Origin: Candidatus Amoebophilus asiaticus 5a2
GTDB lineage: Bacteria > Bacteroidota > Bacteroidia > Cytophagales > Amoebophilaceae
Length of the DNA stretch: 64,000 nucleotides
Assembly (NCBI RefSeq): GCF_000020565.1
Contig: NC_010830.1
Span: 310,001-374,000, forward strand
Direction: 5' to 3'
Below the pieces are notes generated by a model. The model saw only the letters and a list, made by a program, of their open reading frames with translations, searched no databases and was not told the DNA's origin. This document shows positions 1 to 64,000 of this stretch, piece by piece. Each line of letters starts with the position of its first letter. Position 1 is the first letter of the stretch. A program made the position numbers and the translations under genes.

Positions 1-3000
1 ACATTTCAAAATTTCATATGCTTCCTCTACAGTATTAATGGCATGTATAGTTAAGCTTAGTTGATTTTTAAGTTCTTTCAGCTGACAACGTTGAGGATGT
101 TCCTGTATATAATTAAGTATACAGTTCAAGGTTTCAGAGAAAACAGTTTTTGGTGGCGAAGGAATAAAATAACACCGCATAATATTATCTTTTAGCCTTA
201 TCTTCTGTAAACATAGCTTTTTAGCTACCCATCTAAGTTTTACAGCTTTAATAAGTTCTTGGACTGACGTTGGTAGAGCACCAAATCTATCTTGTATTTC
301 AACCTGGAAGTTTTCCAAACCTTTTTCGTTTTCTATGTTATCTAGTTTAGTATAAAGCCTTAGACGTTCGGTATCATTGTTTACATAGCTAGTAGGAATT
401 AATAATTCCAAATCTGTTTCAAGCGTACAATCTATATTAGACAACTGACCTTTACGAGCTAGCTCTTCTGCGAATAACTCTTTGAATTCACTTTCTTTAA
501 GTTCTTGCACTGCTTCATCTAGAATTTTACAATAGGCTTCAAATCCTACATCGGCTATAAATCCACTCTGTTCAGCGCCTAACAAATTACCGGCACCTCG
601 AATATCCAAATCTCTCATAGCCACTTTAAATCCATCTCCTAATTCTGTAAATTCCTCTAAAGTACTTAATCGCTTGCGGGCTTCTTCAGTAAGGCTAGAG
701 TTAGGTGGAGCTATTAAATAACAAAAAGCCTTCTTGTTAGACCTGCCAACCCTCCCACGCATTTGGTGCAAATCTGAAAGCCCAAACATATGACTATCGT
801 TGATAATAATGGTATTGGCATTGGGAATATCTAGGCCTGATTCTATGATGTTGGTTGAAACCAAAATATCATATCCTCCAGCTATAAAAGTAAGCATCTT
901 TTTCTCTAGCTGGTCTCCATCCATCTGGCCATGTGCAATACCAATTCTGTATTCAGGAACTAGCTTATAAAGCATATTTGCTACTTCTTGAATATTATTT
1001 ATTCGATTATGTACAAAAAATACTTGTCCACCTCGTTGTACCTCGTAGTGGATTGCATCTTGTACAATCTTTTTGTCAAAAGTGTGTATGGAAGTTTGCA
1101 CAGGTTGTCTGTTAGAAGGAGGGGTAGCAATAATACTTAAATCCCTGGCACCCATCAATGAAAAATGCAATGTTCTAGGAATAGGTGTTGCAGTAAGGGT
1201 TAGCACATCTACATTTACCTTAAACTCTTTAATACGATCTTTAGCCTTTACTCCAAACTTTTGCTCTTCGTCAACAACTAATAAGCCCAAATCTTTAAAC
1301 TCAAATGCTTTACCTAAAATTGTATGGGTACCAATTAGTATATCTATTTTACCTTGTGCTGCAGCTTCTTGGATTCTTTTAATCTCCTGCTTGGATTTAA
1401 ATCGATTGACATACTTAACATCAACAGGAAAATTAGATAATCTGTTCTTAAAAGATTCATAGTGTTGTAAGGCTAAAATAGTGGTAGGGACCAATACAGC
1501 AACTTGTTTACGGTCGTATACAGCCTTAAAAGCCGCTCGAATAGCTACTTCTGTCTTTCCAAACCCTACATCACCACATACCAATCTATCCATAGGATGT
1601 GGTGCCTCCATATCTTTTTTAACATCTGCAGTAGCAGATGCTTGGTCAGGAGTATCTTCATATATAAAAGATGATTCCATTTCAGCTTGTAAGAATGTAT
1701 CTTTACTAAATGCAAATCCAGGAGCATATTTTCGCTTACTGTATAGCTGAATAAGTTCTTTGGCAATAACTTGCACCTTATGCTTTACCTTTGACTTTTT
1801 CTGCTCCCAAGCACCACTACCAAGCTTGCTCATTGTAGGAACAATGCCTTCTTTACCTGTATATTTAGAAATTTTATGCAAAGCATGTAGGCTAAGGTAA
1901 ACGACATCATTATCCTTATATACAAGCCTTAGTACTTCTTGCACTTTATCATTTACAGAAACCCTACTAAGCCCAGAAAAACGAGCAATACCATGATCGA
2001 TATGTACTACATAATCACCTGGTTGTAGATTATTAAGCTCTTTCAGTGTAAATGCTTGGCTCTTAGAATATTTTTGAGGTGATTTATAACGGTAATAGCG
2101 GCCAAATATTTGATGTTCTGTATAGCACGCTATACCTATCTGATAATCTATATAACCTTGGCTGATCCCTATTGGCAATGCCTTGAATTGTACTTTTATA
2201 TCCAGCTCTTCAAGCATATTAGCCAAACGCTCAAACTGGCTTGTAGATTCAACCAATATAAGGTTTTCTAATCCTAGCTTTTGATTTTGCTGTAGATTTT
2301 CAGCTAATAAACTAAGTTGTTGGTTAAAACTAGGCTGTGATGAAGCTTTGTACTCAATTACTTCTTCACTTTCCAGGTAAAATCTATTCCCAAATTCTAC
2401 ACAAGTAAATCTTCTTATATTTTTCTCCCAGTCTTCGATATGCTCGTATAATATTTTGTCTAATTCTACCTTCTCTGTAGTACTAGAAGTGGCTGAGTTA
2501 CTTATCTGTTGAGGGCGGCCATTTAATTCCTCTCTTTTATTTTTCAGTGCATTAATCACCATTTCATAATCCTTTAACCACACAACTGATTCTTCAGGTA
2601 AATAATCAAAGAAAGATTGATAGGTTATGGTTGTATTAAATGGTTCAGTATAAGAAAGTAAGATAGCTTCTTTTACCTTCTCTGTTGAAAGTTGATTAGA
2701 AGGATTGAAAAGACGTATACTTTCTATCTCATTTCCTAGCAGCTCTACTCGATATGGAAGCTGGCTGCCATAAGAAAAAATATCTATAATGCCACCCCTA
2801 ATTGCAAACTGGCCTGCTTCATATACAAAATCTACTTTTTCAAACCCTTTGTCAATAAGTGTATCAACAAACTCTGATAAAACTAGTTTTTCCTTTGGTT
2901 GTATACTCCAGCTATTTTTAGTTAAACTATCTTGGCTTATCACTTTTGTAACAATGGCTTCTGGGTATGTCACAATAATTTTAGAGACTTTATTGCTTTG

Positions 3001-3342
3001 TCTAAGCTGCTGTAAAATTTCATTACGCATTAAGTTAGCTGCAGTATCTAAAAAAGCTTTGCTGTCTGTCTGATATTCTATAGCTGGATATAGTACTACC
3101 TTCTGAGGGCCAAGTAAATTAAGCAAGTCTGTATATAAATAAGCAGCTGCCTCTTTATCCTGTAAAATAAATATCTGTGTAAAATTATTTAATTGATGTA
3201 AAGCAGCACCTAATATAGCCGGTAAGCTACCAGCTAGGCCTTTTAAACGAATAAATGAATGTGAGGAATTACATATGTTATTTAGTAATTCTTTTATCCA
3301 ATTATTTCTTGTATACAGGGAAATTAAATCTTTTGCTTGCAC
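1..3342 (-). CDS. mfd: Transcription-repair coupling factor Mfd (3' end outside window)
   Basis: This is an SF2 DNA translocase that removes stalled RNA polymerase from lesions and recruits UvrABC. About 1114 codons are present, so only a short C-terminal piece is missing at the window edge. Visible motifs are Walker A GDVGFGKT at residues 590-597, DEEQ at 691-694 and TATPIPRTL soon after, followed by the RecG/Mfd-type helicase half with QMRGRVGRS. The start is a GTG at 3342, because an in-frame stop lies six codons upstream and no ATG lies between. uvrB is also in this window but not adjacent. The family assignment is secure; the exact start is inferred. Confidence 0.95.
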   Translation of the reverse strand, partial: MQAKDLISLYTRNNWIKELLNNICNSSHSFIRLKGLAGSLPAILGAALHQLNNFTQIFILQDKEAAAYLYTDLLNLLGPQKVVLYPAIEYQTDSKAFLDTAANLMRNEILQQLRQSNKVSKIIVTYPEAIVTKVISQDSLTKNSWSIQPKEKLVLSEFVDTLIDKGFEKVDFVYEAGQFAIRGGIIDIFSYGSQLPYRVELLGNEIESIRLFNPSNQLSTEKVKEAILLSYTEPFNTTITYQSFFDYLPEESVVWLKDYEMVINALKNKREELNGRPQQISNSATSSTTEKVELDKILYEHIEDWEKNIRRFTCVEFGNRFYLESEEVIEYKASSQPSFNQQLSLLAENLQQNQKLGLENLILVESTSQFERLANMLEELDIKVQFKALPIGISQGYIDYQIGIACYTEHQIFGRYYRYKSPQKYSKSQAFTLKELNNLQPGDYVVHIDHGIARFSGLSRVSVNDKVQEVLRLVYKDNDVVYLSLHALHKISKYTGKEGIVPTMSKLGSGAWEQKKSKVKHKVQVIAKELIQLYSKRKYAPGFAFSKDTFLQAEMESSFIYEDTPDQASATADVKKDMEAPHPMDRLVCGDVGFGKTEVAIRAAFKAVYDRKQVAVLVPTTILALQHYESFKNRLSNFPVDVKYVNRFKSKQEIKRIQEAAAQGKIDILIGTHTILGKAFEFKDLGLLVVDEEQKFGVKAKDRIKEFKVNVDVLTLTATPIPRTLHFSLMGARDLSIIATPPSNRQPVQTSIHTFDKKIVQDAIHYEVQRGGQVFFVHNRINNIQEVANMLYKLVPEYRIGIAHGQMDGDQLEKKMLTFIAGGYDILVSTNIIESGLDIPNANTIIINDSHMFGLSDLHQMRGRVGRSNKKAFCYLIAPPNSSLTEEARKRLSTLEEFTELGDGFKVAMRDLDIRGAGNLLGAEQSGFIADVGFEAYCKILDEAVQELKESEFKELFAEELARKGQLSNIDCTLETDLELLIPTSYVNNDTERLRLYTKLDNIENEKGLENFQVEIQDRFGALPTSVQELIKAVKLRWVAKKLCLQKIRLKDNIMRCYFIPSPPKTVFSETLNCILNYIQEHPQRCQLKELKNQLSLTIHAINTVEEAYEILKC

Positions 3343-3663
3343 TGGAAATTTACCTATTTAAAATTTTTAGATAGCTAATTAGTATAGACAGAATAGATGT
3401 ATTCTACCCTTGTAACTTTTACAAGCATAGAATACATCCTTAACTGCAAGTAAAAGTAAAGATTTTTTCTGTAAAAAATTATTATACATGGCTTATAAAC
3501 ATGACTGTCAAATGGTAAACTAAAAGCATTTATAATTTATAGCTTAGTAAGCTATCTATAAACTATAGAAAAGCTTGTAGCTTTTACTGTTCTATTATTT
3601 TAGAATTGTATAAGATTATATGCATACAGCTATATCTATTAAAGGCACTCCATTATTAAATTA

Positions 3664-4110
3664 GATATTGTTAAATTAATATAGATAATTAATTATCGAG
3701 TTTAGCCATCGATAAGTTAAGCGACTTCTAAATCATATGTATCTGCTTGATATAACATTTCACTTTACGCTTAAATCTGGCTCAATAATGCCTAATCAAA
3801 CTGTTATACCTCTCAACAGTGTATGTCTCTGACTTGCTTTGTATATATGTTTTGGAATAAACTTACGATAATCTTGATCCTGTTTTGCTTGGTCGTCCTC
3901 CACACACATACGTGAGAAACCGTTTACTAAGCCTATCAACAGCAATCCATACCCAACAGTAATTTTTTTGAGCCTACATACGTATGCAAACTCATCTAGC
4001 TCTACTGTCTCTTGGGTAGCAGGTAGATTTGTTTGTTCTCCCCATACTTTTATCAATTGCTAAACTGTGCCATAGCTTATTTGAAGTAGGCAGCCAATAG
4101 TAGGAAAGCC
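3664..4110 (-). pseudogene. Decayed IS1-like element remnant
   Basis: The stretch aligns by eye with the intact IS1-like element at 38274-39005. The left end, near 3664, is a variant of the GGTATTGTTAAATTA terminal repeat. A minus-strand open stretch at 3796-4056 keeps pieces of both transposase halves (VELDEF, then VGYGLLLIGLVNGFSR, then the region before the final Glu) but has lost the frame and the middle. No right terminal repeat is recognisable. The remainder of the 3343-4380 gap is AT-rich, with no gene seen apart from a parS-like site. Confidence 0.75.
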
Positions 4111-4329
4111 TAGGGACTAAACGTCACTGTATACTATACTTCAATTTTACAAAAAATGGACCATTCTATTTTACGACACTATAGGAACAACTAAATTCAC
4201 AGCTTATTTTCTATGCTTTATCAATTATAATTTGTATATTTAGTTCATTTTATCTTTACTTATTTTCTAATAAATTTAGAATAAATTCCTAATTAATTAT
4301 TTTACTTAGCCATTTATAGAGACTGATAA

Positions 4330-4345
4330 AGTTCCACGTGAAACA
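4330..4345. promoter_or_regulatory. parS-like ParB-binding site
   Basis: AGTTCCACGTGAAACA matches the bacterial parS consensus TGTTTCACGTGAAACA at 14 of 16 positions, with the right half-site and the CACGTG core perfect. It lies 35 bp before mnmG, in non-coding DNA. parA and parB are in the same window at 42-44 kb. A functional centromere near the origin is inferred. The internal change (T to C) also occurs in known parS variants; the first-base change weakens the left half. Confidence 0.7.
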
Positions 4346-4380
4346 CTATACAATTTATACTATACAAACCATTTAAAGCC

Positions 4381-6246
4381 ATGTTTTCTGAATATGATAT
4401 TATTGTAGTAGGTGCAGGCCATGCCGGATGTGAAGCTGCTGCTGCTGCTGCGAGAATGGGTTCCCACGTACTGCTTATTACAATGAATATGGGAACTATT
4501 GCCCAAATGTCTTGCAACCCTGCTATGGGAGGTATTGCCAAAGGGCAAATTATACGTGAAATAGATGCGTTGGGTGGATTATCTGGTATTATTACCGATA
4601 AGTCTATGATTCAATTTCGTATGCTTAACAAGTCTAAGGGGCCGGCTATGTGGAGTCCTCGTGCACAAAGTGATAGAATGCGATTTGCAGAAGAATGGCG
4701 TCTAGCATTAGAACAGATAAATAACTTAGATTTTTGGCAAGATCTTGTAAAAGAAATTCTGATTGAGAATGGGAGAGTAATAGGCGTAAAAACAGCTATG
4801 GGCCTTTCTATTAGAGCTAAAGCTGTTATTTTAACCAATGGAACTTTTTTAAATGGTGCAATTCATATTGGAGAAAAACAATTTAAAGGAGGTCGTACAG
4901 GTGAAAAATCGGCCACAGGGCTCACAGAACAACTTACCAACCTTGGCTTTGAATCAGGAAGAATGAAAACAGGTACTCCACCACGGGTAGATAGTAGAAC
5001 GCTTGATTATACATGCATGGAAGAACAACCAGGAGATGAGAATCCAAGTAAATTTTCATTTCTGGATAGCACTATACCACTTACAAAGCAGAGAAGCTGT
5101 CATGTAACCTATACTAATAAGAGGGTTCATGAGCTGTTGGAAAAAGGATTTGACCAATCGCCCATGTTTAATGCACGCATTCAAGGCAAAGGACCTCGAT
5201 ATTGCCCTTCTATAGAAGATAAAATAACACGTTTTGCAGAACGAGAAAGACACCAAATTTTCGTAGAGCCAGAAGGATGGAATACCATTGAGGTTTATGT
5301 AAATGGATTTTCTAGTTCTTTACCAGAAGATATACAGTACCATGCTTTAAGGGCCATACCAGGCTTTGAAAATGCAAAAATGTTTAGACCTGGCTATGCT
5401 ATTGAGTATGATTATTTCCCGGCTACTCAACTAAATGATACCTTAGAAACACGTTTAATCTCTAATCTATACTTTGCAGGCCAAATTAATGGCACTACTG
5501 GTTATGAGGAAGCTGCTTGCCAAGGCTTGGTAGCAGGCATTAATGCGCATCGGAATATAAATGAATTAGGCAAAGTAGTTTTTTCTCGTTCTGAGGCTTA
5601 TATAGGTGTTTTAATAGATGATTTAATCACAAAATCTTCTGATGAGCCCTATCGAATGTTTACATCTAGGGCTGAATTTAGAATCTTGCTTAGACAGGAT
5701 AATGCTGACCTACGCTTAACAGAATTAGGATATAAAATTGGTTTGGCAGACGAAAAACGCATGAGCGAAGTACAAAAAAAGCAACTTCACATCAACCAAT
5801 TGATAGACACACTGAAAGAATTAAAATTAAATCCTGAATCAACCAACAATTCATTTATTGAATCTGGTATAGTACCTATTAGAGAGAGACAAACTATATA
5901 CCAGTTATTAAAACGGCCTGAACTTACCATATCTATTCTGAAAAAGTACCATGAGAGCTTAAGCAATGCTTTAGAAAATTATGGAATAGAGGTAATAGAA
6001 CAAGCTGAGATTCAGGCAAAGTATGAAATGTACATTCAAAAAGAAAAAGAGCTAGTAGAGAAATTTAAAAGGCTAGAAAATTGTCATATTTCACCTGGAT
6101 TTGATTATACACAAATTAAAGCACTTTCTACGGAAGGACGCGAAAAGCTAAAAAAACACAAGCCTACTACGATTGGCCAAGCATCTAAAATTAGTGGTGT
6201 CTCCCCAGCAGACATAGCTATTTTGATGGTTTATATGGGTAGATAG
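4381..6246 (+). CDS. mnmG: tRNA uridine-5-carboxymethylaminomethyl modification enzyme MnmG
   Basis: This FAD enzyme, working with MnmE, modifies U34 in the wobble position of several tRNAs. It has 621 residues, normal for the family. The dinucleotide-binding motif GAGHAG is at residues 11-16, CNPAMGG follows near residue 45, and the second family signature GQINGTTGYEEAA is present in the middle. The C-terminal helical domain is complete. The ATG start gives the expected N-terminus (MFSEYDIIVVGAG). In many bacteria this gene (gidA) is close to the origin, which agrees with the parS-like site directly upstream. Confidence 0.97.
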   Translation: MFSEYDIIVVGAGHAGCEAAAAAARMGSHVLLITMNMGTIAQMSCNPAMGGIAKGQIIREIDALGGLSGIITDKSMIQFRMLNKSKGPAMWSPRAQSDRMRFAEEWRLALEQINNLDFWQDLVKEILIENGRVIGVKTAMGLSIRAKAVILTNGTFLNGAIHIGEKQFKGGRTGEKSATGLTEQLTNLGFESGRMKTGTPPRVDSRTLDYTCMEEQPGDENPSKFSFLDSTIPLTKQRSCHVTYTNKRVHELLEKGFDQSPMFNARIQGKGPRYCPSIEDKITRFAERERHQIFVEPEGWNTIEVYVNGFSSSLPEDIQYHALRAIPGFENAKMFRPGYAIEYDYFPATQLNDTLETRLISNLYFAGQINGTTGYEEAACQGLVAGINAHRNINELGKVVFSRSEAYIGVLIDDLITKSSDEPYRMFTSRAEFRILLRQDNADLRLTELGYKIGLADEKRMSEVQKKQLHINQLIDTLKELKLNPESTNNSFIESGIVPIRERQTIYQLLKRPELTISILKKYHESLSNALENYGIEVIEQAEIQAKYEMYIQKEKELVEKFKRLENCHISPGFDYTQIKALSTEGREKLKKHKPTTIGQASKISGVSPADIAILMVYMGR

Positions 6247-6333
6247 GTTGCTTGCTAGATAATAAAATGATTTATGATAAAAGCTTATACTTTGTTTGCC
6301 AACAAAGCATAAGCAACTTAAAAGCCATCTAAC

Positions 6334-7602
6334 ATGTTAAGAGATACGCAAATATTTACACTAATTGAAAAAGAATATCAGCGCCAAAATGAGGGCCTGG
6401 AGCTGATCGCTTCTGAAAACTTTGTTTCTCAACAAATTATGGAAGCAGCAGGTAGTATACTAACCAATAAATATGCAGAAGGGCTACCTGGAAGGAGATA
6501 CTATGGAGGATGCGAAATAGTAGATGAAATAGAAACATTAGCTATAGAACGTGCAAAATCCCTTTTTCATGCTAGCTGGGCTAATGTACAGCCACATTCA
6601 GGCTCGCAAGCCAATGCTGCTGTTATGTTTGCTGTATTAGAACCAGGCGATAAGATTTTAGGGTTTAACTTAGCACATGGTGGGCATCTAACGCATGGAT
6701 CTCCTGTGAACTTTTCTGGTCAATTATATGAGTCTCATTTTTATGGTGTTCAACCAGAAACAGGTTTAATTGATTGGGAAGAAGTAGGAACCATAGCAGA
6801 GCAAGTAAACCCTAAGTTAATTATTTGTGGTGCATCTGCTTATAGCCGTGATTGGGATTATAAACGTCTACGTGCTATTGCTGATCAAGTAGGAGCTCTT
6901 CTTTTAGCAGATATTTCTCACCCTGCTGGGCTTATTAGCCGTGGTTTGCTAAATGATCCAGTCCCTTATTGCCATTTTATAACAACAACAACACATAAAA
7001 CATTACGTGGTCCTCGAGGTGGTATGATTCTGATGGGTGCAGATTTTGAGAACCCTTTTGGCAAAAAAACAACTAAGGGGAAATTAAAAAGTATGTCTAC
7101 CTTACTTGATGCTAGCGTATTTCCAGGCATACAAGGAGGTCCTTTAGAACATATTATTGCAGCAAAAGCTATTGCATTCCAAGAGGCTATGAGCGATGAC
7201 TATTTCAATTATATTCTACAAGTACAAAAAAACACACGTCAGCTAGCACAGTCTTTTGTTAAGCGAGGCTATAATATTGTTTCTGGCGGAACAGATAACC
7301 ATTTGATACTCATTGATTTAAGGAATAAAGGAATTACAGGAAAGTTAGCAGAGGAAGCGTTGATAAAAGCTTCTATCACACTTAACAAAAATATGGTACC
7401 ATTTGATGACCAGTCACCCCTTATCACTTCCGGTATACGTATTGGTACGCCTGCTGTTACTACTAGGGGTATGCAAGAGACAGACATGGAACAAATAGCT
7501 GCATGGATCGACGATGTCTTAAAGAATCATGAAAATGAGTCTAAAATTGACTCTATTAGAAAAGAGATTGGTAACTATATGCTTCAATTTCCATTACCTT
7601 AA
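6334..7602 (+). CDS. glyA: Serine hydroxymethyltransferase
   Basis: This PLP enzyme converts serine and tetrahydrofolate to glycine and 5,10-methylene-THF. It has 422 residues, full length. The PLP lysine is K222 within [14 protein letters not shown], and the N-terminal signature LIASENFVS and the YYGG motif are present. It lies 88 bp after mnmG on the same strand and may share its transcript. A DHFR gene (folA) elsewhere in the window shows that one-carbon metabolism is at least partly retained. Confidence 0.97.
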
Positions 7603-7656
7603 TAAATAATTTTTCATTATAGATATATTTATATCATAATCATACAAAAAACTACG

Positions 7657-7687
7657 AATGGTCTTATACTTTTATTATAAGACCATT
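7657..7687. terminator. Perfect 12-bp hairpin after glyA, possible terminator
   Basis: AATGGTCTTATA and its exact reverse complement are separated by seven bases. On the plus strand the stem is followed by AAACATTT rather than a T run. On the minus strand the flank is T-rich. It is probably a terminator or transcript-end stabiliser for glyA; the polarity is not clear. Confidence 0.45.
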
Positions 7688-7816
7688 AAACATTTACGTT
7701 TAATTTGAGCTTTATTGTTTAAATTAAGTTAATAAGAATTTTAAAATAAGTATTTCGATCCTAAATATGTTCTGGGTTGATTGTGCCTTACTTTTGAAAA
7801 AAATTGGATATTATAT

Positions 7817-9052
7817 ATGATAAAATTTGAAGGTTTTACATTAGAAAATGGATTACAGGTGGTTGTGCATGAGGACCCCAATAGTTTAATAGCAGCCGTT
7901 AATCTCATGTATTATGTAGGCGCTAGAGACGAAGAACCACATAAAACAGGGTTTGCACATCTATTTGAACATCTAATGTTTAGTGGCTCCCAGAATATAC
8001 CCTCATATGACGAACCTCTTCAGCAAGTAGGAGGTACCAACAATGCCTATACTAGCTCTGATGTGACTAGCTACCATTGCACTTTACCAGTTGCTAATTT
8101 GGAAACAGCTTTTTGGTTAGAATCTGATCGTATGTTAGGTTTATCATTCAACAAAAAGGGGTTAGAAGTACAAAGAAAGGTTGTTATTGAAGAATTTAAA
8201 GAAGTATATCTTAACCAACCTTATGGAGATGCATGGGGCCAGTTAACTGGATTAACTTATACTCAACATCCTTACCAATGGCCTGTAATTGGTAAAGAGA
8301 TTAGCCATATTGAACAGGCTTCTATGGAAGATGTAAAAGCCTTTTTTAGTAAATTCTATGTACCCAACAACGCTGTATTAGTGGTAGCCGGTGGAGTAAC
8401 GCTAGAGCAAGTCAAGCAACTTAGCAAAAAGTGGTTTGAGCCTATTGCAGCTGGGAAAGTACCTGATAAAAAGTTTTCTCAAGAACCTATTCAAAAAACT
8501 ACTAGAACAAAAACTGTTGAGCAACATGTACCCTTGGATGCTATTTATAAAGCTTATCATGCGCCTGGTCGATTAGAAAAAGGATATTATGCTACAGAAG
8601 TCCTATGTACCGCATTAGGTATTGGTAAATCTTCTACATTATACCAAGAACTCATAGAAACCAGAGAGTGTTTTAATACCATAGGTAGCTATACAACTGA
8701 AACCATTGATCCAGGCTTACTAGTAATTTCGGGTAGGGTTAATGAAGAGATAACATTAAAAGAAGCTGAACAAAACTTGTGTGATGTCATCCATACAATA
8801 CAAACTAATGGATTTACAGAAGCTGAACTAGAAAAAGCGAAAAACCACTTAGAAGCATCTTTTGTATATGATACAGTCGATATAACAAACCGTGCAGAGG
8901 AGCTTGCTTATGCCACGTTGCTAGGGGATACCAATATGGTCAACACCAATGTTGATAATATATTAAATGTTACATTAGAAGAACTACGACAGATGGCAAC
9001 ACGACTATTGCAATCAGAAAATAGTTCCACCTTATATTACAAACGCAAATAG
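7817..9052 (+). CDS. M16 family zinc metallopeptidase (pitrilysin / processing-peptidase type)
   Basis: The inverted zinc motif HxxEH is seen as HLFEH at residues 48-52, with the downstream acidic ligand region VVIEEFKE about 75 residues later. The length of 411 residues equals one M16 unit (active plus inactive half), as in bacterial homologues of mitochondrial processing peptidase. The ATG at 7817 is preferred over an in-frame TTG at 7781, since the conserved part begins MIKFEGFTLENGL. No signal peptide is evident, so the enzyme is probably cytoplasmic. Bacteroidetes often carry two adjacent M16 genes; here only one is seen. Confidence 0.9.
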   Translation: MIKFEGFTLENGLQVVVHEDPNSLIAAVNLMYYVGARDEEPHKTGFAHLFEHLMFSGSQNIPSYDEPLQQVGGTNNAYTSSDVTSYHCTLPVANLETAFWLESDRMLGLSFNKKGLEVQRKVVIEEFKEVYLNQPYGDAWGQLTGLTYTQHPYQWPVIGKEISHIEQASMEDVKAFFSKFYVPNNAVLVVAGGVTLEQVKQLSKKWFEPIAAGKVPDKKFSQEPIQKTTRTKTVEQHVPLDAIYKAYHAPGRLEKGYYATEVLCTALGIGKSSTLYQELIETRECFNTIGSYTTETIDPGLLVISGRVNEEITLKEAEQNLCDVIHTIQTNGFTEAELEKAKNHLEASFVYDTVDITNRAEELAYATLLGDTNMVNTNVDNILNVTLEELRQMATRLLQSENSSTLYYKRK

Positions 9053-9114
9053 TAAAATAAGCTTTGTTAGCGAGTTCTTAGATTGCTAGCTTTGCGATTC
9101 AAATAACTGTTTAT

Positions 9115-10590
9115 ATGCATAAAAAACTACCCACAAGAGCTGAAAATTTTAGCGAGTGGTACAATGAAATAATTAAAAGGGCTGAACTAGCAGAGAATGC
9201 TGCTGTACGCGGCTGTATGACTATTAGACCTTATGGATTTGCTATATGGGAAAAAATGCAAGCCATATTAGATAAAGCGTTTAAAGCAACAGGCCATGAG
9301 AATGCTTATTTTCCTATTTTCATACCTAAATCTTATTTAAATCGTGAGGCAGCCCATGTGGAAGGCTTTGCTAAAGAGTGTGCTGTTGTTACCCATTATA
9401 GACTTAAGGCAACAGAAGACGGGCAACAAGTCGTTGTAGACCCTTCTGCCAAGCTAGAAGAAGAGCTTATTGTACGGCCCACCTCAGAAACCATTATTTG
9501 GAACAGTTACAAAAACTGGATTCAATCTTACAGAGACTTACCTTTACTAATCAACCAGTGGTGCAATGTGGTACGCTGGGAGATGCGCACACGTCTTTTT
9601 TTAAGAACCGCTGAGTTTTTATGGCAAGAGGGGCACACAGCCCATGCTACTCAAGCAGAAGCAGAGCAAGAAGCATTACAGATGTTAAATATCTATGCTG
9701 ATTTTGGAAAAGATTATTTAGCCATACCCTTTTTAAAAGGTATCAAAACCGAGCATGAGCGCTTTGCTGGCGCAGAAGAAACGTATACTATAGAGGCTTT
9801 GATGCAAGATGGCAAAGCTTTACAGGCAGGCACTTCTCATTTTTTAGGGCAAAGGTTTGCGAAAGCCTTTGAGGTAACCTTTACTAACCAAGCTGGCCAA
9901 TTAGATTATGTATGGGGCACTTCTTGGGGCCTTACTACTCGTTTGATAGGTGCCCTTGTTATGACACACTCGGACGATAAAGGGTTGGTATTACCTCCAC
10001 GTGTAGCACCTATACAGATAGTTATTATCCCTATTTACCGAACCCAAGAAGAAAAAGAAGCTATACAACAACAAGCACAACATATTCAACAACAGCTTAT
10101 TGCACATAATATAAGCGCTAAATTGGATGGACGAGATGAGCACAAACCAGGCTGGAAATTTGCAGAATATGAACTAAAAGGCGTACCCATTAGAATGGCC
10201 ATAGGGCCTAATGATCTGGCCAATAACACGGTAGAATTAACTAGAAGGGATACAAGCGAAAAAACAACGGTACCAACAGATAATATCATTGTAGTAGTTA
10301 AGAGTATGCTGGATAGCATACATGATAATTTGTATCAGCGTGCCTATGAATTCAGAGAACAAAATACTTACCAAGTAAACAGTTATGAAGAATTCAAAAC
10401 AGCAATAAGTCAAAAACGTGGTTTTATTCTAGCACATTGGGATGGCACAAAAGAAACAGAGAGGCAGATACACGCTGAAACTAAAGCTACAATTCGTTGT
10501 ATCCCACTAGAGGTGAATACAGAACCAGGCGTATGTATTTATACTGGAAAGCCTTCTAAGCAAAGGGTAGTATTTGGACAAGCTTATTAA
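9115..10590 (+). CDS. proS: Prolyl-tRNA synthetase, archaeal/eukaryotic-like short type
   Basis: This enzyme charges tRNA-Pro. Its 491 residues match the short ProRS form without the bacterial editing insertion, which is usual in Bacteroidetes. Class II motif 2 is around [20 protein letters not shown] and motif 3 is near the middle. The anticodon-binding domain follows, and the protein ends in the typical C-terminal aromatic residue (VVFGQAY). The start [20 protein letters not shown] matches the family. Confidence 0.97.
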
Positions 10591-10720
10591 GAGGAATAAA
10601 GGTGTTTAAAATTATTTTGAAGGTTTTCCATGATTTTTTAGTAAAAACATAATCTACGTTTTAACATTACAATTATAGATTAATTTATAAACTTCAAACA
10701 TGCTTCTTGATAGTTATAAG

Positions 10721-10908
10721 GTACGCATTCACGGGTCTGCCAATACTAGAAATACGTTATTTTAAATATAAAAAGCACTTGGTTGCTAAGAATAAAATAT
10801 GAAGCAGCTATAAAATTAACCGTATACTAACCATAAACAATAGTTTTTATAGCTAGTCACTAAAAAAATATGCGTTTTTGGCTCATTTTAAAGGTAGTGA
10901 ACGCGTAC
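10721..10908. mobile_element. MITE copy 1 (188 bp, terminal inverted repeats)
   Basis: The left end GTACGCATTCACGGGTCTGC is mirrored by the right end, GAACGCGTAC. The inside (CACTTGGTTGCTAAGAATA, then CTATAAAATTAACC, then AATAGTTTTTATAGCTAG) is shared with copies at 38199-39133 and 47237-47422. It has no coding capacity. This copy has lost part of the right terminal repeat. Its flanks (GTTATAAG and TTTACAAA) are only loosely alike, so its target duplication is decayed or absent. The rest of the 10591-10720 gap shows nothing. Confidence 0.8.
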
Positions 10909-11252
10909 TTTACAAATAGAAAAGAAGGAGAATTAGCGCTCGAGCATATGTTTGATCGTATTTGTAAGCAAGAAGGCATTGAACATAGAAGGACTCAAGT
11001 AGCCCACCTATGGACTAATGGACAGGTAGAGCGAATGAATAGAACTATTAAACAAGCCACTAGAGCTATTATTATAGCAGCCATCAGCAGCTAGAGCATC
11101 ATTTAAATGATTTCTTGTTAGCTTATAATTTTGCTGATAGACTCAAGGCATTAAGGGGTAAAGCTCCTTGTCGATTATAATAGAGGAGCAATGGGTGAAA
11201 AATCTTCAGCTTTTTCACCAAAACATTAATACCTTTACCAAGAGACTAAACA
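10909..11252 (+). pseudogene. IS481-like transposase C-terminal fragment
   Basis: Directly beside the MITE, the DNA encodes an integrase-core tail: EGIEHRRTQVAHLWTNGQVERMN, then NDFLLAYNFADRLKALRGKAP, then IEEQWVKN and a stop near 11250. These pieces lie in different frames and are broken by at least two frameshifts. The N-terminal helix-turn-helix and the first catalytic residues are absent. QVERMNR carries the final DDE glutamate. It is a dead remnant; the family call rests on motif recognition. Confidence 0.7.
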
Positions 11253-11262
11253 CCTAGCCTAT

Positions 11263-12558
11263 CTATTTCTGGTACATTAACGCCTCTATTTCATCAATTT
11301 CCAAAGGAATAGTAGCCATTAAGTCTTCTATACCATTTTCCCTAATTACAATATTATTTTCTAACCGCATCCCTAAACCTTCTTCACGGATATAGATACC
11401 TGGCTCTACTGTAAATACCATCCCTGGCTCAAATTTCTTATAGATGTTGCCTACATCATGCACATCCAAGCCAAGATGGTGAGAGATGCCATGCATAAAG
11501 TATTTCTTATAAGCTGGCTTGCTGAGGTCTTGATTGTTAATATCTGCTATATGCAAAAGTCCTAATTGGACTAATTCCTTTTCTACTACTTCGCCTAATG
11601 CTTGGTGGTAGGTATTTAAATCATTGCCGGGTACTAACATTTTTTTTGCCTCATGCATAATACGTAACACAGCATTATATACAGCTCGTTGGCGTGCAGT
11701 AAAGCGGCCACTGACCGGTATAACACGTGTAAGGTCTGAGCAATAATTGGCATATTCAGCACCAAAATCTGCTAAAATGGTGGTACCTGCCTGACAAGCT
11801 TGGTTATTGCTATTATAATGTAATACACATGCATTGGTACCAGATGCAATAATAGGTGCGTAGGCAAATCCACGTGAACGATTCTGAATAAATTCATGGA
11901 TAAGCTCAGCCTCTATTTCGTATTCCATAACGCCTGGTTTAATCATAGGCAGAATACGACGCAACCCTTTTTCAGTAATAGAACAAGCTTGCTTGATTAA
12001 ATCTATTTCTATCTCAGATTTAATCACTCTTAGCTGATGCATAATCGGTGCAAGTCGTTCATATTTGTGTAAAGGATATTTATGCTTGCACCAAGCAGTA
12101 AAACGCATGTCTCTAGTTTCTACAGGACTTTCAGCACGTATATGCTCATTGCTATTAAGGTATACATATTCTACCTGTGACATCAGCATAGGTAGAATTG
12201 CATCAAATTCATCAAGCCAATAAACATTGGTTATACCACTGGTAGTCTGTGCTGCTTCCTGAGTATATTTTTGGCCTTCCCATATGGCAATATGCTCGTT
12301 AGTTTTTTTTATAAAAAGTATTTCTTTCCATCCATTTTTAGGAGCATCTGGATAGATAACTAGTTTTGTCTCTTCTTGGTCGATACCGGAGAGATAGAAA
12401 AGATCATTATTTTGTCGAAAAGGCATTATGCCATCTGCATTGGTAGGCATAATATCATTGGCATTCAGTATTGCTAAGGAGTTTGGCTTTAGGTACTGGA
12501 TTAGTTTTTTCCTATTATTTATAAACAAACTTGAATCTATTGCGTGATACCGTAACAT
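11263..12558 (-). CDS. pepP: Xaa-Pro aminopeptidase (aminopeptidase P, M24B)
   Basis: This metallopeptidase removes an N-terminal residue that precedes proline. The protein has 431 residues from the ATG at 12558, which yields MLRYHAIDSSLF as in related proteins; an in-frame GTG at 12615 would add 19 residues of poor similarity. The creatinase-like N-terminal domain is followed by the pita-bread fold. Its metal ligands are visible in ILADFGAEYANYCSDLTR, GISHHLGLDVHD, TVEPGIY and the final RLENNIVI. It is complete and probably monocistronic. Confidence 0.93.
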   Translation of the reverse strand: MLRYHAIDSSLFINNRKKLIQYLKPNSLAILNANDIMPTNADGIMPFRQNNDLFYLSGIDQEETKLVIYPDAPKNGWKEILFIKKTNEHIAIWEGQKYTQEAAQTTSGITNVYWLDEFDAILPMLMSQVEYVYLNSNEHIRAESPVETRDMRFTAWCKHKYPLHKYERLAPIMHQLRVIKSEIEIDLIKQACSITEKGLRRILPMIKPGVMEYEIEAELIHEFIQNRSRGFAYAPIIASGTNACVLHYNSNNQACQAGTTILADFGAEYANYCSDLTRVIPVSGRFTARQRAVYNAVLRIMHEAKKMLVPGNDLNTYHQALGEVVEKELVQLGLLHIADINNQDLSKPAYKKYFMHGISHHLGLDVHDVGNIYKKFEPGMVFTVEPGIYIREEGLGMRLENNIVIRENGIEDLMATIPLEIDEIEALMYQK

Positions 12559-12804
12559 ATAATTTTTATAGCTTGAATTAACTTTCCTAAGGTTTACGTG
12601 TGAGTTGATCGCCACAGGAACAAATGAGCCTGTAACAATGTTTTATTCAACTTGGAAGAGGAAGGTAATAAAAATTTCTGAAAAACTTGTTTTAGAATTA
12701 TTAGAAACTGATCGGTTTCTTGTTAAGCATGTTAAAGGTGATATATAAAGTCATATTTACATTACTAATAAGCTATTATATTTACCATCCATTGTTGTTT
12801 ATAT

Positions 12805-13146
12805 CTACTCAATTTCTAATTCCTCAGGGGTCCAGAAGATAGCTTGGAGATCTTGTACCTGATTATTTTTGATTTTAATTCCTTCTTGCTGAAGCAGTTG
12901 CTCCATACTTGCATTGGAAGTAAAATGTTGTTTGCCTGTCAACAGTCCTTGTCTGTTTACTACTCTATGCGCGGGTATATCTTTGTTATGCTTGGTTTGA
13001 TTAAGTGCCCAACCTACCATACGTGCGCTCTTCTTAAGCCCTATATAATGAGCAATTGCCCCATAAGTAGTTACACGACCTGGAGGAATTAATTTAACTA
13101 TTTCATGGACTTTTGTAAAGAAATTGTCTGGCAATTTTTCATACAT
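12805..13146 (-). CDS. Alkyltransferase-like protein (ATL), MGMT fold with Ala in place of catalytic Cys
   Basis: The 113-residue protein matches the DNA-binding domain of O6-methylguanine methyltransferases, but the PCHR motif reads PAHR, with Ala59 replacing the acceptor cysteine. This defines ATL proteins, which bind O6-alkylguanine and are thought to hand it to nucleotide excision repair without repairing it themselves. The nucleotide-flipping arginine is R42 in SARMVG. uvrB and mfd, its likely partners, are in this window. The assignment to ATL rather than a broken MGMT is favoured by the short length and the complete fold. Confidence 0.88.
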   Translation of the reverse strand: MYEKLPDNFFTKVHEIVKLIPPGRVTTYGAIAHYIGLKKSARMVGWALNQTKHNKDIPAHRVVNRQGLLTGKQHFTSNASMEQLLQQEGIKIKNNQVQDLQAIFWTPEELEIE

Positions 13147-13283
13147 AATTTTACGAGAGATTTAAGATCCTCCTATCTTTGGTACGTCGCATATTATACT
13201 TTTATTAGCAATTTAGTAAATATAATTGGTTGTTTGTTTGATGATTTTTAATTTATAGAATTTCTTAGAAGAATATTGCTTGT

Positions 13284-13328
13284 ATAAAAAACATTACCTA
13301 GAGGTTTTAAAAACCCCTAGGTAATGCT
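13284..13328 (-). terminator. Rho-independent terminator of the lipoprotein gene at 13380-14291
   Basis: CATTACCTAG-GGGTTTT and AAAACC-TCTAGGTAATG form a long stem with one mismatch. Read on the minus strand, the stem is followed by six T residues. It lies about 50 bp past the stop of the lipoprotein gene, so that gene is transcribed separately from the ATL gene. Confidence 0.8.
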
Positions 13329-13379
13329 TGACTTGACAATTGATCAACTGTTGATTTTATACAGTTGCTATCTAAAATA

Positions 13380-14291
13380 TTATTTTAATTCTTTATCAAG
13401 TACATTGATTCCGTCTTCAACTTTTTTAATTACACCATCAAGTTCTTTTGATAAGTCCTTATCTAAAGTATAGTGCTTTCTTCTCTCTACTCCTGTCATT
13501 TGCTTTATTTTTAACACAACAGAACCTTTTGATGGTGTTTGGTACTCAAGTTCGCTTCCTTTTACAGGGATTATAATTTCTACACCTTCACCATCAGGTC
13601 TTACTTTCTTAACTTGGTCTACAAACTCTTCTAAATATTTTCTCAACTGCTTGATAAGCTCTGGATTATTATCTTTATTAGGACCCGTAAGAACAGCTGC
13701 CCTCATCTTATCTGATAAACCCATATAGTGAGCCACTACATAAAATCTAGGATGTTTTGCTGTATTAGCATTTTTTGTCCCTAAAAATTTATCAAATACC
13801 TCTTTCATTACCCCATGGATTCCTTCTTCAATTTCTAGCGCTCCGCTTTTTGCTCTACGTTTGTTAGCAGCATTAAGTTTTTCTTTATCTCCTACTACAG
13901 ATTTACGTGCTATTTGTGCAAAATACCTAATACCATCTTTTTTGCTAGGTAAGTAAGCAGTGTCTTTTTGTTTATAGCTATCCTTGCGTGTTAATACTTC
14001 GCCATCCTTGCCTACATTTGCTTGAGCATCTAGAATAATCTTATGTTCAAGCCCCGCCTGCCCATGGTTTAAAGAATAACCCAAAGATTCCGACAAGAAT
14101 TTATTTCTAGCCTTAGAATTTTCCTTATCTTTTGGATCTATAGGTAGATTATGATTTTGACCTCCAGATATGCCAGCATGTTCATTTGAAGTACATTGTG
14201 CTGCCAATAGCAAGAATAAAAGAAGGGCGCCTGATATCCCTCTCTTAGCCAGGGTTGCTTTTTGTATTGTTTTTGTTTTTCGGTAATTCAT
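13380..14291 (-). CDS. Lipoprotein of unknown function
   Basis: The protein has 303 residues from the ATG at 14291; an earlier in-frame ATG at 14321 would add ten. A basic stretch (KTKTIQKATLAKRG) and a hydrophobic run (ALLLFLLLAAQ) precede a lipobox cysteine (LAAQC), so export and lipid anchoring are likely. The mature part is rich in Lys and Asp with no recognised domain. It contains NNPELIKQLRKYLEEFVDQV, a possible helix, and a Lys-rich helical C-terminus. It has its own terminator. No function is proposed. Confidence 0.75.
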   Translation of the reverse strand: MNYRKTKTIQKATLAKRGISGALLLFLLLAAQCTSNEHAGISGGQNHNLPIDPKDKENSKARNKFLSESLGYSLNHGQAGLEHKIILDAQANVGKDGEVLTRKDSYKQKDTAYLPSKKDGIRYFAQIARKSVVGDKEKLNAANKRRAKSGALEIEEGIHGVMKEVFDKFLGTKNANTAKHPRFYVVAHYMGLSDKMRAAVLTGPNKDNNPELIKQLRKYLEEFVDQVKKVRPDGEGVEIIIPVKGSELEYQTPSKGSVVLKIKQMTGVERRKHYTLDKDLSKELDGVIKKVEDGINVLDKELK

Positions 14292-14544
14292 TTCTTGTTC
14301 AAGATTTGAAAAGTGATACATAATTTTTGAAACTTATGTAAGGAAAAGACTTCCTTATATTAGCTTCTCCATATTATTATAATACGAATTTTTTTTGGAA
14401 TAAACTAGGATTTATATGCTATTTGTAATACTTAAATAAGTATAAAAACAGCTAAAATTAATTGAAAATACAAAGGGGTAAATGTGCTAACTGGTTAGTC
14501 AAAAAAGACAAAGAATTTACCTATTATTTCACGCTATAATCTGG

Positions 14545-14988
14545 CTAGTGAAGATTAACAATACGATTAGCAAGCATGTATATACTCTCTTTTTTACGCA
14601 TCTCTTCTTGCTCTAATAATGTCTCATCATTATAACCCAATAGATGTAATACACCATGTATCATTACTGTATAAAGTTCTTGCCAAAAATCTATTTGGTA
14701 AGTTGTAGCATTGTCCGAAACACGCTCTATACTGATATAAATTTCTCCTTCTATATTCTTTTGATCCTCAGCATAACTAAAGGTAATTACATCAGTAAGT
14801 GTATCATGTTGTAAGTACTTCAAGTTTTTCTTGTGTAAAAAATTATCCGAACAAAAGATAAAATTGAGATTAACAAGCTGGCAATTTTCTTGTTGTATAA
14901 CGTTATGTATCCAATCCGTAATAATTTTTGGATTAGGTAACTTAAACTGTATATCTTCTACAAAATAATAGATATTAGCTTTAGGCAT
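14545..14988 (-). CDS. ybeY: Endoribonuclease YbeY (16S rRNA maturation)
   Basis: This metal-dependent RNase acts in 16S rRNA 3' processing and ribosome quality control. The 147 residues contain the UPF0054 core TDVITFSYAED and the zinc motif HGVLHLLGYND. The third ligand, usually His in GYDH, is Asp or nearby here; as I recall, Bacteroidetes homologues have GYKD, so this is probably lineage-typical rather than a defect. It is complete, with an ATG start at 14988 and no clear operon partner. Confidence 0.92.
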   Translation of the reverse strand: MPKANIYYFVEDIQFKLPNPKIITDWIHNVIQQENCQLVNLNFIFCSDNFLHKKNLKYLQHDTLTDVITFSYAEDQKNIEGEIYISIERVSDNATTYQIDFWQELYTVMIHGVLHLLGYNDETLLEQEEMRKKESIYMLANRIVNLH

Positions 14989-15113
14989 GTTATTAAAACT
15001 TGTTCAAAGAGATATATATAGGATTAGCTAGCTTAATATTTTTATATTATCTTGGACGTTTTGTAAGCTGACTTATGTGTATATAGTATAGTATACAAAA
15101 ATAGTAAATTATA

Positions 15114-16769
15114 ATGTATAGGAAGTTACGATACGACCCCATTTTAGCTAACCCTACCGACTGGCCTATTGTAAAAATGTATCAGGATAAAGATGCTTTT
15201 GTACAATCAGTTAGTGATAAAGCTGTTGCGGATATACTAACGCTGCAACCAAATACCCTAGCTTTACGTAAAAATCTAGCAAAATCACTAGCCCAAGACC
15301 AAGCACGCCTGCAAAGAATGCAATGGAAAGTAGATGCTAAAGATGATGCTAGTTTTTGGGCGCAAAAAATAGATGCATTAAATCAAGAGCAGGTGCCGCT
15401 TCCTGAGTTATTAAAAGACATAACACTACATTATGCAAAAGAGATAGTAGGAGGATTTAATTTATGGCACTATCGATTAGCACAAGCTACCGCTTCTTAT
15501 ACATTAAATAGGCTGCTAAATCCTGTAAATCCTCGCCGTCTACGTACACTACCACAGATTAGAGCTAGGCTGCAAGAACAAATTCCAATATTGGGATCCA
15601 TTAATGAGTTACGTCAACTAGCACGCCTGGGAACTGTTGTAATGGTGCCTACCCATTGTAGTCATTTCGATTCAGTATTAATAGGATGGGTTATAGAAAC
15701 GCTAGGACTACCACCTTTTACTTATGGCGCAGGCCTCAATTTATTCAACCGGCAATTCTTTGCTTATTTTATGAATAAACTAGGTACTTATAAAGTAGAT
15801 AGGCGTAAGAAAGACGTGGCTTATTTAACTACTCTAAAGGCTTATTCAAGCTTATCTTTACATTTAGGATGCCATAGCTTATTTTACCCTGGTGGCACGC
15901 GTTCTAGAACAGGTGCTTTAGAAAGTTCTTTGAAATTAGGTCTGTTAGGTAGTACCATAGAAGCACAACAAATTAACTATCAAGTTCATGGTGCGGCTGC
16001 AACTAAAATTTTTATAGTACCCGTGGTATTTAACTACCATTTTGTGTTAGAAGCTCCTTTTCTAATCCGTGAATATTTAGCAGAACAAGGAAATTATGTT
16101 TACACGCCTAAAAAAGATTGGCTTAATAACTCTTACAAGCTACTGAAATTAATTAAAGCTTTTGCTACTGAAAGTTCTAGCATAGCTGTTTCAATTGGTC
16201 AGCCTATGGATGTACTAGGCAATAAAGTAGATACAGCAGGACATAGCTACAATTTACAAGGAGAACGTATAGACTTACATCAGCACTTTAAAGAAAAAGT
16301 AGAAGTAAAGCACGAAACTGAGCAGGAGAACAAAGAGCGTACAAAAGCTTTAGGGCAACGTATTATAGAATCTTACCGTATCAATAACTGTGTACTTACA
16401 AGCTGCCTATTGGCATTTACAGCTTTTGAATTGATGCGTATTAAACATGCAACTATAGAGCTTAAAGATTTTCTAAATCTACCAAGTAATGCACTAACAA
16501 TTTCCTATACTGAGTTAGAAAAGGCTTTTGCACAAGTAAGAGAGGCTGTTTTAACATTAGGAAAACAAAGTAGAATACGTGTATCTGAAAAATTACAACA
16601 AGGCACAATAGAAAATATGATTGTAGATGGATTTTCTAATTTAGGACTATATCACCACCAGCTACCTTTGATAAGAGATAAAAATGGTAATATAACAACT
16701 AGAGATATTTGTAGCTTACTTTATTATCATAATAAACTAACTGGCTATGAACTCGAAAAATATATCTAA
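15114..16769 (+). CDS. plsB: Glycerol-3-phosphate acyltransferase, PlsB-like
   Basis: This is an acyltransferase of phospholipid synthesis (PlsC/LPLAT fold). The HX4D catalytic motif is HCSHFD. It is followed by the substrate-binding blocks NLFNRQFFAYFMNKLGTYKVDRR (split here for reference) and YPGGTRSRTG. At 551 residues it is longer than PlsC (about 250) and shorter than E. coli PlsB (about 800). The gene overlaps gpsA, which makes its likely substrate sn-glycerol-3-phosphate, and this supports G3P rather than lyso-PA as acceptor. The symbol is a best guess. Confidence 0.8.
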   Translation: MYRKLRYDPILANPTDWPIVKMYQDKDAFVQSVSDKAVADILTLQPNTLALRKNLAKSLAQDQARLQRMQWKVDAKDDASFWAQKIDALNQEQVPLPELLKDITLHYAKEIVGGFNLWHYRLAQATASYTLNRLLNPVNPRRLRTLPQIRARLQEQIPILGSINELRQLARLGTVVMVPTHCSHFDSVLIGWVIETLGLPPFTYGAGLNLFNRQFFAYFMNKLGTYKVDRRKKDVAYLTTLKAYSSLSLHLGCHSLFYPGGTRSRTGALESSLKLGLLGSTIEAQQINYQVHGAAATKIFIVPVVFNYHFVLEAPFLIREYLAEQGNYVYTPKKDWLNNSYKLLKLIKAFATESSSIAVSIGQPMDVLGNKVDTAGHSYNLQGERIDLHQHFKEKVEVKHETEQENKERTKALGQRIIESYRINNCVLTSCLLAFTAFELMRIKHATIELKDFLNLPSNALTISYTELEKAFAQVREAVLTLGKQSRIRVSEKLQQGTIENMIVDGFSNLGLYHHQLPLIRDKNGNITTRDICSLLYYHNKLTGYELEKYI

Positions 16770-17811
16770 TAAGTTGGTAGGCGTAATTGGTGCAGGCGGT
16801 TTTGGTACAGCCATTGCAAACTTATTAGCATATAATACAGATGTACTCTTGTATGTGCGTAAGCAAACATCAGCTGATGAAATAGAAAAGACACGTATTT
16901 CAGCCGGCCAAGTTTTAGCTCCTAATATCATAATTACAACCGTATTAAAAGACTTAACTAAATATTGTCAGGTAATTTTTCCAATTATACCTTCTCAAGG
17001 AGCCAAAGAATTACTAAAAGAATTAGCACCACTATTAGATTTACAACATATTCTTATACATGGCATTAAGGGACTAGACGTAAATTGGCCGCATAAATCT
17101 GATGGAGAAAAGCCTATGGGCTTACCTGAGCTTAATAGAAGTCATGTAAAGACAATGTCTGAATTGATTACAGCTGAAACTCCAGTTAACCAAGTAGGTT
17201 GTATTGCAGGCCCTAATTTAGCGAGTGAGCTTGCGCAAAACCAACCTGCTGCTATAGTAATGTCTAGTGCTTCTAAAATGGTTACGGAGATTGGGCAAAG
17301 ATTTTTAAGAAGCGATAATTTTCAAGTCTATACCAATACCGACATGATTGGTGTAGAGCTATGTGGAGTATTAAAAAATATCATTGCCATAGGAGCTGGT
17401 TGTTTAAGTGGACTAGGATATGGTGAAAATGCAAAAGCACTTTTAATAAGCCGTGGTTTAGTAGAAATGATCCATATAGGTAAAGCCATGGGGGCCAGCG
17501 TACAACCTTTCCTAGGTTTAGCAGGAATAGGAGACCTGGTAGCTACTTGTGCCAGCAAGCTAAGTAGAAATTATACAGTGGGTTATAGACTAGCACAAGG
17601 AGAAACTTTATCACAAATTTTAAATACTGCAGGTTTAACGGCAGAAGGTGTGTACACAGCGAAAACTATCCGTGGCCTTATAGCTCACTATAAACTGCGT
17701 GCACCTATTACGGAAATGATGTATAGAGTGTTATTTGAAGGGGTATCTGTACAAGAAGCGATCAACTATCTAATGAAATACCCTCTTAATGTAGATGTAG
17801 ACTTTATATAA
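16747..17811 (+). CDS. gpsA: Glycerol-3-phosphate dehydrogenase [NAD(P)+]
   Basis: This enzyme reduces dihydroxyacetone phosphate to sn-glycerol-3-phosphate for phospholipids. The protein has 354 residues. The Rossmann motif GVIGAGGFGTAIA lies near the start, the signature GPNLASELA is in the middle, and the catalytic lysine region is GVLKNIIAIGAGCLSGLGYG. The ATG at 16747 lies inside the plsB-like gene, a 23-bp overlap that implies translational coupling. Together the pair makes and then acylates G3P. Confidence 0.96.
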   Translation: MNSKNISNKLVGVIGAGGFGTAIANLLAYNTDVLLYVRKQTSADEIEKTRISAGQVLAPNIIITTVLKDLTKYCQVIFPIIPSQGAKELLKELAPLLDLQHILIHGIKGLDVNWPHKSDGEKPMGLPELNRSHVKTMSELITAETPVNQVGCIAGPNLASELAQNQPAAIVMSSASKMVTEIGQRFLRSDNFQVYTNTDMIGVELCGVLKNIIAIGAGCLSGLGYGENAKALLISRGLVEMIHIGKAMGASVQPFLGLAGIGDLVATCASKLSRNYTVGYRLAQGETLSQILNTAGLTAEGVYTAKTIRGLIAHYKLRAPITEMMYRVLFEGVSVQEAINYLMKYPLNVDVDFI

Positions 17812-17876
17812 TTTATTTGGAAAACATTACTATAAGCGGCTAAACTGATATAGATAAGCTATAGTTATAGAAATTG

Positions 17877-18605
17877 CTACAATTTTAGTATCATTGTAAG
17901 GTAAGATTTCTTCTGTTGCTCAGAAAATTTTTCAATAGCATATCTTAGCATTGTTCTTGGCATTAATCGAGTATATTGATTTAAAAACAAGATAAGCTGT
18001 TGCTGATCTCTTTTACCTGCCTCACGCAACATCCAACCAACAGCCTTATGGATTAAATCATGTTTATCATTTAAGAGTATTTCAGCAATTTTAAATGTCC
18101 AATCTAAGTTATTTTTTCTAATAAAATACCAAGTAGCTACTATTGCAATACGGCGCTCCCACATGCTATTTGAATTTGCCAAGTTGATTAAGATATCCTT
18201 ATCTTTATCTAATAAATGAGCTCCCATAATCAGATGAGCTGAAGTGTCTACAAGGTTCCAATTATTTACATTAGATAGATTACTTAAGTAAAATAGATAA
18301 ATTTTATCCTTGGATTCACTTGGTGCTTTTCCATATTGGTTCACCAAGATAATTAGCCCTAACAACCTTTCTTCATTAATTTTTGATTGTATAAGTTGCT
18401 GTATCTCTTCTAATGAAATGCATGCGAATGTTTTTGCAATTTTACGTAAAACAGGTACTGGGACACCTATAAATTCATCAGCTTCCGCATAATCACCTGT
18501 TCCTGTTTTAAAAAACCTTGCAACCTTTTCCTTATTGGGGCTTGCTAACCCTTGTAAGAACGTTTGAATTTGATGTATATTTTTATTGTTGATGCTGTCT
18601 TTCAT
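17877..18605 (-). CDS. DNA alkylation repair protein, AlkD-like HEAT-repeat glycosylase
   Basis: The protein has 242 residues from the ATG at 18605 (MKDSINNKN); an upstream in-frame start at 18650 would add 15 residues lying within the ada gene. HEAT-like helical repeats, FIGVPVPVLRKIAKTF near residue 50, NNWNLVDTSAHLIMG and WERRIAIVATWYFI match the AlkD family, which excises N3- and N7-alkylpurines without base flipping. The start overlaps the 3' end of ada by 23 bp, so the two genes form an alkylation-response operon with ada first. Confidence 0.88.
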   Translation of the reverse strand: MKDSINNKNIHQIQTFLQGLASPNKEKVARFFKTGTGDYAEADEFIGVPVPVLRKIAKTFACISLEEIQQLIQSKINEERLLGLIILVNQYGKAPSESKDKIYLFYLSNLSNVNNWNLVDTSAHLIMGAHLLDKDKDILINLANSNSMWERRIAIVATWYFIRKNNLDWTFKIAEILLNDKHDLIHKAVGWMLREAGKRDQQQLILFLNQYTRLMPRTMLRYAIEKFSEQQKKSYLTMILKL

Positions 18606-19641
18606 GATCAATAAGCCATTTTTTACGGTGAATTCCCCCACTATACCCACCTAATTTTCCATTATTGTTAATAATACGATGACAGGGAATAACAATAGCT
18701 ATTTTATTAGTTCCATTAGCACTTGCTACAGCTCTATAGGCAGTCTCTTTGCCAAGCGCTTTAGCCTGCTCACCATAACTTCTTGTCTGTCCATAAGGAA
18801 TAGTCATAAGTTTACTCCATACAAGTTGCTGAAATGAGCTTCCTAAAAGATAAATGGGGATCTTAAACTCTTTTAACGAACCCTCAAAATACTTATTTAA
18901 TTCACTTTCTATTTGCTGTGTCAACTGTGTGCGACCAGGAACAATAACGGCACGCAAGTTACTACGTAACCTTTCTAACTTACGTTCTAAATTATGCTGA
19001 TCAACAAATTCCAGAAGATATAGAAACTCTTCGTCTGTAATGGCAAGCATGGGTCCAAGTGGTGTATCAATCCAACTTGATTTAAGAACAGTGTGATGTT
19101 CATCAAATTTTGTTGGCCCTGCTCCTATGATCTTTGCAAAAGCATCTCTAAAACCACTGCTTGATTCATAACCGCTATCTAATTGTGCGGCAATAACTGA
19201 TTCTCCTTTTTGGATTTGCTTCATTGCGATTCCCATACGCTTTACGCGTGCAAATTGTATAAACGTCATACCAAACCTTCTTTTAAATTGGCGACGAACC
19301 GTTGATGCATCCACAGATAACTCTTTGAAATCACTATTTTTCCATCTTTTTTCTGGATTTATTTCTATTAACTCAACAAGTGTTTGCACCAAAGGTGAAA
19401 CCTGCCCAGGATGAATTAACGGACAACAACGCATACATGGCCTAAAAGATGCTAAAAGAGCATCTTGGACAGTATTGAAAAATATACAATTTTCAAATTT
19501 AGGTTTCCTTGCATAGCAGATAGAACGAAAAAATACACCAGTTGTTTCGATACCTACAAAGAAAATTCTCTCATATAATGAATTTTTATCAACCAAAGCT
19601 TGACAAAATATTTTAGCTTGGTTATCAGTTATCAATCTCAT
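18583..19641 (-). CDS. ada: Ada-like regulator/methyltransferase, first zinc cysteine replaced by Phe
   Basis: The three-part protein has 352 residues (E. coli Ada has 354): an N-terminal Ada zinc domain, an AraC-type helix-turn-helix (STVRRQFKRRFGMTFIQFAR) and a C-terminal O6-methylguanine methyltransferase with active Cys320 in VIPCHR. The zinc domain normally has Cys38, 42, 69 and 72. Here residue 38 is Phe (GVFFRSICYAR), while C42, C69 and C72 remain. Cys38 is the methylphosphotriester acceptor that switches Ada into an activator. The O6-repair half should work; the sensing half is doubtful. It is the first gene of an operon with alkD. Confidence 0.93.
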   Translation of the reverse strand: MRLITDNQAKIFCQALVDKNSLYERIFFVGIETTGVFFRSICYARKPKFENCIFFNTVQDALLASFRPCMRCCPLIHPGQVSPLVQTLVELIEINPEKRWKNSDFKELSVDASTVRRQFKRRFGMTFIQFARVKRMGIAMKQIQKGESVIAAQLDSGYESSSGFRDAFAKIIGAGPTKFDEHHTVLKSSWIDTPLGPMLAITDEEFLYLLEFVDQHNLERKLERLRSNLRAVIVPGRTQLTQQIESELNKYFEGSLKEFKIPIYLLGSSFQQLVWSKLMTIPYGQTRSYGEQAKALGKETAYRAVASANGTNKIAIVIPCHRIINNNGKLGGYSGGIHRKKWLIDHERQHQQ

Positions 19642-19990
19642 AATGTTTAATTCTAAAAGAATGTTCCAGATGAATATTTTCCACTTCTTCCTACAAAATT
19701 ATATACATCTTTAAAAAGAATTGAGGCCGAGATTCAGGCATTGATTTTTTATTTGATGACCCTAGCCAAATATTTCTTATCTAAAATTACACCAACCATA
19801 CATGCTACCATTGTCAATTAAAGATTCCTAAACTTCTTACAGAATAGATTAATATGCTTCTCATAATTTTCTACCTATAAGTTATTATGTTCAAAGCACA
19901 CCTAAAAACACTATAAATCCCCCAGAAGATTAAAAAAGTTTTTATATCTAAATTTGGATATTTATTGACATTAGATAACACAATAAATAT
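19642..19990. other. Intergenic region without a recognised feature
   Basis: About 350 bp of AT-rich DNA lie between the start of ada and the end of gpmI, both on the minus strand. It should hold the ada promoter at its left end. No gene, RNA, repeat or clear terminator was recognised. Confidence 0.5.
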
Positions 19991-21514
19991 TTAGTATAAA
20001 GACTTACCCTCCATTTCTAGTGGAATAGGCAGTTTCATATATTTTAAAATAGTTGGAGCAATATCTATTAATGTTCCAGCATGTAAAGGTTGGTTAAATG
20101 ATGAATCTATCAATATACAAGGTACTGGATTACTAGTATGTGCCGTATACGGAGTATTATTAGGTTGTAACATTTGCTCTACATTACCATGATCACTTAC
20201 CAATAAGGTCATATAGTTGTTCTGTAAGGCATGTCTAACAACCTTTTCTACACAACTATCCACTACTTCACAGGCCTCTACAGCTGCTTGCCATACACCT
20301 GTGTGCCCTACCATATCTAGATTAGCATAGTTAAGGCATATAAAATCAAATTTGTTCTGGTCTAGTATAGGTATAAGCTGCTCCGTAATCTGATAAGCAC
20401 TCATAGCTGGTGCTAAGTCATAGGTAGCAACTTGTGGGGAAGGATATAATAAACGTTCTTCTCCTTCAAATGGAATTTCTCTGCCACCAGAAAAGAAATA
20501 AGTTACGTGTGGATATTTTTCCGTTTCTGCTATACGCAATTGTTTCTTGCTATGTAAGCTTAATACTTCTCCTAATGTATTGGTAAAGGGTGGTTTGTTA
20601 AATATGTTATGGATGCCTTTAAAAGTGTCATCATACAAAGTTAACGTTAGATAGTAAAGGGGTATTGTCTCCATTTGGTAATCAGGCATTGGAGTTTGCG
20701 TAAGTACCTGCGTAATCTGTCGGCTACGATCAGTTCTAAAATTAAAGCATAAAACCACATCACCTGGTTGAATGGTGGCTATAGGTAATCCTGAGTGCTG
20801 CGTTAATATGATAGGTTGAATAAACTCATCGGTAATTCCTGCTACATATGCTTCATTTATAGCTGCCTCCCAGTTGTTAGTTTGTATATTACCTATTCCA
20901 TGTACAAGGGCATTATAGGCTACTTTGATACGTTCCCAACGATTATCCCTATCCATGGCATAATAGCGCCCTATAATAGTAGCCAATTGTATAGAAGAAT
21001 CTTGCGTATAGGGTATAAGCTGTTTTATGAAGTGTATAGCACTATGAGGATCAGCATCTCTACCATCTGTAAAAGCATGAATAAATATGTTCGACAGCTC
21101 ATGTTTTCTCAATATCTTACACAACCCTTTCAAATGATCGATATGAGAATGTATGCCACCATCAGAAACAAGCCCCATTAGATGTACAGATTTATTTTTC
21201 TGTTTGGCATAAGACAAAACCTTTAATAGTGTAGGGTTGTTGGTAAGCTCACCAGAATGAATTGCATTATTAATTCTTAATAAATCTTGTGGAATAACCC
21301 TACCAGCACCTATATGCATATGGCCTACTTCAGAATTACCCATTTGTCCATCTGGTAGACCCACAGCCATACCAGAAGCTTGTAATTGGCTAGAAGAGTA
21401 GCTTTTGTAGAGTGAATCTATAAAAGGTGTTTTAGCTTGAGCAATAGCCGAATATTGATAGTTATCTGTAAGTCCCCACCCATCTAAGATCATCAAAAGT
21501 ACCTTCTTGTCCAT
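19991..21514 (-). CDS. gpmI: 2,3-bisphosphoglycerate-independent phosphoglycerate mutase
   Basis: This Mn-dependent enzyme interconverts 3- and 2-phosphoglycerate in lower glycolysis. The protein has 507 residues from the ATG at 21514 (MDKKVLLMILDGWG). An upstream in-frame start would add 17 hydrophobic residues not typical of the family. The catalytic serine lies in QMGNSEVGHMHIGAGR. Metal-site motifs are ILDGWG near the start and NYANLDMVGHTG and SDHGNVEQM near the end. Full length. Confidence 0.96.
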   Translation of the reverse strand: MDKKVLLMILDGWGLTDNYQYSAIAQAKTPFIDSLYKSYSSSQLQASGMAVGLPDGQMGNSEVGHMHIGAGRVIPQDLLRINNAIHSGELTNNPTLLKVLSYAKQKNKSVHLMGLVSDGGIHSHIDHLKGLCKILRKHELSNIFIHAFTDGRDADPHSAIHFIKQLIPYTQDSSIQLATIIGRYYAMDRDNRWERIKVAYNALVHGIGNIQTNNWEAAINEAYVAGITDEFIQPIILTQHSGLPIATIQPGDVVLCFNFRTDRSRQITQVLTQTPMPDYQMETIPLYYLTLTLYDDTFKGIHNIFNKPPFTNTLGEVLSLHSKKQLRIAETEKYPHVTYFFSGGREIPFEGEERLLYPSPQVATYDLAPAMSAYQITEQLIPILDQNKFDFICLNYANLDMVGHTGVWQAAVEACEVVDSCVEKVVRHALQNNYMTLLVSDHGNVEQMLQPNNTPYTAHTSNPVPCILIDSSFNQPLHAGTLIDIAPTILKYMKLPIPLEMEGKSLY

Positions 21515-21835
21515 ATATTTATCCCGAATAGTAAATGTTAAAATTAATTGCAATATGCAAAACAATCTCCATTTAAGAATTCTCAGTATTTATTTTATAA
21601 TGGAAAGCCAGTAATTCAGCTTCACTAATAAATTTTTATCAATAAATGGATATAATGAGAACCATACTAGTGTCCAAAAAACATGGTTATCAGCATAAAT
21701 ATAAAGGTTACTACCAGTTCTAGCTGTTAGCTAACAAGCTATTATATACCTTAAATCCATACCAATAATCTGTTAACGGTACTTGTTTTCTTCAATAGAA
21801 AATCACTTATACTAACTAGCTATAGGGTAAAATGT

Positions 21836-22612
21836 TCAAATTGTATTTTTAACAATACCCAAACTAGCGTTGTTAATGAATTTTAATATAGTATCTTTTT
21901 CCCAGCAAGATGGTATTTCTTGCTCTATACGTGTAAGTGCTTCTGCCAAGGGTAGATCTTGTTGAAAGATATAGCGATAAATAAGCTGGATAGTTTGTAG
22001 TTGGTATGCAGTAAACCCAAGCCTCTTGAGCCCTACTATATTAAGCCCACAGTATTTGAGTGGTTCTCGAGCTACTTTGACAAAAGGTGGTATATCTTTT
22101 TTTACTAACGACCCACCGCCTATCATAGCGTATGCTCCTACCTTCACAAATTGTCGTAAAGCAGCAGTACCTCCTATTTTCACGTGTGTCCCCAGCTCTA
22201 CATGTCCAGCTAACTGCACAGCGTTAGCAAGAACACAATGGTCACCGATAATACAATCATGCGCTACATGTACATAAGCCATTAGTAAAACATGATTACC
22301 TATGGTAGTGGTAGGCCCTGCTAAGGTCCCTCGGCTAATGGTTACATATTCTCGGATGATAGTATAGTCACCAATTTCTGCTGTAGTCTCTTCTCCTTGA
22401 AATTTTAAATCCTGAGGTATTGTTGCAATGACTGCACCAGGAAATATTTGGCAATGCCGTCCTATCCTAGCCCCTGGCAAAATGGTTACATGTGGCCCAA
22501 TCCAGGTACCCTCACCAATTATTACATTTTCCGAGATAGTGGTAAAAGGGCCTACACTAACATTTTCACCGAGTTGTGCCTGAGGATGTATATAGTTTAA
22601 TGACTGAATCAT
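21836..22612 (-). CDS. lpxA: UDP-N-acetylglucosamine acyltransferase LpxA
   Basis: This enzyme performs the first acylation of lipid A synthesis. Its 258 residues form a left-handed beta-helix of hexapeptide repeats, and the catalytic region AYVHVAHDCIIGDHC contains the conserved His. The C-terminal helical part is present. The start codon overlaps the stop of lpxC/fabZ by 4 bp (ATGA), indicating coupling. It is the last gene of the lpxD-lpxC/fabZ-lpxA operon. Confidence 0.96.
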   Translation of the reverse strand: MIQSLNYIHPQAQLGENVSVGPFTTISENVIIGEGTWIGPHVTILPGARIGRHCQIFPGAVIATIPQDLKFQGEETTAEIGDYTIIREYVTISRGTLAGPTTTIGNHVLLMAYVHVAHDCIIGDHCVLANAVQLAGHVELGTHVKIGGTAALRQFVKVGAYAMIGGGSLVKKDIPPFVKVAREPLKYCGLNIVGLKRLGFTAYQLQTIQLIYRYIFQQDLPLAEALTRIEQEIPSCWEKDTILKFINNASLGIVKNTI

Positions 22613-24003
22613 TCAGTTTGTTTAACAATTTGTGCGGTCATGATAGCTTCACAAGCCAACTTATTCCCTACGAAGGCTCTTCCACGCATCTTAACAATAC
22701 CTCTTTTAATTTCTGAGAGCAACTCGCAATGCATGATAAGAGTATCTCCGGGCAAAACCATTCTCCTGAAACGGCAGTTTTCAATAGCTAAGAAGTATGT
22801 CGAATAGTTTTCAGGATCTGGAACACTACTAAGGACTAATACACCTCCTGTTTGTACAATGGCCTCTATTTGTAATACACCGGGCATAACAGGATTATTG
22901 GGGAAGTGTCCTTGGAAGAAGGGTTCATTGATAGTTACATTTTTGATACCCGTTACAGTACGCTGTTCTAAATGAATAATCTTATCTACCAGCTGAAAAG
23001 GGTATCTATGAGGTAACATTTTAGTAATCTTCTTAATGTCTAAAATGGGTTCTATATTAGGGTCGTACGTAGGTATGGTTACGTTCTCTTGCTGAAGCAT
23101 CATTTTTCGAAGCTTTCTGGCAAACGCTACATTAGAGGCATGGCCTGGTTTATGTGCTACAATATGCCCTTTGATAGGACGTCCTACTAACAGTAAATCT
23201 CCTACCAAATCCATTAATTTATGTCTAGCAGGTTCATTAGGAAAATACATTTTTACATTGTTCAACACACCCCCTTCTGCTAACTTGATCTCTTTCTTGT
23301 TAAAAATTTTTGCTAAATTTTCTAATTCAGAAGCTGACATTTCCTTATCTATTATAACAAGTGCATTATCAAGATTTCCACCGCGTATAAGTCCATGTTC
23401 ATATAGAGATTGTATCTCGCTTAAAAAAGCAAAAGTTCTACTAGGGGCAATTTCTTTTGCAAAATCTGATATTTTTCCTAAAAAAGCATGTTGGTTATGT
23501 AGTTTATCAACTTCATAATCAATCATCACCGAAATTTTGTAATCATCTAACGGAAAAGCACTTAGCTCGATACCTTGGCTCTCATTAGCATATACTACTG
23601 ATTCGTTGATTTGAAAGAAACGCCTTGGCACTCCTTGATTAGTAAGTTCAACTTCTTGAAAGGCCTTTACAAAAGGCATGGAGCTTCCATCTAGAATAGG
23701 TACTTCAGGACCATCTAATTGTATAAGCATGTTATCTATCTCTAACCCACCTATAGCAGCTAGCAGATGCTCTACAGTATCTACATAAGCGTTATTATGT
23801 CGTAAAGTTGTACTTCTAGTTACATCTACTACGTGATCTACAATTGCTTCAACAATGGGTTGCCCTTCTATATCGGTACGTTGAAATTTAATACCATGGT
23901 CAGGTCCAGCTGGTAAACATGTTACAGTTGCTGTACAATCAGAGTGTATGCCTACTCCTGAAAAAGTCACAGGTGCTTGAATGGTATGTTGCTTTGTTTG
24001 CAT
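22609..24003 (-). CDS. lpxC/fabZ: Bifunctional LpxC deacetylase / FabZ dehydratase
   Basis: The protein has 464 residues. Residues 1 to about 305 are UDP-3-O-acyl-GlcNAc deacetylase (VEHLLAAIGGLEIDN, the zinc His; HKLMDLVGDLLLVGRP further on). The rest is beta-hydroxyacyl-ACP dehydratase (PHRYPFQLVDKI; catalytic His in GHFPNNPVMPG; Glu in QIEAIVQ). This fusion is a known trait of Bacteroidetes and related phyla. It links lipid A with fatty-acid elongation. The gene lies 85 bp after lpxD and overlaps lpxA. Confidence 0.97.
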   Translation of the reverse strand: MQTKQHTIQAPVTFSGVGIHSDCTATVTCLPAGPDHGIKFQRTDIEGQPIVEAIVDHVVDVTRSTTLRHNNAYVDTVEHLLAAIGGLEIDNMLIQLDGPEVPILDGSSMPFVKAFQEVELTNQGVPRRFFQINESVVYANESQGIELSAFPLDDYKISVMIDYEVDKLHNQHAFLGKISDFAKEIAPSRTFAFLSEIQSLYEHGLIRGGNLDNALVIIDKEMSASELENLAKIFNKKEIKLAEGGVLNNVKMYFPNEPARHKLMDLVGDLLLVGRPIKGHIVAHKPGHASNVAFARKLRKMMLQQENVTIPTYDPNIEPILDIKKITKMLPHRYPFQLVDKIIHLEQRTVTGIKNVTINEPFFQGHFPNNPVMPGVLQIEAIVQTGGVLVLSSVPDPENYSTYFLAIENCRFRRMVLPGDTLIMHCELLSEIKRGIVKMRGRAFVGNKLACEAIMTAQIVKQTE

Positions 24004-24088
24004 ATGTTTTTAGCTATAAAAATATACGGACACCACAAATATAATTAGTGGTATCCTATTGATATAATCTTCTGTTTAGCTTTACGCT

Positions 24089-25105
24089 CTATTGTTCATC
24101 CTTTTTTATCTGAAGGATGTTTTGTAGCTGTTTAAAAATTGCATAATTCTTTAAATATTTTTTTCTCTCAATAGCAGGCATTCCCATTAAAGTAACATTA
24201 CCTTTTTTATAAGACTTTGTAACACCTGCTTGTCCTGCAACAACTGTCCTATCTCCCATCTCTGTATGCCCAGCTACACCTACTTGCCCGCCTAACATAC
24301 AATTGTTTCCTATTTTAGTAGAGCCAGCTATACCTGTAAGGGCTGCTATTACTGTATCTTTACCGACTTCTACATTATGCGCTATCTGCACTAAGTTATC
24401 AATTTTGGTACCTTGCTTAATCAAAGTATTACCCAAAGTTGCCCGGTCTATGGTTGTATTCGCACCAATTTCTATATTGTCTTCTAAAATTACTCCTCCT
24501 ACTTGAGGTATTTTTTCATAGCTTCCTGTTGGCTGTGGAGCAAATCCAAAACCATTACTACCTACGACAGCTCCTGCATGAATAATACAATTTTTTCCTA
24601 TTTGACAGCCTGCATAAATTTTGACACCACTATATATGATCGTATTTTCTCCAATTGAAACATGATCTCCTATGTAAGTATGTGGATAAATCTGTACCTT
24701 ATCTTCTAAGGTTACATAGTCTCCTATATAAGAAAAGGCACCTCTATAAACTAAATTGCCTAATTTTACATGCTTACCTAAATGAGCAGGCTCTTCTACG
24801 CCTACTTTATGTTTATTGAGTACAGCCTGGTAATAATGTGCTAACAATTTTGTAAAGCTAGCATATGGATCTTCTACTAAAATTAAGCTAGGCGAAACAG
24901 AACGTTCGGGTTGAAATGAATTATTGATGATAACAGCACTGGCTTGAGTAGTGTATAAATATTTTTCATAACTTGGATTCGCTAAAAAGGTAATGCTACC
25001 TGGTATGGCTTCTTGAATTTTACATAGCTTATGTATGTTGATAGACGCATCACCCACCACATGGCCTCCTATAAGTTGTGCTATTTCTTTAATAGTAAAT
25101 ACCAT
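24089..25105 (-). CDS. lpxD: UDP-3-O-acylglucosamine N-acyltransferase LpxD
   Basis: This enzyme adds the second acyl chain in lipid A synthesis. The protein has 338 residues. The N-terminal uridine-binding domain is followed by many hexapeptide repeats, with the catalytic His in [14 protein letters not shown] and GSNGFGF in the middle. It is the first gene of the minus-strand lipid A operon. Retention of these three genes implies that lipid A precursors are still made in this reduced genome. Confidence 0.96.
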
Positions 25106-25350
25106 AAAAGTCTATATTGTGTAGCTATACTCTTAAATTTGGACGTGGTGAAGCTATGACAAAAAATAAAGTATGCCAATAACTTTGACAAAAAAATTTA
25201 TTTTAACTCGGCTATAGTAAAACTCTTTTCTACATGGAGACTTTTATAAAACTACAATTAGAATATCCAGTAAAAAACTTTGTTAACAAGAAAACCACTA
25301 ATTTTTATATAAAAATAGCTACCCTATATCATACTCCTATAAGATTATAA

Positions 25351-26778
25351 TTATTGCTTATTGCCACTTATTTTGCATGCAACATAGTTATCTACAAGCC
25401 ACAATAATTTTGTAGCTTTCAAATTGATTGTATGATTGTATATACGTGCAGCAAGCGAATTTCTTATTAAAAAAGTTAATAACTGGCTAGGATTAAGCCC
25501 TATTTCAGCAGCCTGGTGAAATAAAAATGAAGAAGGATTCATGCCAGCGGTTGTGTTAGGATCATTCAAGTAAATACTATTGTCAGACGAAAATATACCA
25601 TCTATTCTGGCATATACTTGAAAGTTTAAGCTCTCAAAGAGTTGTACACAAGCTTCTTTAATAGTATTTAGTTGTGCTAAAGGCAATGTCATAGGAGTCT
25701 GTTTACGTACTAATCCTGGTAAATACTTGGCTCTATAATCAAAATGTAGATCGCCTTTTAACATTTCTGTTGGCGGCAAGGCTACTGGCTCATTTCCTGC
25801 TTCTTGCAGTACAATACAAGAAAATTCTCTACCAGTAATAAATGACTCAACAAGTACAGACTCTTCTCCTTGTAAGCTGACTAAATCTAAAGGCGACTCG
25901 CAAGAATTGAAGTAATTATCAACAAAGTTTAGTAAAGCTTCAGGATGATAAATAATGTGGCCATTTATTTCCACAGGTAGCCCAATCCCTGAGCGTAAAT
26001 CAACCAACTTAATAAGCCATTGCTCTTTTGCTTGCGGAGAAAGTTCTTGCCATTGTTTAGCAGTAACTTGTTCTATAAAAAAACTAGCATGTATTGCCTT
26101 GGTAAAGGCTTCGAAATCTTTTTCATATACAATGTTTACACCAATAGAAGAACCTTGACGTGGACTTTTTATAACCAATGGTAGGCCCAATGTATGGATG
26201 AGCTCTTCAAAAAGAGCATCTTTATTTGTTGTTTTCTGCCAAGTATTTCTATCTATAATGCTATATGGTGTTACTAAAAAGCCAGCTTGTTGCATCCACT
26301 TTTTCTGTACAATCTTATCAATACCTACAGCAGTTCCTAATATACCTGAGCCAGAATAAGGAATTTTATACCATTCTAATAAACCCTGTATGCTCCCATC
26401 TTCACCACAAGGGCCATGCAAAGATAAAAAAGCAAAATCAATCATCCCTTTTAATTGTTCTGCTGTAACCTTTTTGCCTACCCTAGCCATATATTGGCTT
26501 AGTTGGTCGGGTGATAAGTTACCCAATGATTCCATGTAGATTTGGAATTTAGTAAGAGATAGCATATCACTAGGTGGGTAAAAATCGCGTATGCTGCCTT
26601 GATATAGATAACGCCAATCTAACTGTATAAAATTGTTAAAACTATCTACAAAAATAGGTATAGGTTCAAATAAGCCTTTATCTAAATTATCGTATACAGT
26701 TCGTCCGCCTGCAAAAGAAATCTCACGTTCTCTAGAACTACCCCCTAAAAAAATCCCTACTCTGATTTTATTTTCCAT
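25351..26778 (-). CDS. D-alanine--D-alanine ligase family ATP-grasp protein, long form
   Basis: The N-terminal motif VGIFLGGSSREREISF, LHGPCGEDGSIQGLLEW, the omega-loop-like SPRQGSSIGVN and the metal-site end LNDPNTTAGMNPSS all match the Ddl family. At 475 residues it is about 110-150 longer than typical Ddl because of insertions near residues 45-105 and 225-310. It probably makes D-Ala-D-Ala for peptidoglycan, but the insertions and the altered end (DPNT rather than EVNT) leave room for another ligase activity. No neighbouring mur gene is visible. Confidence 0.78.
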   Translation of the reverse strand: MENKIRVGIFLGGSSREREISFAGGRTVYDNLDKGLFEPIPIFVDSFNNFIQLDWRYLYQGSIRDFYPPSDMLSLTKFQIYMESLGNLSPDQLSQYMARVGKKVTAEQLKGMIDFAFLSLHGPCGEDGSIQGLLEWYKIPYSGSGILGTAVGIDKIVQKKWMQQAGFLVTPYSIIDRNTWQKTTNKDALFEELIHTLGLPLVIKSPRQGSSIGVNIVYEKDFEAFTKAIHASFFIEQVTAKQWQELSPQAKEQWLIKLVDLRSGIGLPVEINGHIIYHPEALLNFVDNYFNSCESPLDLVSLQGEESVLVESFITGREFSCIVLQEAGNEPVALPPTEMLKGDLHFDYRAKYLPGLVRKQTPMTLPLAQLNTIKEACVQLFESLNFQVYARIDGIFSSDNSIYLNDPNTTAGMNPSSFLFHQAAEIGLNPSQLLTFLIRNSLAARIYNHTINLKATKLLWLVDNYVACKISGNKQ

Positions 26779-27263
26779 TACTTACTTTATTGGCTTATAT
26801 AATTTTAATACTATACCTAGAGTTTATACTTATCAAATTTTAAAACAGCATAATAGACTATTATAGGTAACTGTACAAAGTTAAAAGGGTTTATACTAAA
26901 TAATACTAAGCTTAGTATAACATTATATATTAATTTAAAAACCAAAACAGGAGTTAACTAAACACAGCATATAAAGGATAGATAGTATGCATATAACCTA
27001 GCCAAATTATTTAAATAAAAAGATAGTATATAACATCGTTGTGCGTAGAAGCTTCTATTACTAATACATAGCATAAGGCTTTCTATATTATATTTAAGTA
27101 TTGTTTATAAGTAATTTAGAAGATATTCGCTATTTAAATTTATTTAGATAATCATTAAATATTCACATTTAAGAACAAGTAGATTTTACTAAGTTGCTAG
27201 AATTACTTACAACTAAAACATATAAGTATTATAAATAGAAGATAAAATCTAAATATTGAAGCT
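26779..27263. other. AT-rich intergenic region between divergent genes
   Basis: About 485 bp separate ddl (minus) from the Nudix gene (plus). The region must hold both promoters. It is very AT-rich with short direct and inverted runs such as repeats of TAGTATA and ACTAAG, but no gene or named site was recognised. Confidence 0.5.
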
Positions 27264-27707
27264 ATGGTAAAGATCTACCAGACAATACCTTGCAATTTCG
27301 ATTCTAGCATTCAAGTTGTTAGTTGCTTTGTACATTTTTCTAAAAGTTTTATATTGCTTGAGCGTGCATCCAACGAGGCTGATCCTGGAGCCTGGGGAAT
27401 TCCTGGTGGTAAGATGGAAGAACAGGAATCTCCATTCCAAGCCATGAAAAGAGAACTATTTGAGGAAACAAGTTTAGAGGCAAATATGTCTTTACGTATG
27501 CTTGGTTCCCTATTTTTTAGAAGGCCAGCAATAGATTACACCTTACAGGTTTTCGAACTTCAGTTAAAAGAGCCTCCTAAAATTTATTTATCAGAAGAAC
27601 ATTCTAGCTATGAATGGGTAACACCATTACAAATGAAAGAATTTAAATTAATTCCTGGGACCATTCAAGTATATCGCTATTTCTATCAAAATGTTAGAAG
27701 TCTTTAG
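27264..27707 (+). CDS. Nudix hydrolase
   Basis: The protein has 147 residues with a full Nudix box, GX5EX7RELXEE, read as GKMEEQE followed by RELFEETSL from about residue 52. The final Gly of the consensus is Ser. The family cleaves nucleoside diphosphates linked to other groups; the substrate cannot be read from the sequence. It lies 33 bp upstream of uvrB on the same strand and is probably co-transcribed, so a housecleaning role beside DNA repair is plausible. Confidence 0.9.
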   Translation: MVKIYQTIPCNFDSSIQVVSCFVHFSKSFILLERASNEADPGAWGIPGGKMEEQESPFQAMKRELFEETSLEANMSLRMLGSLFFRRPAIDYTLQVFELQLKEPPKIYLSEEHSSYEWVTPLQMKEFKLIPGTIQVYRYFYQNVRSL

Positions 27708-27740
27708 TCACCTTAAATATTTTATTACAAATAAAACAGT

Positions 27741-29771
27741 ATGACCTTTAAACTTACAGCCCCTTACCAACCCACTGGTGATCAGCCACAAGCTATTCAG
27801 CAACTAGTACATGGTATTAATACAGGAGAAAGATCACAAACCTTACTAGGCGTAACAGGCTCAGGGAAAACTTTTACTATGGCTAATGTCATACAAGCAG
27901 TAAATAAACCAACCCTAGTAATGAGCCATAATAAGACTTTAGCAGCCCAGTTATATGGAGAATTAAGAAACTTTTTTCCTGAAAATGCTGTAGAGTATTT
28001 TGTATCCTATTATGATTACTACCAACCAGAAGCATATATACCTGCTACCAATGTTTATATAGAAAAAGATCTTAGTATAAACGATGAATTAGAAAAGTTA
28101 AGGCTAAGAGCCACCTCAGCCTTACTTACAGGCAGAAGAGACGTTATCATTGTAGCTTCTGTCTCCTGCATTTACGGTATTGGAAACCCAGAAGAATTTG
28201 GTAAAAATATATTACGCTTACAGGTAGGCGAAAGAATTGCTCGTAACAAACTGCTTTTAAACTTTGTAGATATGCTGTATAGTAGGAATGAACAAGAGTT
28301 TAGCAGGGGCCATTTTAGAGTAAAAGGAGACACGATAGATATATTCCTAGCTTATGCAGATTACGCTTATAGGTTTCTATTTTGGGGTGATGAGATAGAA
28401 GCTATCCATAGCATAGACCCTAATACAGGACAAAAGCTTTCTGAAGAAAGACAGGTACTTATTTTTCCTGCTAATTTATTTGTAACGAGCAAGGATACCC
28501 TACAGCAAGCAATTCATGAAATCCAAGATGATTTAGTAGCACAAATCAAGTTTTTTGAAAACGAAGGACGATTTGATGAGGCTAAAAGAATTCAAGAGAG
28601 AACCGAGCTAGATTTGGAAATGATGCGTGAACTGGGATATTGTTCAGGAATCGAAAATTACTCCCGTTACTTTGATAAGCGCCAACCAGGTATGCGTCCA
28701 TTCTGTCTAGTCGATTATTTTCCTAAAGACTATCTGTTGATGATCGACGAAAGCCATGTAACAATACCACAAATACGTGCTATGTGGGGAGGAGACAGGG
28801 CTAGAAAAGTAAATCTAGTAGATAATGCTTTCCGATTACCTGCTGCACTTGATAATAGACCTCTAAATTTTAATGAGTTTGAAACGCTCATCAATCAAGT
28901 AATTTTTGTAAGTGCTACACCTAGCGACTACGAACTAAGGCACTCAGAAGGTGTAGTGGTAGAACAATTAATTCGTCCTACAGGATTATTAGATCCAGAA
29001 ATAGAAGTAAGGCCCAGCCTCAACCAGATTGACGATTTACTAAATGAGGTAGCAGATCGCATAAAAAAGAAAGAGCGTGTGCTAATTACAACACTGACCA
29101 AGCGTATGGCAGAGGAGTTAACCAAATATTTAGAAAGAGCAGGCGTCAAGTGTAGCTATATACATTCTGAAATAAAGACATTAGAAAGAATAGACATACT
29201 ACGAGACTTAAGACTAGGGGTAATTGATGTATTAGTAGGCGTAAATTTACTAAGAGAAGGATTAGATTTACCAGAGGTTTCACTGGTAGCCATTTTAGAT
29301 GCTGACAAGGAAGGTTTTTTAAGAAATGTAAAGTCACTTGTACAAACTATTGGAAGAGCAGCTAGGAATGAAGATGGCAAAGTAATCATGTATGCGGATA
29401 CCATTACAAAATCCATGGAAACGGCCATTGACGAAACAAGCAGAAGACGCAGCATACAGATGGAATATAATCTAAAACATAACATCACACCTAGATCAGT
29501 ACATAAATCTAGAGAAGCTATCTTAGAGCAAACAAAAGTAGGAGACACGCCACAAGCAGCCCAGTACTATGTAGAAAAAGAACCAAGTGTAGCAGCTGAT
29601 CCTATCATACCTTACATGCGTAGAGATGAGCTGGATAAGCTTATACAGGCCACAGAAAAGAAAATGTTGGCTGCAGCAGACAAACTAGACTTCATAGAAG
29701 CTGAACGCCTTAAAAACGAGCTAGAGGCCCTAAAACAGATTGTTGCTAACAAAACCTACAAGAATAATTAA
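27741..29771 (+). CDS. uvrB: Excinuclease ABC subunit B
   Basis: This is the DNA-loading helicase-like subunit of nucleotide excision repair. The protein has 676 residues. Walker A is GVTGSGKTFTMANV near residue 40, the beta-hairpin region is YYDYYQPEAYIP, the helicase motifs include IDESHVTIPQ and QTIGRAARN, and the C-terminal UVR domain (IQATEKKMLAAADKLDFIEA) binds UvrC. Complete. With mfd and the ATL gene it gives a working set of excision-repair parts in one window. Confidence 0.98.
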   Translation: MTFKLTAPYQPTGDQPQAIQQLVHGINTGERSQTLLGVTGSGKTFTMANVIQAVNKPTLVMSHNKTLAAQLYGELRNFFPENAVEYFVSYYDYYQPEAYIPATNVYIEKDLSINDELEKLRLRATSALLTGRRDVIIVASVSCIYGIGNPEEFGKNILRLQVGERIARNKLLLNFVDMLYSRNEQEFSRGHFRVKGDTIDIFLAYADYAYRFLFWGDEIEAIHSIDPNTGQKLSEERQVLIFPANLFVTSKDTLQQAIHEIQDDLVAQIKFFENEGRFDEAKRIQERTELDLEMMRELGYCSGIENYSRYFDKRQPGMRPFCLVDYFPKDYLLMIDESHVTIPQIRAMWGGDRARKVNLVDNAFRLPAALDNRPLNFNEFETLINQVIFVSATPSDYELRHSEGVVVEQLIRPTGLLDPEIEVRPSLNQIDDLLNEVADRIKKKERVLITTLTKRMAEELTKYLERAGVKCSYIHSEIKTLERIDILRDLRLGVIDVLVGVNLLREGLDLPEVSLVAILDADKEGFLRNVKSLVQTIGRAARNEDGKVIMYADTITKSMETAIDETSRRRSIQMEYNLKHNITPRSVHKSREAILEQTKVGDTPQAAQYYVEKEPSVAADPIIPYMRRDELDKLIQATEKKMLAAADKLDFIEAERLKNELEALKQIVANKTYKNN

Positions 29772-29857
29772 TTATTTTAGTTTTTAAGCTAATAGAAAAC
29801 ACATATAGGATAAAGTTATTGAACGACTGCCATTAAAAATTATTTTTTAAGCAACTT

Positions 29858-30151
29858 ATGTCTATAGTAATAGAAGTTAAAGCTATACCTAAATCGAAAA
29901 TTTCAGCTATTACTATAGATAAATTAGGTAGGTTATGTATTCGAATAACTAGCGCCCCTGAAAACGGAAAAGCTAACCGAGAAATTATTAAGCTAATTGC
30001 AAAAACGCTCAAGCTTCCTCAAGCAAATGTAGAAATTATAGCTGGGCTTACAATAAAACTGAAAAGGATTAGAATAACAAGTTCCTTTTTAAATGAGGGC
30101 GAGCTTATGAATGCACTACTTCCATCTATGCAACAAAAACTATTTGAGTAA
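29858..30151 (+). CDS. DUF167 / YggU family protein
   Basis: The small 97-residue protein has the family signature APENGKANREIIKLIAKTLKLP in its middle (positions about 35-56) and the following strand with the conserved basic patch (KLKRIRITS). The function is unknown in the family. It lies 86 bp after uvrB on the same strand. Complete, with an ATG start. Confidence 0.88.
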   Translation: MSIVIEVKAIPKSKISAITIDKLGRLCIRITSAPENGKANREIIKLIAKTLKLPQANVEIIAGLTIKLKRIRITSSFLNEGELMNALLPSMQQKLFE

Positions 30152-30414
30152 CCAAATAAATCTTCATAAACTTCTTTAAATGCTTGCCAGTATACATCTT
30201 CTACTTTGGTAAGTAATCTACCAAGCATATATACACTACACCAAGCTAACTTTTGCTTCATAGCCCTTGTATATTACAAATAATTGTGTATAATATAAAT
30301 ATAGAATGCGCTTGTAAGCATTAGTACGGTATAAAAGAAATATTATTTGTCTTGATAACACTTTTTTATAAAAAAATTATTACATTATTAATAGTAGGTT
30401 AAAAACAAATAATT
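30152..30414. other. Intergenic region with possible coding remnant on the minus strand
   Basis: About 260 bp. On the minus strand, 30150-30261 reads as a protein-like fragment beginning MKQKLAWCSVYMLGRLLTKV and running into the DUF167 gene. It looks like the start of a lost gene, but no family was recognised. The right part is AT-rich upstream sequence of the chaB-like gene. Confidence 0.35.
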
Positions 30415-30651
30415 ATGCCTTATAAACATAATTCTGAATTACCTAAAAATGTAACTAATAATCTTCCGGAGCATGCACAAGATATTTACCGAGCAGCTTT
30501 TAATCATGCATGGGAGGAATATGAAGACCCCAGCAAGCGAAGAGAGGGTAGTAGTAGGGAAGAAGTAGCACGTCGCGTAGCTTGGTCGGCTGTAGAAAAA
30601 AAGTATAAAAAATCTGCAGATGGTACTTGGGTAGAAAAAAGTAATAAGTAA
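30415..30651 (+). CDS. ChaB family protein
   Basis: The 78-residue protein matches the ChaB domain: ELPKNVTNNLPEHAQDIYRA, then FNHAWEEY and the C-terminal ARRVAWSAVEKKYKK. E. coli ChaB was named a cation-transport regulator, but its real role is unsettled. It stands alone, next to the DnaA-box-rich gap. Confidence 0.88.
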   Translation: MPYKHNSELPKNVTNNLPEHAQDIYRAAFNHAWEEYEDPSKRREGSSREEVARRVAWSAVEKKYKKSADGTWVEKSNK

Positions 30652-30879
30652 TTCATTATATTAAAGTTGAAAAGGGCTTTTACTTTAACTTTAATCAATG
30701 AAACAGGATAGAATATTATGCATAAACCATGCATAAACAACTACGTATTCTATTTTTACTTCATTAACCTACTTATAAATACCAATCATATTTAACTTAT
30801 TTATATTTCTGACAATAAGCTTCCAAAACCATTCCTCATTTATTTATTAACACCAGCTTTAATATAAATATATATTTAA

Positions 30880-31235
30880 AAATTAAATATATTGTTTTTA
30901 TTAGTGTGTGGATTTGTGGAAAAGTTTAAATCTACCACAACATCTCATTAAAATTGTCAGCATTTAGTGTATAAGTCTTAAGTTATACACATATAATCCA
31001 ATTTAAAAACTTCTGTTAATCAGCCACATATATATATAATATGTGAATAACAAATTATAAAGCCGTTTTTTTATCCCTTTTATTTATTTGTGGATATAGA
31101 TGTGGATTGTAAAAGATAAAGGTGTAAAAATGAGCATTATTCAGTTTGCTAACTCTTTGAAAGTTGTTTTGGGTAAAAATAGCAGTTGTTTGTATACACT
31201 AATACACATTATACACAGAGTTATCCACACATAAT
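30880..31235. other. oriC: Candidate chromosomal replication origin (DnaA-box cluster)
   Basis: In a very AT-rich non-coding gap, four exact matches to TTATNCACA occur: TTATACACA at 30983-30991 and 31209-31217, TTATCCACA at 31221-31229, and the complement of TTATTCACA at 31042-31050. Near matches lie at about 30907, 30914, 30967 and 31089. The rest includes AT-only runs suited to unwinding (for example 30861-30900). The gap extends from 30652 to 31400 with no gene seen. dnaA is not adjacent, which is common in this phylum. The role is inferred from box density and nearby parS and parAB. Confidence 0.72.
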
Positions 31236-31480
31236 CTCTCAAGTAGGTTATTTATAAAAATTTATGCTAGATCAGCCAGTGAGCATGGCTAGGAAGTATT
31301 AAGTGAACAATATTCTTTATTATAGTTTAATGGTTGTAAGGGCGGTGGATATACTTAGAGCGTGTGGTTATCTGATAACTTACAGGAAGATTCTATATTA
31401 GAGCTGCTGCGAAAGAGATAAAATAAAGTAGGAATTTGAATAAAACAGAGAGAGAATCTTGCCAGTAGCGATGCTATTTG

Positions 31481-32029
31481 TTAAAAAGCATGCTTGAAGT
31501 TTATCATACCCGCTATAATATTAAAGCGCAGGTTATATTTCTTCTGAAAGTTACGGTAAACTTCTGACATAATCTTAAATACCTTGATCTCTCTTATCTT
31601 ATGCTCTACCTTCATGCGTATGGAGGATAGCTTTCTGTTATGTTCTTTCTGCTCCTTGGTTAATGGCCGCTTACGGCTCTTTTTATAGGGTATCATGACA
31701 TTGCTCTGTAGCTTTTGCCAGCCTTGATAACCACTATCTGCTAGCTTTAAGCTTTCCTTAGGTAAGAGTTTTTCTCCTTTACGGATTTTAAAGTCATGCA
31801 CTTTTCCTTTATGAGATTTGGATACAGAGAGTATTTTTCCATCTTCTCCCATCACTATCTCTGTTTTTATAGTATGTCTCTTTTTCTTGCCTGAATATGA
31901 TTTCTTTTGCTTTTTACTAGGTCTTTGCGTAGGCTGTTCACTCACATCTGCTAATATGCGCAATACCTTTTCTGAGGTTAAGCTGCGATCTTTTTTAATG
32001 CTAATCTTCTTAGCTAGTAATGGCTCCAT
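31481..32029 (-). CDS. IS5-family transposase, catalytic frame (OrfB)
   Basis: The 182-residue catalytic half has three likely DDE positions: Asp in ADVSEQPTQRP, Asp in LADSGYQGWQK, and Glu in KVEHKIREIKVF. The basic stretch SYSGKKKRHTIKTE is typical. It has its own ATG, overlapping OrfA in another frame. All catalytic residues are intact, so the element may still move if the frames can be joined. Confidence 0.82.
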   Translation of the reverse strand: MEPLLAKKISIKKDRSLTSEKVLRILADVSEQPTQRPSKKQKKSYSGKKKRHTIKTEIVMGEDGKILSVSKSHKGKVHDFKIRKGEKLLPKESLKLADSGYQGWQKLQSNVMIPYKKSRKRPLTKEQKEHNRKLSSIRMKVEHKIREIKVFKIMSEVYRNFQKKYNLRFNIIAGMINFKHAF

Positions 32030-32309
32030 TTTTCGCGAGCAAGCGGCATATGTTAGAGTTGTGTAAGTTAAACAAATAGCCTAAAAACACATGGCTAATA
32101 TAAGTGCGATAATACATGAGTACACAGAGCAATTTATCTTCCAAGGTAGGTAAATGACTCATCCTACCATGGCGCAGCTTACTCGATTCTAGCTCTTCAA
32201 AGAGAGGCCTTACTTTTAAAACTAATTTATCAAATGTTTCTATACTTAAGCCAGTTATTCTTCTAAAGTTATAGGGATGTTTGCTTATCCTGGTGTAGGT
32301 TAAATGCAT
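32010..32309 (-). CDS. IS5-family transposase, N-terminal frame (OrfA)
   Basis: The 99-residue protein has the helical N-terminal region of IS5-type transposases (FRRITGLSIETFDKLVLKV, then LPTLEDKLLCVLMYYRTY). It ends 20 nt inside the next frame. OrfB lies one base ahead, so joining them needs a +1 (or -2) slip near the GCGAAAAATGG run at about 32030-32040. Whether this is programmed or a mutation cannot be told from the sequence. Confidence 0.8.
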   Translation of the reverse strand: MHLTYTRISKHPYNFRRITGLSIETFDKLVLKVRPLFEELESSKLRHGRMSHLPTLEDKLLCVLMYYRTYISHVFLGYLFNLHNSNICRLLAKNGAITS

Positions 32310-32578
32310 ACTTATTCCTTTTATATAATAAGAATTACATCTTAACCCTTTTTATCTTCTTTGTCAACCTTTTTCGCAGCAGTTCTATTATTATCCTTTG
32401 ACGTGGCGGATATAAACTATACATACATAATGTATATAAGAAGGTTTTTCAGCATAATCTTTAAGTCTATGCTGGGAAAAAGTTAAAAATGAGTAAAATT
32501 GCTATTATATGTAAGTATTAAGGAGATTAAGCGTTCCAAAACATTATGCTTAATGTTATACCTTGATCATGGAAATTT

Positions 32579-33871
32579 TTAAGCAGTATAGCTTAAGCAA
32601 AACCCTGCTTGCCATATAAAACCTCGTTCTGCAACCATACCCTCTAGAAATCCTGATGTTTTATATAATATATTTCCGTGTAATGATAAGTAAGAATTAA
32701 CTTTGAGCTTGTTGTAAATACCTATCAGTCCACCCCAGTAGCTCTTATCTTCTAATGTATCAGATGCTTCTAATACTAGCTTAGGTTGATACCATAGATT
32801 AGTTGCTAGATCTAGCGTATAGTTTTTATACGTGAAAAGTTCATCTGTTTTACATCCAATACCACCATAGTATTGTGTATAAAAAGGTGACTTACCAATA
32901 TTTAGACTAATTAGAAAAGTTTTTTCTTGATTGTTAATGAAATTATCTAGGTAATAGCTTATTCCAAAGGGTGTTAAGCCTATTCTAATTATAGGCATAT
33001 AAGCTATATTTTTCCATGTTAAGCGGGGTATACTAAATACTTTCTCTTTTTTAAATAGATGTGCATAAAAAGACCAAATAGAAACATATAATACAGGATT
33101 AAGAAAAAATATAGCAGCACTTGATCGGAGTGTGCTTAGGTTTATTTTATCGGAGTCATGTTTGTGTTTTAGCGTTGACAAGTAGTGCAAAATATCATCA
33201 CCTAGGATTATGTTATCAGCAATTACTATATATCCTAATAGATTAGTAAATGCTTTAAAGAAAAGGTTGTAATTTCTATAATCTAAAGAGCCTGCTTTGA
33301 AATTCTTAAGAAGAAGTTCGTTAGCTAATACAGCATTTGCTTCATTGCCAGCTATTATTTTTAATAGTTCTTTATCAGTATGTGTGAAACGTTCTTCTAA
33401 TTCATCAAATATATTGTAATGTGTAATAGCACCTAACCCATTTACAGGTGTAAAAAAAGACGTTATGCCACCAAAAAGAAGGAAGAGTTCATATCCATCC
33501 ACCCGTTTTTTAAAGCTTCGTTGCCTAAATCCATGTCCATTTACTTCATGTGCAAACAGCATCAATAAATCATTACATAGGTTATTTCCAACCAATGTAG
33601 ACCATCTTATGAAAAATTTATCTTTAGCTCTATCAGAAATATACTTATCCTCTAGTTCATTTAAAAGATTTCTGCTTCCTCTAAGCCATGAAGCAGTAGC
33701 ATAAGGGCTTCCATAATGATCAAGAATAAATGACTTTTCTGTAAGTGGAGTGTGCTTTAATGTATCTGTGTCCGTATCTATAGCATATGTATAAATGGGT
33801 ATTAATAGTAATAAGAAGATTAATAAATATTTGCTGATGCTAGCTTTATAAGGTGTGGGTAGGGTATACAT
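32579..33871 (-). CDS. Exported protein with HExxxH motif and barrel-like C-terminus, unknown family
   Basis: The protein has 430 residues. A signal peptide is evident (hydrophobic run at about residues 14-28, likely cut after TYA30). Residues 108-113 read HEVNGH and a later NEAN (Glu177) could supply a third zinc ligand, suggesting a gluzincin-like peptidase. Two hydrophobic stretches follow near residues 205-225 and 255-275. The last 150 residues alternate polar and aromatic residues and end in an aromatic-rich strand, as in outer-membrane proteins. No family is recognised; the peptidase role is speculative. Confidence 0.7.
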   Translation of the reverse strand: MYTLPTPYKASISKYLLIFLLLLIPIYTYAIDTDTDTLKHTPLTEKSFILDHYGSPYATASWLRGSRNLLNELEDKYISDRAKDKFFIRWSTLVGNNLCNDLLMLFAHEVNGHGFRQRSFKKRVDGYELFLLFGGITSFFTPVNGLGAITHYNIFDELEERFTHTDKELLKIIAGNEANAVLANELLLKNFKAGSLDYRNYNLFFKAFTNLLGYIVIADNIILGDDILHYLSTLKHKHDSDKINLSTLRSSAAIFFLNPVLYVSIWSFYAHLFKKEKVFSIPRLTWKNIAYMPIIRIGLTPFGISYYLDNFINNQEKTFLISLNIGKSPFYTQYYGGIGCKTDELFTYKNYTLDLATNLWYQPKLVLEASDTLEDKSYWGGLIGIYNKLKVNSYLSLHGNILYKTSGFLEGMVAERGFIWQAGFCLSYTA

Positions 33872-34013
33872 TTTTAGAGAGATGTATTATTAAGGATATA
33901 ATTTATGATTTCTGTACTTAGTATTTTTTAGTATAAATTCAATAATAATTTAACTAGGCATACCTTGTTGATTTAATTAAATTAGTAAGGTAGTTCTACA
34001 ACCAACATCAACT

Positions 34014-35192
34014 TTAATTATCAGCCTGTACTTTTGATTCCTTAGAAGAATCTTCTGCTACTGCTTTTTTATTTTCAAGATAAATTCCTTGAACGCCTTC
34101 CTTAGGTTGTATGTGTAGTCCCTTAGAATTGTAAAACTCCACTTTACCCTGCTCGTCTTGGTATATCAGAAACACTTCTATGCTATCGATGGTTTCAAGC
34201 ATTTTTAAAGCTCCATCAAAATCTTTTGTAAGAATAGCCGTGGCATATGCGCTTGCTGTCGTACAGTCATTTGCTAGTACGGAAGCAGCTATTATATTTC
34301 CATGAGCGGGATAGCCTGTTTGTGGGTTAATAATAATATGCATGTTTTGTTCACTGTCCCAAGGAGCATACTGCCTAACTATAGAAATAGCTTTGTCAGT
34401 TAGCTTGCCGTGTATAGAAAAAGGTTCAATTATAAACTTATTTTCAGTTATGGTTCGTTTTACTTGCCACGGCTGTTTGTCACTATTTATCCCATGTGCT
34501 ACCGCTTCATTACCTAATTCTATACACAAATCTTTTACACCTTTAGAATGTAAAAAAGCTACTATCACGTCTATCGCATAACTAGAAATGATACTGCTTA
34601 AATCAACTGTAACTCCTTCTTTCAGTTTTTTTACTCGCTTCTGATTCACTACTACATAGTCTAAACCAACATATTCTTGTAAAGCTTGTATTTGTGAATT
34701 AGCAGGAGGTATACCTTTCTGTAGGTTGTTTTTCCACAGTTTAATAAGAGGGGCTACCGTAGGGTCAAAAGCTCCTTGTGTTCTATTATATATTTCTTTG
34801 CTTTTATCAAGGATAGGATATAAATAAGGAGACTCAAAATGAAATGCTGTACAGTTATGTCTATTAAACTTAGCTACCTCTGAATCTTTGTTGGAAATAT
34901 CTAACGCTTGTGATACATCAGCTAACAAAGCTTCAATCTCAGTTTGGTAGTTAGCATCTCCTTTTACTTTATATTGTACAGTATAATTTCTCCCTAATGC
35001 TTGCCCTTGTAAGGTTATAACTTGTGGCTTTTCCTTTCTAACTGAAATAATAAACAAAAATAGTAACAGTAGTAATAACAACCATTTGTATTTATTGACC
35101 CATCTAAATAGTAATTTTAGATACCTTAAGGTTATTGATTTAATGTTAGGTTTAGTTTCTTTTGTATAAATTTCTGTACCATCCATTTTCAT
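34014..35192 (-). CDS. apbE: ApbE-like FAD:protein FMN transferase, altered metal site
   Basis: The 392-residue protein has one N-terminal membrane segment (about residues 38-50, KWLLLLLLLFLFIISV) and no lipobox. Family motifs are visible: GAFDPTVAPLIKLW, GVTVDLSSI, IINPQTGYPA and TTASAYATAI. ApbE enzymes attach FMN to threonines of Na+-pumping NADH dehydrogenase and similar proteins. In the last motif the usual metal-binding Asp (ADALAT) is Ser314, while Thr318 is kept, so activity is uncertain. The C-terminal 40 residues are charged and poorly conserved. It is monocistronic and divergent from ruvB. Confidence 0.85.
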   Translation of the reverse strand: MKMDGTEIYTKETKPNIKSITLRYLKLLFRWVNKYKWLLLLLLLFLFIISVRKEKPQVITLQGQALGRNYTVQYKVKGDANYQTEIEALLADVSQALDISNKDSEVAKFNRHNCTAFHFESPYLYPILDKSKEIYNRTQGAFDPTVAPLIKLWKNNLQKGIPPANSQIQALQEYVGLDYVVVNQKRVKKLKEGVTVDLSSIISSYAIDVIVAFLHSKGVKDLCIELGNEAVAHGINSDKQPWQVKRTITENKFIIEPFSIHGKLTDKAISIVRQYAPWDSEQNMHIIINPQTGYPAHGNIIAASVLANDCTTASAYATAILTKDFDGALKMLETIDSIEVFLIYQDEQGKVEFYNSKGLHIQPKEGVQGIYLENKKAVAEDSSKESKVQADN

Positions 35193-35355
35193 GTTATTGC
35201 TTTGTAACTAATTTCTTAGTTCCTTTATCGTAAAATATGCTTGCATCAAAAGTTAGCTAAAAATACATTAAAAGCTGCAAATACGTGGCCTATGGTTTAG
35301 TGTAAATGAGTTTACATCTTAAACTGCTTAATACATTCCATCTACAGACTCTGTT

Positions 35356-36384
35356 ATGCGCAAAGATTATCTAAATAGTAATAAAGATTCGTTATCTGCA
35401 CCTGAAAAAGAAATAGAGCGTGCATTGCGGCCACATGTGTTTGCTGACTTTACAGGCCAAGAAAAAATTGTTGCGAATCTAAAAATTTTTGTACAAGCTG
35501 CAAAAGAACGTAAAGAGCCCTTAGACCATGTTTTGTTACATGGCCCTCCTGGTTTAGGTAAAACTACTTTGGCTCATATTATTGCCAATGAGTTGGGTGC
35601 TAATATACGTATTACTTCTGGGCCAGTGCTAGACAAGCCTGGTGACTTAGCTGGGCTGCTTACCAATTTAGGTCCATACGACGTGCTATTTATCGACGAA
35701 ATCCATCGGTTAAATCCGATTGTGGAAGAATACCTTTATACAGCTATGGAGGATTTTAAAATTGATATTATGCTAGATTCTGGCCCTAGTGCTCGCAGTG
35801 TACAGCTTAATTTAAACCCTTTTACCCTAATAGGAGCTACCACTCGTTCTGGTTTGTTAACTTCTCCTTTGCGTGCTCGTTTTGGAATTAACACTCGGCT
35901 AGCATATTATGATGTTACCTTATTAACACAAATTGTGAAGAGATCTAGCCAAATTCTAAATGTGCCTATAGAAGAATCTGCTGCTTACGAATTGGCACGT
36001 AGGAGCCGAGGTACACCTAGGATTGCTAATACTCTATTAAGGAGGACACGTGACTTTGCACAGATAACTGGTAGTGGAACCATCACACAACAAATAGCAC
36101 AAATGGCTTTAAAAGCATTGGACGTAGATGAAGACGGGTTAGATGAAATGGATAACCGTATATTATCCACTATTATTGAAAAATTCCATGGAGGGCCTGT
36201 GGGTATTTCTACCATAGCCACAGCATGTAGTGAGGAGTCAGAGACAATTGAAGAAGTGTATGAGCCATTCTTAATACAAGAAGGTTACCTACACCGTACA
36301 CCGAGAGGCAGGGAAGCAACACCAAAAGCTTATAAGCACTTAAAATTAGCACCTCCTCAGCGTGCAGGCACGCTTTTTGAGTAA
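35356..36384 (+). CDS. ruvB: Holliday junction branch-migration ATPase RuvB
   Basis: This hexameric AAA+ motor acts with RuvA at recombination junctions. The protein has 342 residues. Walker A is [11 protein letters not shown] near residue 64, Walker B is LFIDEIHR, the sensor region is [18 protein letters not shown], and the C-terminal winged-helix ends with the RTPRGR motif. Complete. folA follows 14 bp downstream and cinA soon after, suggesting a three-gene operon. Confidence 0.98.
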
Positions 36385-36398
36385 TATTTAAAAAGATT

Positions 36399-36893
36399 AT
36401 GATTAAATCCATTATTGTAGCTAAGGCAGTTAACCACGTAATTGGAAACAAGGGTAGATTACCTTGGCATATGCCTGCAGATTTGAAGCACTTTAAAGAG
36501 CTTACTGGTGGGCATCATGTTATTATGGGTAGGAAGACTTTTGAATCCTTACCAGGATCTTTGCCAGACCGTAAAATTATTATATTAAGTCAAAGCTTAA
36601 ACTACAAGGTAGAAGATTGTACAGTAGTACCTAGCTTAGAAATGGCTTTAGAAATAGCAAATCAAGCCAACGAGACAGAAGTATTTATAGCGGGAGGAGC
36701 AGCTGTTTATAGAGAAGCATTAGGTATAGTAGATAAAATTTACTTGACAGTTATTCATACAGATGTAGAGGGTGATACTTTTTTTCCAACATTGAAAGAT
36801 CATCAATGGACAGAAGTTAGTATAGTTTCTCATAACCATGATATCAAACATGCTTATGCGTATGATTTTATAGAGCTGGCAAAGCGTATTTGA
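36399..36893 (+). CDS. folA: Dihydrofolate reductase
   Basis: This enzyme reduces dihydrofolate with NADPH. The 164-residue protein has the start IIVAKAVNHVIGNKGRLPWHMPADLKHFK (motif spans residues 4-32) containing the substrate-binding Asp, then VIMGRKTFESLP and the Gly-Gly motif FIAGGAAVYREAL. Complete. It lies between ruvB and cinA on the same strand. Confidence 0.96.
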   Translation: MIKSIIVAKAVNHVIGNKGRLPWHMPADLKHFKELTGGHHVIMGRKTFESLPGSLPDRKIIILSQSLNYKVEDCTVVPSLEMALEIANQANETEVFIAGGAAVYREALGIVDKIYLTVIHTDVEGDTFFPTLKDHQWTEVSIVSHNHDIKHAYAYDFIELAKRI

Positions 36894-36915
36894 TATCTAT
36901 AAAACTTATAGACAT

Positions 36916-38166
36916 ATGCGTACAGAAATTATAAGTATAGGCAATGAGCTGTTGCAAGGACAAATATTAGATAGCAATGCACAACATATAAGTACAGCGC
37001 TTTCACAAATAGGGTTGAAGGTTATGCAGATAACGGTGCTACCCGATGAAATTGAAGCTATAGTAGAGGCTTTAGCAGCAACTAAGCAGCGTAGCTGTAA
37101 AATCGTTATTACTACTGGTGGATTAGGGCCTACTTCAGATGATGTAACTAAAGAAGCTTTAGCTAAATATTTAGATTGTCCTGCTGTAGTTTTTAGTAAA
37201 GAAAGGCTATCTAACTTAGGAGGTGTGGATACTCCAGTTATACAGTATCTCGAACGAGCAACAAATTCTTCCGTTAATATTTCTGATTTACAATTAGGCG
37301 GCATCAAGAATGTATTAGGAACAGCTCCTGGCATATACTGTAAACAGAATAACCAAATTTTAATAGTGCTGCCAGGTGTACCTACCGAAATGCAGGCTAT
37401 GCTAAGAGATACTGTATTACCTTACCTACAATCTAATTTTACCTTACCCATCTTTTATCAAAAAACTATTTGTACCATAGGTATATCAGAGGAAGAAATA
37501 GCAGCTATACTAGCTCCGTGGGAAAGCCGATTACCTGCACCTATAAAATTAGCCTACTTACCTGATCTAGCGACTGTAAAGATTACACTTGCAGCAACTG
37601 TACCTACTTGGGAGGAATCTAAGCGGCTAGTAGAAGAAGAATTTTTAAGGGTCCTACCTCTTATTGAACCGTATGTATATGGATATAATACAGATACGAT
37701 AGAAGAAGTAATAAGTAGGTTGCTTAAGTCACAAAAAAATAGTCTTTCTGTTGCTGAAAGCTGTACTGGTGGGTATGTTTCTCAGTTGATTACTCAAGTT
37801 CCAGGCAGTTCTGTATATTATCAAGGCGGAATAGTTGCTTATAATAATACTGCTAAGCATAAAATACTTGGCGTAGCAAGAAATACATTATTACAATATG
37901 GTGCGGTAAGCCAAGAAACTGCTATGGAAATGGCGCGTAATGTACGCCTTAAGTTAAAGGCTAATATAGGATTGGCAACTACTGGTATTGCAGGACCAGG
38001 TGGAGGAACTATAGAACATCCTGTGGGAACTATTTGGATTGCTTATGCAGATGAAAACACATGTTATGCACAAAAACTACAATTAACCAATAACAGATTA
38101 TATAATATCCAACTAACAGCTTATCATTTACTTGATCTATTGAGAAAGAAATTGCAAGGTAAATAA
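36916..38166 (+). CDS. cinA: CinA/PncC family protein (NMN amidohydrolase type)
   Basis: The 416-residue protein has two parts: an N-terminal MoaB-like COG1058 domain (SIGNELLQGQILDSN, TTGGLGPTSDDVTKEAL) and a C-terminal PncC domain (SVAESCTGGYVSQLIT, TGIAGPGGG). The PncC part deamidates nicotinamide mononucleotide in the NAD recycling route. Complete, last gene of the ruvB-folA-cinA run. Confidence 0.95.
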   Translation: MRTEIISIGNELLQGQILDSNAQHISTALSQIGLKVMQITVLPDEIEAIVEALAATKQRSCKIVITTGGLGPTSDDVTKEALAKYLDCPAVVFSKERLSNLGGVDTPVIQYLERATNSSVNISDLQLGGIKNVLGTAPGIYCKQNNQILIVLPGVPTEMQAMLRDTVLPYLQSNFTLPIFYQKTICTIGISEEEIAAILAPWESRLPAPIKLAYLPDLATVKITLAATVPTWEESKRLVEEEFLRVLPLIEPYVYGYNTDTIEEVISRLLKSQKNSLSVAESCTGGYVSQLITQVPGSSVYYQGGIVAYNNTAKHKILGVARNTLLQYGAVSQETAMEMARNVRLKLKANIGLATTGIAGPGGGTIEHPVGTIWIAYADENTCYAQKLQLTNNRLYNIQLTAYHLLDLLRKKLQGK

Positions 38167-38280
38167 TAAGGTTCTTGTTTGCGCATAGCCTTATCTGGTA
38201 CACGTTCACGGGGCTACCAATGCTAGAAACACGTTATTGAAAGTATAAAAAAGCACTTGGTTGCTAAGAATACGGTATTG

Positions 38281-38635
38281 TTAAATTAAGATAGGCAGCT
38301 GATTATTTAGCTTGGCCATTAGCAGGTTGAGCGATTTTTCTATCATGTGCACCTGTTTGCTATAGCATTTTCCTTTACGCTTAAATCTTGCTAAATAGTG
38401 CCTCATTAAGCTATTATATCCTTCCACTGTATAAGTTTCTGATTTGCTTTGTCGGTGTTTATCTTTTGGAATAAACTGCTGGTAGCTTTTCCAATAATCA
38501 CCACAATACAGCTTGCCTATATCCTTGACGCGCTCCCATAACTTCAGTCCGGTTTGTGTCGAGCGATCTCCACACACATAAGATATAAAGCGCTTGCTTA
38601 TCCTATCAACAGCTATCCATATCCAGCAGTAGACT
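38281..38635 (-). CDS. IS1-like transposase, InsB-type frame (read after -1 shift)
   Basis: From the slip site the -1 frame reads VYCWIWIAVDRISKRFISYV and continues through LKLWERVKDIGKLYCGDYW to the region VEGYNSLMRHYLARFKRKG, which holds the likely final Glu. An internal start at 38577 would miss the AVDR aspartate, so expression by frameshifting is expected. The C-terminus is complete. Confidence 0.82.
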
Positions 38636-38960
38636 TTTTTGAACCCACATAAGTGTGTATTTCATCCATCTCGACTATCTCTACTTCATCTTGTCTTTCT
38701 GGTAAACTTACTTGCTCTCCAGATGCTTTTACCCATTGATAGACTGTTCCATAGCTTATGTTGAGTATACGGCCTATAGCTCGAAATCCTAATCCTTCTA
38801 AGTATAATTGCAACGCTTTTCGCTTAGTAGATACAGGTTTAACATCTGATTTGTGACTAACTGTGTAAGGGAAACGGCAACTTTTACACTGGTAGCGCTG
38901 TCTACCTCTAACAATTCCATCTTTACAGCTTTGAGTATTATTACATCGAGGACAGTTCAT
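38613..38960 (-). CDS. IS1-like transposase, InsA-type frame
   Basis: The 115-residue protein starts with a zinc-finger-like CPRCNNTQSCKDG, then QRYQCKSC, followed by a helix-turn-helix (GFRAIGRILNISYGTVYQWVK, residues about 57-77). After the slip site this frame ends quickly at GYG. The first catalytic Asp region, MDEIHTYVG, lies in this frame before the slip, so the full transposase needs the fused product. Confidence 0.85.
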   Translation of the reverse strand: MNCPRCNNTQSCKDGIVRGRQRYQCKSCRFPYTVSHKSDVKPVSTKRKALQLYLEGLGFRAIGRILNISYGTVYQWVKASGEQVSLPERQDEVEIVEMDEIHTYVGSKKSTAGYG

Positions 38961-39168
38961 ACTTTTTCCTCTAACTTACTAATTCTATCCTAATTTAACA
39001 ATACCAGAATAAAATACGAAGCATCTATAAAATTAACTGTATACTAACAACCAACAATAGTTCTTATAGGTAGTTGCTAAATAAAATATGTGTTTTTGGA
39101 TCATATTAAAGGTAGTAGACCCGTAAACGCGTATCTTATTTTTTTATATGTAGAGAATTAAAAAAATA

Positions 39169-39582
39169 CAAAGCAAGCCTATAAGCCGAGTTCTGTACGC
39201 TGTTCTTCTATAAGAAAACCGAGCGTGCTTATCATTTATCTGGGTCTGCAATCACTTGCATCCTCTAGCGGCCTACCCATGTTGCCTTTCAATAACTGAA
39301 ATACAGACGAGCAGCCTGTTATCCCCTTTTATGGGAAAGCAACACTTACTTGGCCTTGCAACCCCTAAGGTTTACCGTGCCTTTGTTGTCACCAACAAAG
39401 CGGTGGGCTTTTACCCCACCTTTTCACCCTTACCTATTGCTAGGCGGTTTATTTTCTGTGGCACTGTCTGCTATCCTAGCTTTCTTACTAGGTGCCTTCC
39501 TGTTAAGAAGTAGGGTGCTCTATGTTGCTCGGACTTTCCTCCCTGGTACTTTTACCAGAGCGATAAGCCAGCTTGCTTGTAT
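39169..39582 (-). ncRNA. rnpB: RNase P RNA
   Basis: Read on the minus strand, the RNA starts CAAGCAAGCTGGCTTATCGC, contains the hallmark GAGGAAAGTCCGAGC soon after, and ends with ACAGAACTCGGCTTATAGGC. The first and last bases pair as helix P1 (CAAGCAAGC with GCTTGCTTTG). At about 414 nt it is a type A bacterial RNA. It cleaves the 5' leader of tRNA precursors. It lies directly after the lepB stop codon on the same strand and may be processed from that transcript. Confidence 0.93.
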
Positions 39583-39584
39583 CT

Positions 39585-40679
39585 TTATAAGTTGTTAAGT
39601 GACCGAAAAAAACGATTCCATCTTATTTTGCCAAACCCGCTTTTCATGGCATCTATGGAACCTAAAATCAAAATAGCTTTACCGACTAGATGATCCTCTG
39701 GTAAAAATCCCCAAAATCTAGAGTCTACGGAATTGTGCCTATTATCGCCCATTACAAAGTAATAGTTTTGTTTAAATGTATACGACTTAGTTTCTTGTCC
39801 ATTAATCCATAACTTTCCATCTTCTACATGTGCTTCTTGGTTTGTGTCATATAATATAATTGTTTTTTCGTATTTTTCAAGGGTTTCTTGATTAATATTT
39901 ATCACCATTCCTTTAGCTGGTATAGTTATAGGACCAAAATTGTCTTCATTCCAAGCTAAATTCCTGCTATGTGGGTAAACAGACGGATTAAAAAAGTACT
40001 TAGGAGAAACAATAATCCCTGAACTTTTTATATAGGGTAATGCGTTTAATATTTCTGCAGTTTGTGAACTAGTATGAATTAGAAAACCTTCCCTAACCGC
40101 CATATACTCTTTAATATTATATTTATTAAAAAAGCGTTCTGTAAGGTTTTCTGCTGTTTTTAAATAGTATCTATATTGTAATTGAGAAGGAGGGAGCTGT
40201 AATTCTCCGTCAATATAAATTTGCATATTGTCAATTTGTATAGTTTCTCCAGGGAGCCCCACACATCTTTTAATATAGTAAGTTCTCAGGTCAACAGGCT
40301 TATCTAGTTCGGTGGTACAATTAAAAATAACCTTATCGCCCCTTTTTACGCTGGAGAAACCAGGCAGCCGATAGCTAGGCAATTGGAGCCAAGTTAAGTA
40401 AGAAGGTATCTCTGTGCCTCTAATGGTTTGGTGCATGAGAGGAATTTGCAAGGGAGTATGAGGAGTACGTGCACCATAATGTAGCTTGCTTACTAAAATA
40501 AAATCCCCAGCTAATATAGTTTGTTCCATGGAAGACGTAGGTACCTGAGAAGGTTCTACAACAAGCCAGTGAATAAGTGTAGCAGTTAAAATAGCAAAGG
40601 TTAATGCACTAAACCATTCTCGTATAGGTGACTTTTTTTTGGTACTTTCAGCAGCTTTATTTCTCGAAAATAATTTCAT
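39585..40679 (-). CDS. lepB: Signal peptidase I, long Bacteroidetes form
   Basis: This enzyme cleaves signal peptides of exported proteins at the membrane. The 364-residue protein has an N-terminal membrane segment (about residues 22-42). The catalytic Ser is in VPTSSMEQTI, the catalytic Lys in YYIKRCVGLPGE, and GDNRHNSVDSRFWG is near the end. An insertion of about 130 residues between the last two boxes is usual in this phylum. The gene lies in the conserved order parA-parB-DUF5683-dapB-lepB. Confidence 0.95.
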   Translation of the reverse strand: MKLFSRNKAAESTKKKSPIREWFSALTFAILTATLIHWLVVEPSQVPTSSMEQTILAGDFILVSKLHYGARTPHTPLQIPLMHQTIRGTEIPSYLTWLQLPSYRLPGFSSVKRGDKVIFNCTTELDKPVDLRTYYIKRCVGLPGETIQIDNMQIYIDGELQLPPSQLQYRYYLKTAENLTERFFNKYNIKEYMAVREGFLIHTSSQTAEILNALPYIKSSGIIVSPKYFFNPSVYPHSRNLAWNEDNFGPITIPAKGMVININQETLEKYEKTIILYDTNQEAHVEDGKLWINGQETKSYTFKQNYYFVMGDNRHNSVDSRFWGFLPEDHLVGKAILILGSIDAMKSGFGKIRWNRFFRSLNNL

Positions 40680-40834
40680 CTTTTAAAATAATTTTTTCAC
40701 AATTAAGTGTTTTTAAAATACAGATATTTTTAATCTTAGATAGATAGAGGGATAAAACTAAGCTGTATTAAGTTAAGATTGATACTTTTTTATAACAAAA
40801 CTATTCTAATTCGGCAATGTTAAACTACAGACTA

Positions 40835-41557
40835 TTAACTTTCAAGATTTAAAAAATCGTCCATTCCTAGCACACCTTTTTTACCTTGTATCCACTCGGC
40901 TACTAATACTATACCTTGAGCAAAGCTTTCTCTGCTGTGTGCTGTATGTTTGAGCTCTAAACTTTCTAAACTAGAGGAATAGTTGATAATATGGGTGCCT
41001 GGGCTTTCGGAAATTCTTTGAGATATAATACTAACTGCATCAGGTTCTTGCATGGCTGTATTAGTCCATTTTGTTTTTGTAGCTGAATTTTTAATAATAT
41101 CTTCTGCTAGCTGGATGGATGTACCACTCGGTTGGTCTTTTTTCGTAATATGGTGTATTTCTTCTATACTGACTGTATAACCAGGAAGGTAATTCATATA
41201 CTTTGCTAATAGCGCATTAAGCTTGAAGAGTATCTGTACTGCTAAGCTAAAATTAGCTGCATAGAAAAAAGTGCCTTGTGTTTCTTGGCAATATTGCTCT
41301 ATGGCAGGTTGATGTGTTAACCAACCGGTTGTTCCTGAGATAACTGGAATGCCTTGCTGTAAGCATGTATATATATTGTTGTAAGCGGCTTCTGGCTGGC
41401 TAAATTCTATAGCCAGGTCTACTGTCTCAGGTGTTAACTGTTTTATCAAGCTTTCAGATTGATAATCTATTCGGTAGGTTATATGGTGTTTTCTTTGTAA
41501 GGCTATCTGTTCAATGGCTTTACCCATTTTACCGTAACCAATTAAAGCTATTTTCAT
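40835..41557 (-). CDS. dapB: 4-hydroxy-tetrahydrodipicolinate reductase
   Basis: This enzyme acts in the lysine/diaminopimelate route that feeds peptidoglycan. The 240-residue protein has the Rossmann motif GYGKMGKAI, the GTTGW cofactor motif and the catalytic-region EEIHHITKKDQPSGTS. Its start overlaps the 3' end of the DUF5683 gene by 29 bp. Retention suggests that meso-DAP is still needed, in line with the ddl-like gene. Confidence 0.94.
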   Translation of the reverse strand: MKIALIGYGKMGKAIEQIALQRKHHITYRIDYQSESLIKQLTPETVDLAIEFSQPEAAYNNIYTCLQQGIPVISGTTGWLTHQPAIEQYCQETQGTFFYAANFSLAVQILFKLNALLAKYMNYLPGYTVSIEEIHHITKKDQPSGTSIQLAEDIIKNSATKTKWTNTAMQEPDAVSIISQRISESPGTHIINYSSSLESLELKHTAHSRESFAQGIVLVAEWIQGKKGVLGMDDFLNLES

Positions 41558-42254
41558 CTTTGGGTTGTAAACTTATAGTTAATCCTATACCAGTGTTTTG
41601 TGCTATATCTTTGGGTTCATTAGGTTGTATAACTACTGCTAAATCATCCGAAACATCAAAAGTTTTCAGTGTTCCTCCTACATAGGCATCAAACACATTA
41701 ATCAGATACCACAGCGCAGAGGCTAATATAAAAATAGTACGATCCCTCTTTCTACCATCCATAAAATTAACCAAGCTAGAAGATTTTGGTAACTCATCTC
41801 CATATTCTTTAAGCAAGTCTCTTTTTGTTGCAGTATACTCTAGATGGTTATATATAGCTCCCCACGCTAAAAGGCCAAATACTCCATAAATTAAAGGAAC
41901 TCGCCAATAGTTTTTGTTATAAACTTGCCCTAAACCTGGTATTATAGCTGAATATAGCCAAGCTCTTTGGGTATGTATAGGAGCATCTTCTAATAATTTC
42001 TTCCTTGGATGTACTTTTTTTAGTTGCTGCTTTTGCTTATTCTTATTTATTAAAGGATGTGTTTGCTTAAGAGGTGTCTTTACAAGCATACTATCAGCAT
42101 ATGAAGAGAGCAAACTTGGCTCAAAGCTAAGATTTTGAGAGTAGTAGGTTGTGTAAGAATAAGAAGCATTTGCTTGCGGTTTATCAAAAGCAAGAGCATT
42201 GTCTAAGCTTATTGATACTAAAGCTATACATAGAAAAGCCCTAAGTTTAAACAT
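41529..42254 (-). CDS. DUF5683 family membrane protein
   Basis: The 241-residue protein has an N-terminal signal-like segment (residues 4-22). The conserved core begins RAWLYSAIIPGLGQVYNKNYW (about residues 97-117), followed by a second hydrophobic stretch IYGVFGLLAWGAIY and a third, TIFILASALWYLINVFDAYV. The function is unknown. The position between parB and dapB is conserved in Bacteroidetes. It is spaced 3 bp from parB and overlaps dapB, so the whole set is one operon. Confidence 0.85.
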   Translation of the reverse strand: MFKLRAFLCIALVSISLDNALAFDKPQANASYSYTTYYSQNLSFEPSLLSSYADSMLVKTPLKQTHPLINKNKQKQQLKKVHPRKKLLEDAPIHTQRAWLYSAIIPGLGQVYNKNYWRVPLIYGVFGLLAWGAIYNHLEYTATKRDLLKEYGDELPKSSSLVNFMDGRKRDRTIFILASALWYLINVFDAYVGGTLKTFDVSDDLAVVIQPNEPKDIAQNTGIGLTISLQPKDENSFNWLR

Positions 42255-42257
42255 AGT

Positions 42258-43154
42258 TTATGGGAATAATATATGGGTAATTCTATTTAAATCTTGTACG
42301 TTGCTAAATGTGATACTAATTTCCCCATTTCCTTGCGAGTAGGTTCTTGCTTTTACAGGAGTAGCAAGCTGATTGGTAAGCTTAGTAGTTATCTCTTCTA
42401 GCATACTTGAAAAAGTGGCATTAGTGTTAATCTTCTTGTGGCTGGTTGCAGCTTGTGATTTGTTAGAAATATTTCTAGCTAGCTCTTCTACTTTTCTAAC
42501 AGATAAGTCTTGCTTAATTATTTCTTCTAAAATACCTAGCTGAGCCGTCATAGTACCCACATTAATTAATGCTCTAGCATGACCCATGCTTATTCTTTGA
42601 TCTCTTAATGCAATTTGTATGTCTGGAGGCAGCTTAAGAAGCCTAAGATAATTGTTAACAGTTGCTCTATTTTTACCTACCCGGTTTCCAAGTGTTTCTT
42701 GCTTAAGATTACATTCTGTTAGTAGTCTTTGGTAGCTTAGTGCAATTTCTATGGGGTTTAAGCTTTCTCGTTGTATGTTCTCAACCAAAGCCATTTCTAA
42801 CATTTGCTGGTCGTCTGCTATACGTATATAAGTTGGCACAGACTTCAAACCAGCCCTTCTAGATGCTTGCAGTCTCCGTTCTCCAGCAATCAGCTGATAC
42901 TTATTAGGGCCAATTTGTCGAATAGTCAGTGGCTGTATAACACCATGTACTTTAATAGATTCACTTAATTCGTTGAGAGCTTCCTCATCAAAAGTCTTTC
43001 TAGGTTGTAAAGGGTTAACTTCAATTTGTTCTATTGGAGTTTCTCTTAACGGATTAATTTCTCCTTTTTCTGTAAAGTAGCTACTATCTTGTAATAATGC
43101 TTGGAGGCCTCTTCCAAGTGCATTTTTTTTAGTTGTTGTTTCTTTCATATTCAT
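42258..43154 (-). CDS. parB: Chromosome-partitioning protein ParB
   Basis: This CTP-dependent DNA clamp loads at parS and spreads. The 298-residue protein has the N-terminal box NPLQPRKTF, the GERRLQASRRAGL CTP motif, the ENIQRESLNPIE segment, and a helix-turn-helix (QETLGNRVGKNRATVNNYLRL, about residues 150-170). The C-terminal dimer domain is present. It lies 5 bp after parA. A parS-like site is at 4330-4345. Confidence 0.96.
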   Translation of the reverse strand: MNMKETTTKKNALGRGLQALLQDSSYFTEKGEINPLRETPIEQIEVNPLQPRKTFDEEALNELSESIKVHGVIQPLTIRQIGPNKYQLIAGERRLQASRRAGLKSVPTYIRIADDQQMLEMALVENIQRESLNPIEIALSYQRLLTECNLKQETLGNRVGKNRATVNNYLRLLKLPPDIQIALRDQRISMGHARALINVGTMTAQLGILEEIIKQDLSVRKVEELARNISNKSQAATSHKKINTNATFSSMLEEITTKLTNQLATPVKARTYSQGNGEISITFSNVQDLNRITHILFP

Positions 43155-43159
43155 ACAAC

Positions 43160-43948
43160 TTATGCAGTTGTAGCTAAGCTTGAAGTAGCTTGCTTATTAA
43201 TAATTTCTTGTGCAAGATTTAGATAGCTGATTGCTCCTTTACTTTCTCCGTCATATAAAATAGCTGGCTTGCCAAAACCAGGAGCTTCACTTAGCTTAAT
43301 GTTTCTAGGTATGATAGTATCAAAAACCATTTTATTAAAATGGGTTTTGACTTCTTCTACAATCTGGTTAGAAAGCCGCAGTCTAGAATCATACATAGTC
43401 ATTAAAAGACCTTCTATTTCTAAATCTGGATTTAATCTAGTTTGAATAATCTTAATAGTATTTAGTAACTTACCTAGTCCTTCTAAGGCAAAATATTCAC
43501 ATTGAATAGGTATAATTAGAGAGTCAGCGGCTGTTAATGCATTGATAGTTAGTAAGCCTAAAGAAGGTGCACAGTCAATAATAATATAAGCATACTTATC
43601 TTTGATTTGTGCTAAAGTTCCTCTCATTCTTTCTTCCCTATGTTCAAAATTTATCATTTCGACTTCTGCACCTACTAGATTGATATGAGAAGGAATTATT
43701 TCTAAATAATCTAATGCTGTTTTTTGAACAACGTTTTGTGGTGCTATTTCACCAATCATACACTCGTAGATGCTACTAGTTACTTGTCTGGGATCTATTC
43801 CTAGCCCAGAAGTAGCATTAGCTTGTGGATCTACATCTGCTATTAAGGTCTTATGTTCCAAAACAGCTAGACTAGCAGCTAGATTAATGGCGGTGGTAGT
43901 TTTTCCAACTCCACCTTTCTGATTGGCAATGGCTATTATTTTTCCCAT
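43160..43948 (-). CDS. parA: Chromosome-partitioning ATPase ParA (Soj)
   Basis: This deviant Walker ATPase works with ParB in origin segregation. The 262-residue protein begins with [20 protein letters not shown], which carries the deviant Walker A, and has [11 protein letters not shown] and the Walker B region [18 protein letters not shown]. It is the first gene of the parA-parB-DUF5683-dapB-lepB run. The length and chromosomal neighbours argue against a plasmid copy. Confidence 0.97.
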
Positions 43949-44404
43949 TCGCGTATTATAAATTGACTAGTATTTAGATAGATAAACTTGTATATCGTTT
44001 GACCTAATCTAACAATTTTATTGATACAAACAAAGATCGTTAATTTTTTGTATAGCTAGCATAATTTATTGGTAAGTATCTTCCTATTCATAATTTATTA
44101 TTTTAAATAGAAAAGTGGAACCGGTCAGCTTTCTTAAAATCTATAAAAATATAAAGTTGAAATAGATATGTTGCAGTTAGAAGGCTAAGTCAATTCGGGT
44201 TAATTAAATATTTTGAAGCTGCTGAAAAGTTTGAAGAGGTTTGTTGAAAGAGTTGAACTTATTACTTAAGACACTCCAGAAAGTTATTCTTGATGGCCAG
44301 TTAAAAGCTAATGCTGGTTTAGTGGTTGACGGAGTACCCCTCATTGCTGCTCAATTATAACAAATTAGCAGCCTGATCTCGTTAACAATAAACTTAAGCA
44401 AACA
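43949..44404. other. Intergenic region with a weak coding remnant
   Basis: About 455 bp between parA and the groEL terminator. On the plus strand, 44243-44359 reads LKELNLLLKTLQKVILDGQL then KANAGLVVDGVPLIAAQL, a protein-like stretch without a recognised family or good start. The left part is AT-rich and should hold the parA promoter. Confidence 0.35.
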
Positions 44405-44442
44405 TAAAAAAACCTGAGTGCTATTAAGCCTCAGGTTTTTCA
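44405..44442 (-). terminator. Rho-independent terminator of groES-groEL
   Basis: AAAACCTGAG and CTCAGGTTTT pair around an 11-base loop. On the minus strand the stem is followed by a T run. It lies about 30 bp after the groEL stop. Confidence 0.85.
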
Positions 44443-44467
44443 TTATTGCTATGCAATTATCTTAAGT

Positions 44468-46123
<1,656 letters not shown>

Positions 46124-46164
46124 TTATAGATGTTATATAATTCTTATTTACTTTTAATTAAATT

Positions 46165-46443
46165 TTAGACAATAGCATAGATGTCCGATTCACGCATAAT
46201 CAGGTAATCTTTTCCATCTATATTAAGTTCTGTGCCTCCGTATTTCCCATACAAGACATTGTCTCCTACTTTGACAGTTAATGGCTCATCTTTTTTACCT
46301 GGTCCTACTGCAACTACTTTACCTTTTTGTGGTTTTTCTTTAGCAGTATCAGGTATATATAGGCCTCCTGCTGTTTTTTCTTCTGCAGCTGCAGGTTCTA
46401 CTAGAACTCTATCAGCCAAGGGCTTTACTCTTATTTCAGTCAT
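46165..46443 (-). CDS. groES: Co-chaperonin GroES (10 kDa)
   Basis: The 92-residue protein has the typical [12 protein letters not shown] start, the mobile loop around [18 protein letters not shown], and [14 protein letters not shown]. It caps GroEL during folding. First gene of the operon. The 260 bp upstream, up to the IS982-like element, should hold the promoter, but no sigma motif was certain. Confidence 0.98.
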
Positions 46444-46704
46444 AAGTTAAGATAAATTATATATACGTTGTTCTATGTTTAGCGTTTTCAATTTAGTATA
46501 GATCTAAAAACATTATATATTCTCCACATATTTTATGCCAAACATTCAAAAGTACCACAAATACCTATATATAAACTATAACTACTTCACATTGTGTAAT
46601 TCTATAATTAAAAAACTGACAAAATTACCTGTTTAAGAATCATCAAGTTAATATAGTAGACCAGAGGTAGATATTCATGATTTTTATTGATGGTAAGTAT
46701 AATT

Positions 46705-47830
46705 AACTCAAGTTGCTAGTGATTGATAAGTAAAAAATAAAAAGCCTCCGATCTTGTTTTTGTCTTAAACTAAAAAACCAGAGGCCATTATGATTGATCA
46801 ATCAATAGCAATATACTCATTTATTGACTACTTACTCAAGTGTTTGTATCATCAAGAAGATAAAAAAAGGAAATTGTTAGATGCAGCGGCTATGATAACA
46901 GCTATCGTTTCGGCCTTATACTTTAGCGGACATCTTGACAAAGCTCGATCGTTTATGCACCCTACCAGGCTTATCCCTAATATGCTTGATAAAAGTAGGT
47001 ACAATCAAGGCTTGCATGCTATAGTAGAAAAGATAACTACACCTTTTTTAGCAATAGGCACTTACATCAAGCAAGTAGCCACTTGTAAGTATTATGTCTT
47101 AGATTCATTTCGTGTGCCTGTGTGCTATAACATAGGTACTCTCATGTGTAAGCTATTACAAGGACAGGCTTATAAGGACAGGCTTATAGAGACTAACAAG
47201 CCTCTATGCGTTGTTACTTTTATGGTATCAAAGTACGTATGCGTTCACGGGTCTGCCAATGCTAGAAATACGTTATTAAGCACTTGGTTGCTAAGAATAA
47301 AATACGAAGCAACTATAAAATTAACCATCAACTAACCATCAACAATAGTTTTTATAGCTAGTTACTAAATAGAATATGTGTTTTTGGCTTATTTTAAAGG
47401 TAGCAGACCCATGAACGCGTACCAAAGTACAACTTATTACTACGAGTAAAGGCATTCCAGCCGAATTCTCAATGGTGCCTGGCAGTCAAGCAGATGTTAA
47501 AGGGCTGGATCAGTTACCTTTTTTTATGCCTGCTGGTAGTGCACTCTATGCTGACTCCGCTTATATTAACTACCTTCTAGAAGCTATGTTGGCTGATGAT
47601 AGGATTAAACTTTATTCTCAGCGTAAAGCGAATGCTCATCGAAAGGATACACCTTGTCTGACTTATCTCAAAGAGCGCATGGAAAAGTGATGGAAACAGC
47701 ATTAGTGGCATTAAAGGACTTTTCTTAAGGAAACTCTATGCTTTTACCTTCCAAGGCTTTCTGATCAAAATTCTCTTGTTTTTTTAGCTTTTCAAATCAA
47801 CAAAGCTTTTCTTATCTAGCAACTTAGGTT
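46705..47830 (+). pseudogene. Decayed IS982-like element, interrupted by MITE copy 3
   Basis: The ends AACTCAAGTTGCTAG (46705) and CTAGCAACTTAGGTT (to 47830) are imperfect inverted repeats. The transposase begins at 46790. The motif YYVLDSFRVPVCYNIG is close to the IS982 signature, and the frame continues to about 47170. A 14-bp tandem duplication (AAGGACAGGCTTAT twice, about 47160-47187) shifts the frame; YGIKVQLITTSKGIPAEFS then resumes across the MITE. A second break near 47690 separates the C-terminus (FLIKILLFFLAFQINKAFLI, split frames). It is not functional. Confidence 0.78.
47237..47422. mobile_element. MITE copy 3 (186 bp) with perfect 8-bp target duplication
   Basis: GTATGCGTTCACGGGTC at the left and GACCCATGAACGCGTAC at the right are inverted repeats. 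CAAAGTAC occurs at 47229-47236 and again at 47423-47430. Removing the element and one CAAAGTAC joins the coding frame FYGIKVQLITT of the IS982-like transposase, which shows directly that this is an insertion. The element has no coding capacity of its own. Confidence 0.9.
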
Positions 47831-47894
47831 ATTTAATGCTACAATAAAAACTGAATGACTCATATCCATTAGAAGAATAAATGATATTTTATAT

Positions 47895-49982
47895 TTAACC
47901 AATATTTCCCCATGAATTATCATTGCTGGTAGCTAGCTGGTTTTTTATTGTATAGTGGCTCGGCTGTATTAGCATAGGGTCTTTTTTTATAATTTCTTTT
48001 GCTGCCTCTCGTGCAATTTGTAAAATATGGCCATCACGTGCTACATCTGCAATTTTTAATTCTAATAAGCCGCTTTGTTGTACGCCCATTAAGTCTCCAG
48101 GGCCTCTAAGCCGCAAATCCATATCAGCTATTTCAAAGCCATTATTAGTGTGTACGAGAGCTTTTATGCGTTCTCTGCTCTTTTTATTCAGCTTATAATC
48201 GGTCATAAGGATACAATAGGCTTGATCTTGCCCCCTTCCTACTCTACCACGCAGTTGGTGCAACTGTGATAAGCCAAAACGGTCTGCATTTTCAATAACC
48301 ATAACGCTTGCATTGGGTACATTAACGCCTACCTCTATAACAGTAGTGGCTACCATAATTTTAGTCTCTCCTTTTACAAAACGCTGCATCTCGTAATCTT
48401 TATCGCTGGCTTTCATTCTTCCATGTACTATACTTAAAGGTACCTCAGGAAAAGCACGGCAAATACTTTCATAACCATCTATTAGGTTTTTATAGTCCAT
48501 TTTCTCAGACTCCTCAATAAGCGGATAAACCACATATACTTGCCTGCCTAGACTGATCTGATCTTTAACAAAGCGAAATACTCTAAGTCGTTGAGCATCA
48601 TAATAATGCACTGTTTTGATAGGCTTTCTTCCAGCAGGCATTTCATCAACCACTGACACATCTAAGTCTCCATATAAAGTCATTGCCAAGGTACGTGGTA
48701 TAGGTGTTGCAGACATAATCAACACATGAGGTACCGGTTGGACATCATCCCTTTGCCAAAATTTGGCCCTTTGCATTACGCCAAAACGATGTTGTTCATC
48801 AATGACTGCTAAGCCTAGATTCTTAAAAACCACATTCTCATTGATCAAGCTATGGGTGCCTACGATAATTTGTAATGTTCCTTGTGCCAACTCATCTAAA
48901 ATTTTTCTTCGTTCGCTCGTCTTAGTAGAACCGGTGAGAATACCTATTTGTAGCGAAAGAGGTGCTGCAAATTCTTGAAGTTTCTTATAATGTTGTTCTA
49001 CCAAGATCTCTGTAGGAGCCATCATCGCTACTTGTGCACCACTTCCTAATACAATAAGCATAGAAAGAAAAGCTACCATTGTTTTTCCACTTCCTACGTC
49101 GCCTTGCAAAAGTCTGTTCATTTGTTTGCCAGACTTTAAATCTGCATAAATTTCTTTTACTACTCGTTTTTGTGCGCCTGTTAATTCAAAAGGTATGACG
49201 TTTTGGTAGAAATCTTGCAAGAGTTTAGTGTCTTTATAGGCTGCCCCTATTTGTTTTTCAAGACGTAGTTGGCGTGCTTGTAATAGCCTTAGTTGTACGT
49301 AAAAAAGCTCTTCAAATTTTAAACGGAAGCGTGCTTTCTGTAATATCTCAGGTGTGGCTGGAAAATGGATGTTGGCTAAGGCAGTCTTTTTGTCTATAAT
49401 CTTATATTGTGCACATAAATCCTCTGGCAGGGTTTCTGGTAGATGTATAGGAAATTGTTCTATTAAGTTTGCTTGAACTCTTCTTATATATTTACTGTCA
49501 ATATAACTAGCTTTCAGCTTTTCTGTTGTATGGTAAACAGGTATTAAAGTTTTTTCCTGCGTTGTTTGCGCAGTGAATATTTCCATTTCAGGATGTACAA
49601 TGGTATAACAACTATTATATACAGTTGGTTTTCCAAAAAGTTGGTACAATATGCCAGGTCTTAATTGTTTAAGTATACCATTTATCTTTTGAAACCAAAC
49701 CAGTGATATAACTCCTGTTTCATCTTTTAAAGTTGCAACAAGTCTTTTCTTGCCTGTTGTAATAATTTTAGGTGATTGAATGACTCCTTTAAGCTGTACA
49801 TAGGGTAAGTCTTCTCGTACATCTGCTATATTATGAAAGCAAGTACGATCTTCATAACGAAAAGGATAGTGTTGGATGAGATCAGCTAGATTATAGATCT
49901 GAAGTTCCTCTTGAAGTAAGACTGCTTTTTTAGGCCCTACACCTTTTAAATATTCTATTGGGGTTTGAAATGTTAACTGCAT
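47895..49982 (-). CDS. recG: ATP-dependent DNA helicase RecG
   Basis: This enzyme remodels stalled forks and recombination intermediates. It has 695 residues from the ATG at 49982 (MQLTFQTPIEYLKGVGPKKA); another ATG four codons earlier is possible. The N-terminal wedge/OB domain is followed by Walker A GDVGSGKTMVAF, the DEQHRFGV box, SATPIPRTLAMTLYGDLDVS and QLRGRVGRG. Complete and apparently monocistronic. Confidence 0.96.
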   Translation of the reverse strand: MQLTFQTPIEYLKGVGPKKAVLLQEELQIYNLADLIQHYPFRYEDRTCFHNIADVREDLPYVQLKGVIQSPKIITTGKKRLVATLKDETGVISLVWFQKINGILKQLRPGILYQLFGKPTVYNSCYTIVHPEMEIFTAQTTQEKTLIPVYHTTEKLKASYIDSKYIRRVQANLIEQFPIHLPETLPEDLCAQYKIIDKKTALANIHFPATPEILQKARFRLKFEELFYVQLRLLQARQLRLEKQIGAAYKDTKLLQDFYQNVIPFELTGAQKRVVKEIYADLKSGKQMNRLLQGDVGSGKTMVAFLSMLIVLGSGAQVAMMAPTEILVEQHYKKLQEFAAPLSLQIGILTGSTKTSERRKILDELAQGTLQIIVGTHSLINENVVFKNLGLAVIDEQHRFGVMQRAKFWQRDDVQPVPHVLIMSATPIPRTLAMTLYGDLDVSVVDEMPAGRKPIKTVHYYDAQRLRVFRFVKDQISLGRQVYVVYPLIEESEKMDYKNLIDGYESICRAFPEVPLSIVHGRMKASDKDYEMQRFVKGETKIMVATTVIEVGVNVPNASVMVIENADRFGLSQLHQLRGRVGRGQDQAYCILMTDYKLNKKSRERIKALVHTNNGFEIADMDLRLRGPGDLMGVQQSGLLELKIADVARDGHILQIAREAAKEIIKKDPMLIQPSHYTIKNQLATSNDNSWGNIG

Positions 49983-49994
49983 GCATATAGGCAA

Positions 49995-50383
49995 AATTTA
50001 TGCTAAATATAAAATTTTTATTGATACTATGTTATGTTTAAAAGGAGAAAGGTATTTTTCAGCTTTTAACGACAAATTTTATAATCGAATAAGAAGATAT
50101 GCCGACAATATAAACAGATCACAATTATGAATGGTTGGCCGATAAGTTTGTATCTCAACAGCTATCATATGGTGATGGTTAAGCAAGTAAACTTAGCCTA
50201 TATAAGACAATAAATATATAATTGCCTTCTTGCCATCTGCTACATTTGGTCTATACTTTTTGAAAAATATTTTATGCTTATGCTTGGAAGTATGGGATAT
50301 GTTTCTCACTTAATATCCCTATATAATTGTTGAGATTTGTTTAAGCGTGTAAGGTATTGTTCGCCCTTTAAAAGTAACAGGCC
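49995..50383. other. Intergenic region between divergent recG and the muramidase lipoprotein gene
   Basis: About 390 bp, AT-rich. It should hold the promoters of both genes. No RNA, repeat or remnant was recognised. Confidence 0.5.
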
Positions 50384-52342
50384 ATGTACAGCACAAATAA
50401 AAGAATTACAGCAGCTATTTTACTTTGTAGTCAGCTATTAACCATAACAAGTTGTAGTAATTATCCTAATATACCCACCCAACCTAAAGTAGCTCGTACG
50501 GAAAAGAGAATTGATAAAAAACCAAGCAAAGATGACTCAATATTACCCTTGGTAGATAGCTTAGTGATTACTATTGCTGATGGGAAAAAACTTAATTTAA
50601 AGTATGAGAACAAAAATTGGCAAGCAGCGTTAATTACAGAAGATGGTGTGGAACAGATATTGACCATTGTATTAGAGCCAGGCTATAGCATAGCTAAGCT
50701 AATTACTGCTAAAGAAGAGGAACAGCGAGAGCTAGTGCGCCTAGTAGCCAGTAAAAAAGAGACATTAAATGCAGCATATGTATATATAGGCAAACAAGCT
50801 TGTACAGAGCAGTCTATAACTAGCCAGGTGCAGACAAAAAGCAGCACAAAATTATCGGATGATGCATCAGCTTCTTCCAGAATGCTAATTACTAGTACAG
50901 CACATACAAAAATACCTATCTCTACATTATCCAAGCATATAAAAGAAGAGCAAAAGCTAGCTTCCAAACAAGGTAATTCTATTATAGTAAACTCTATAGT
51001 GGACAATACCAAGCAGGCCATAAAGAGAGCTTCATCAGTATCTGTATTACGTAATCAAGTTTTTATCTTATCTATATCTATTAAACCAACGTATAAGGGG
51101 CAGCAACCTAAGAATAATAGTCCTTCCATTACTTTAATCAGAGGCAAAGCTTTGGAATTGCACAAAAAAGAGGCACAAGATAAGCGAGAACAAGCCAAGC
51201 TATATAATGAAGTAGATATAGCTGCATCAATAACTGACAGTAATGGCATAGCTGCACAGTTAATAGAAGAGCAGGCTATCCCAAGCTATATAGCAAAAGG
51301 AGGCCATCAAGTATATCCATCCTTTATAGAAGGCAAATGGATGGCAGTTGTTAGGGAGCATGCTCCTTTAGGTTTTAGTAGAACGCACTATTTGGAACTG
51401 TACCTAGCACCTGGCTTTACAGTCAATGAATTAAGCAAACATAGTTTGAAGTGGCAGGAAAAACATATAGCAGTAGTATTTGCTGAGCACAGCAAAAGTG
51501 GTAAAGGATATGTATATATAGGTGAGAAAGGACTGTTGGGGGGAGGAAATAGTGGGTCTAAAGGAGGTGGTGGAAATGATAACGATCGCTCCTCTGGAGG
51601 TAGTAGTAGTTCAAGTGGAAGCAGCAGAAAAAATGTGTCTAGCGGAAGTAGAAAATCCTCTTCTAGTTCTAGTGGAAGTACAAGACATGATAAACAGAGT
51701 AGCCAAAGCACTAGCAGGTCAAGCACTTCCTCTTCAAGCACTTATAGTAGTAGTTTTACTCCTAGTACAGAGCAACGTGCTACATCGGCTATGTTATCTT
51801 CTATAGGTATCAAATCTGAACTACCTACTTATCATTTTGATAAGTCATATACTAATGATTATTCTTATAGTACTCCACATGTTAGTTACCCCAATCGAGA
51901 TACCTCATATTCGGGCAGTGTTATGGACAGCATTAGTAGCAGCAGAATATCCACGGTTAGTACACCAACCCCCATAATTTCTTATAGAACGTCTACTAGT
52001 ATGGGAGATATACCAAGTAGTAGTCATACAAGAGAACCTTCTGCTAATAGAACAACTCCTAGTAGTAGTATAACAGGAACTGCTGCTTACATGAAGGCAC
52101 CAAGTGAGAAAGGGCTACCCCTTACGCTAAAGGATACAGCTAAAGAGATAAAAAGCTATTTGCAAGAAGTTCAAGGTAGTGGGCAAAAAGACATTGATTC
52201 AATAATTAAGCAGCGGGAAAAAGGAGAGCAATTGTTAAGACGGCTACATACACTTAAGCAACAACAAGAGAGAGCGCATGCGTATACAGAAAAAGCATAT
52301 ATTACAGCAGATAATTCTGGGATAGGCGATCAGAAACTCTAA
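50384..52342 (+). pseudogene. Large surface lipoprotein-muramidase gene, 5' part (split by IS5)
   Basis: A lipoprotein signal ends in a lipobox (LLTITSC, Cys near residue 24). Two related domains of about 80 residues follow: KNWQAALITEDG to AAYVYIGKQ (about 71-135) and GKWMAVVREHAP to GYVYIGEKG (about 313-385). Next comes a long Gly/Ser-rich linker (385-460), a Ser/Thr/Tyr-rich part, and a helical C-terminal stretch. Translation stops (TAA at 52340) exactly at the IS boundary. Without the IS, DQKL would continue into LEQLLQQEGG at 53214, giving about 1270 residues. The truncated piece may still be made as a 652-residue lipoprotein. Confidence 0.8.
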
Positions 52343-53213
52343 GAGGCTGTCTAAAAAGGGTAATTTAGATAGGAAAAGCAGACAAAACTTTATAAAATTA
52401 GTTAGTGAACTTTAAACTAACAGCTATGCCATACACTAGCGATTTAACAGATAAGGAATGGGAAGTGTTAGAACCATTAGTTACTTACATAGGTCCTTGC
52501 CGACCCCGTAAATACACTATAAGAGAAGTATTAGATGCTATTTTCTATTTAGAAAAAACAGGCTGTCAATGGCGCATGCTACCTGCCCATTTTCCACCCT
52601 GAAAAAGTGTTTATGACTTGTATTATCGCTGGCGAAGAAATGGTAAATGGGACTTAGTCCATGATACACTTCGAGATCAAGTACGAGAAAAGTTGGGCAA
52701 ACAAGCCATACCTAGCGCTGCCATTATGGATAGCCGCTCGGTTAAAACAGCACAAAAAGGGGGTCGAGAGGCTATGATGCAGCAAAAAAAGTAAAAGGCC
52801 GTAAGCAGCATATTATTGTTGATACGCTGGGGCTTATACTTTGTGTGGTAGTACATTCAGCTCACTTATCAGACTCAAGAGGATGTCATCTTTTGCTTAT
52901 TCGCCTTTTTAATACATTCCCTTCTATTAAACACATATGGGTAGATGGAGGATACCAGAAAGGATGTATAATGTGGGCTTATGGGGTGCTAGGTTATACT
53001 TTAGAAGTTGTACAACGGCTCTCAAATGGGTTTCATATTCTAAAAAAGCGATGGATAGTCGAGCGTACATTTGCTTGGCTGAGTTTTTCTAGGAGGCTCT
53101 CTAAAGATTACGAGCATAATCCCAAGTCTTCTGAAACACATATTAAAATTGTTATGATTAGAATCATGCTTAAGCGGCTTTTATGACTCCATTTTGGCTT
53201 TTTAGACAGCCTC
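52343..53213 (+). mobile_element. Inactive IS5-family element inside the lipoprotein-muramidase gene
   Basis: GAGGCTGTCTAAAAAG and its complement CTTTTTAGACAGCCTC bound 871 bp. The flanking triplets are TAA (52340) and TTA (53214); a 3-bp TNA duplication restores the host frame, with one base since changed. It carries a broken transposase gene. Confidence 0.88.
52426..53186 (+). pseudogene. IS5-family transposase with nonsense codon and frameshift
   Basis: It starts [19 protein letters not shown]. At HFPP the expected Trp of the family (FPPWK) is TGA, at about 52600. Reading on in frame gives SVYDLYYRWRRNGKWDLVHD to DSRSVKTAQKG. Then a one-base shift near 52770 moves to the frame GYDAAKKVKGRKQHIIVDTL, which runs to the normal C-terminus (RWIVERTFAWL, then RIMLKRLL). 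Two inactivating changes in one copy make the element immobile without help. Confidence 0.85.
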
Positions 53214-55073
53214 TTAGAGCAACTGCTGCAGCAAGAAGGAGGGGATGTTAACTTATCACAGTTAGAATCCGATGTATTACAAACTTTATATCCTATAGGA
53301 GATAAGAGTGAACGTGAGATGATGGAGATGGTTAAAAAAAGCATGCGAGATTCAGAAGCTGCTACAGGCAAGTATGTTCCAAAAGAGCGCGACGATAAAA
53401 GCAAAGGAAAAGAAAAGGATGATCAAACAATGCCCGTACATAAAGAGGCTATTAAAGCTCATCTTAATGCAAGCACCACTTCTTCAATATCCTCTTCTAG
53501 CTCTACAAGCAGCTCCCAACCATTGCCAAGTAGAGATATCAAAGGGCCATTAAGTAAGGATACCCAGGATAAAAAACAAAAAGAAAAATCATCCAAGGAT
53601 AGATTATTTTGGATGCATGACCATCCTGCCTTTACTCCTTCCTTTACAAGCTCTAGTACAAGTACACCTAATGTATCAGACCCCTCGCATACTAACGCCT
53701 CTAGCTCTACATCTGCTAATAGTAGTAATGCTAAGAGCGACCAAGAAATTCGTAAGGAGTGGTATAGTTTACTAGAAGAAATACAGGCAAAACTTGGTTA
53801 TTCAGCAATACATAATTTGGCAGATGGTATATACTTGCAAGGACAAATTAAAGATTATATAGCTAAAATAAAGCTATATGAAAAACATCAATCTATTAGT
53901 AGAGGCTCAATTGAACAAGCACTTAGTCAGCTAAAAAGCCTCTCTGTGGAGGTTGAAGATGCTTTAGATAAAGTAAGATATAATGCAGTAATAGATGAGA
54001 TCAATCAAGTGTTGGATACAAGGGTGGAAACCATTAACAGGATACAAGATGAAGAAGAAGACCCAGCTATTATCATAGCAACAGCCCGAGAGATAAAGCC
54101 CCATGTAGAAGCAGCTATAAAACGCTTGGAGGAGTTTTCGACCAAGCAAAACAAGGGACCTAGTATAAAAAACTTGAAAGAAGCCAAAAGTCAGCTTGAA
54201 GCTATTATTAGAGACTATAGTCATAGAAAAATTCTACTAGACAAATATAAAGCAGCTTTTAGACAAGCAGCAGAGCATATTTCAAAAAGGATAGAACAAG
54301 AGCAGGAAGAATTAGCTAAGAGCGTAGGGAAGCCAGTTGGGAAGCCTAAAATAACTATAACCAATAAGCCAGGTATAACAATAGCACAATTAGAAGAAAT
54401 GTTTGGAGATGATCAAAGTAATACCTGCGATTTGCAAAAACTCTTAGGCACTTTAGATATAAGCGTTAATTTCCCAGCAGCAGAAGAGACTTCTAGCGAT
54501 CGAGAAGAGGGTGCTAGCACAAAAGAAACCAAGCGAGAAGAAATAAGAAGGGGGAAGGAACGAGAAAAGCCAGAAGAGGGTGAAAGTGAGCAAAAGCAAG
54601 AAGGAGCTACGGATATAAGCCAGGCAGGGCTTAATTTTATTGCTAGCTATGAGGGATGTAGCCTAAAAGTATATAAGGATGTTGCAGGGATAGAAACGAT
54701 TGGTTATGGCCATGTGGTTCTACCGAGGGAAGATTTTAGTAAAGAAATAACACATAAAAAAGCTTTAGAGCTTTTGCATCAAGATGCTGATGAAGCCATA
54801 AGAGGTGTGAAGAGCCAAGTAAAAGTACCTCTACTACAGCATCAATTTGATGCTTTGGTTAGCTTTACCTTTAATGTAGGTAGTAAAGCATTAAAAGAAT
54901 CCAGATTATTAAAATTAATTAATAGTCGGGATATGGAACCAGAAAAAATTCGAGAAGCTTTCCTAAGATTTAGAAAAGCCAAAATTAACGGAGTATTAAC
55001 TGATGTCCAAGGATTAGTCAATAGACGTGGAACAGAAGCCAAGCTATTTTTAGAAGGGGTATATGAAAAATAA
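53214..55073 (+). pseudogene. Large lipoprotein-muramidase gene, 3' part with GH24 lysozyme domain
   Basis: This 619-codon stretch is in frame with the 5' part if the IS is removed. An internal ATG at 53319 could start a 584-residue product without a signal peptide. The middle is Ser-rich (AHLNASTTSSISSSSSTSS, about 53457-53513) and then helical and coiled-coil-like (53740-54350), followed by a charged Glu/Lys segment. The final 150 residues are a T4-type lysozyme: YEGCSLKVYKDVAGIETIGY has E-x8-D-x5-T spacing as in Glu11, Asp20 and Thr26 of T4 lysozyme. The enzyme domain itself looks intact. Confidence 0.85.
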
Positions 55074-55113
55074 ATGTTTGGAAAAAATAAAAGATTGATA
55101 ATAAAATAATCGT

Positions 55114-55593
55114 ATGAATATAACTAAATATCTAATAATACTAGGAATTGCCTTTATACTGAATTCTTGTGGAGATCCTTATAAAGTCTTATACGGTCGT
55201 TGGCAAATTTATAAGTATGAAGGAGGACATATAGTTGGCCTTACAGATGAAGAAGCATCCCAGTTGATAGGAAAAGAATTTCTTTTTAATAAAGAATATG
55301 TAATTATAGATAAAAATAAAATAGATAAACCTATTTACAAGTTTAGAAAAGAGAAAGCCGATTCTTACTTTCATGCTGGTTACCGAATACCAAAAGAATT
55401 TATTGGTATATATCAAGATACAATTAAAATTTTAGAAATAAGTACTTTTAAGCCTAGCTCTCTTCCTCCTGATTTTTTTGAGCATGAACCCAAAGACATG
55501 TTAAGTTTTTATATTAGTGAGCTGATTCTTTATAAGGGTGAACTAATTTTTAACATTGAGGGTATATTTTTTTATTTAAAAAAAGTAAAATGA
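55114..55593 (+). CDS. Small lipoprotein of unknown function
   Basis: The 159-residue protein has an N-terminal signal with a lipobox, FILNSCG, with Cys at about residue 19. The mature part (YGRWQIYKYEGGHIVGLTDE at about residues 28-47, with many beta-type alternations later) recalls small lipocalin-like lipoproteins, but no family is certain. It follows the muramidase gene by 40 bp on the same strand. A role linked to that enzyme, such as an inhibitor or partner, is only a guess from position. Confidence 0.7.
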   Translation: MNITKYLIILGIAFILNSCGDPYKVLYGRWQIYKYEGGHIVGLTDEEASQLIGKEFLFNKEYVIIDKNKIDKPIYKFRKEKADSYFHAGYRIPKEFIGIYQDTIKILEISTFKPSSLPPDFFEHEPKDMLSFYISELILYKGELIFNIEGIFFYLKKVK

Positions 55594-55697
55594 AGGAGAT
55601 TGATTTTATAGAAGTGTAGATATAACTGTCAATTTCTTATAATAGAGAGAACACCAAAAAGCAGTATCAAAACGGAAGGGGGAAGCACTTATCACAG

Positions 55698-55785
55698 AAG
55701 AAACCAAGCGAGAAGAAATAAGAAGGGGAAAGGAACGAGAAAAACCAGAAGAGGAGGAGAGTGAGCAAAAGCAAGAAGGAGCTAC
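55698..55785 (+). repeat. Fragment of a second copy of the muramidase gene
   Basis: These 88 bp repeat 54523-54610 almost exactly (AGAAACCAAGCGAGAAGAAA ... AAGCAAGAAGGAGCTAC, few mismatches), the charged segment just before the lysozyme domain. The copy stops at the end of another IS. It is a relic of a duplicated gene or of recombination. The stretch 55594-55697 shows weak likeness at best. Confidence 0.8.
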
Positions 55786-56145
55786 AGAGCCTGTTCAAGA
55801 TCTTTGTAGGCATATCCTTAGGAAAGCAAGAACTACCATTTGTAAGCTTGTAGCCAATCTTCTTTCACAGTTCTTCCATAACCGCCGACATTTTTCCAAG
55901 CAGCCAAAACTTCGTTCGACTATCCATCGCTTAGGTATTGCCTTAAATTGATGCAATTCGTTTCTTTTGACTACTTTTACCTGCGCTCCCTGCAGCACCT
56001 CTTTTGCTTGATTGGCAAACACTTCTCCACTATAGCCTCCATAACCACCTTGGCCGCTTCGGCTAATTCTTTCAGTAAGACATTCACTTTTGTCTGAGTA
56101 TTCGGTTAATCCCATTCGAAATTTGCTGCGGAGTCGTATGCTCAT
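55786..56145 (-). pseudogene. Truncated IS5-family transposase (C-terminal part)
   Basis: The minus strand encodes 116 residues. The last 85 are typical of IS5 transposase C-termini: YSGEVFANQAKEVLQGAQVKV near the start and IPKRWIVERSFGCLEKCRRL near the end, with the catalytic Glu in VERSF. The N-terminal half and the distal terminal repeat are missing. The end next to the repeat fragment begins AGAGCCTGTTCAAGATC, a plausible terminal sequence. 56146-56245 shows nothing. Confidence 0.75.
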
Positions 56146-56245
56146 TCTTATTTAAGATTGGAAAAACAAAATCATCCTTTTCTATTCCCAGTTCTATGTC
56201 CATAGTAGCTAAATAAATGAAGATTTTCATAAACTAAACAACAGG

Positions 56246-57772
56246 CTAAAAAAACCACTTAATATGCGGATATTGTTCCACGAGTAACCTTTGGACATCA
56301 GGCGTTATTAGATTCTCGCTTAAATCAACCGTATGCACCTGTGTTCCCTGTAAATGGCTAGCAAAGTTGATTGTAACTTCGTCTCCTATATCATTCTTAG
56401 CTAAAGAAATTGTATGTACATTTGTTCCTTGCAAGTTTTCAGCAACCTCCACCAAACCTTGATCACCTATTTTATTCCAACCTAAATCAAGCGTATGCAC
56501 CTGTGTTCTTTGTAAATGCTTGGCGATCTCTATAGCTCCTGTACTTGTTATTTTATTCTCTCCCAAATTAAGGGTACGCACATTGGTCCTTTGTAAATAC
56601 TTGGAAAATTCTACTACTTCTGCGTCACACATTTCAGTTTCTCTCAAATTAATCGCATCGACATTGGTCCCTTTTAAATGTTTAACAAATTCAACTATTA
56701 ATCCAACATTTCCCATCTGGTTTAATAAACGAACGCTTTTGCAATTTGTTTTAAAAAGTGGGTGATGTACTAACAGTGCTAAATCAGCCTTGTCATCAAG
56801 CTCCAAATGAGCATTTACATTTTCCAATTCTTTTATAATAGCTTCTCCATTATGGGATATTTCTGTAAGGATTCGTATGAGCTGTTCTTGAGTTTGCTTT
56901 TTTACCCTATTTTCTATCCGTTGACTGTACATTCTACTTGTTTGGTCAGGTGTTTGATTAATAGGGTTACCCTGCCCTATTATCAGAGCCTGCTCAAAAA
57001 AAGATAATGCTGCTGCTTCATTACTTTCAACCCCTTTACCTAGCTTATACAACCATCCTAAATGGTACAACGCACTACCACGTGAATAGCTATCCCTATT
57101 TAAGGATAATGATGCTTGTGCATACCACGCTAATGCTTCTGTTGCATTGGGCACAGTACCCCAACCATATTCATGTACTCTGCCCAATAATAAACATGCT
57201 TTATAGATTCCTACTTGGCCTGCTTTTTCTAGAAATCCGTATGCTTCTCTTATATCACTTCTTGCTGTTCTGCCAAACAAGTGAAGTCGTCCTGCATGGT
57301 AGGCTGCTTTTGGATGTCCTAATTTGCTAGCTTTAGTGTAAAGCGCTAAGGCTAATCCTAAATCTTCTTCTGTGTCCTTACCTCGCTCATATAATCGGGC
57401 CATTGCATAAGTGGAAAGAGCAATCTCTTGTACTCCCGCTTCTACCTTGTGGTAATAGGCTTTTACTGTTTTACAAGCTTTGTCTTGTCCGGATCCTTGG
57501 GCTACTGCCAAATCCGACAACGCTTGCATGTCTTGGATCGCCCCTCCTTCCTCGATTTCTGTTGCTTGTAGCTGGGGTATAGTACTTATAGGACTTTCTT
57601 TAGGGGATAACTGTTTATCTGCTAGCCCTTCGATGGGAATGGGGAGGTGAGTTATGGGTTCTTCTTTAGCAGGAGGCGGTGAATTAGGAGGGGTGCCGCA
57701 ACTCTGTAAAACAGCACTTATCAATAAAAAGCGAATTATGGATGGCTGTATTAAAGAATATGTATATTTCAT
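56246..57772 (-). CDS. Lipoprotein with Sel1 repeats and ribonuclease-inhibitor-type leucine-rich repeats
   Basis: The 508-residue protein has a signal peptide with lipobox VLQSC (Cys at about residue 25) and then a Pro-rich linker. Sel1-type repeats span about residues 115-270 (AMARLYERGKD, KAAYHAGRLHLFGR, KACLLLGRVHEYGWG, SALYHLGWLYKLGKG). From about 365 to 495 there are five LRRs of about 28 residues with the pattern LQ-T-VHTLDLGxNxIGDxG. Both repeat types mediate protein binding and are common in bacteria that live in eukaryotic cells. Surface display and host binding are inferred. Confidence 0.85.
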   Translation of the reverse strand: MKYTYSLIQPSIIRFLLISAVLQSCGTPPNSPPPAKEEPITHLPIPIEGLADKQLSPKESPISTIPQLQATEIEEGGAIQDMQALSDLAVAQGSGQDKACKTVKAYYHKVEAGVQEIALSTYAMARLYERGKDTEEDLGLALALYTKASKLGHPKAAYHAGRLHLFGRTARSDIREAYGFLEKAGQVGIYKACLLLGRVHEYGWGTVPNATEALAWYAQASLSLNRDSYSRGSALYHLGWLYKLGKGVESNEAAALSFFEQALIIGQGNPINQTPDQTSRMYSQRIENRVKKQTQEQLIRILTEISHNGEAIIKELENVNAHLELDDKADLALLVHHPLFKTNCKSVRLLNQMGNVGLIVEFVKHLKGTNVDAINLRETEMCDAEVVEFSKYLQRTNVRTLNLGENKITSTGAIEIAKHLQRTQVHTLDLGWNKIGDQGLVEVAENLQGTNVHTISLAKNDIGDEVTINFASHLQGTQVHTVDLSENLITPDVQRLLVEQYPHIKWFF

Positions 57773-57973
57773 AGTTATCTAAATTTAAACCTAAGGAAAT
57801 GTTATAGTAAGTCAGAAATATTTTATATGCAAGCATAAGCGAAAGGAAGTTTATACTTGGGGCTGTAAGCGTAAACCTCAGATTTTTACGGCAAGATTTT
57901 TAGATTTTTCTTTTTTTAATATAACATTAACCTGTGTTTGCGGTTCATGAATTCTAAAGCGTACCTTTCCCAA
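57773..57973. other. Intergenic stretch containing one arm of a 25-bp inverted repeat
   Basis: It contains GGGGCTGTAAGCGTAAACCT at 57859-57878 (arm ends at 57883), matched in reverse at 59628-59652. No gene is recognised. The rest of the gap (57974-58139) appears to be the displaced 3' end of the LRR gene. Confidence 0.6.
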
Positions 57974-59486
57974 CTAGGGGATTTGATAAAGTTGTCTGCC
58001 TTTCAAAGCTCGAAGTATATTTTTTATGGATTGGTAAGTAGCTATAAAATAATCTAGATGAAATGGAATTTCTATATTCCCTATTGTTTCAAGAAAGAAT
58101 ATATTATTCCCTTCTTCCCAATTATAGGCTTTTCCAAGTCTATTTTCTCGCGCCGCTTGACAGACTTCTTCTGGTAAATACTTTTCTCGATTTTGGAGTG
58201 TTTTCTATATAATTCATACACAGGGTAGTTAAACTATGAGGAAATGTTTGACGAGCATGTCTTCTTAACGCATGCTTTAGGATTCCCTTATTAATTGGTA
58301 GTAACTCGCTAGAAGCTAACCATGAGTTGTTGCCTAGTTTGCCATTAGCAATATCCTCTCGGACTTCATCTTCTAGCACCTCCTCATATTCTTCTAATAG
58401 GTCTTCCGCAGACTCCTCTTCTATACGTTGTTCTAATTCATCTTGTACTTGATCCTCTAGTAGTTTAGTAAATTTGCTATTTATAGAAGCAGGTAGTGTT
58501 CTAAGTTTATTTTCGCATAGATTCAGATAGCTTAGGTTAGTAGAACTAAATATTTCAGCTGGTAGTCCTACAAGCTGGTTATATTCTAAATTCAGCACCC
58601 TTAGGCTAGTAAGATAGAATATTTCATTAGATAGCTCTCTAATACCATTATGAGAGATATCCAGACAAGTTAGGCTAATAAAATTGAATATTTCATCAGA
58701 TAGCTTTATAATACGATTGTGGGAGAGATCCAGAGAGGTTAAGTTAGTAAAATTACTTATATCAGCGGGTAGTTCTACAAGCTGGTTATATCCTAGGTTC
58801 AGCATCTTTAGGCTAGCAAGGTTTCCTATTTCAGCTGGCAGCTCTGTAATACGGTTATGCGATAAGTCTAGAAAGGTTAATTTGTCAAGATTGTCTATTC
58901 TAGTTGGTAGGCCTCTAAGCTGATTCCAAGATAGGTTAAGTCCTGTTAAATTACACATTCCATCAGGTAGTTCTCTAATACAATTATGGGAGAGATCCAG
59001 AGAGGTTAAGCTAACAATATTAACTATCTCAGCTGGTATAAAACTAAGTTGGTTGCTTCTGTCAACTTCAATACGCGTAATTTTCGGATTCAGTGTCATA
59101 TTTTTTACAGAAACTTGATAACAAACTAAGTAGTGTATAATTCCTGCTGCCACTTCATTTTTTTCTTGTTCAGTTATCCATCCTGATGGATTAATAAGGA
59201 GTGAAGGAACAATAAGACTTGCAAAATCAAAATTTAAGCTATCTTCCCTTTGTTGTAGAGTTTGCCAAAAGGAACGACCACCTCGCTGGGTAAAAAATTG
59301 TTCCCATATACTATAAGGTGTATCAGCATGCAACTCTTGGAAGGATACAAAGGAGTGCTTCTCAAATGCTAACGCTACTTCCTCCTCTACTAAGTCTGGT
59401 AGATTTGTGGGTATAGGATTAGGAGTACGACATCCTAACATAAATATCATGAAAAAAGCTATAAGGTAATGTAGTATAATTTTCAT
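57974..59486 (-). pseudogene. Leucine-rich-repeat lipoprotein, apparently frameshifted near its 3' end
   Basis: The first frame (59486-58140, 448 residues) has a signal with lipobox FMLGC (Cys at about 19) and a 100-residue helical part. About eight to nine LRRs of 23 residues follow (LTSLDLSHNCIRELPDGM type, about 155-335), then a Glu-rich helix. It ends in the atypical tail KSRKVFTRRSLSSGARK. One base further, near 58203, the next frame reads NREKYLPEEVCQAARENRLG and continues 70 more codons to a stop at 57974-57976 (ending RALKGRQLYQIP). This sequence is protein-like, so a one-base frameshift is likely. The repeats remain intact and a shortened product is possible. Confidence 0.75.
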
Positions 59487-59839
59487 TATTATAGGAAAAT
59501 AGGAATATCATAGGAAAGGTAATGAATAAAACCTACCCTTTAGCATTTATAGATACTTCATTTGATGGGTCATAGTGATAACGCTTTCTTGCTAAAGGGG
59601 TTGCTACCTTACAACTACCTCCGGAGAATCTGAGGTTTACGCTTACAACCCCTAGTTTTGAAAGTTTTTTACTTGTTTGGTGCCGGAATTTTATAGCTAT
59701 TATGTAGATTAAAAAAAGGATGTTTACATTAAGCTTCCTCCAAAACCTATCATTTGTCCACATTTAAACACATCTATACCTAGATTTTATAAGGTTTCAG
59801 AAGAAATCTATTATTAATAGCATAGATTTTTACTTATTA
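59487..59839. other. Intergenic stretch with the second arm of the inverted repeat
   Basis: 59628-59652 is the reverse complement of 57859-57883 with one mismatch. A 76-codon minus-strand reading frame at 59533-59763 crosses it but lacks family likeness, so it is not called as a gene. The left part should contain the promoter of the LRR lipoprotein gene. Confidence 0.5.
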
Positions 59840-60790
59840 CTATTCCTTTACCATACCCATTTTACAAAACTTTTCTATGCGCTCTTCCATCCTTTTATCA
59901 GATTTTACCTTATTAAGAGTTTCAAGCTGTTTAAGTATTTCTGTTTTTACAGTTAAGGCTATTTCTTGAGGATTTCTATGGGCGCCACCCAGAGGTTCTG
60001 CAATAATCCCGTCAATAAGATTGAGTTTTTGCATATCAGCTGCTGTTAGTTTTAACACTTCGGCTGCTTGTTCCTTATAATCCCAGCTTTTCCAAAGTAT
60101 GGAAGCACACGATTCAGGGGAAATAACAGAGTACCATGTATTTTCTAACATCAATATCCTGTCTCCTACAGCTATACCCAGCGCACCACCCGAAGCTCCC
60201 TCTCCAATAATAATGCATATGATTGGCACGCGGATATCAAACATACTTTGTATGTTCTTTGCAATCGCTTCTGCTTGTCCATGCTCTTCCGCTTCTAAGC
60301 CTGGATAAGCACCCGGCGTATCTATTAGAGTTACAATAGGCTTATTAAATTTTTCAGCGAGCTTCATTAAGCGTAAGGCTTTTCTATACCCTTCTGGATT
60401 AGCCATGCCAAAGTTTCTAGCTTGTCGTTCTTTAGTAGTTCTACCTTTTTGATGCCCTATTAGCATAATGGTTTGATTGTCCAATCTAGCAAAACCACCT
60501 ACAATAGCAGGGTCATCTTTGCCAGTACGGTCGCCATGTAAGGATATAAAATCATTAGTCATATGGGTAATATAATCTAATGTATAGGGTCTGTCGGCAT
60601 GTCTAGAGAGCTGTACACGTTGCCAGGGTGTTAAATTTTTAAAGGTTTCTGCTTGTAGTGTCTTTATTTGTTCCTCTAGTTTTTGGATGGGTTGTAAAAG
60701 CTTGCTTGCTTTTCTCTGAGCAGCTTTTGCTTTCATAGCCGCTAATTTTTCCTCCAGAAGTGCAATGGGTTTTTCAAATTCTAAAAGCAT
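59840..60790 (-). CDS. accA: Acetyl-CoA carboxylase carboxyltransferase subunit alpha
   Basis: This subunit transfers the carboxyl group from biotin to acetyl-CoA, the first step of fatty-acid synthesis, together with AccD. It has 316 residues: a helical N-terminus (residues 1-45), then the crotonase-fold core with [30 protein letters not shown] and [20 protein letters not shown]. Complete. It supplies the fatty-acid precursors used by the lipid A and phospholipid genes in this window. Confidence 0.97.
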
Positions 60791-61072
60791 ACTTTTTTCT
60801 TTAAATATTTTTTAAAATTTCTAGATGTCTAAGCCATTATACATAGTAATTGATAAGATTTTCCCAAGCGATTGGTTAAATTCTTCTTACACTACTAAGA
60901 CTAAAGTTGGTATAATAACTGAAAAGGTCTTTGCAAAACTAAGATTGATTTTAAGTATAACCTAATTCTTTTGTTGTATCTATCAAAATATCAAACTTTT
61001 GTAATATCTTTGAAAAATCTTACGCATGAGTTAATCAATTCAGTAAGTTAAAAAGATTGCTATAATACAAAC

Positions 61073-61146
61073 GGTCTGGTAGTTCAGTTGGTTAGAATGC
61101 CTGCCTGTCACGCAGGAGGTCGCGGGTTCGAGTCCCGTCCAGACCG
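61073..61146 (+). tRNA. tRNA-Asp (GTC)
   Basis: The 74-nt cloverleaf has an acceptor stem GGTCTGG/CCAGACC, a D-arm AGTTCAGTTGGTTAGAAT, an anticodon stem CCTGC/GCAGG with loop CTGTCAC (anticodon GTC) and a T-arm GCGGGTTCGAGTCCCGT. The discriminator base is G, as in tRNA-Asp. CCA is not encoded. A short hairpin with a T run (GCTTTTTTAAGC) follows. Confidence 0.97.
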
Positions 61147-61528
61147 CTTTTTTAAGCGCTTTATATTGTCAGACGCCAGTAGTTTTTATCTATTTCTCAT
61201 TAAGTTTCTCCTTACACTCCATAGTCAGGTCTTTTCAATTGTTATTGGAGTATAACCCACATATTCTGGATAAATTTATTGTATTTTCATCTTAACTATT
61301 GCTCTATATTCCCTTTATGCTGATACCAGGGTAGATATTAAGATATCTTTTGAAAAGAATGCTGGAATCAAGTATCTTGGCTTAATAATAATTTAAATAG
61401 AATTTATAATTGTAAGCCCTATTACTAAATAGTAATAGCTGGTGTAAACAGACATATAAATAGATAATGTACGTTTCTTTTTAAAAAAGATAAAAGAAAT
61501 TTATAGATTAAAATAGACTAAACTACCA
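61147..61528. other. Intergenic region after tRNA-Asp
   Basis: About 380 bp, AT-rich. It starts with a possible terminator (GCTTTTTTAAGC at 61146-61157) and otherwise shows no recognised feature. The promoter of the deacetylase gene should be at its right end. Confidence 0.5.
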
Positions 61529-62554
61529 ATGTACTACCTGACCTCGACAGTTATTGCTAGATATTTCCTTGGATGCTTGATAATTTTTATAGGATTTTTT
61601 CATTCTGTAATGGCTAACCAGCTAACAGAAGATACAGAAAAGCTACTACCTCAGGAAGCAGTAGGGATAAGTGAACCACTAGGAGAAATAGCCTTTAGTT
61701 TAGATGATGCCCCCATGCCTAGCACAGCTATTTTTAATGGTGTTGAAAAAACAGAAAGGATCATACAAGCATTGCAAGATGCTAATTGCCCTGCGGTAGG
61801 TATTTTTGCTATAGGCAAATATGCGCATACACCCACTGGATTAAAGCGATTGCACATGTATGCAGAGGCAGGCCATATTATAGCTAACCACTCTTATAGT
61901 CATTATAAACTTAATGATATTACTGCCCAAGACTTCATAGAAGATATCAAGAAGGCTCACGAGATTTTAAGCCCATTGCCCAGCTTTAAATTACTATTTA
62001 GGTTTCCTTATTTAGCTGAGGGTAAAGATGAAGTTCAACGCCAAGAAGTTATACAATATTTGCAATCTATGGGTTATCGAGAAGGCTATATTACCGTTAA
62101 TAATCACGACTACTATATGAGTAAGTTGCTGGTTGATGCAGTTAAAGCAGGCAAAATAATTGATCACGAGAAGCTTAAAAACTTATACGTTAGTATCCTA
62201 TGGGATTGTATCATAAGTGTTGATAAGCTATCGCACAAAGTATTAAATAGAAAGGTAAAGCATGTACTTTTACTACACGAAAATGATTTAGCAGCGCTTT
62301 TTATAGGGGACCTTATAGAACATATCCGTAAACAAGGGTGGAAAATTATTTCTATTGAGGAAGCTTATGAAGATCCACTAGCCCTAATGCCTGTTACTAA
62401 TACATATAGTTTGGTGGGACGCTTGGGAGCTATAGCGATACAAAAGGGCCTGGATAAAAAGCTGGCAGTATTTCCAGAAACGGCCGAATATAGTTATATA
62501 CCTAGAGCTTTAAAACAACAGCAAATATTCAAAAGTCCCGTATTTAACCCTTAG
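61529..62554 (+). CDS. Exported polysaccharide deacetylase (NodB domain)
   Basis: The 341-residue protein has an N-terminal signal (hydrophobic stretch at about residues 12-28, then MANQ). The NodB motifs are SLDDAP (motif 1, usually TFDDGP; both metal-site Asp kept), HSYSH (motif 2) and RFPYLAEG (motif 3). These enzymes remove acetyl groups from chitin, peptidoglycan or other polymers in the envelope or outside the cell. The substrate is not readable. polA starts 2 bp after its stop, so they may share a transcript. Confidence 0.9.
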   Translation: MYYLTSTVIARYFLGCLIIFIGFFHSVMANQLTEDTEKLLPQEAVGISEPLGEIAFSLDDAPMPSTAIFNGVEKTERIIQALQDANCPAVGIFAIGKYAHTPTGLKRLHMYAEAGHIIANHSYSHYKLNDITAQDFIEDIKKAHEILSPLPSFKLLFRFPYLAEGKDEVQRQEVIQYLQSMGYREGYITVNNHDYYMSKLLVDAVKAGKIIDHEKLKNLYVSILWDCIISVDKLSHKVLNRKVKHVLLLHENDLAALFIGDLIEHIRKQGWKIISIEEAYEDPLALMPVTNTYSLVGRLGAIAIQKGLDKKLAVFPETAEYSYIPRALKQQQIFKSPVFNP

Positions 62555-62556
62555 CT

Positions 62557-64000
62557 ATGGCTACTACTAATAAACCTAAATTATTCCTCTTAGATGCGTT
62601 GGCCCTTATTTACCGGGCTCATTTCGCTTTTATTAAGAATCCTAGAATTACTTCAAAAGGCCTTAATACCAGTGCTACTTTGGGTTTTACCAACACTTTA
62701 GTAGAGGTCATTACTAAAGAGAAGCCAAGCCACATCATTGTAGCCTTTGATACTGGAGCACCTACGCATAGACATACGGCTTTCCCAGCTTATAAAGAAC
62801 ACAGGCCTTCCCAGCCCGAAGATATTACGGTTGCTATTCCCTATGTAAAAAAAATCTTAAAAGCCTTTCGTATACCTGTACTATTGCTCGAAGGCTATGA
62901 GGCGGATGATATTATTGGAACGTTGGCTCGGCAGGCTGCCGTACAAGGGTTCGAAGTGTACATGATGACGCCTGATAAAGATTTTGCACAATTGGTAGAT
63001 GATCATATTTATATATATAAGCCAGCTTTTATGGGCAATGGCGTAGCCATTCTAGATAGGCAGGCGGTATTAGAAAAATGGGGTATATCGAACGTAGATC
63101 AAATAAGGGATCTGCTTGCACTCCAGGGCGATGCTGTGGATAATATTCCGGGTATACCCAGTATTGGAATAAAAACAGCACAGAAACTAATACAGCAGTT
63201 TGGGACTTTAGAAAACTTATTAGCCAACGCTGATCAGTTAACTGGGAAGCTGCAAGAGAATGTAGTAAAATATGCACAGCAGGGCATTTTATCTAAAGAA
63301 TTGGCTACGATACATACAGAAGTGCCTATACAGTTTGATGCTGAAGAGAGTCGGTACCAAGGTCCTGATCCTGTAGCGCTTAAGGAAATTTTTCAAGAGT
63401 TAGAATTTAATTCGCTAACAAGACGTTTATTAGGAGAAGACAACTATAACACAAAAAGGACTCCCGGCACTCAAGCCAACTTATTTGATTTCACACCTAC
63501 TGACCAGCCAACCGCAGAAACGGCTTCTGTATATCTTGATCCTGCTCCATTTCGTAATATTTATACTACAAAGCATCAATATTATCTTATAGATACACCG
63601 TCTTTACGGCAAAATTTGATTAATTATCTAAAACTTCAGGATACTTTCTGCTTTGATACAGAAACTACTAGCCTAGATCCCTACCAAGCGCAGCTTGTCG
63701 GGATTTCATTTGCTTACTACCCTGGTGAGGCGTACTATGTACCTATTCCAGCAGAAAGGAAGGCTGCGCAAGCAATTATTGAAGAGTTCCGCCCATTACT
63801 TGAAAGTACTACCCAGTGTAAAGTAGGCCAGAATTTAAAATACGATAACCTTATTCTACGCACTTATGGCATAGAAGTAGCGCCTCCTATTTTTGATACC
63901 ATGGTAGCGCATTACCTGGTAGCACCTGATAAACCTCATAACATGAATGCTATTGCCGAAAGCTATCTTAATTATGCACCTATTCCTATAGAGGCTTTAA
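62557..64000 (+). CDS. polA: DNA polymerase I (5' part; continues past window end)
   Basis: The ATG at 62557 gives MATTNKPKLFLLDALALIYR. Residues 1 to about 300 are the 5'-3' exonuclease domain (GYEADDIIGTLA, TPDKDFAQLV, LQGDAVDNIPGIPSIGIKTA). The 3'-5' proofreading domain begins near 355, with Exo I FDTETTS (D367 and E369) intact, unlike the inactive domain in some homologues. The polymerase domain lies beyond the window. The open frame is unbroken to base 64000. Confidence 0.96.
   Translation, partial: MATTNKPKLFLLDALALIYRAHFAFIKNPRITSKGLNTSATLGFTNTLVEVITKEKPSHIIVAFDTGAPTHRHTAFPAYKEHRPSQPEDITVAIPYVKKILKAFRIPVLLLEGYEADDIIGTLARQAAVQGFEVYMMTPDKDFAQLVDDHIYIYKPAFMGNGVAILDRQAVLEKWGISNVDQIRDLLALQGDAVDNIPGIPSIGIKTAQKLIQQFGTLENLLANADQLTGKLQENVVKYAQQGILSKELATIHTEVPIQFDAEESRYQGPDPVALKEIFQELEFNSLTRRLLGEDNYNTKRTPGTQANLFDFTPTDQPTAETASVYLDPAPFRNIYTTKHQYYLIDTPSLRQNLINYLKLQDTFCFDTETTSLDPYQAQLVGISFAYYPGEAYYVPIPAERKAAQAIIEEFRPLLESTTQCKVGQNLKYDNLILRTYGIEVAPPIFDTMVAHYLVAPDKPHNMNAIAESYLNYAPIPIEAL

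Follow-up and report, generated by a model that had tools for sequence, protein, structure and literature searches.

A candidate chromosomal replication origin beside chaB in Candidatus Amoebophilus asiaticus 5a2, with a core that appears to have changed gene neighbourhood within its family

Where does replication of the Candidatus Amoebophilus asiaticus 5a2 chromosome begin? The question is raised by a short AT-rich gap next to chaB, in the 64,000-nucleotide stretch of contig NC_010830.1 analysed here (positions 310,001 to 374,000; hereafter the window, whose own numbering is used for all positions given in full below 64,000). The contig begins with dnaA, 341 kb from the gap. An earlier note on this DNA had proposed that the origin lies in the gap, away from dnaA, on the basis of clustered DnaA boxes and AT-only runs. 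We consider it highly probable that the gap is the chromosomal oriC, as a candidate called from sequence, because it holds the sole cluster of exact boxes among the genomic sites listed, has an unstable AT run next to a conserved box pair and coincides with a fitted switch in strand composition, and because a dif-like site lies nearly opposite and the boxes are conserved in a second Amoebophilus genome. Comparison across relatives supports the reading of a DnaA-dependent oriC whose core would have changed gene neighbourhood within the family.

The four exact TTATNCACA boxes are all where the earlier note had put them (Table 1), and its several one-mismatch boxes were also recovered: nine boxes with at most one mismatch span 30844-31229. 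Over the whole gap (30652-31396), dinucleotide shuffles contain on average 0.09 exact boxes against the 4 present, a number that none of 2000 shuffles attained, and 2.0 boxes with at most one mismatch against the 11 present, which none of 500 shuffles attained. The word as such is without genome-wide enrichment, since the genome, a single contig of 1,884,364 bp, has 102 exact matches and 152 matches to the reversed control; 11 of the exact sites fall in the window. Among the 100 of 102 matches listed, the chaB gap is the sole group of at least three exact boxes within 250 bp and pairs occur at two further places, so that the denser cluster which might have spoken for an origin elsewhere was looked for and not found in that set; the other two matches are outside the window, the contig's last 5.4 kb, its first 2.9 kb and the 24 stretches compared below. 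If sites are presumed to be placed uniformly, a group of four would arise from 102 randomly placed sites with a probability of 4e-5. When boxes were scored in 400-bp windows over 537,264 bases of the genome, the top nine windows were all in the chaB gap. The DnaA of this organism exceeds the TIGR00362 cut-off.

Table 1. Positions of the candidate origin, its elements and neighbouring features in the window.
Feature	Position	Strand	Remarks
chaB, left neighbour	30415-30651	+	Pfam ChaB PF06150, E=2e-23; ortholog in G001 adjoins the same gap
Intergenic gap with candidate oriC	30652-31396		Between the 3' ends of chaB (+) and an IS5-type transposase ORF (-)
AT-only run, 36 bp, candidate DUE	30858-30893		Longest AT-only run of the window
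TTGT (30892-30895) and TTATTAG (30898-30904; reverse complement CTAATAA)	30892-30904	+	E. coli-type single-strand DUE motifs adjoining the box pair
DnaA-box core pair, 8-bp spacing	30907-30923	-	TTTTCCACA at 30915-30923 and AAATCCACA at 30907-30915; 17-mer search and alignment of 14 cores
DnaA box, 1 mismatch, TTATACACT	30966-30974	-	Pattern search
DnaA box, exact, TTATACACA	30983-30991	+	Conserved in G001
DnaA box, exact, TTATTCACA	31042-31050	-	One mismatch in G001
DnaA box, 1 mismatch, ATATCCACA	31089-31097	-	Pattern search
DnaA box, 1 mismatch, TAATACACA	31200-31208	+	Pattern search
DnaA box, exact, TTATACACA, left member of a pair with 12-bp spacing	31209-31217	+	Pair kept in G001
DnaA box, exact, TTATCCACA, right member of that pair	31221-31229	+	Kept in G001
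IS5-type insertion sequence, outside the candidate origin	~31397-~32389		Transposase in two - strand ORFs
430-aa ORF, right neighbour past the IS	32579-33871	-	No Pfam match; ortholog in G001 borders the gap
parB (42258-43154) and parA (43160-43948)	42258-43948	-	NCBIfam ParB/RepB/Spo0J above cut-off; ParA-like matches below cut-offs
parS-like site, AGTTCCACGTGAAACA	4330-4345		Best in the genome; 2 mismatches to the consensus
recG	47895-49994	-	17 kb from the core in this genome

The AT content of 30880-31235 is 74%, compared with 64% across the window, and the least stable 40-bp stretch of the window starts at 30862, with a level reached by 0.004% of the 528,025 genome positions examined. Most of that stretch is covered by the 36-bp AT-only run. 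The earlier note had described AT-only runs within non-coding DNA at 30880-31235; the non-coding character of the region stood, as no ORF of at least 70 aa crosses the boxes at 30844-31229, while the 36-bp run begins 22 bp to the left of the interval. A core module can be written as TTTTCCACAAATCCACA, 2 to 6 bp, TAATAA and AT-rich DNA. Its organization resembles that of an E. coli-type oriC in that a TTATNCACA cluster adjoins an AT-rich DUE and in that TTATT and TTGT, which PMC10316083 names as the sequences that DnaA binds in the E. coli DUE, lie by the box pair; it differs in that the candidate is 341 kb from dnaA, in a convergent gap by chaB.

A second point of comparison is the basal unwinding system (BUS) of B. 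subtilis, in which, according to the excerpted part of PMC8287927, tandem boxes are followed by DnaA-trios, with a distance from the better box that peaks at 10-13 bp, and for which the published search demands, no farther than 16 bp from a box, three or more 3'-NAN-5' triplets. In the tandem pair of A. asiaticus, TTTTCCACA, with one mismatch, is farther from the trio-like triplets and AAATCCACA, with two, is nearer, as in a BUS, and the first 3'-GAT-5' triplet is 10 bp from TTTTCCACA (30905-30914), within the BUS spacing. The triplets read at the core are GAT, TAT and then TTT; with only two consecutive trio-like triplets against the three required, the site fails the published search rule. 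The candidate also differs from the B. subtilis BUS in not adjoining dnaA, but resembles it in that the same core with TAATAA is present between dnaA and dnaN in three genomes (see below). Origin architecture is also treated in the portions of PMC6323995 and PMC6669920 that were available, and our literature search found no paper on a DnaA-trio in Bacteroidetes.

Strand composition provides a view of the chromosome that does not involve boxes. We fitted a two-switch model on a 12.6-kb grid to the composition of third codon positions, treating the two gene directions apart and using 349 ORFs from 20 and then 4 further stretches that make up 28% of the chromosome. For this 28%, the best origin is the grid point at 339186, the sole origin grid point within 3 lnL units, and the terminus falls at 1344180. 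Fixing the origin at the site (341 kb) yields a gain of 126.3, equal to the best, against 61.6 for dnaA at position 1, which supports, at the level of sequence, the interpretation that the origin is here and away from dnaA. In an unsigned version of the fit, which also allows the terminus to be read with the opposite sign, 7 of 150 grid positions match or beat the site. The skew check suggested by the earlier note thus had two outcomes: the gene-direction-corrected fit agrees with the site, but uncorrected and local measures do not. In a contiguous 209-kb stretch, raw cumulative GC skew reaches its minimum at 403 kb, 62 kb off, which speaks against an origin here, and a one-switch fit confined to this stretch has a flat-topped peak at 305 kb, about 36 kb off, with its 12 best break points at 287-332 kb and 341 kb not among them. 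Among the sampled stretches, those from 1356 kb across the contig end to 245 kb have a negative raw skew and those from 374 to 1282 kb a positive one, which is below 0.01 in two of the latter; between these, it is slightly positive at 290-310 kb (0.021) and slightly negative in both halves of the window (-0.021 and -0.005).

The opposite end of the chromosome was approached through dif. An initial search with a dif-like pattern at two mismatches gave 19 matches compared with 13 for the control and therefore proves nothing alone. One of these matches, extended to a 23-mer (1317734-1317756), is single in this genome. With three mismatches allowed, the 23-mer is present in 19 of 24 genomes of the order, a count that takes in the present genome, compared with 1 of 24 (one match) for the reversed control. 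The arms from the candidate origin to this site measure 976.8 and 907.5 kb, placing the two nearly opposite each other. Around dnaA, bases 1-2900 are free of exact boxes, and the final 5.4 kb of the contig contain two single ones.

A mechanical 78-aa ORF antisense to chaB (30504-30740) reaches the left edge of the gap, and Rfam has no match at E<=0.1 in 30000-32600. To the right, the transposase ORF that adjoins the gap ends at 31481 on the - strand; the best family for the element is NF033581 (IS5 transposase), below its cut-off. Window positions 31200-32580 match at least 48 places in the genome, itself included, with 40 of 111 candidates scored, and full-length copies end near query positions 198 and 1190, which sets the element at about 31397-32389. 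The last box is thus 168 bp from its edge, bearing out the claim that an IS5 element sits within 200 bp of the putative origin, and the element is outside the blocks kept in a second Amoebophilus genome (G001). Several copies are at 100% identity, and the IS is young or gene-converted. In the accessible part of PMC3196728, a survey of A. asiaticus IS elements, the elements are described as transpositionally inactive and the skew as regular, and skew shifts at origin and terminus are mentioned. As for the idea that the origin is near par genes, parAB lies 11 kb from the candidate; the parS-like site is 27 kb from the gap, as is mnmG, also to the left, and the parS consensus at up to three mismatches finds 5 places in the genome compared with 8 for the reversed control.

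Is the cluster retained in relatives? In G001, which is of the same genus, tblastn finds the window's genes from mnmG to groEL in unchanged order with the same gap by chaB; the window's nudix gene was not found in that region by the same search, and recG of G001 is on a different contig. There the gap between chaB and the 430-aa ORF measures 0.8 kb, and the orthologous region has no match to the 182-aa IS transposase ORF. When the two gaps are aligned, the DUE together with the 17-bp pair is kept in otherwise diverged DNA, as are the box at 30983, both boxes of the 31209/31221 pair and, with one change, the 31042 box. Among the 76 sites listed for G001, this gap is the sole group of three boxes within 250 bp. 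Since the cluster lies between converging genes in both genomes, it is not a promoter region. In a third Amoebophilus genome, G002, a 316-bp stretch by prmC (L027:6660-6975, contig C71) contains six exact boxes and a core related to that of the window, and this cluster is likely the origin of G002 in another gene neighbourhood. The chaB-side place is therefore kept in two of the three Amoebophilus genomes compared, G002 being the exception. The 430-aa ORF itself, which is 65% identical to its G001 ortholog, has no relative in a protein scan of the genome contigs.

The core reaches beyond the genus. At up to one mismatch, the 17-mer TGTGGATTTGTGGAAAA is present in 8 of 21 family genomes, two of them being this genome and G001, both sources of the 17-mer, and in none of the 21 with the reversed control. 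It is by chaB in these two genomes and just upstream of recG in the other six. A core score, devised after the core had been seen and hence descriptive, was applied to the DNA upstream of the best recG of all 20 relatives; eight of them (G004, G007, G011, G015, G016, G018, G019 and G020) reach at least 17, compared with 1 of 1120 control chunks of 700 bp. G010 and G003 score 16, as do 7 control chunks, and the G003 score appears to be a chance match; in G013 the box pair is accompanied by a TAATAA in a shifted position, for a score of 14 at that place. No core was found upstream of recG in 8-9 of the 20 relatives, including G001, G002, G005, G006, G008, G009 and G014, with 103 bases examined in G012, and recG of A. 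asiaticus 5a2 has no box with at most one mismatch in the 700 bases upstream. Exact-box pairs at most 20 bp apart occur in 10 of 37 genomes compared with 3 of 37 for the reversed control, several of them away from the core. The recG-side core of Cardinium-like and other Amoebophilaceae shares with the chaB-side core the box pair, its spacing, TAATAA and the AT-rich flank; it differs in place, ending about 90-320 bp before the aligned recG start in six genomes.

Composition in the relatives bears on whether the recG-side core is an origin. In G013, assembled as one contig, the fit places the origin at 748 kb (692-771 kb within 3 lnL units) and the terminus at 80 kb, with a dif-like site at 73 kb; the core, at 782 kb, is 10-34 kb from the fit and 10 kb beyond the 3-lnL range, and costs 16 lnL units. 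For G016 the fit does not discriminate, since 145 of 150 grid positions do as well as the core. As an origin in relatives, then, the core finds a near match in G013 alone, and the G016 fit says nothing. Neither genome has three exact boxes within 250 bp, so the core there lacks an exact-box cluster. The most economical reading of the chaB and recG places would be a change of neighbourhood by the core, and we infer an inherited module that in Amoebophilus lies away from its relatives' place upstream of recG.

The interval between dnaA and dnaN is a canonical position of a bacterial origin. When 84,980 genomes were scanned for exact occurrences of TTTTCCACAAATCCAC followed by 2-6 bases and TAATAA, 18 loci were obtained, three of which are in this very interval, in Acholeplasmatales, Erysipelotrichaceae and Anaeroplasmataceae, with the flanking genes confirmed by Pfam in all three. 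Another twelve are in Algoriphagus, Belliella or Mariniradius (L163, L168, L172 and L178 among them). In all twelve an ORF ends 300-346 bp before the core, in nine a 583-586-aa ORF starts 145-194 bp after the core start, and where visible the core precedes an AMP-binding enzyme gene (Pfam on one, L163); this place is a candidate oriC of that group. The remaining three loci are in one Cardinium, one Saprospiraceae and one Dysgonomonas, the last inside a mechanical ORF.

Other explanations of the chaB gap have to be weighed against these data. Clusters of DnaA boxes also occur at sites of the datA/DARS type, and the gap could be such a titration or regulatory site near the origin, with replication starting at another point of the same 50-100 kb. 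In favour of this are mnmG and the parS-like site, 27 kb to the left, and the local one-switch peak at 305 kb. We nevertheless regard this as quite unlikely, given that no second group of three exact boxes turned up among the 100 of 102 matches listed, that the whole-chromosome fit peaks at 339 kb, and that the cluster carries a DUE with a box pair at its edge, which titration does not need, in the form of a core found between dnaA and dnaN in three genomes.

Strand composition changes slowly, and the fit might thus record an oriC that was active when the composition formed, initiation having since passed to another place such as the dnaA region; the adjoining IS, young or gene-converted as judged from its several identical copies, is compatible with this reading. 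We hold such a former origin to be very improbable, since boxes and DUE have been kept amid diverged DNA in G001 and the dnaA region offers only its two single boxes in the contig's last 5.4 kb and no exact one in bases 1-2900. That an AT-rich convergent gap should have acquired box-like words by chance can scarcely be credited: the missing genome-wide enrichment of TTATNCACA (102 against 152) speaks for chance, but the shuffles, the uniform-placement probability, the conservation in G001, the skew fit and the dif-like site all argue otherwise.

If the gap is oriC, as we favour, its layout suggests how initiation may proceed. ATP-DnaA would fill the boxes between 30983 and 31229, and the filled boxes would nucleate a DnaA oligomer on the tandem pair at 30907-30923. 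The oligomer would then melt the AT-rich DNA just to the left, about 30858-30904, and might hold one strand via TTATT/TTGT or via the trio-like triplets. The replicative helicase would next be loaded at the melted stretch, and two forks would depart in both directions toward dif near 1.318 Mb. The IS adjoining the origin would have landed outside its conserved part.

A pinned origin would give replication mapping, oriC plasmids and read-based estimates of growth rate a place to start from in an obligate intracellular symbiont. The kind of site is known; what is new is the pinned place of this very probable oriC, the shared core and its apparent change of neighbours. The chaB-side site is unnamed in the literature searched, including the accessible portions of PMC3196728, PMC3486910, PMC10117132 and PMC9997750, a search whose bounds left DoriC and the 2010 genome paper outside. 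For two Cardinium genomes, putative origins distant from dnaA are reported in the available text of PMC12842512, and the shared core could serve as a sequence handle on dnaA-distant origins such as these and the present one; it also makes origin relocation testable by comparison. Whether the Amoebophilaceae, and perhaps the Cytophagales at large, share one origin core that has moved as a unit, by recG, chaB or prmC, and still works as an origin is a proposition to which we give even chances. If true, the origin would amount to a mobile cassette, in a lineage where IS elements have shaped the genomes.

Several observations in the relatives stand beside this account. In G017 (L112, contig C5), a core scoring 17 lies before a second, stop-interrupted recG copy and not before the intact one. 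G001 has a facing pair of exact boxes 49 bp apart on three contigs (C21:3/52, C44:15228/15277 and C80:9013/9062), probably as part of a repeated element. We considered ddl as a marker of the family origin and rejected it, as 14 loci around ddl in relatives are without a box cluster; the ddl neighbourhood of G003 is therefore not a family rule. Three boxes near ddl in G019 were dropped because the part of an ORF that contains them is repeated. In G003 itself, six exact TTATCCACA boxes (L028:11113-11468), without the shared core, occupy a gap bordered on one side by ddl/mnmG and on the other by a 704-aa ORF, and this ORF has a homolog elsewhere in the genome of A. asiaticus 5a2.
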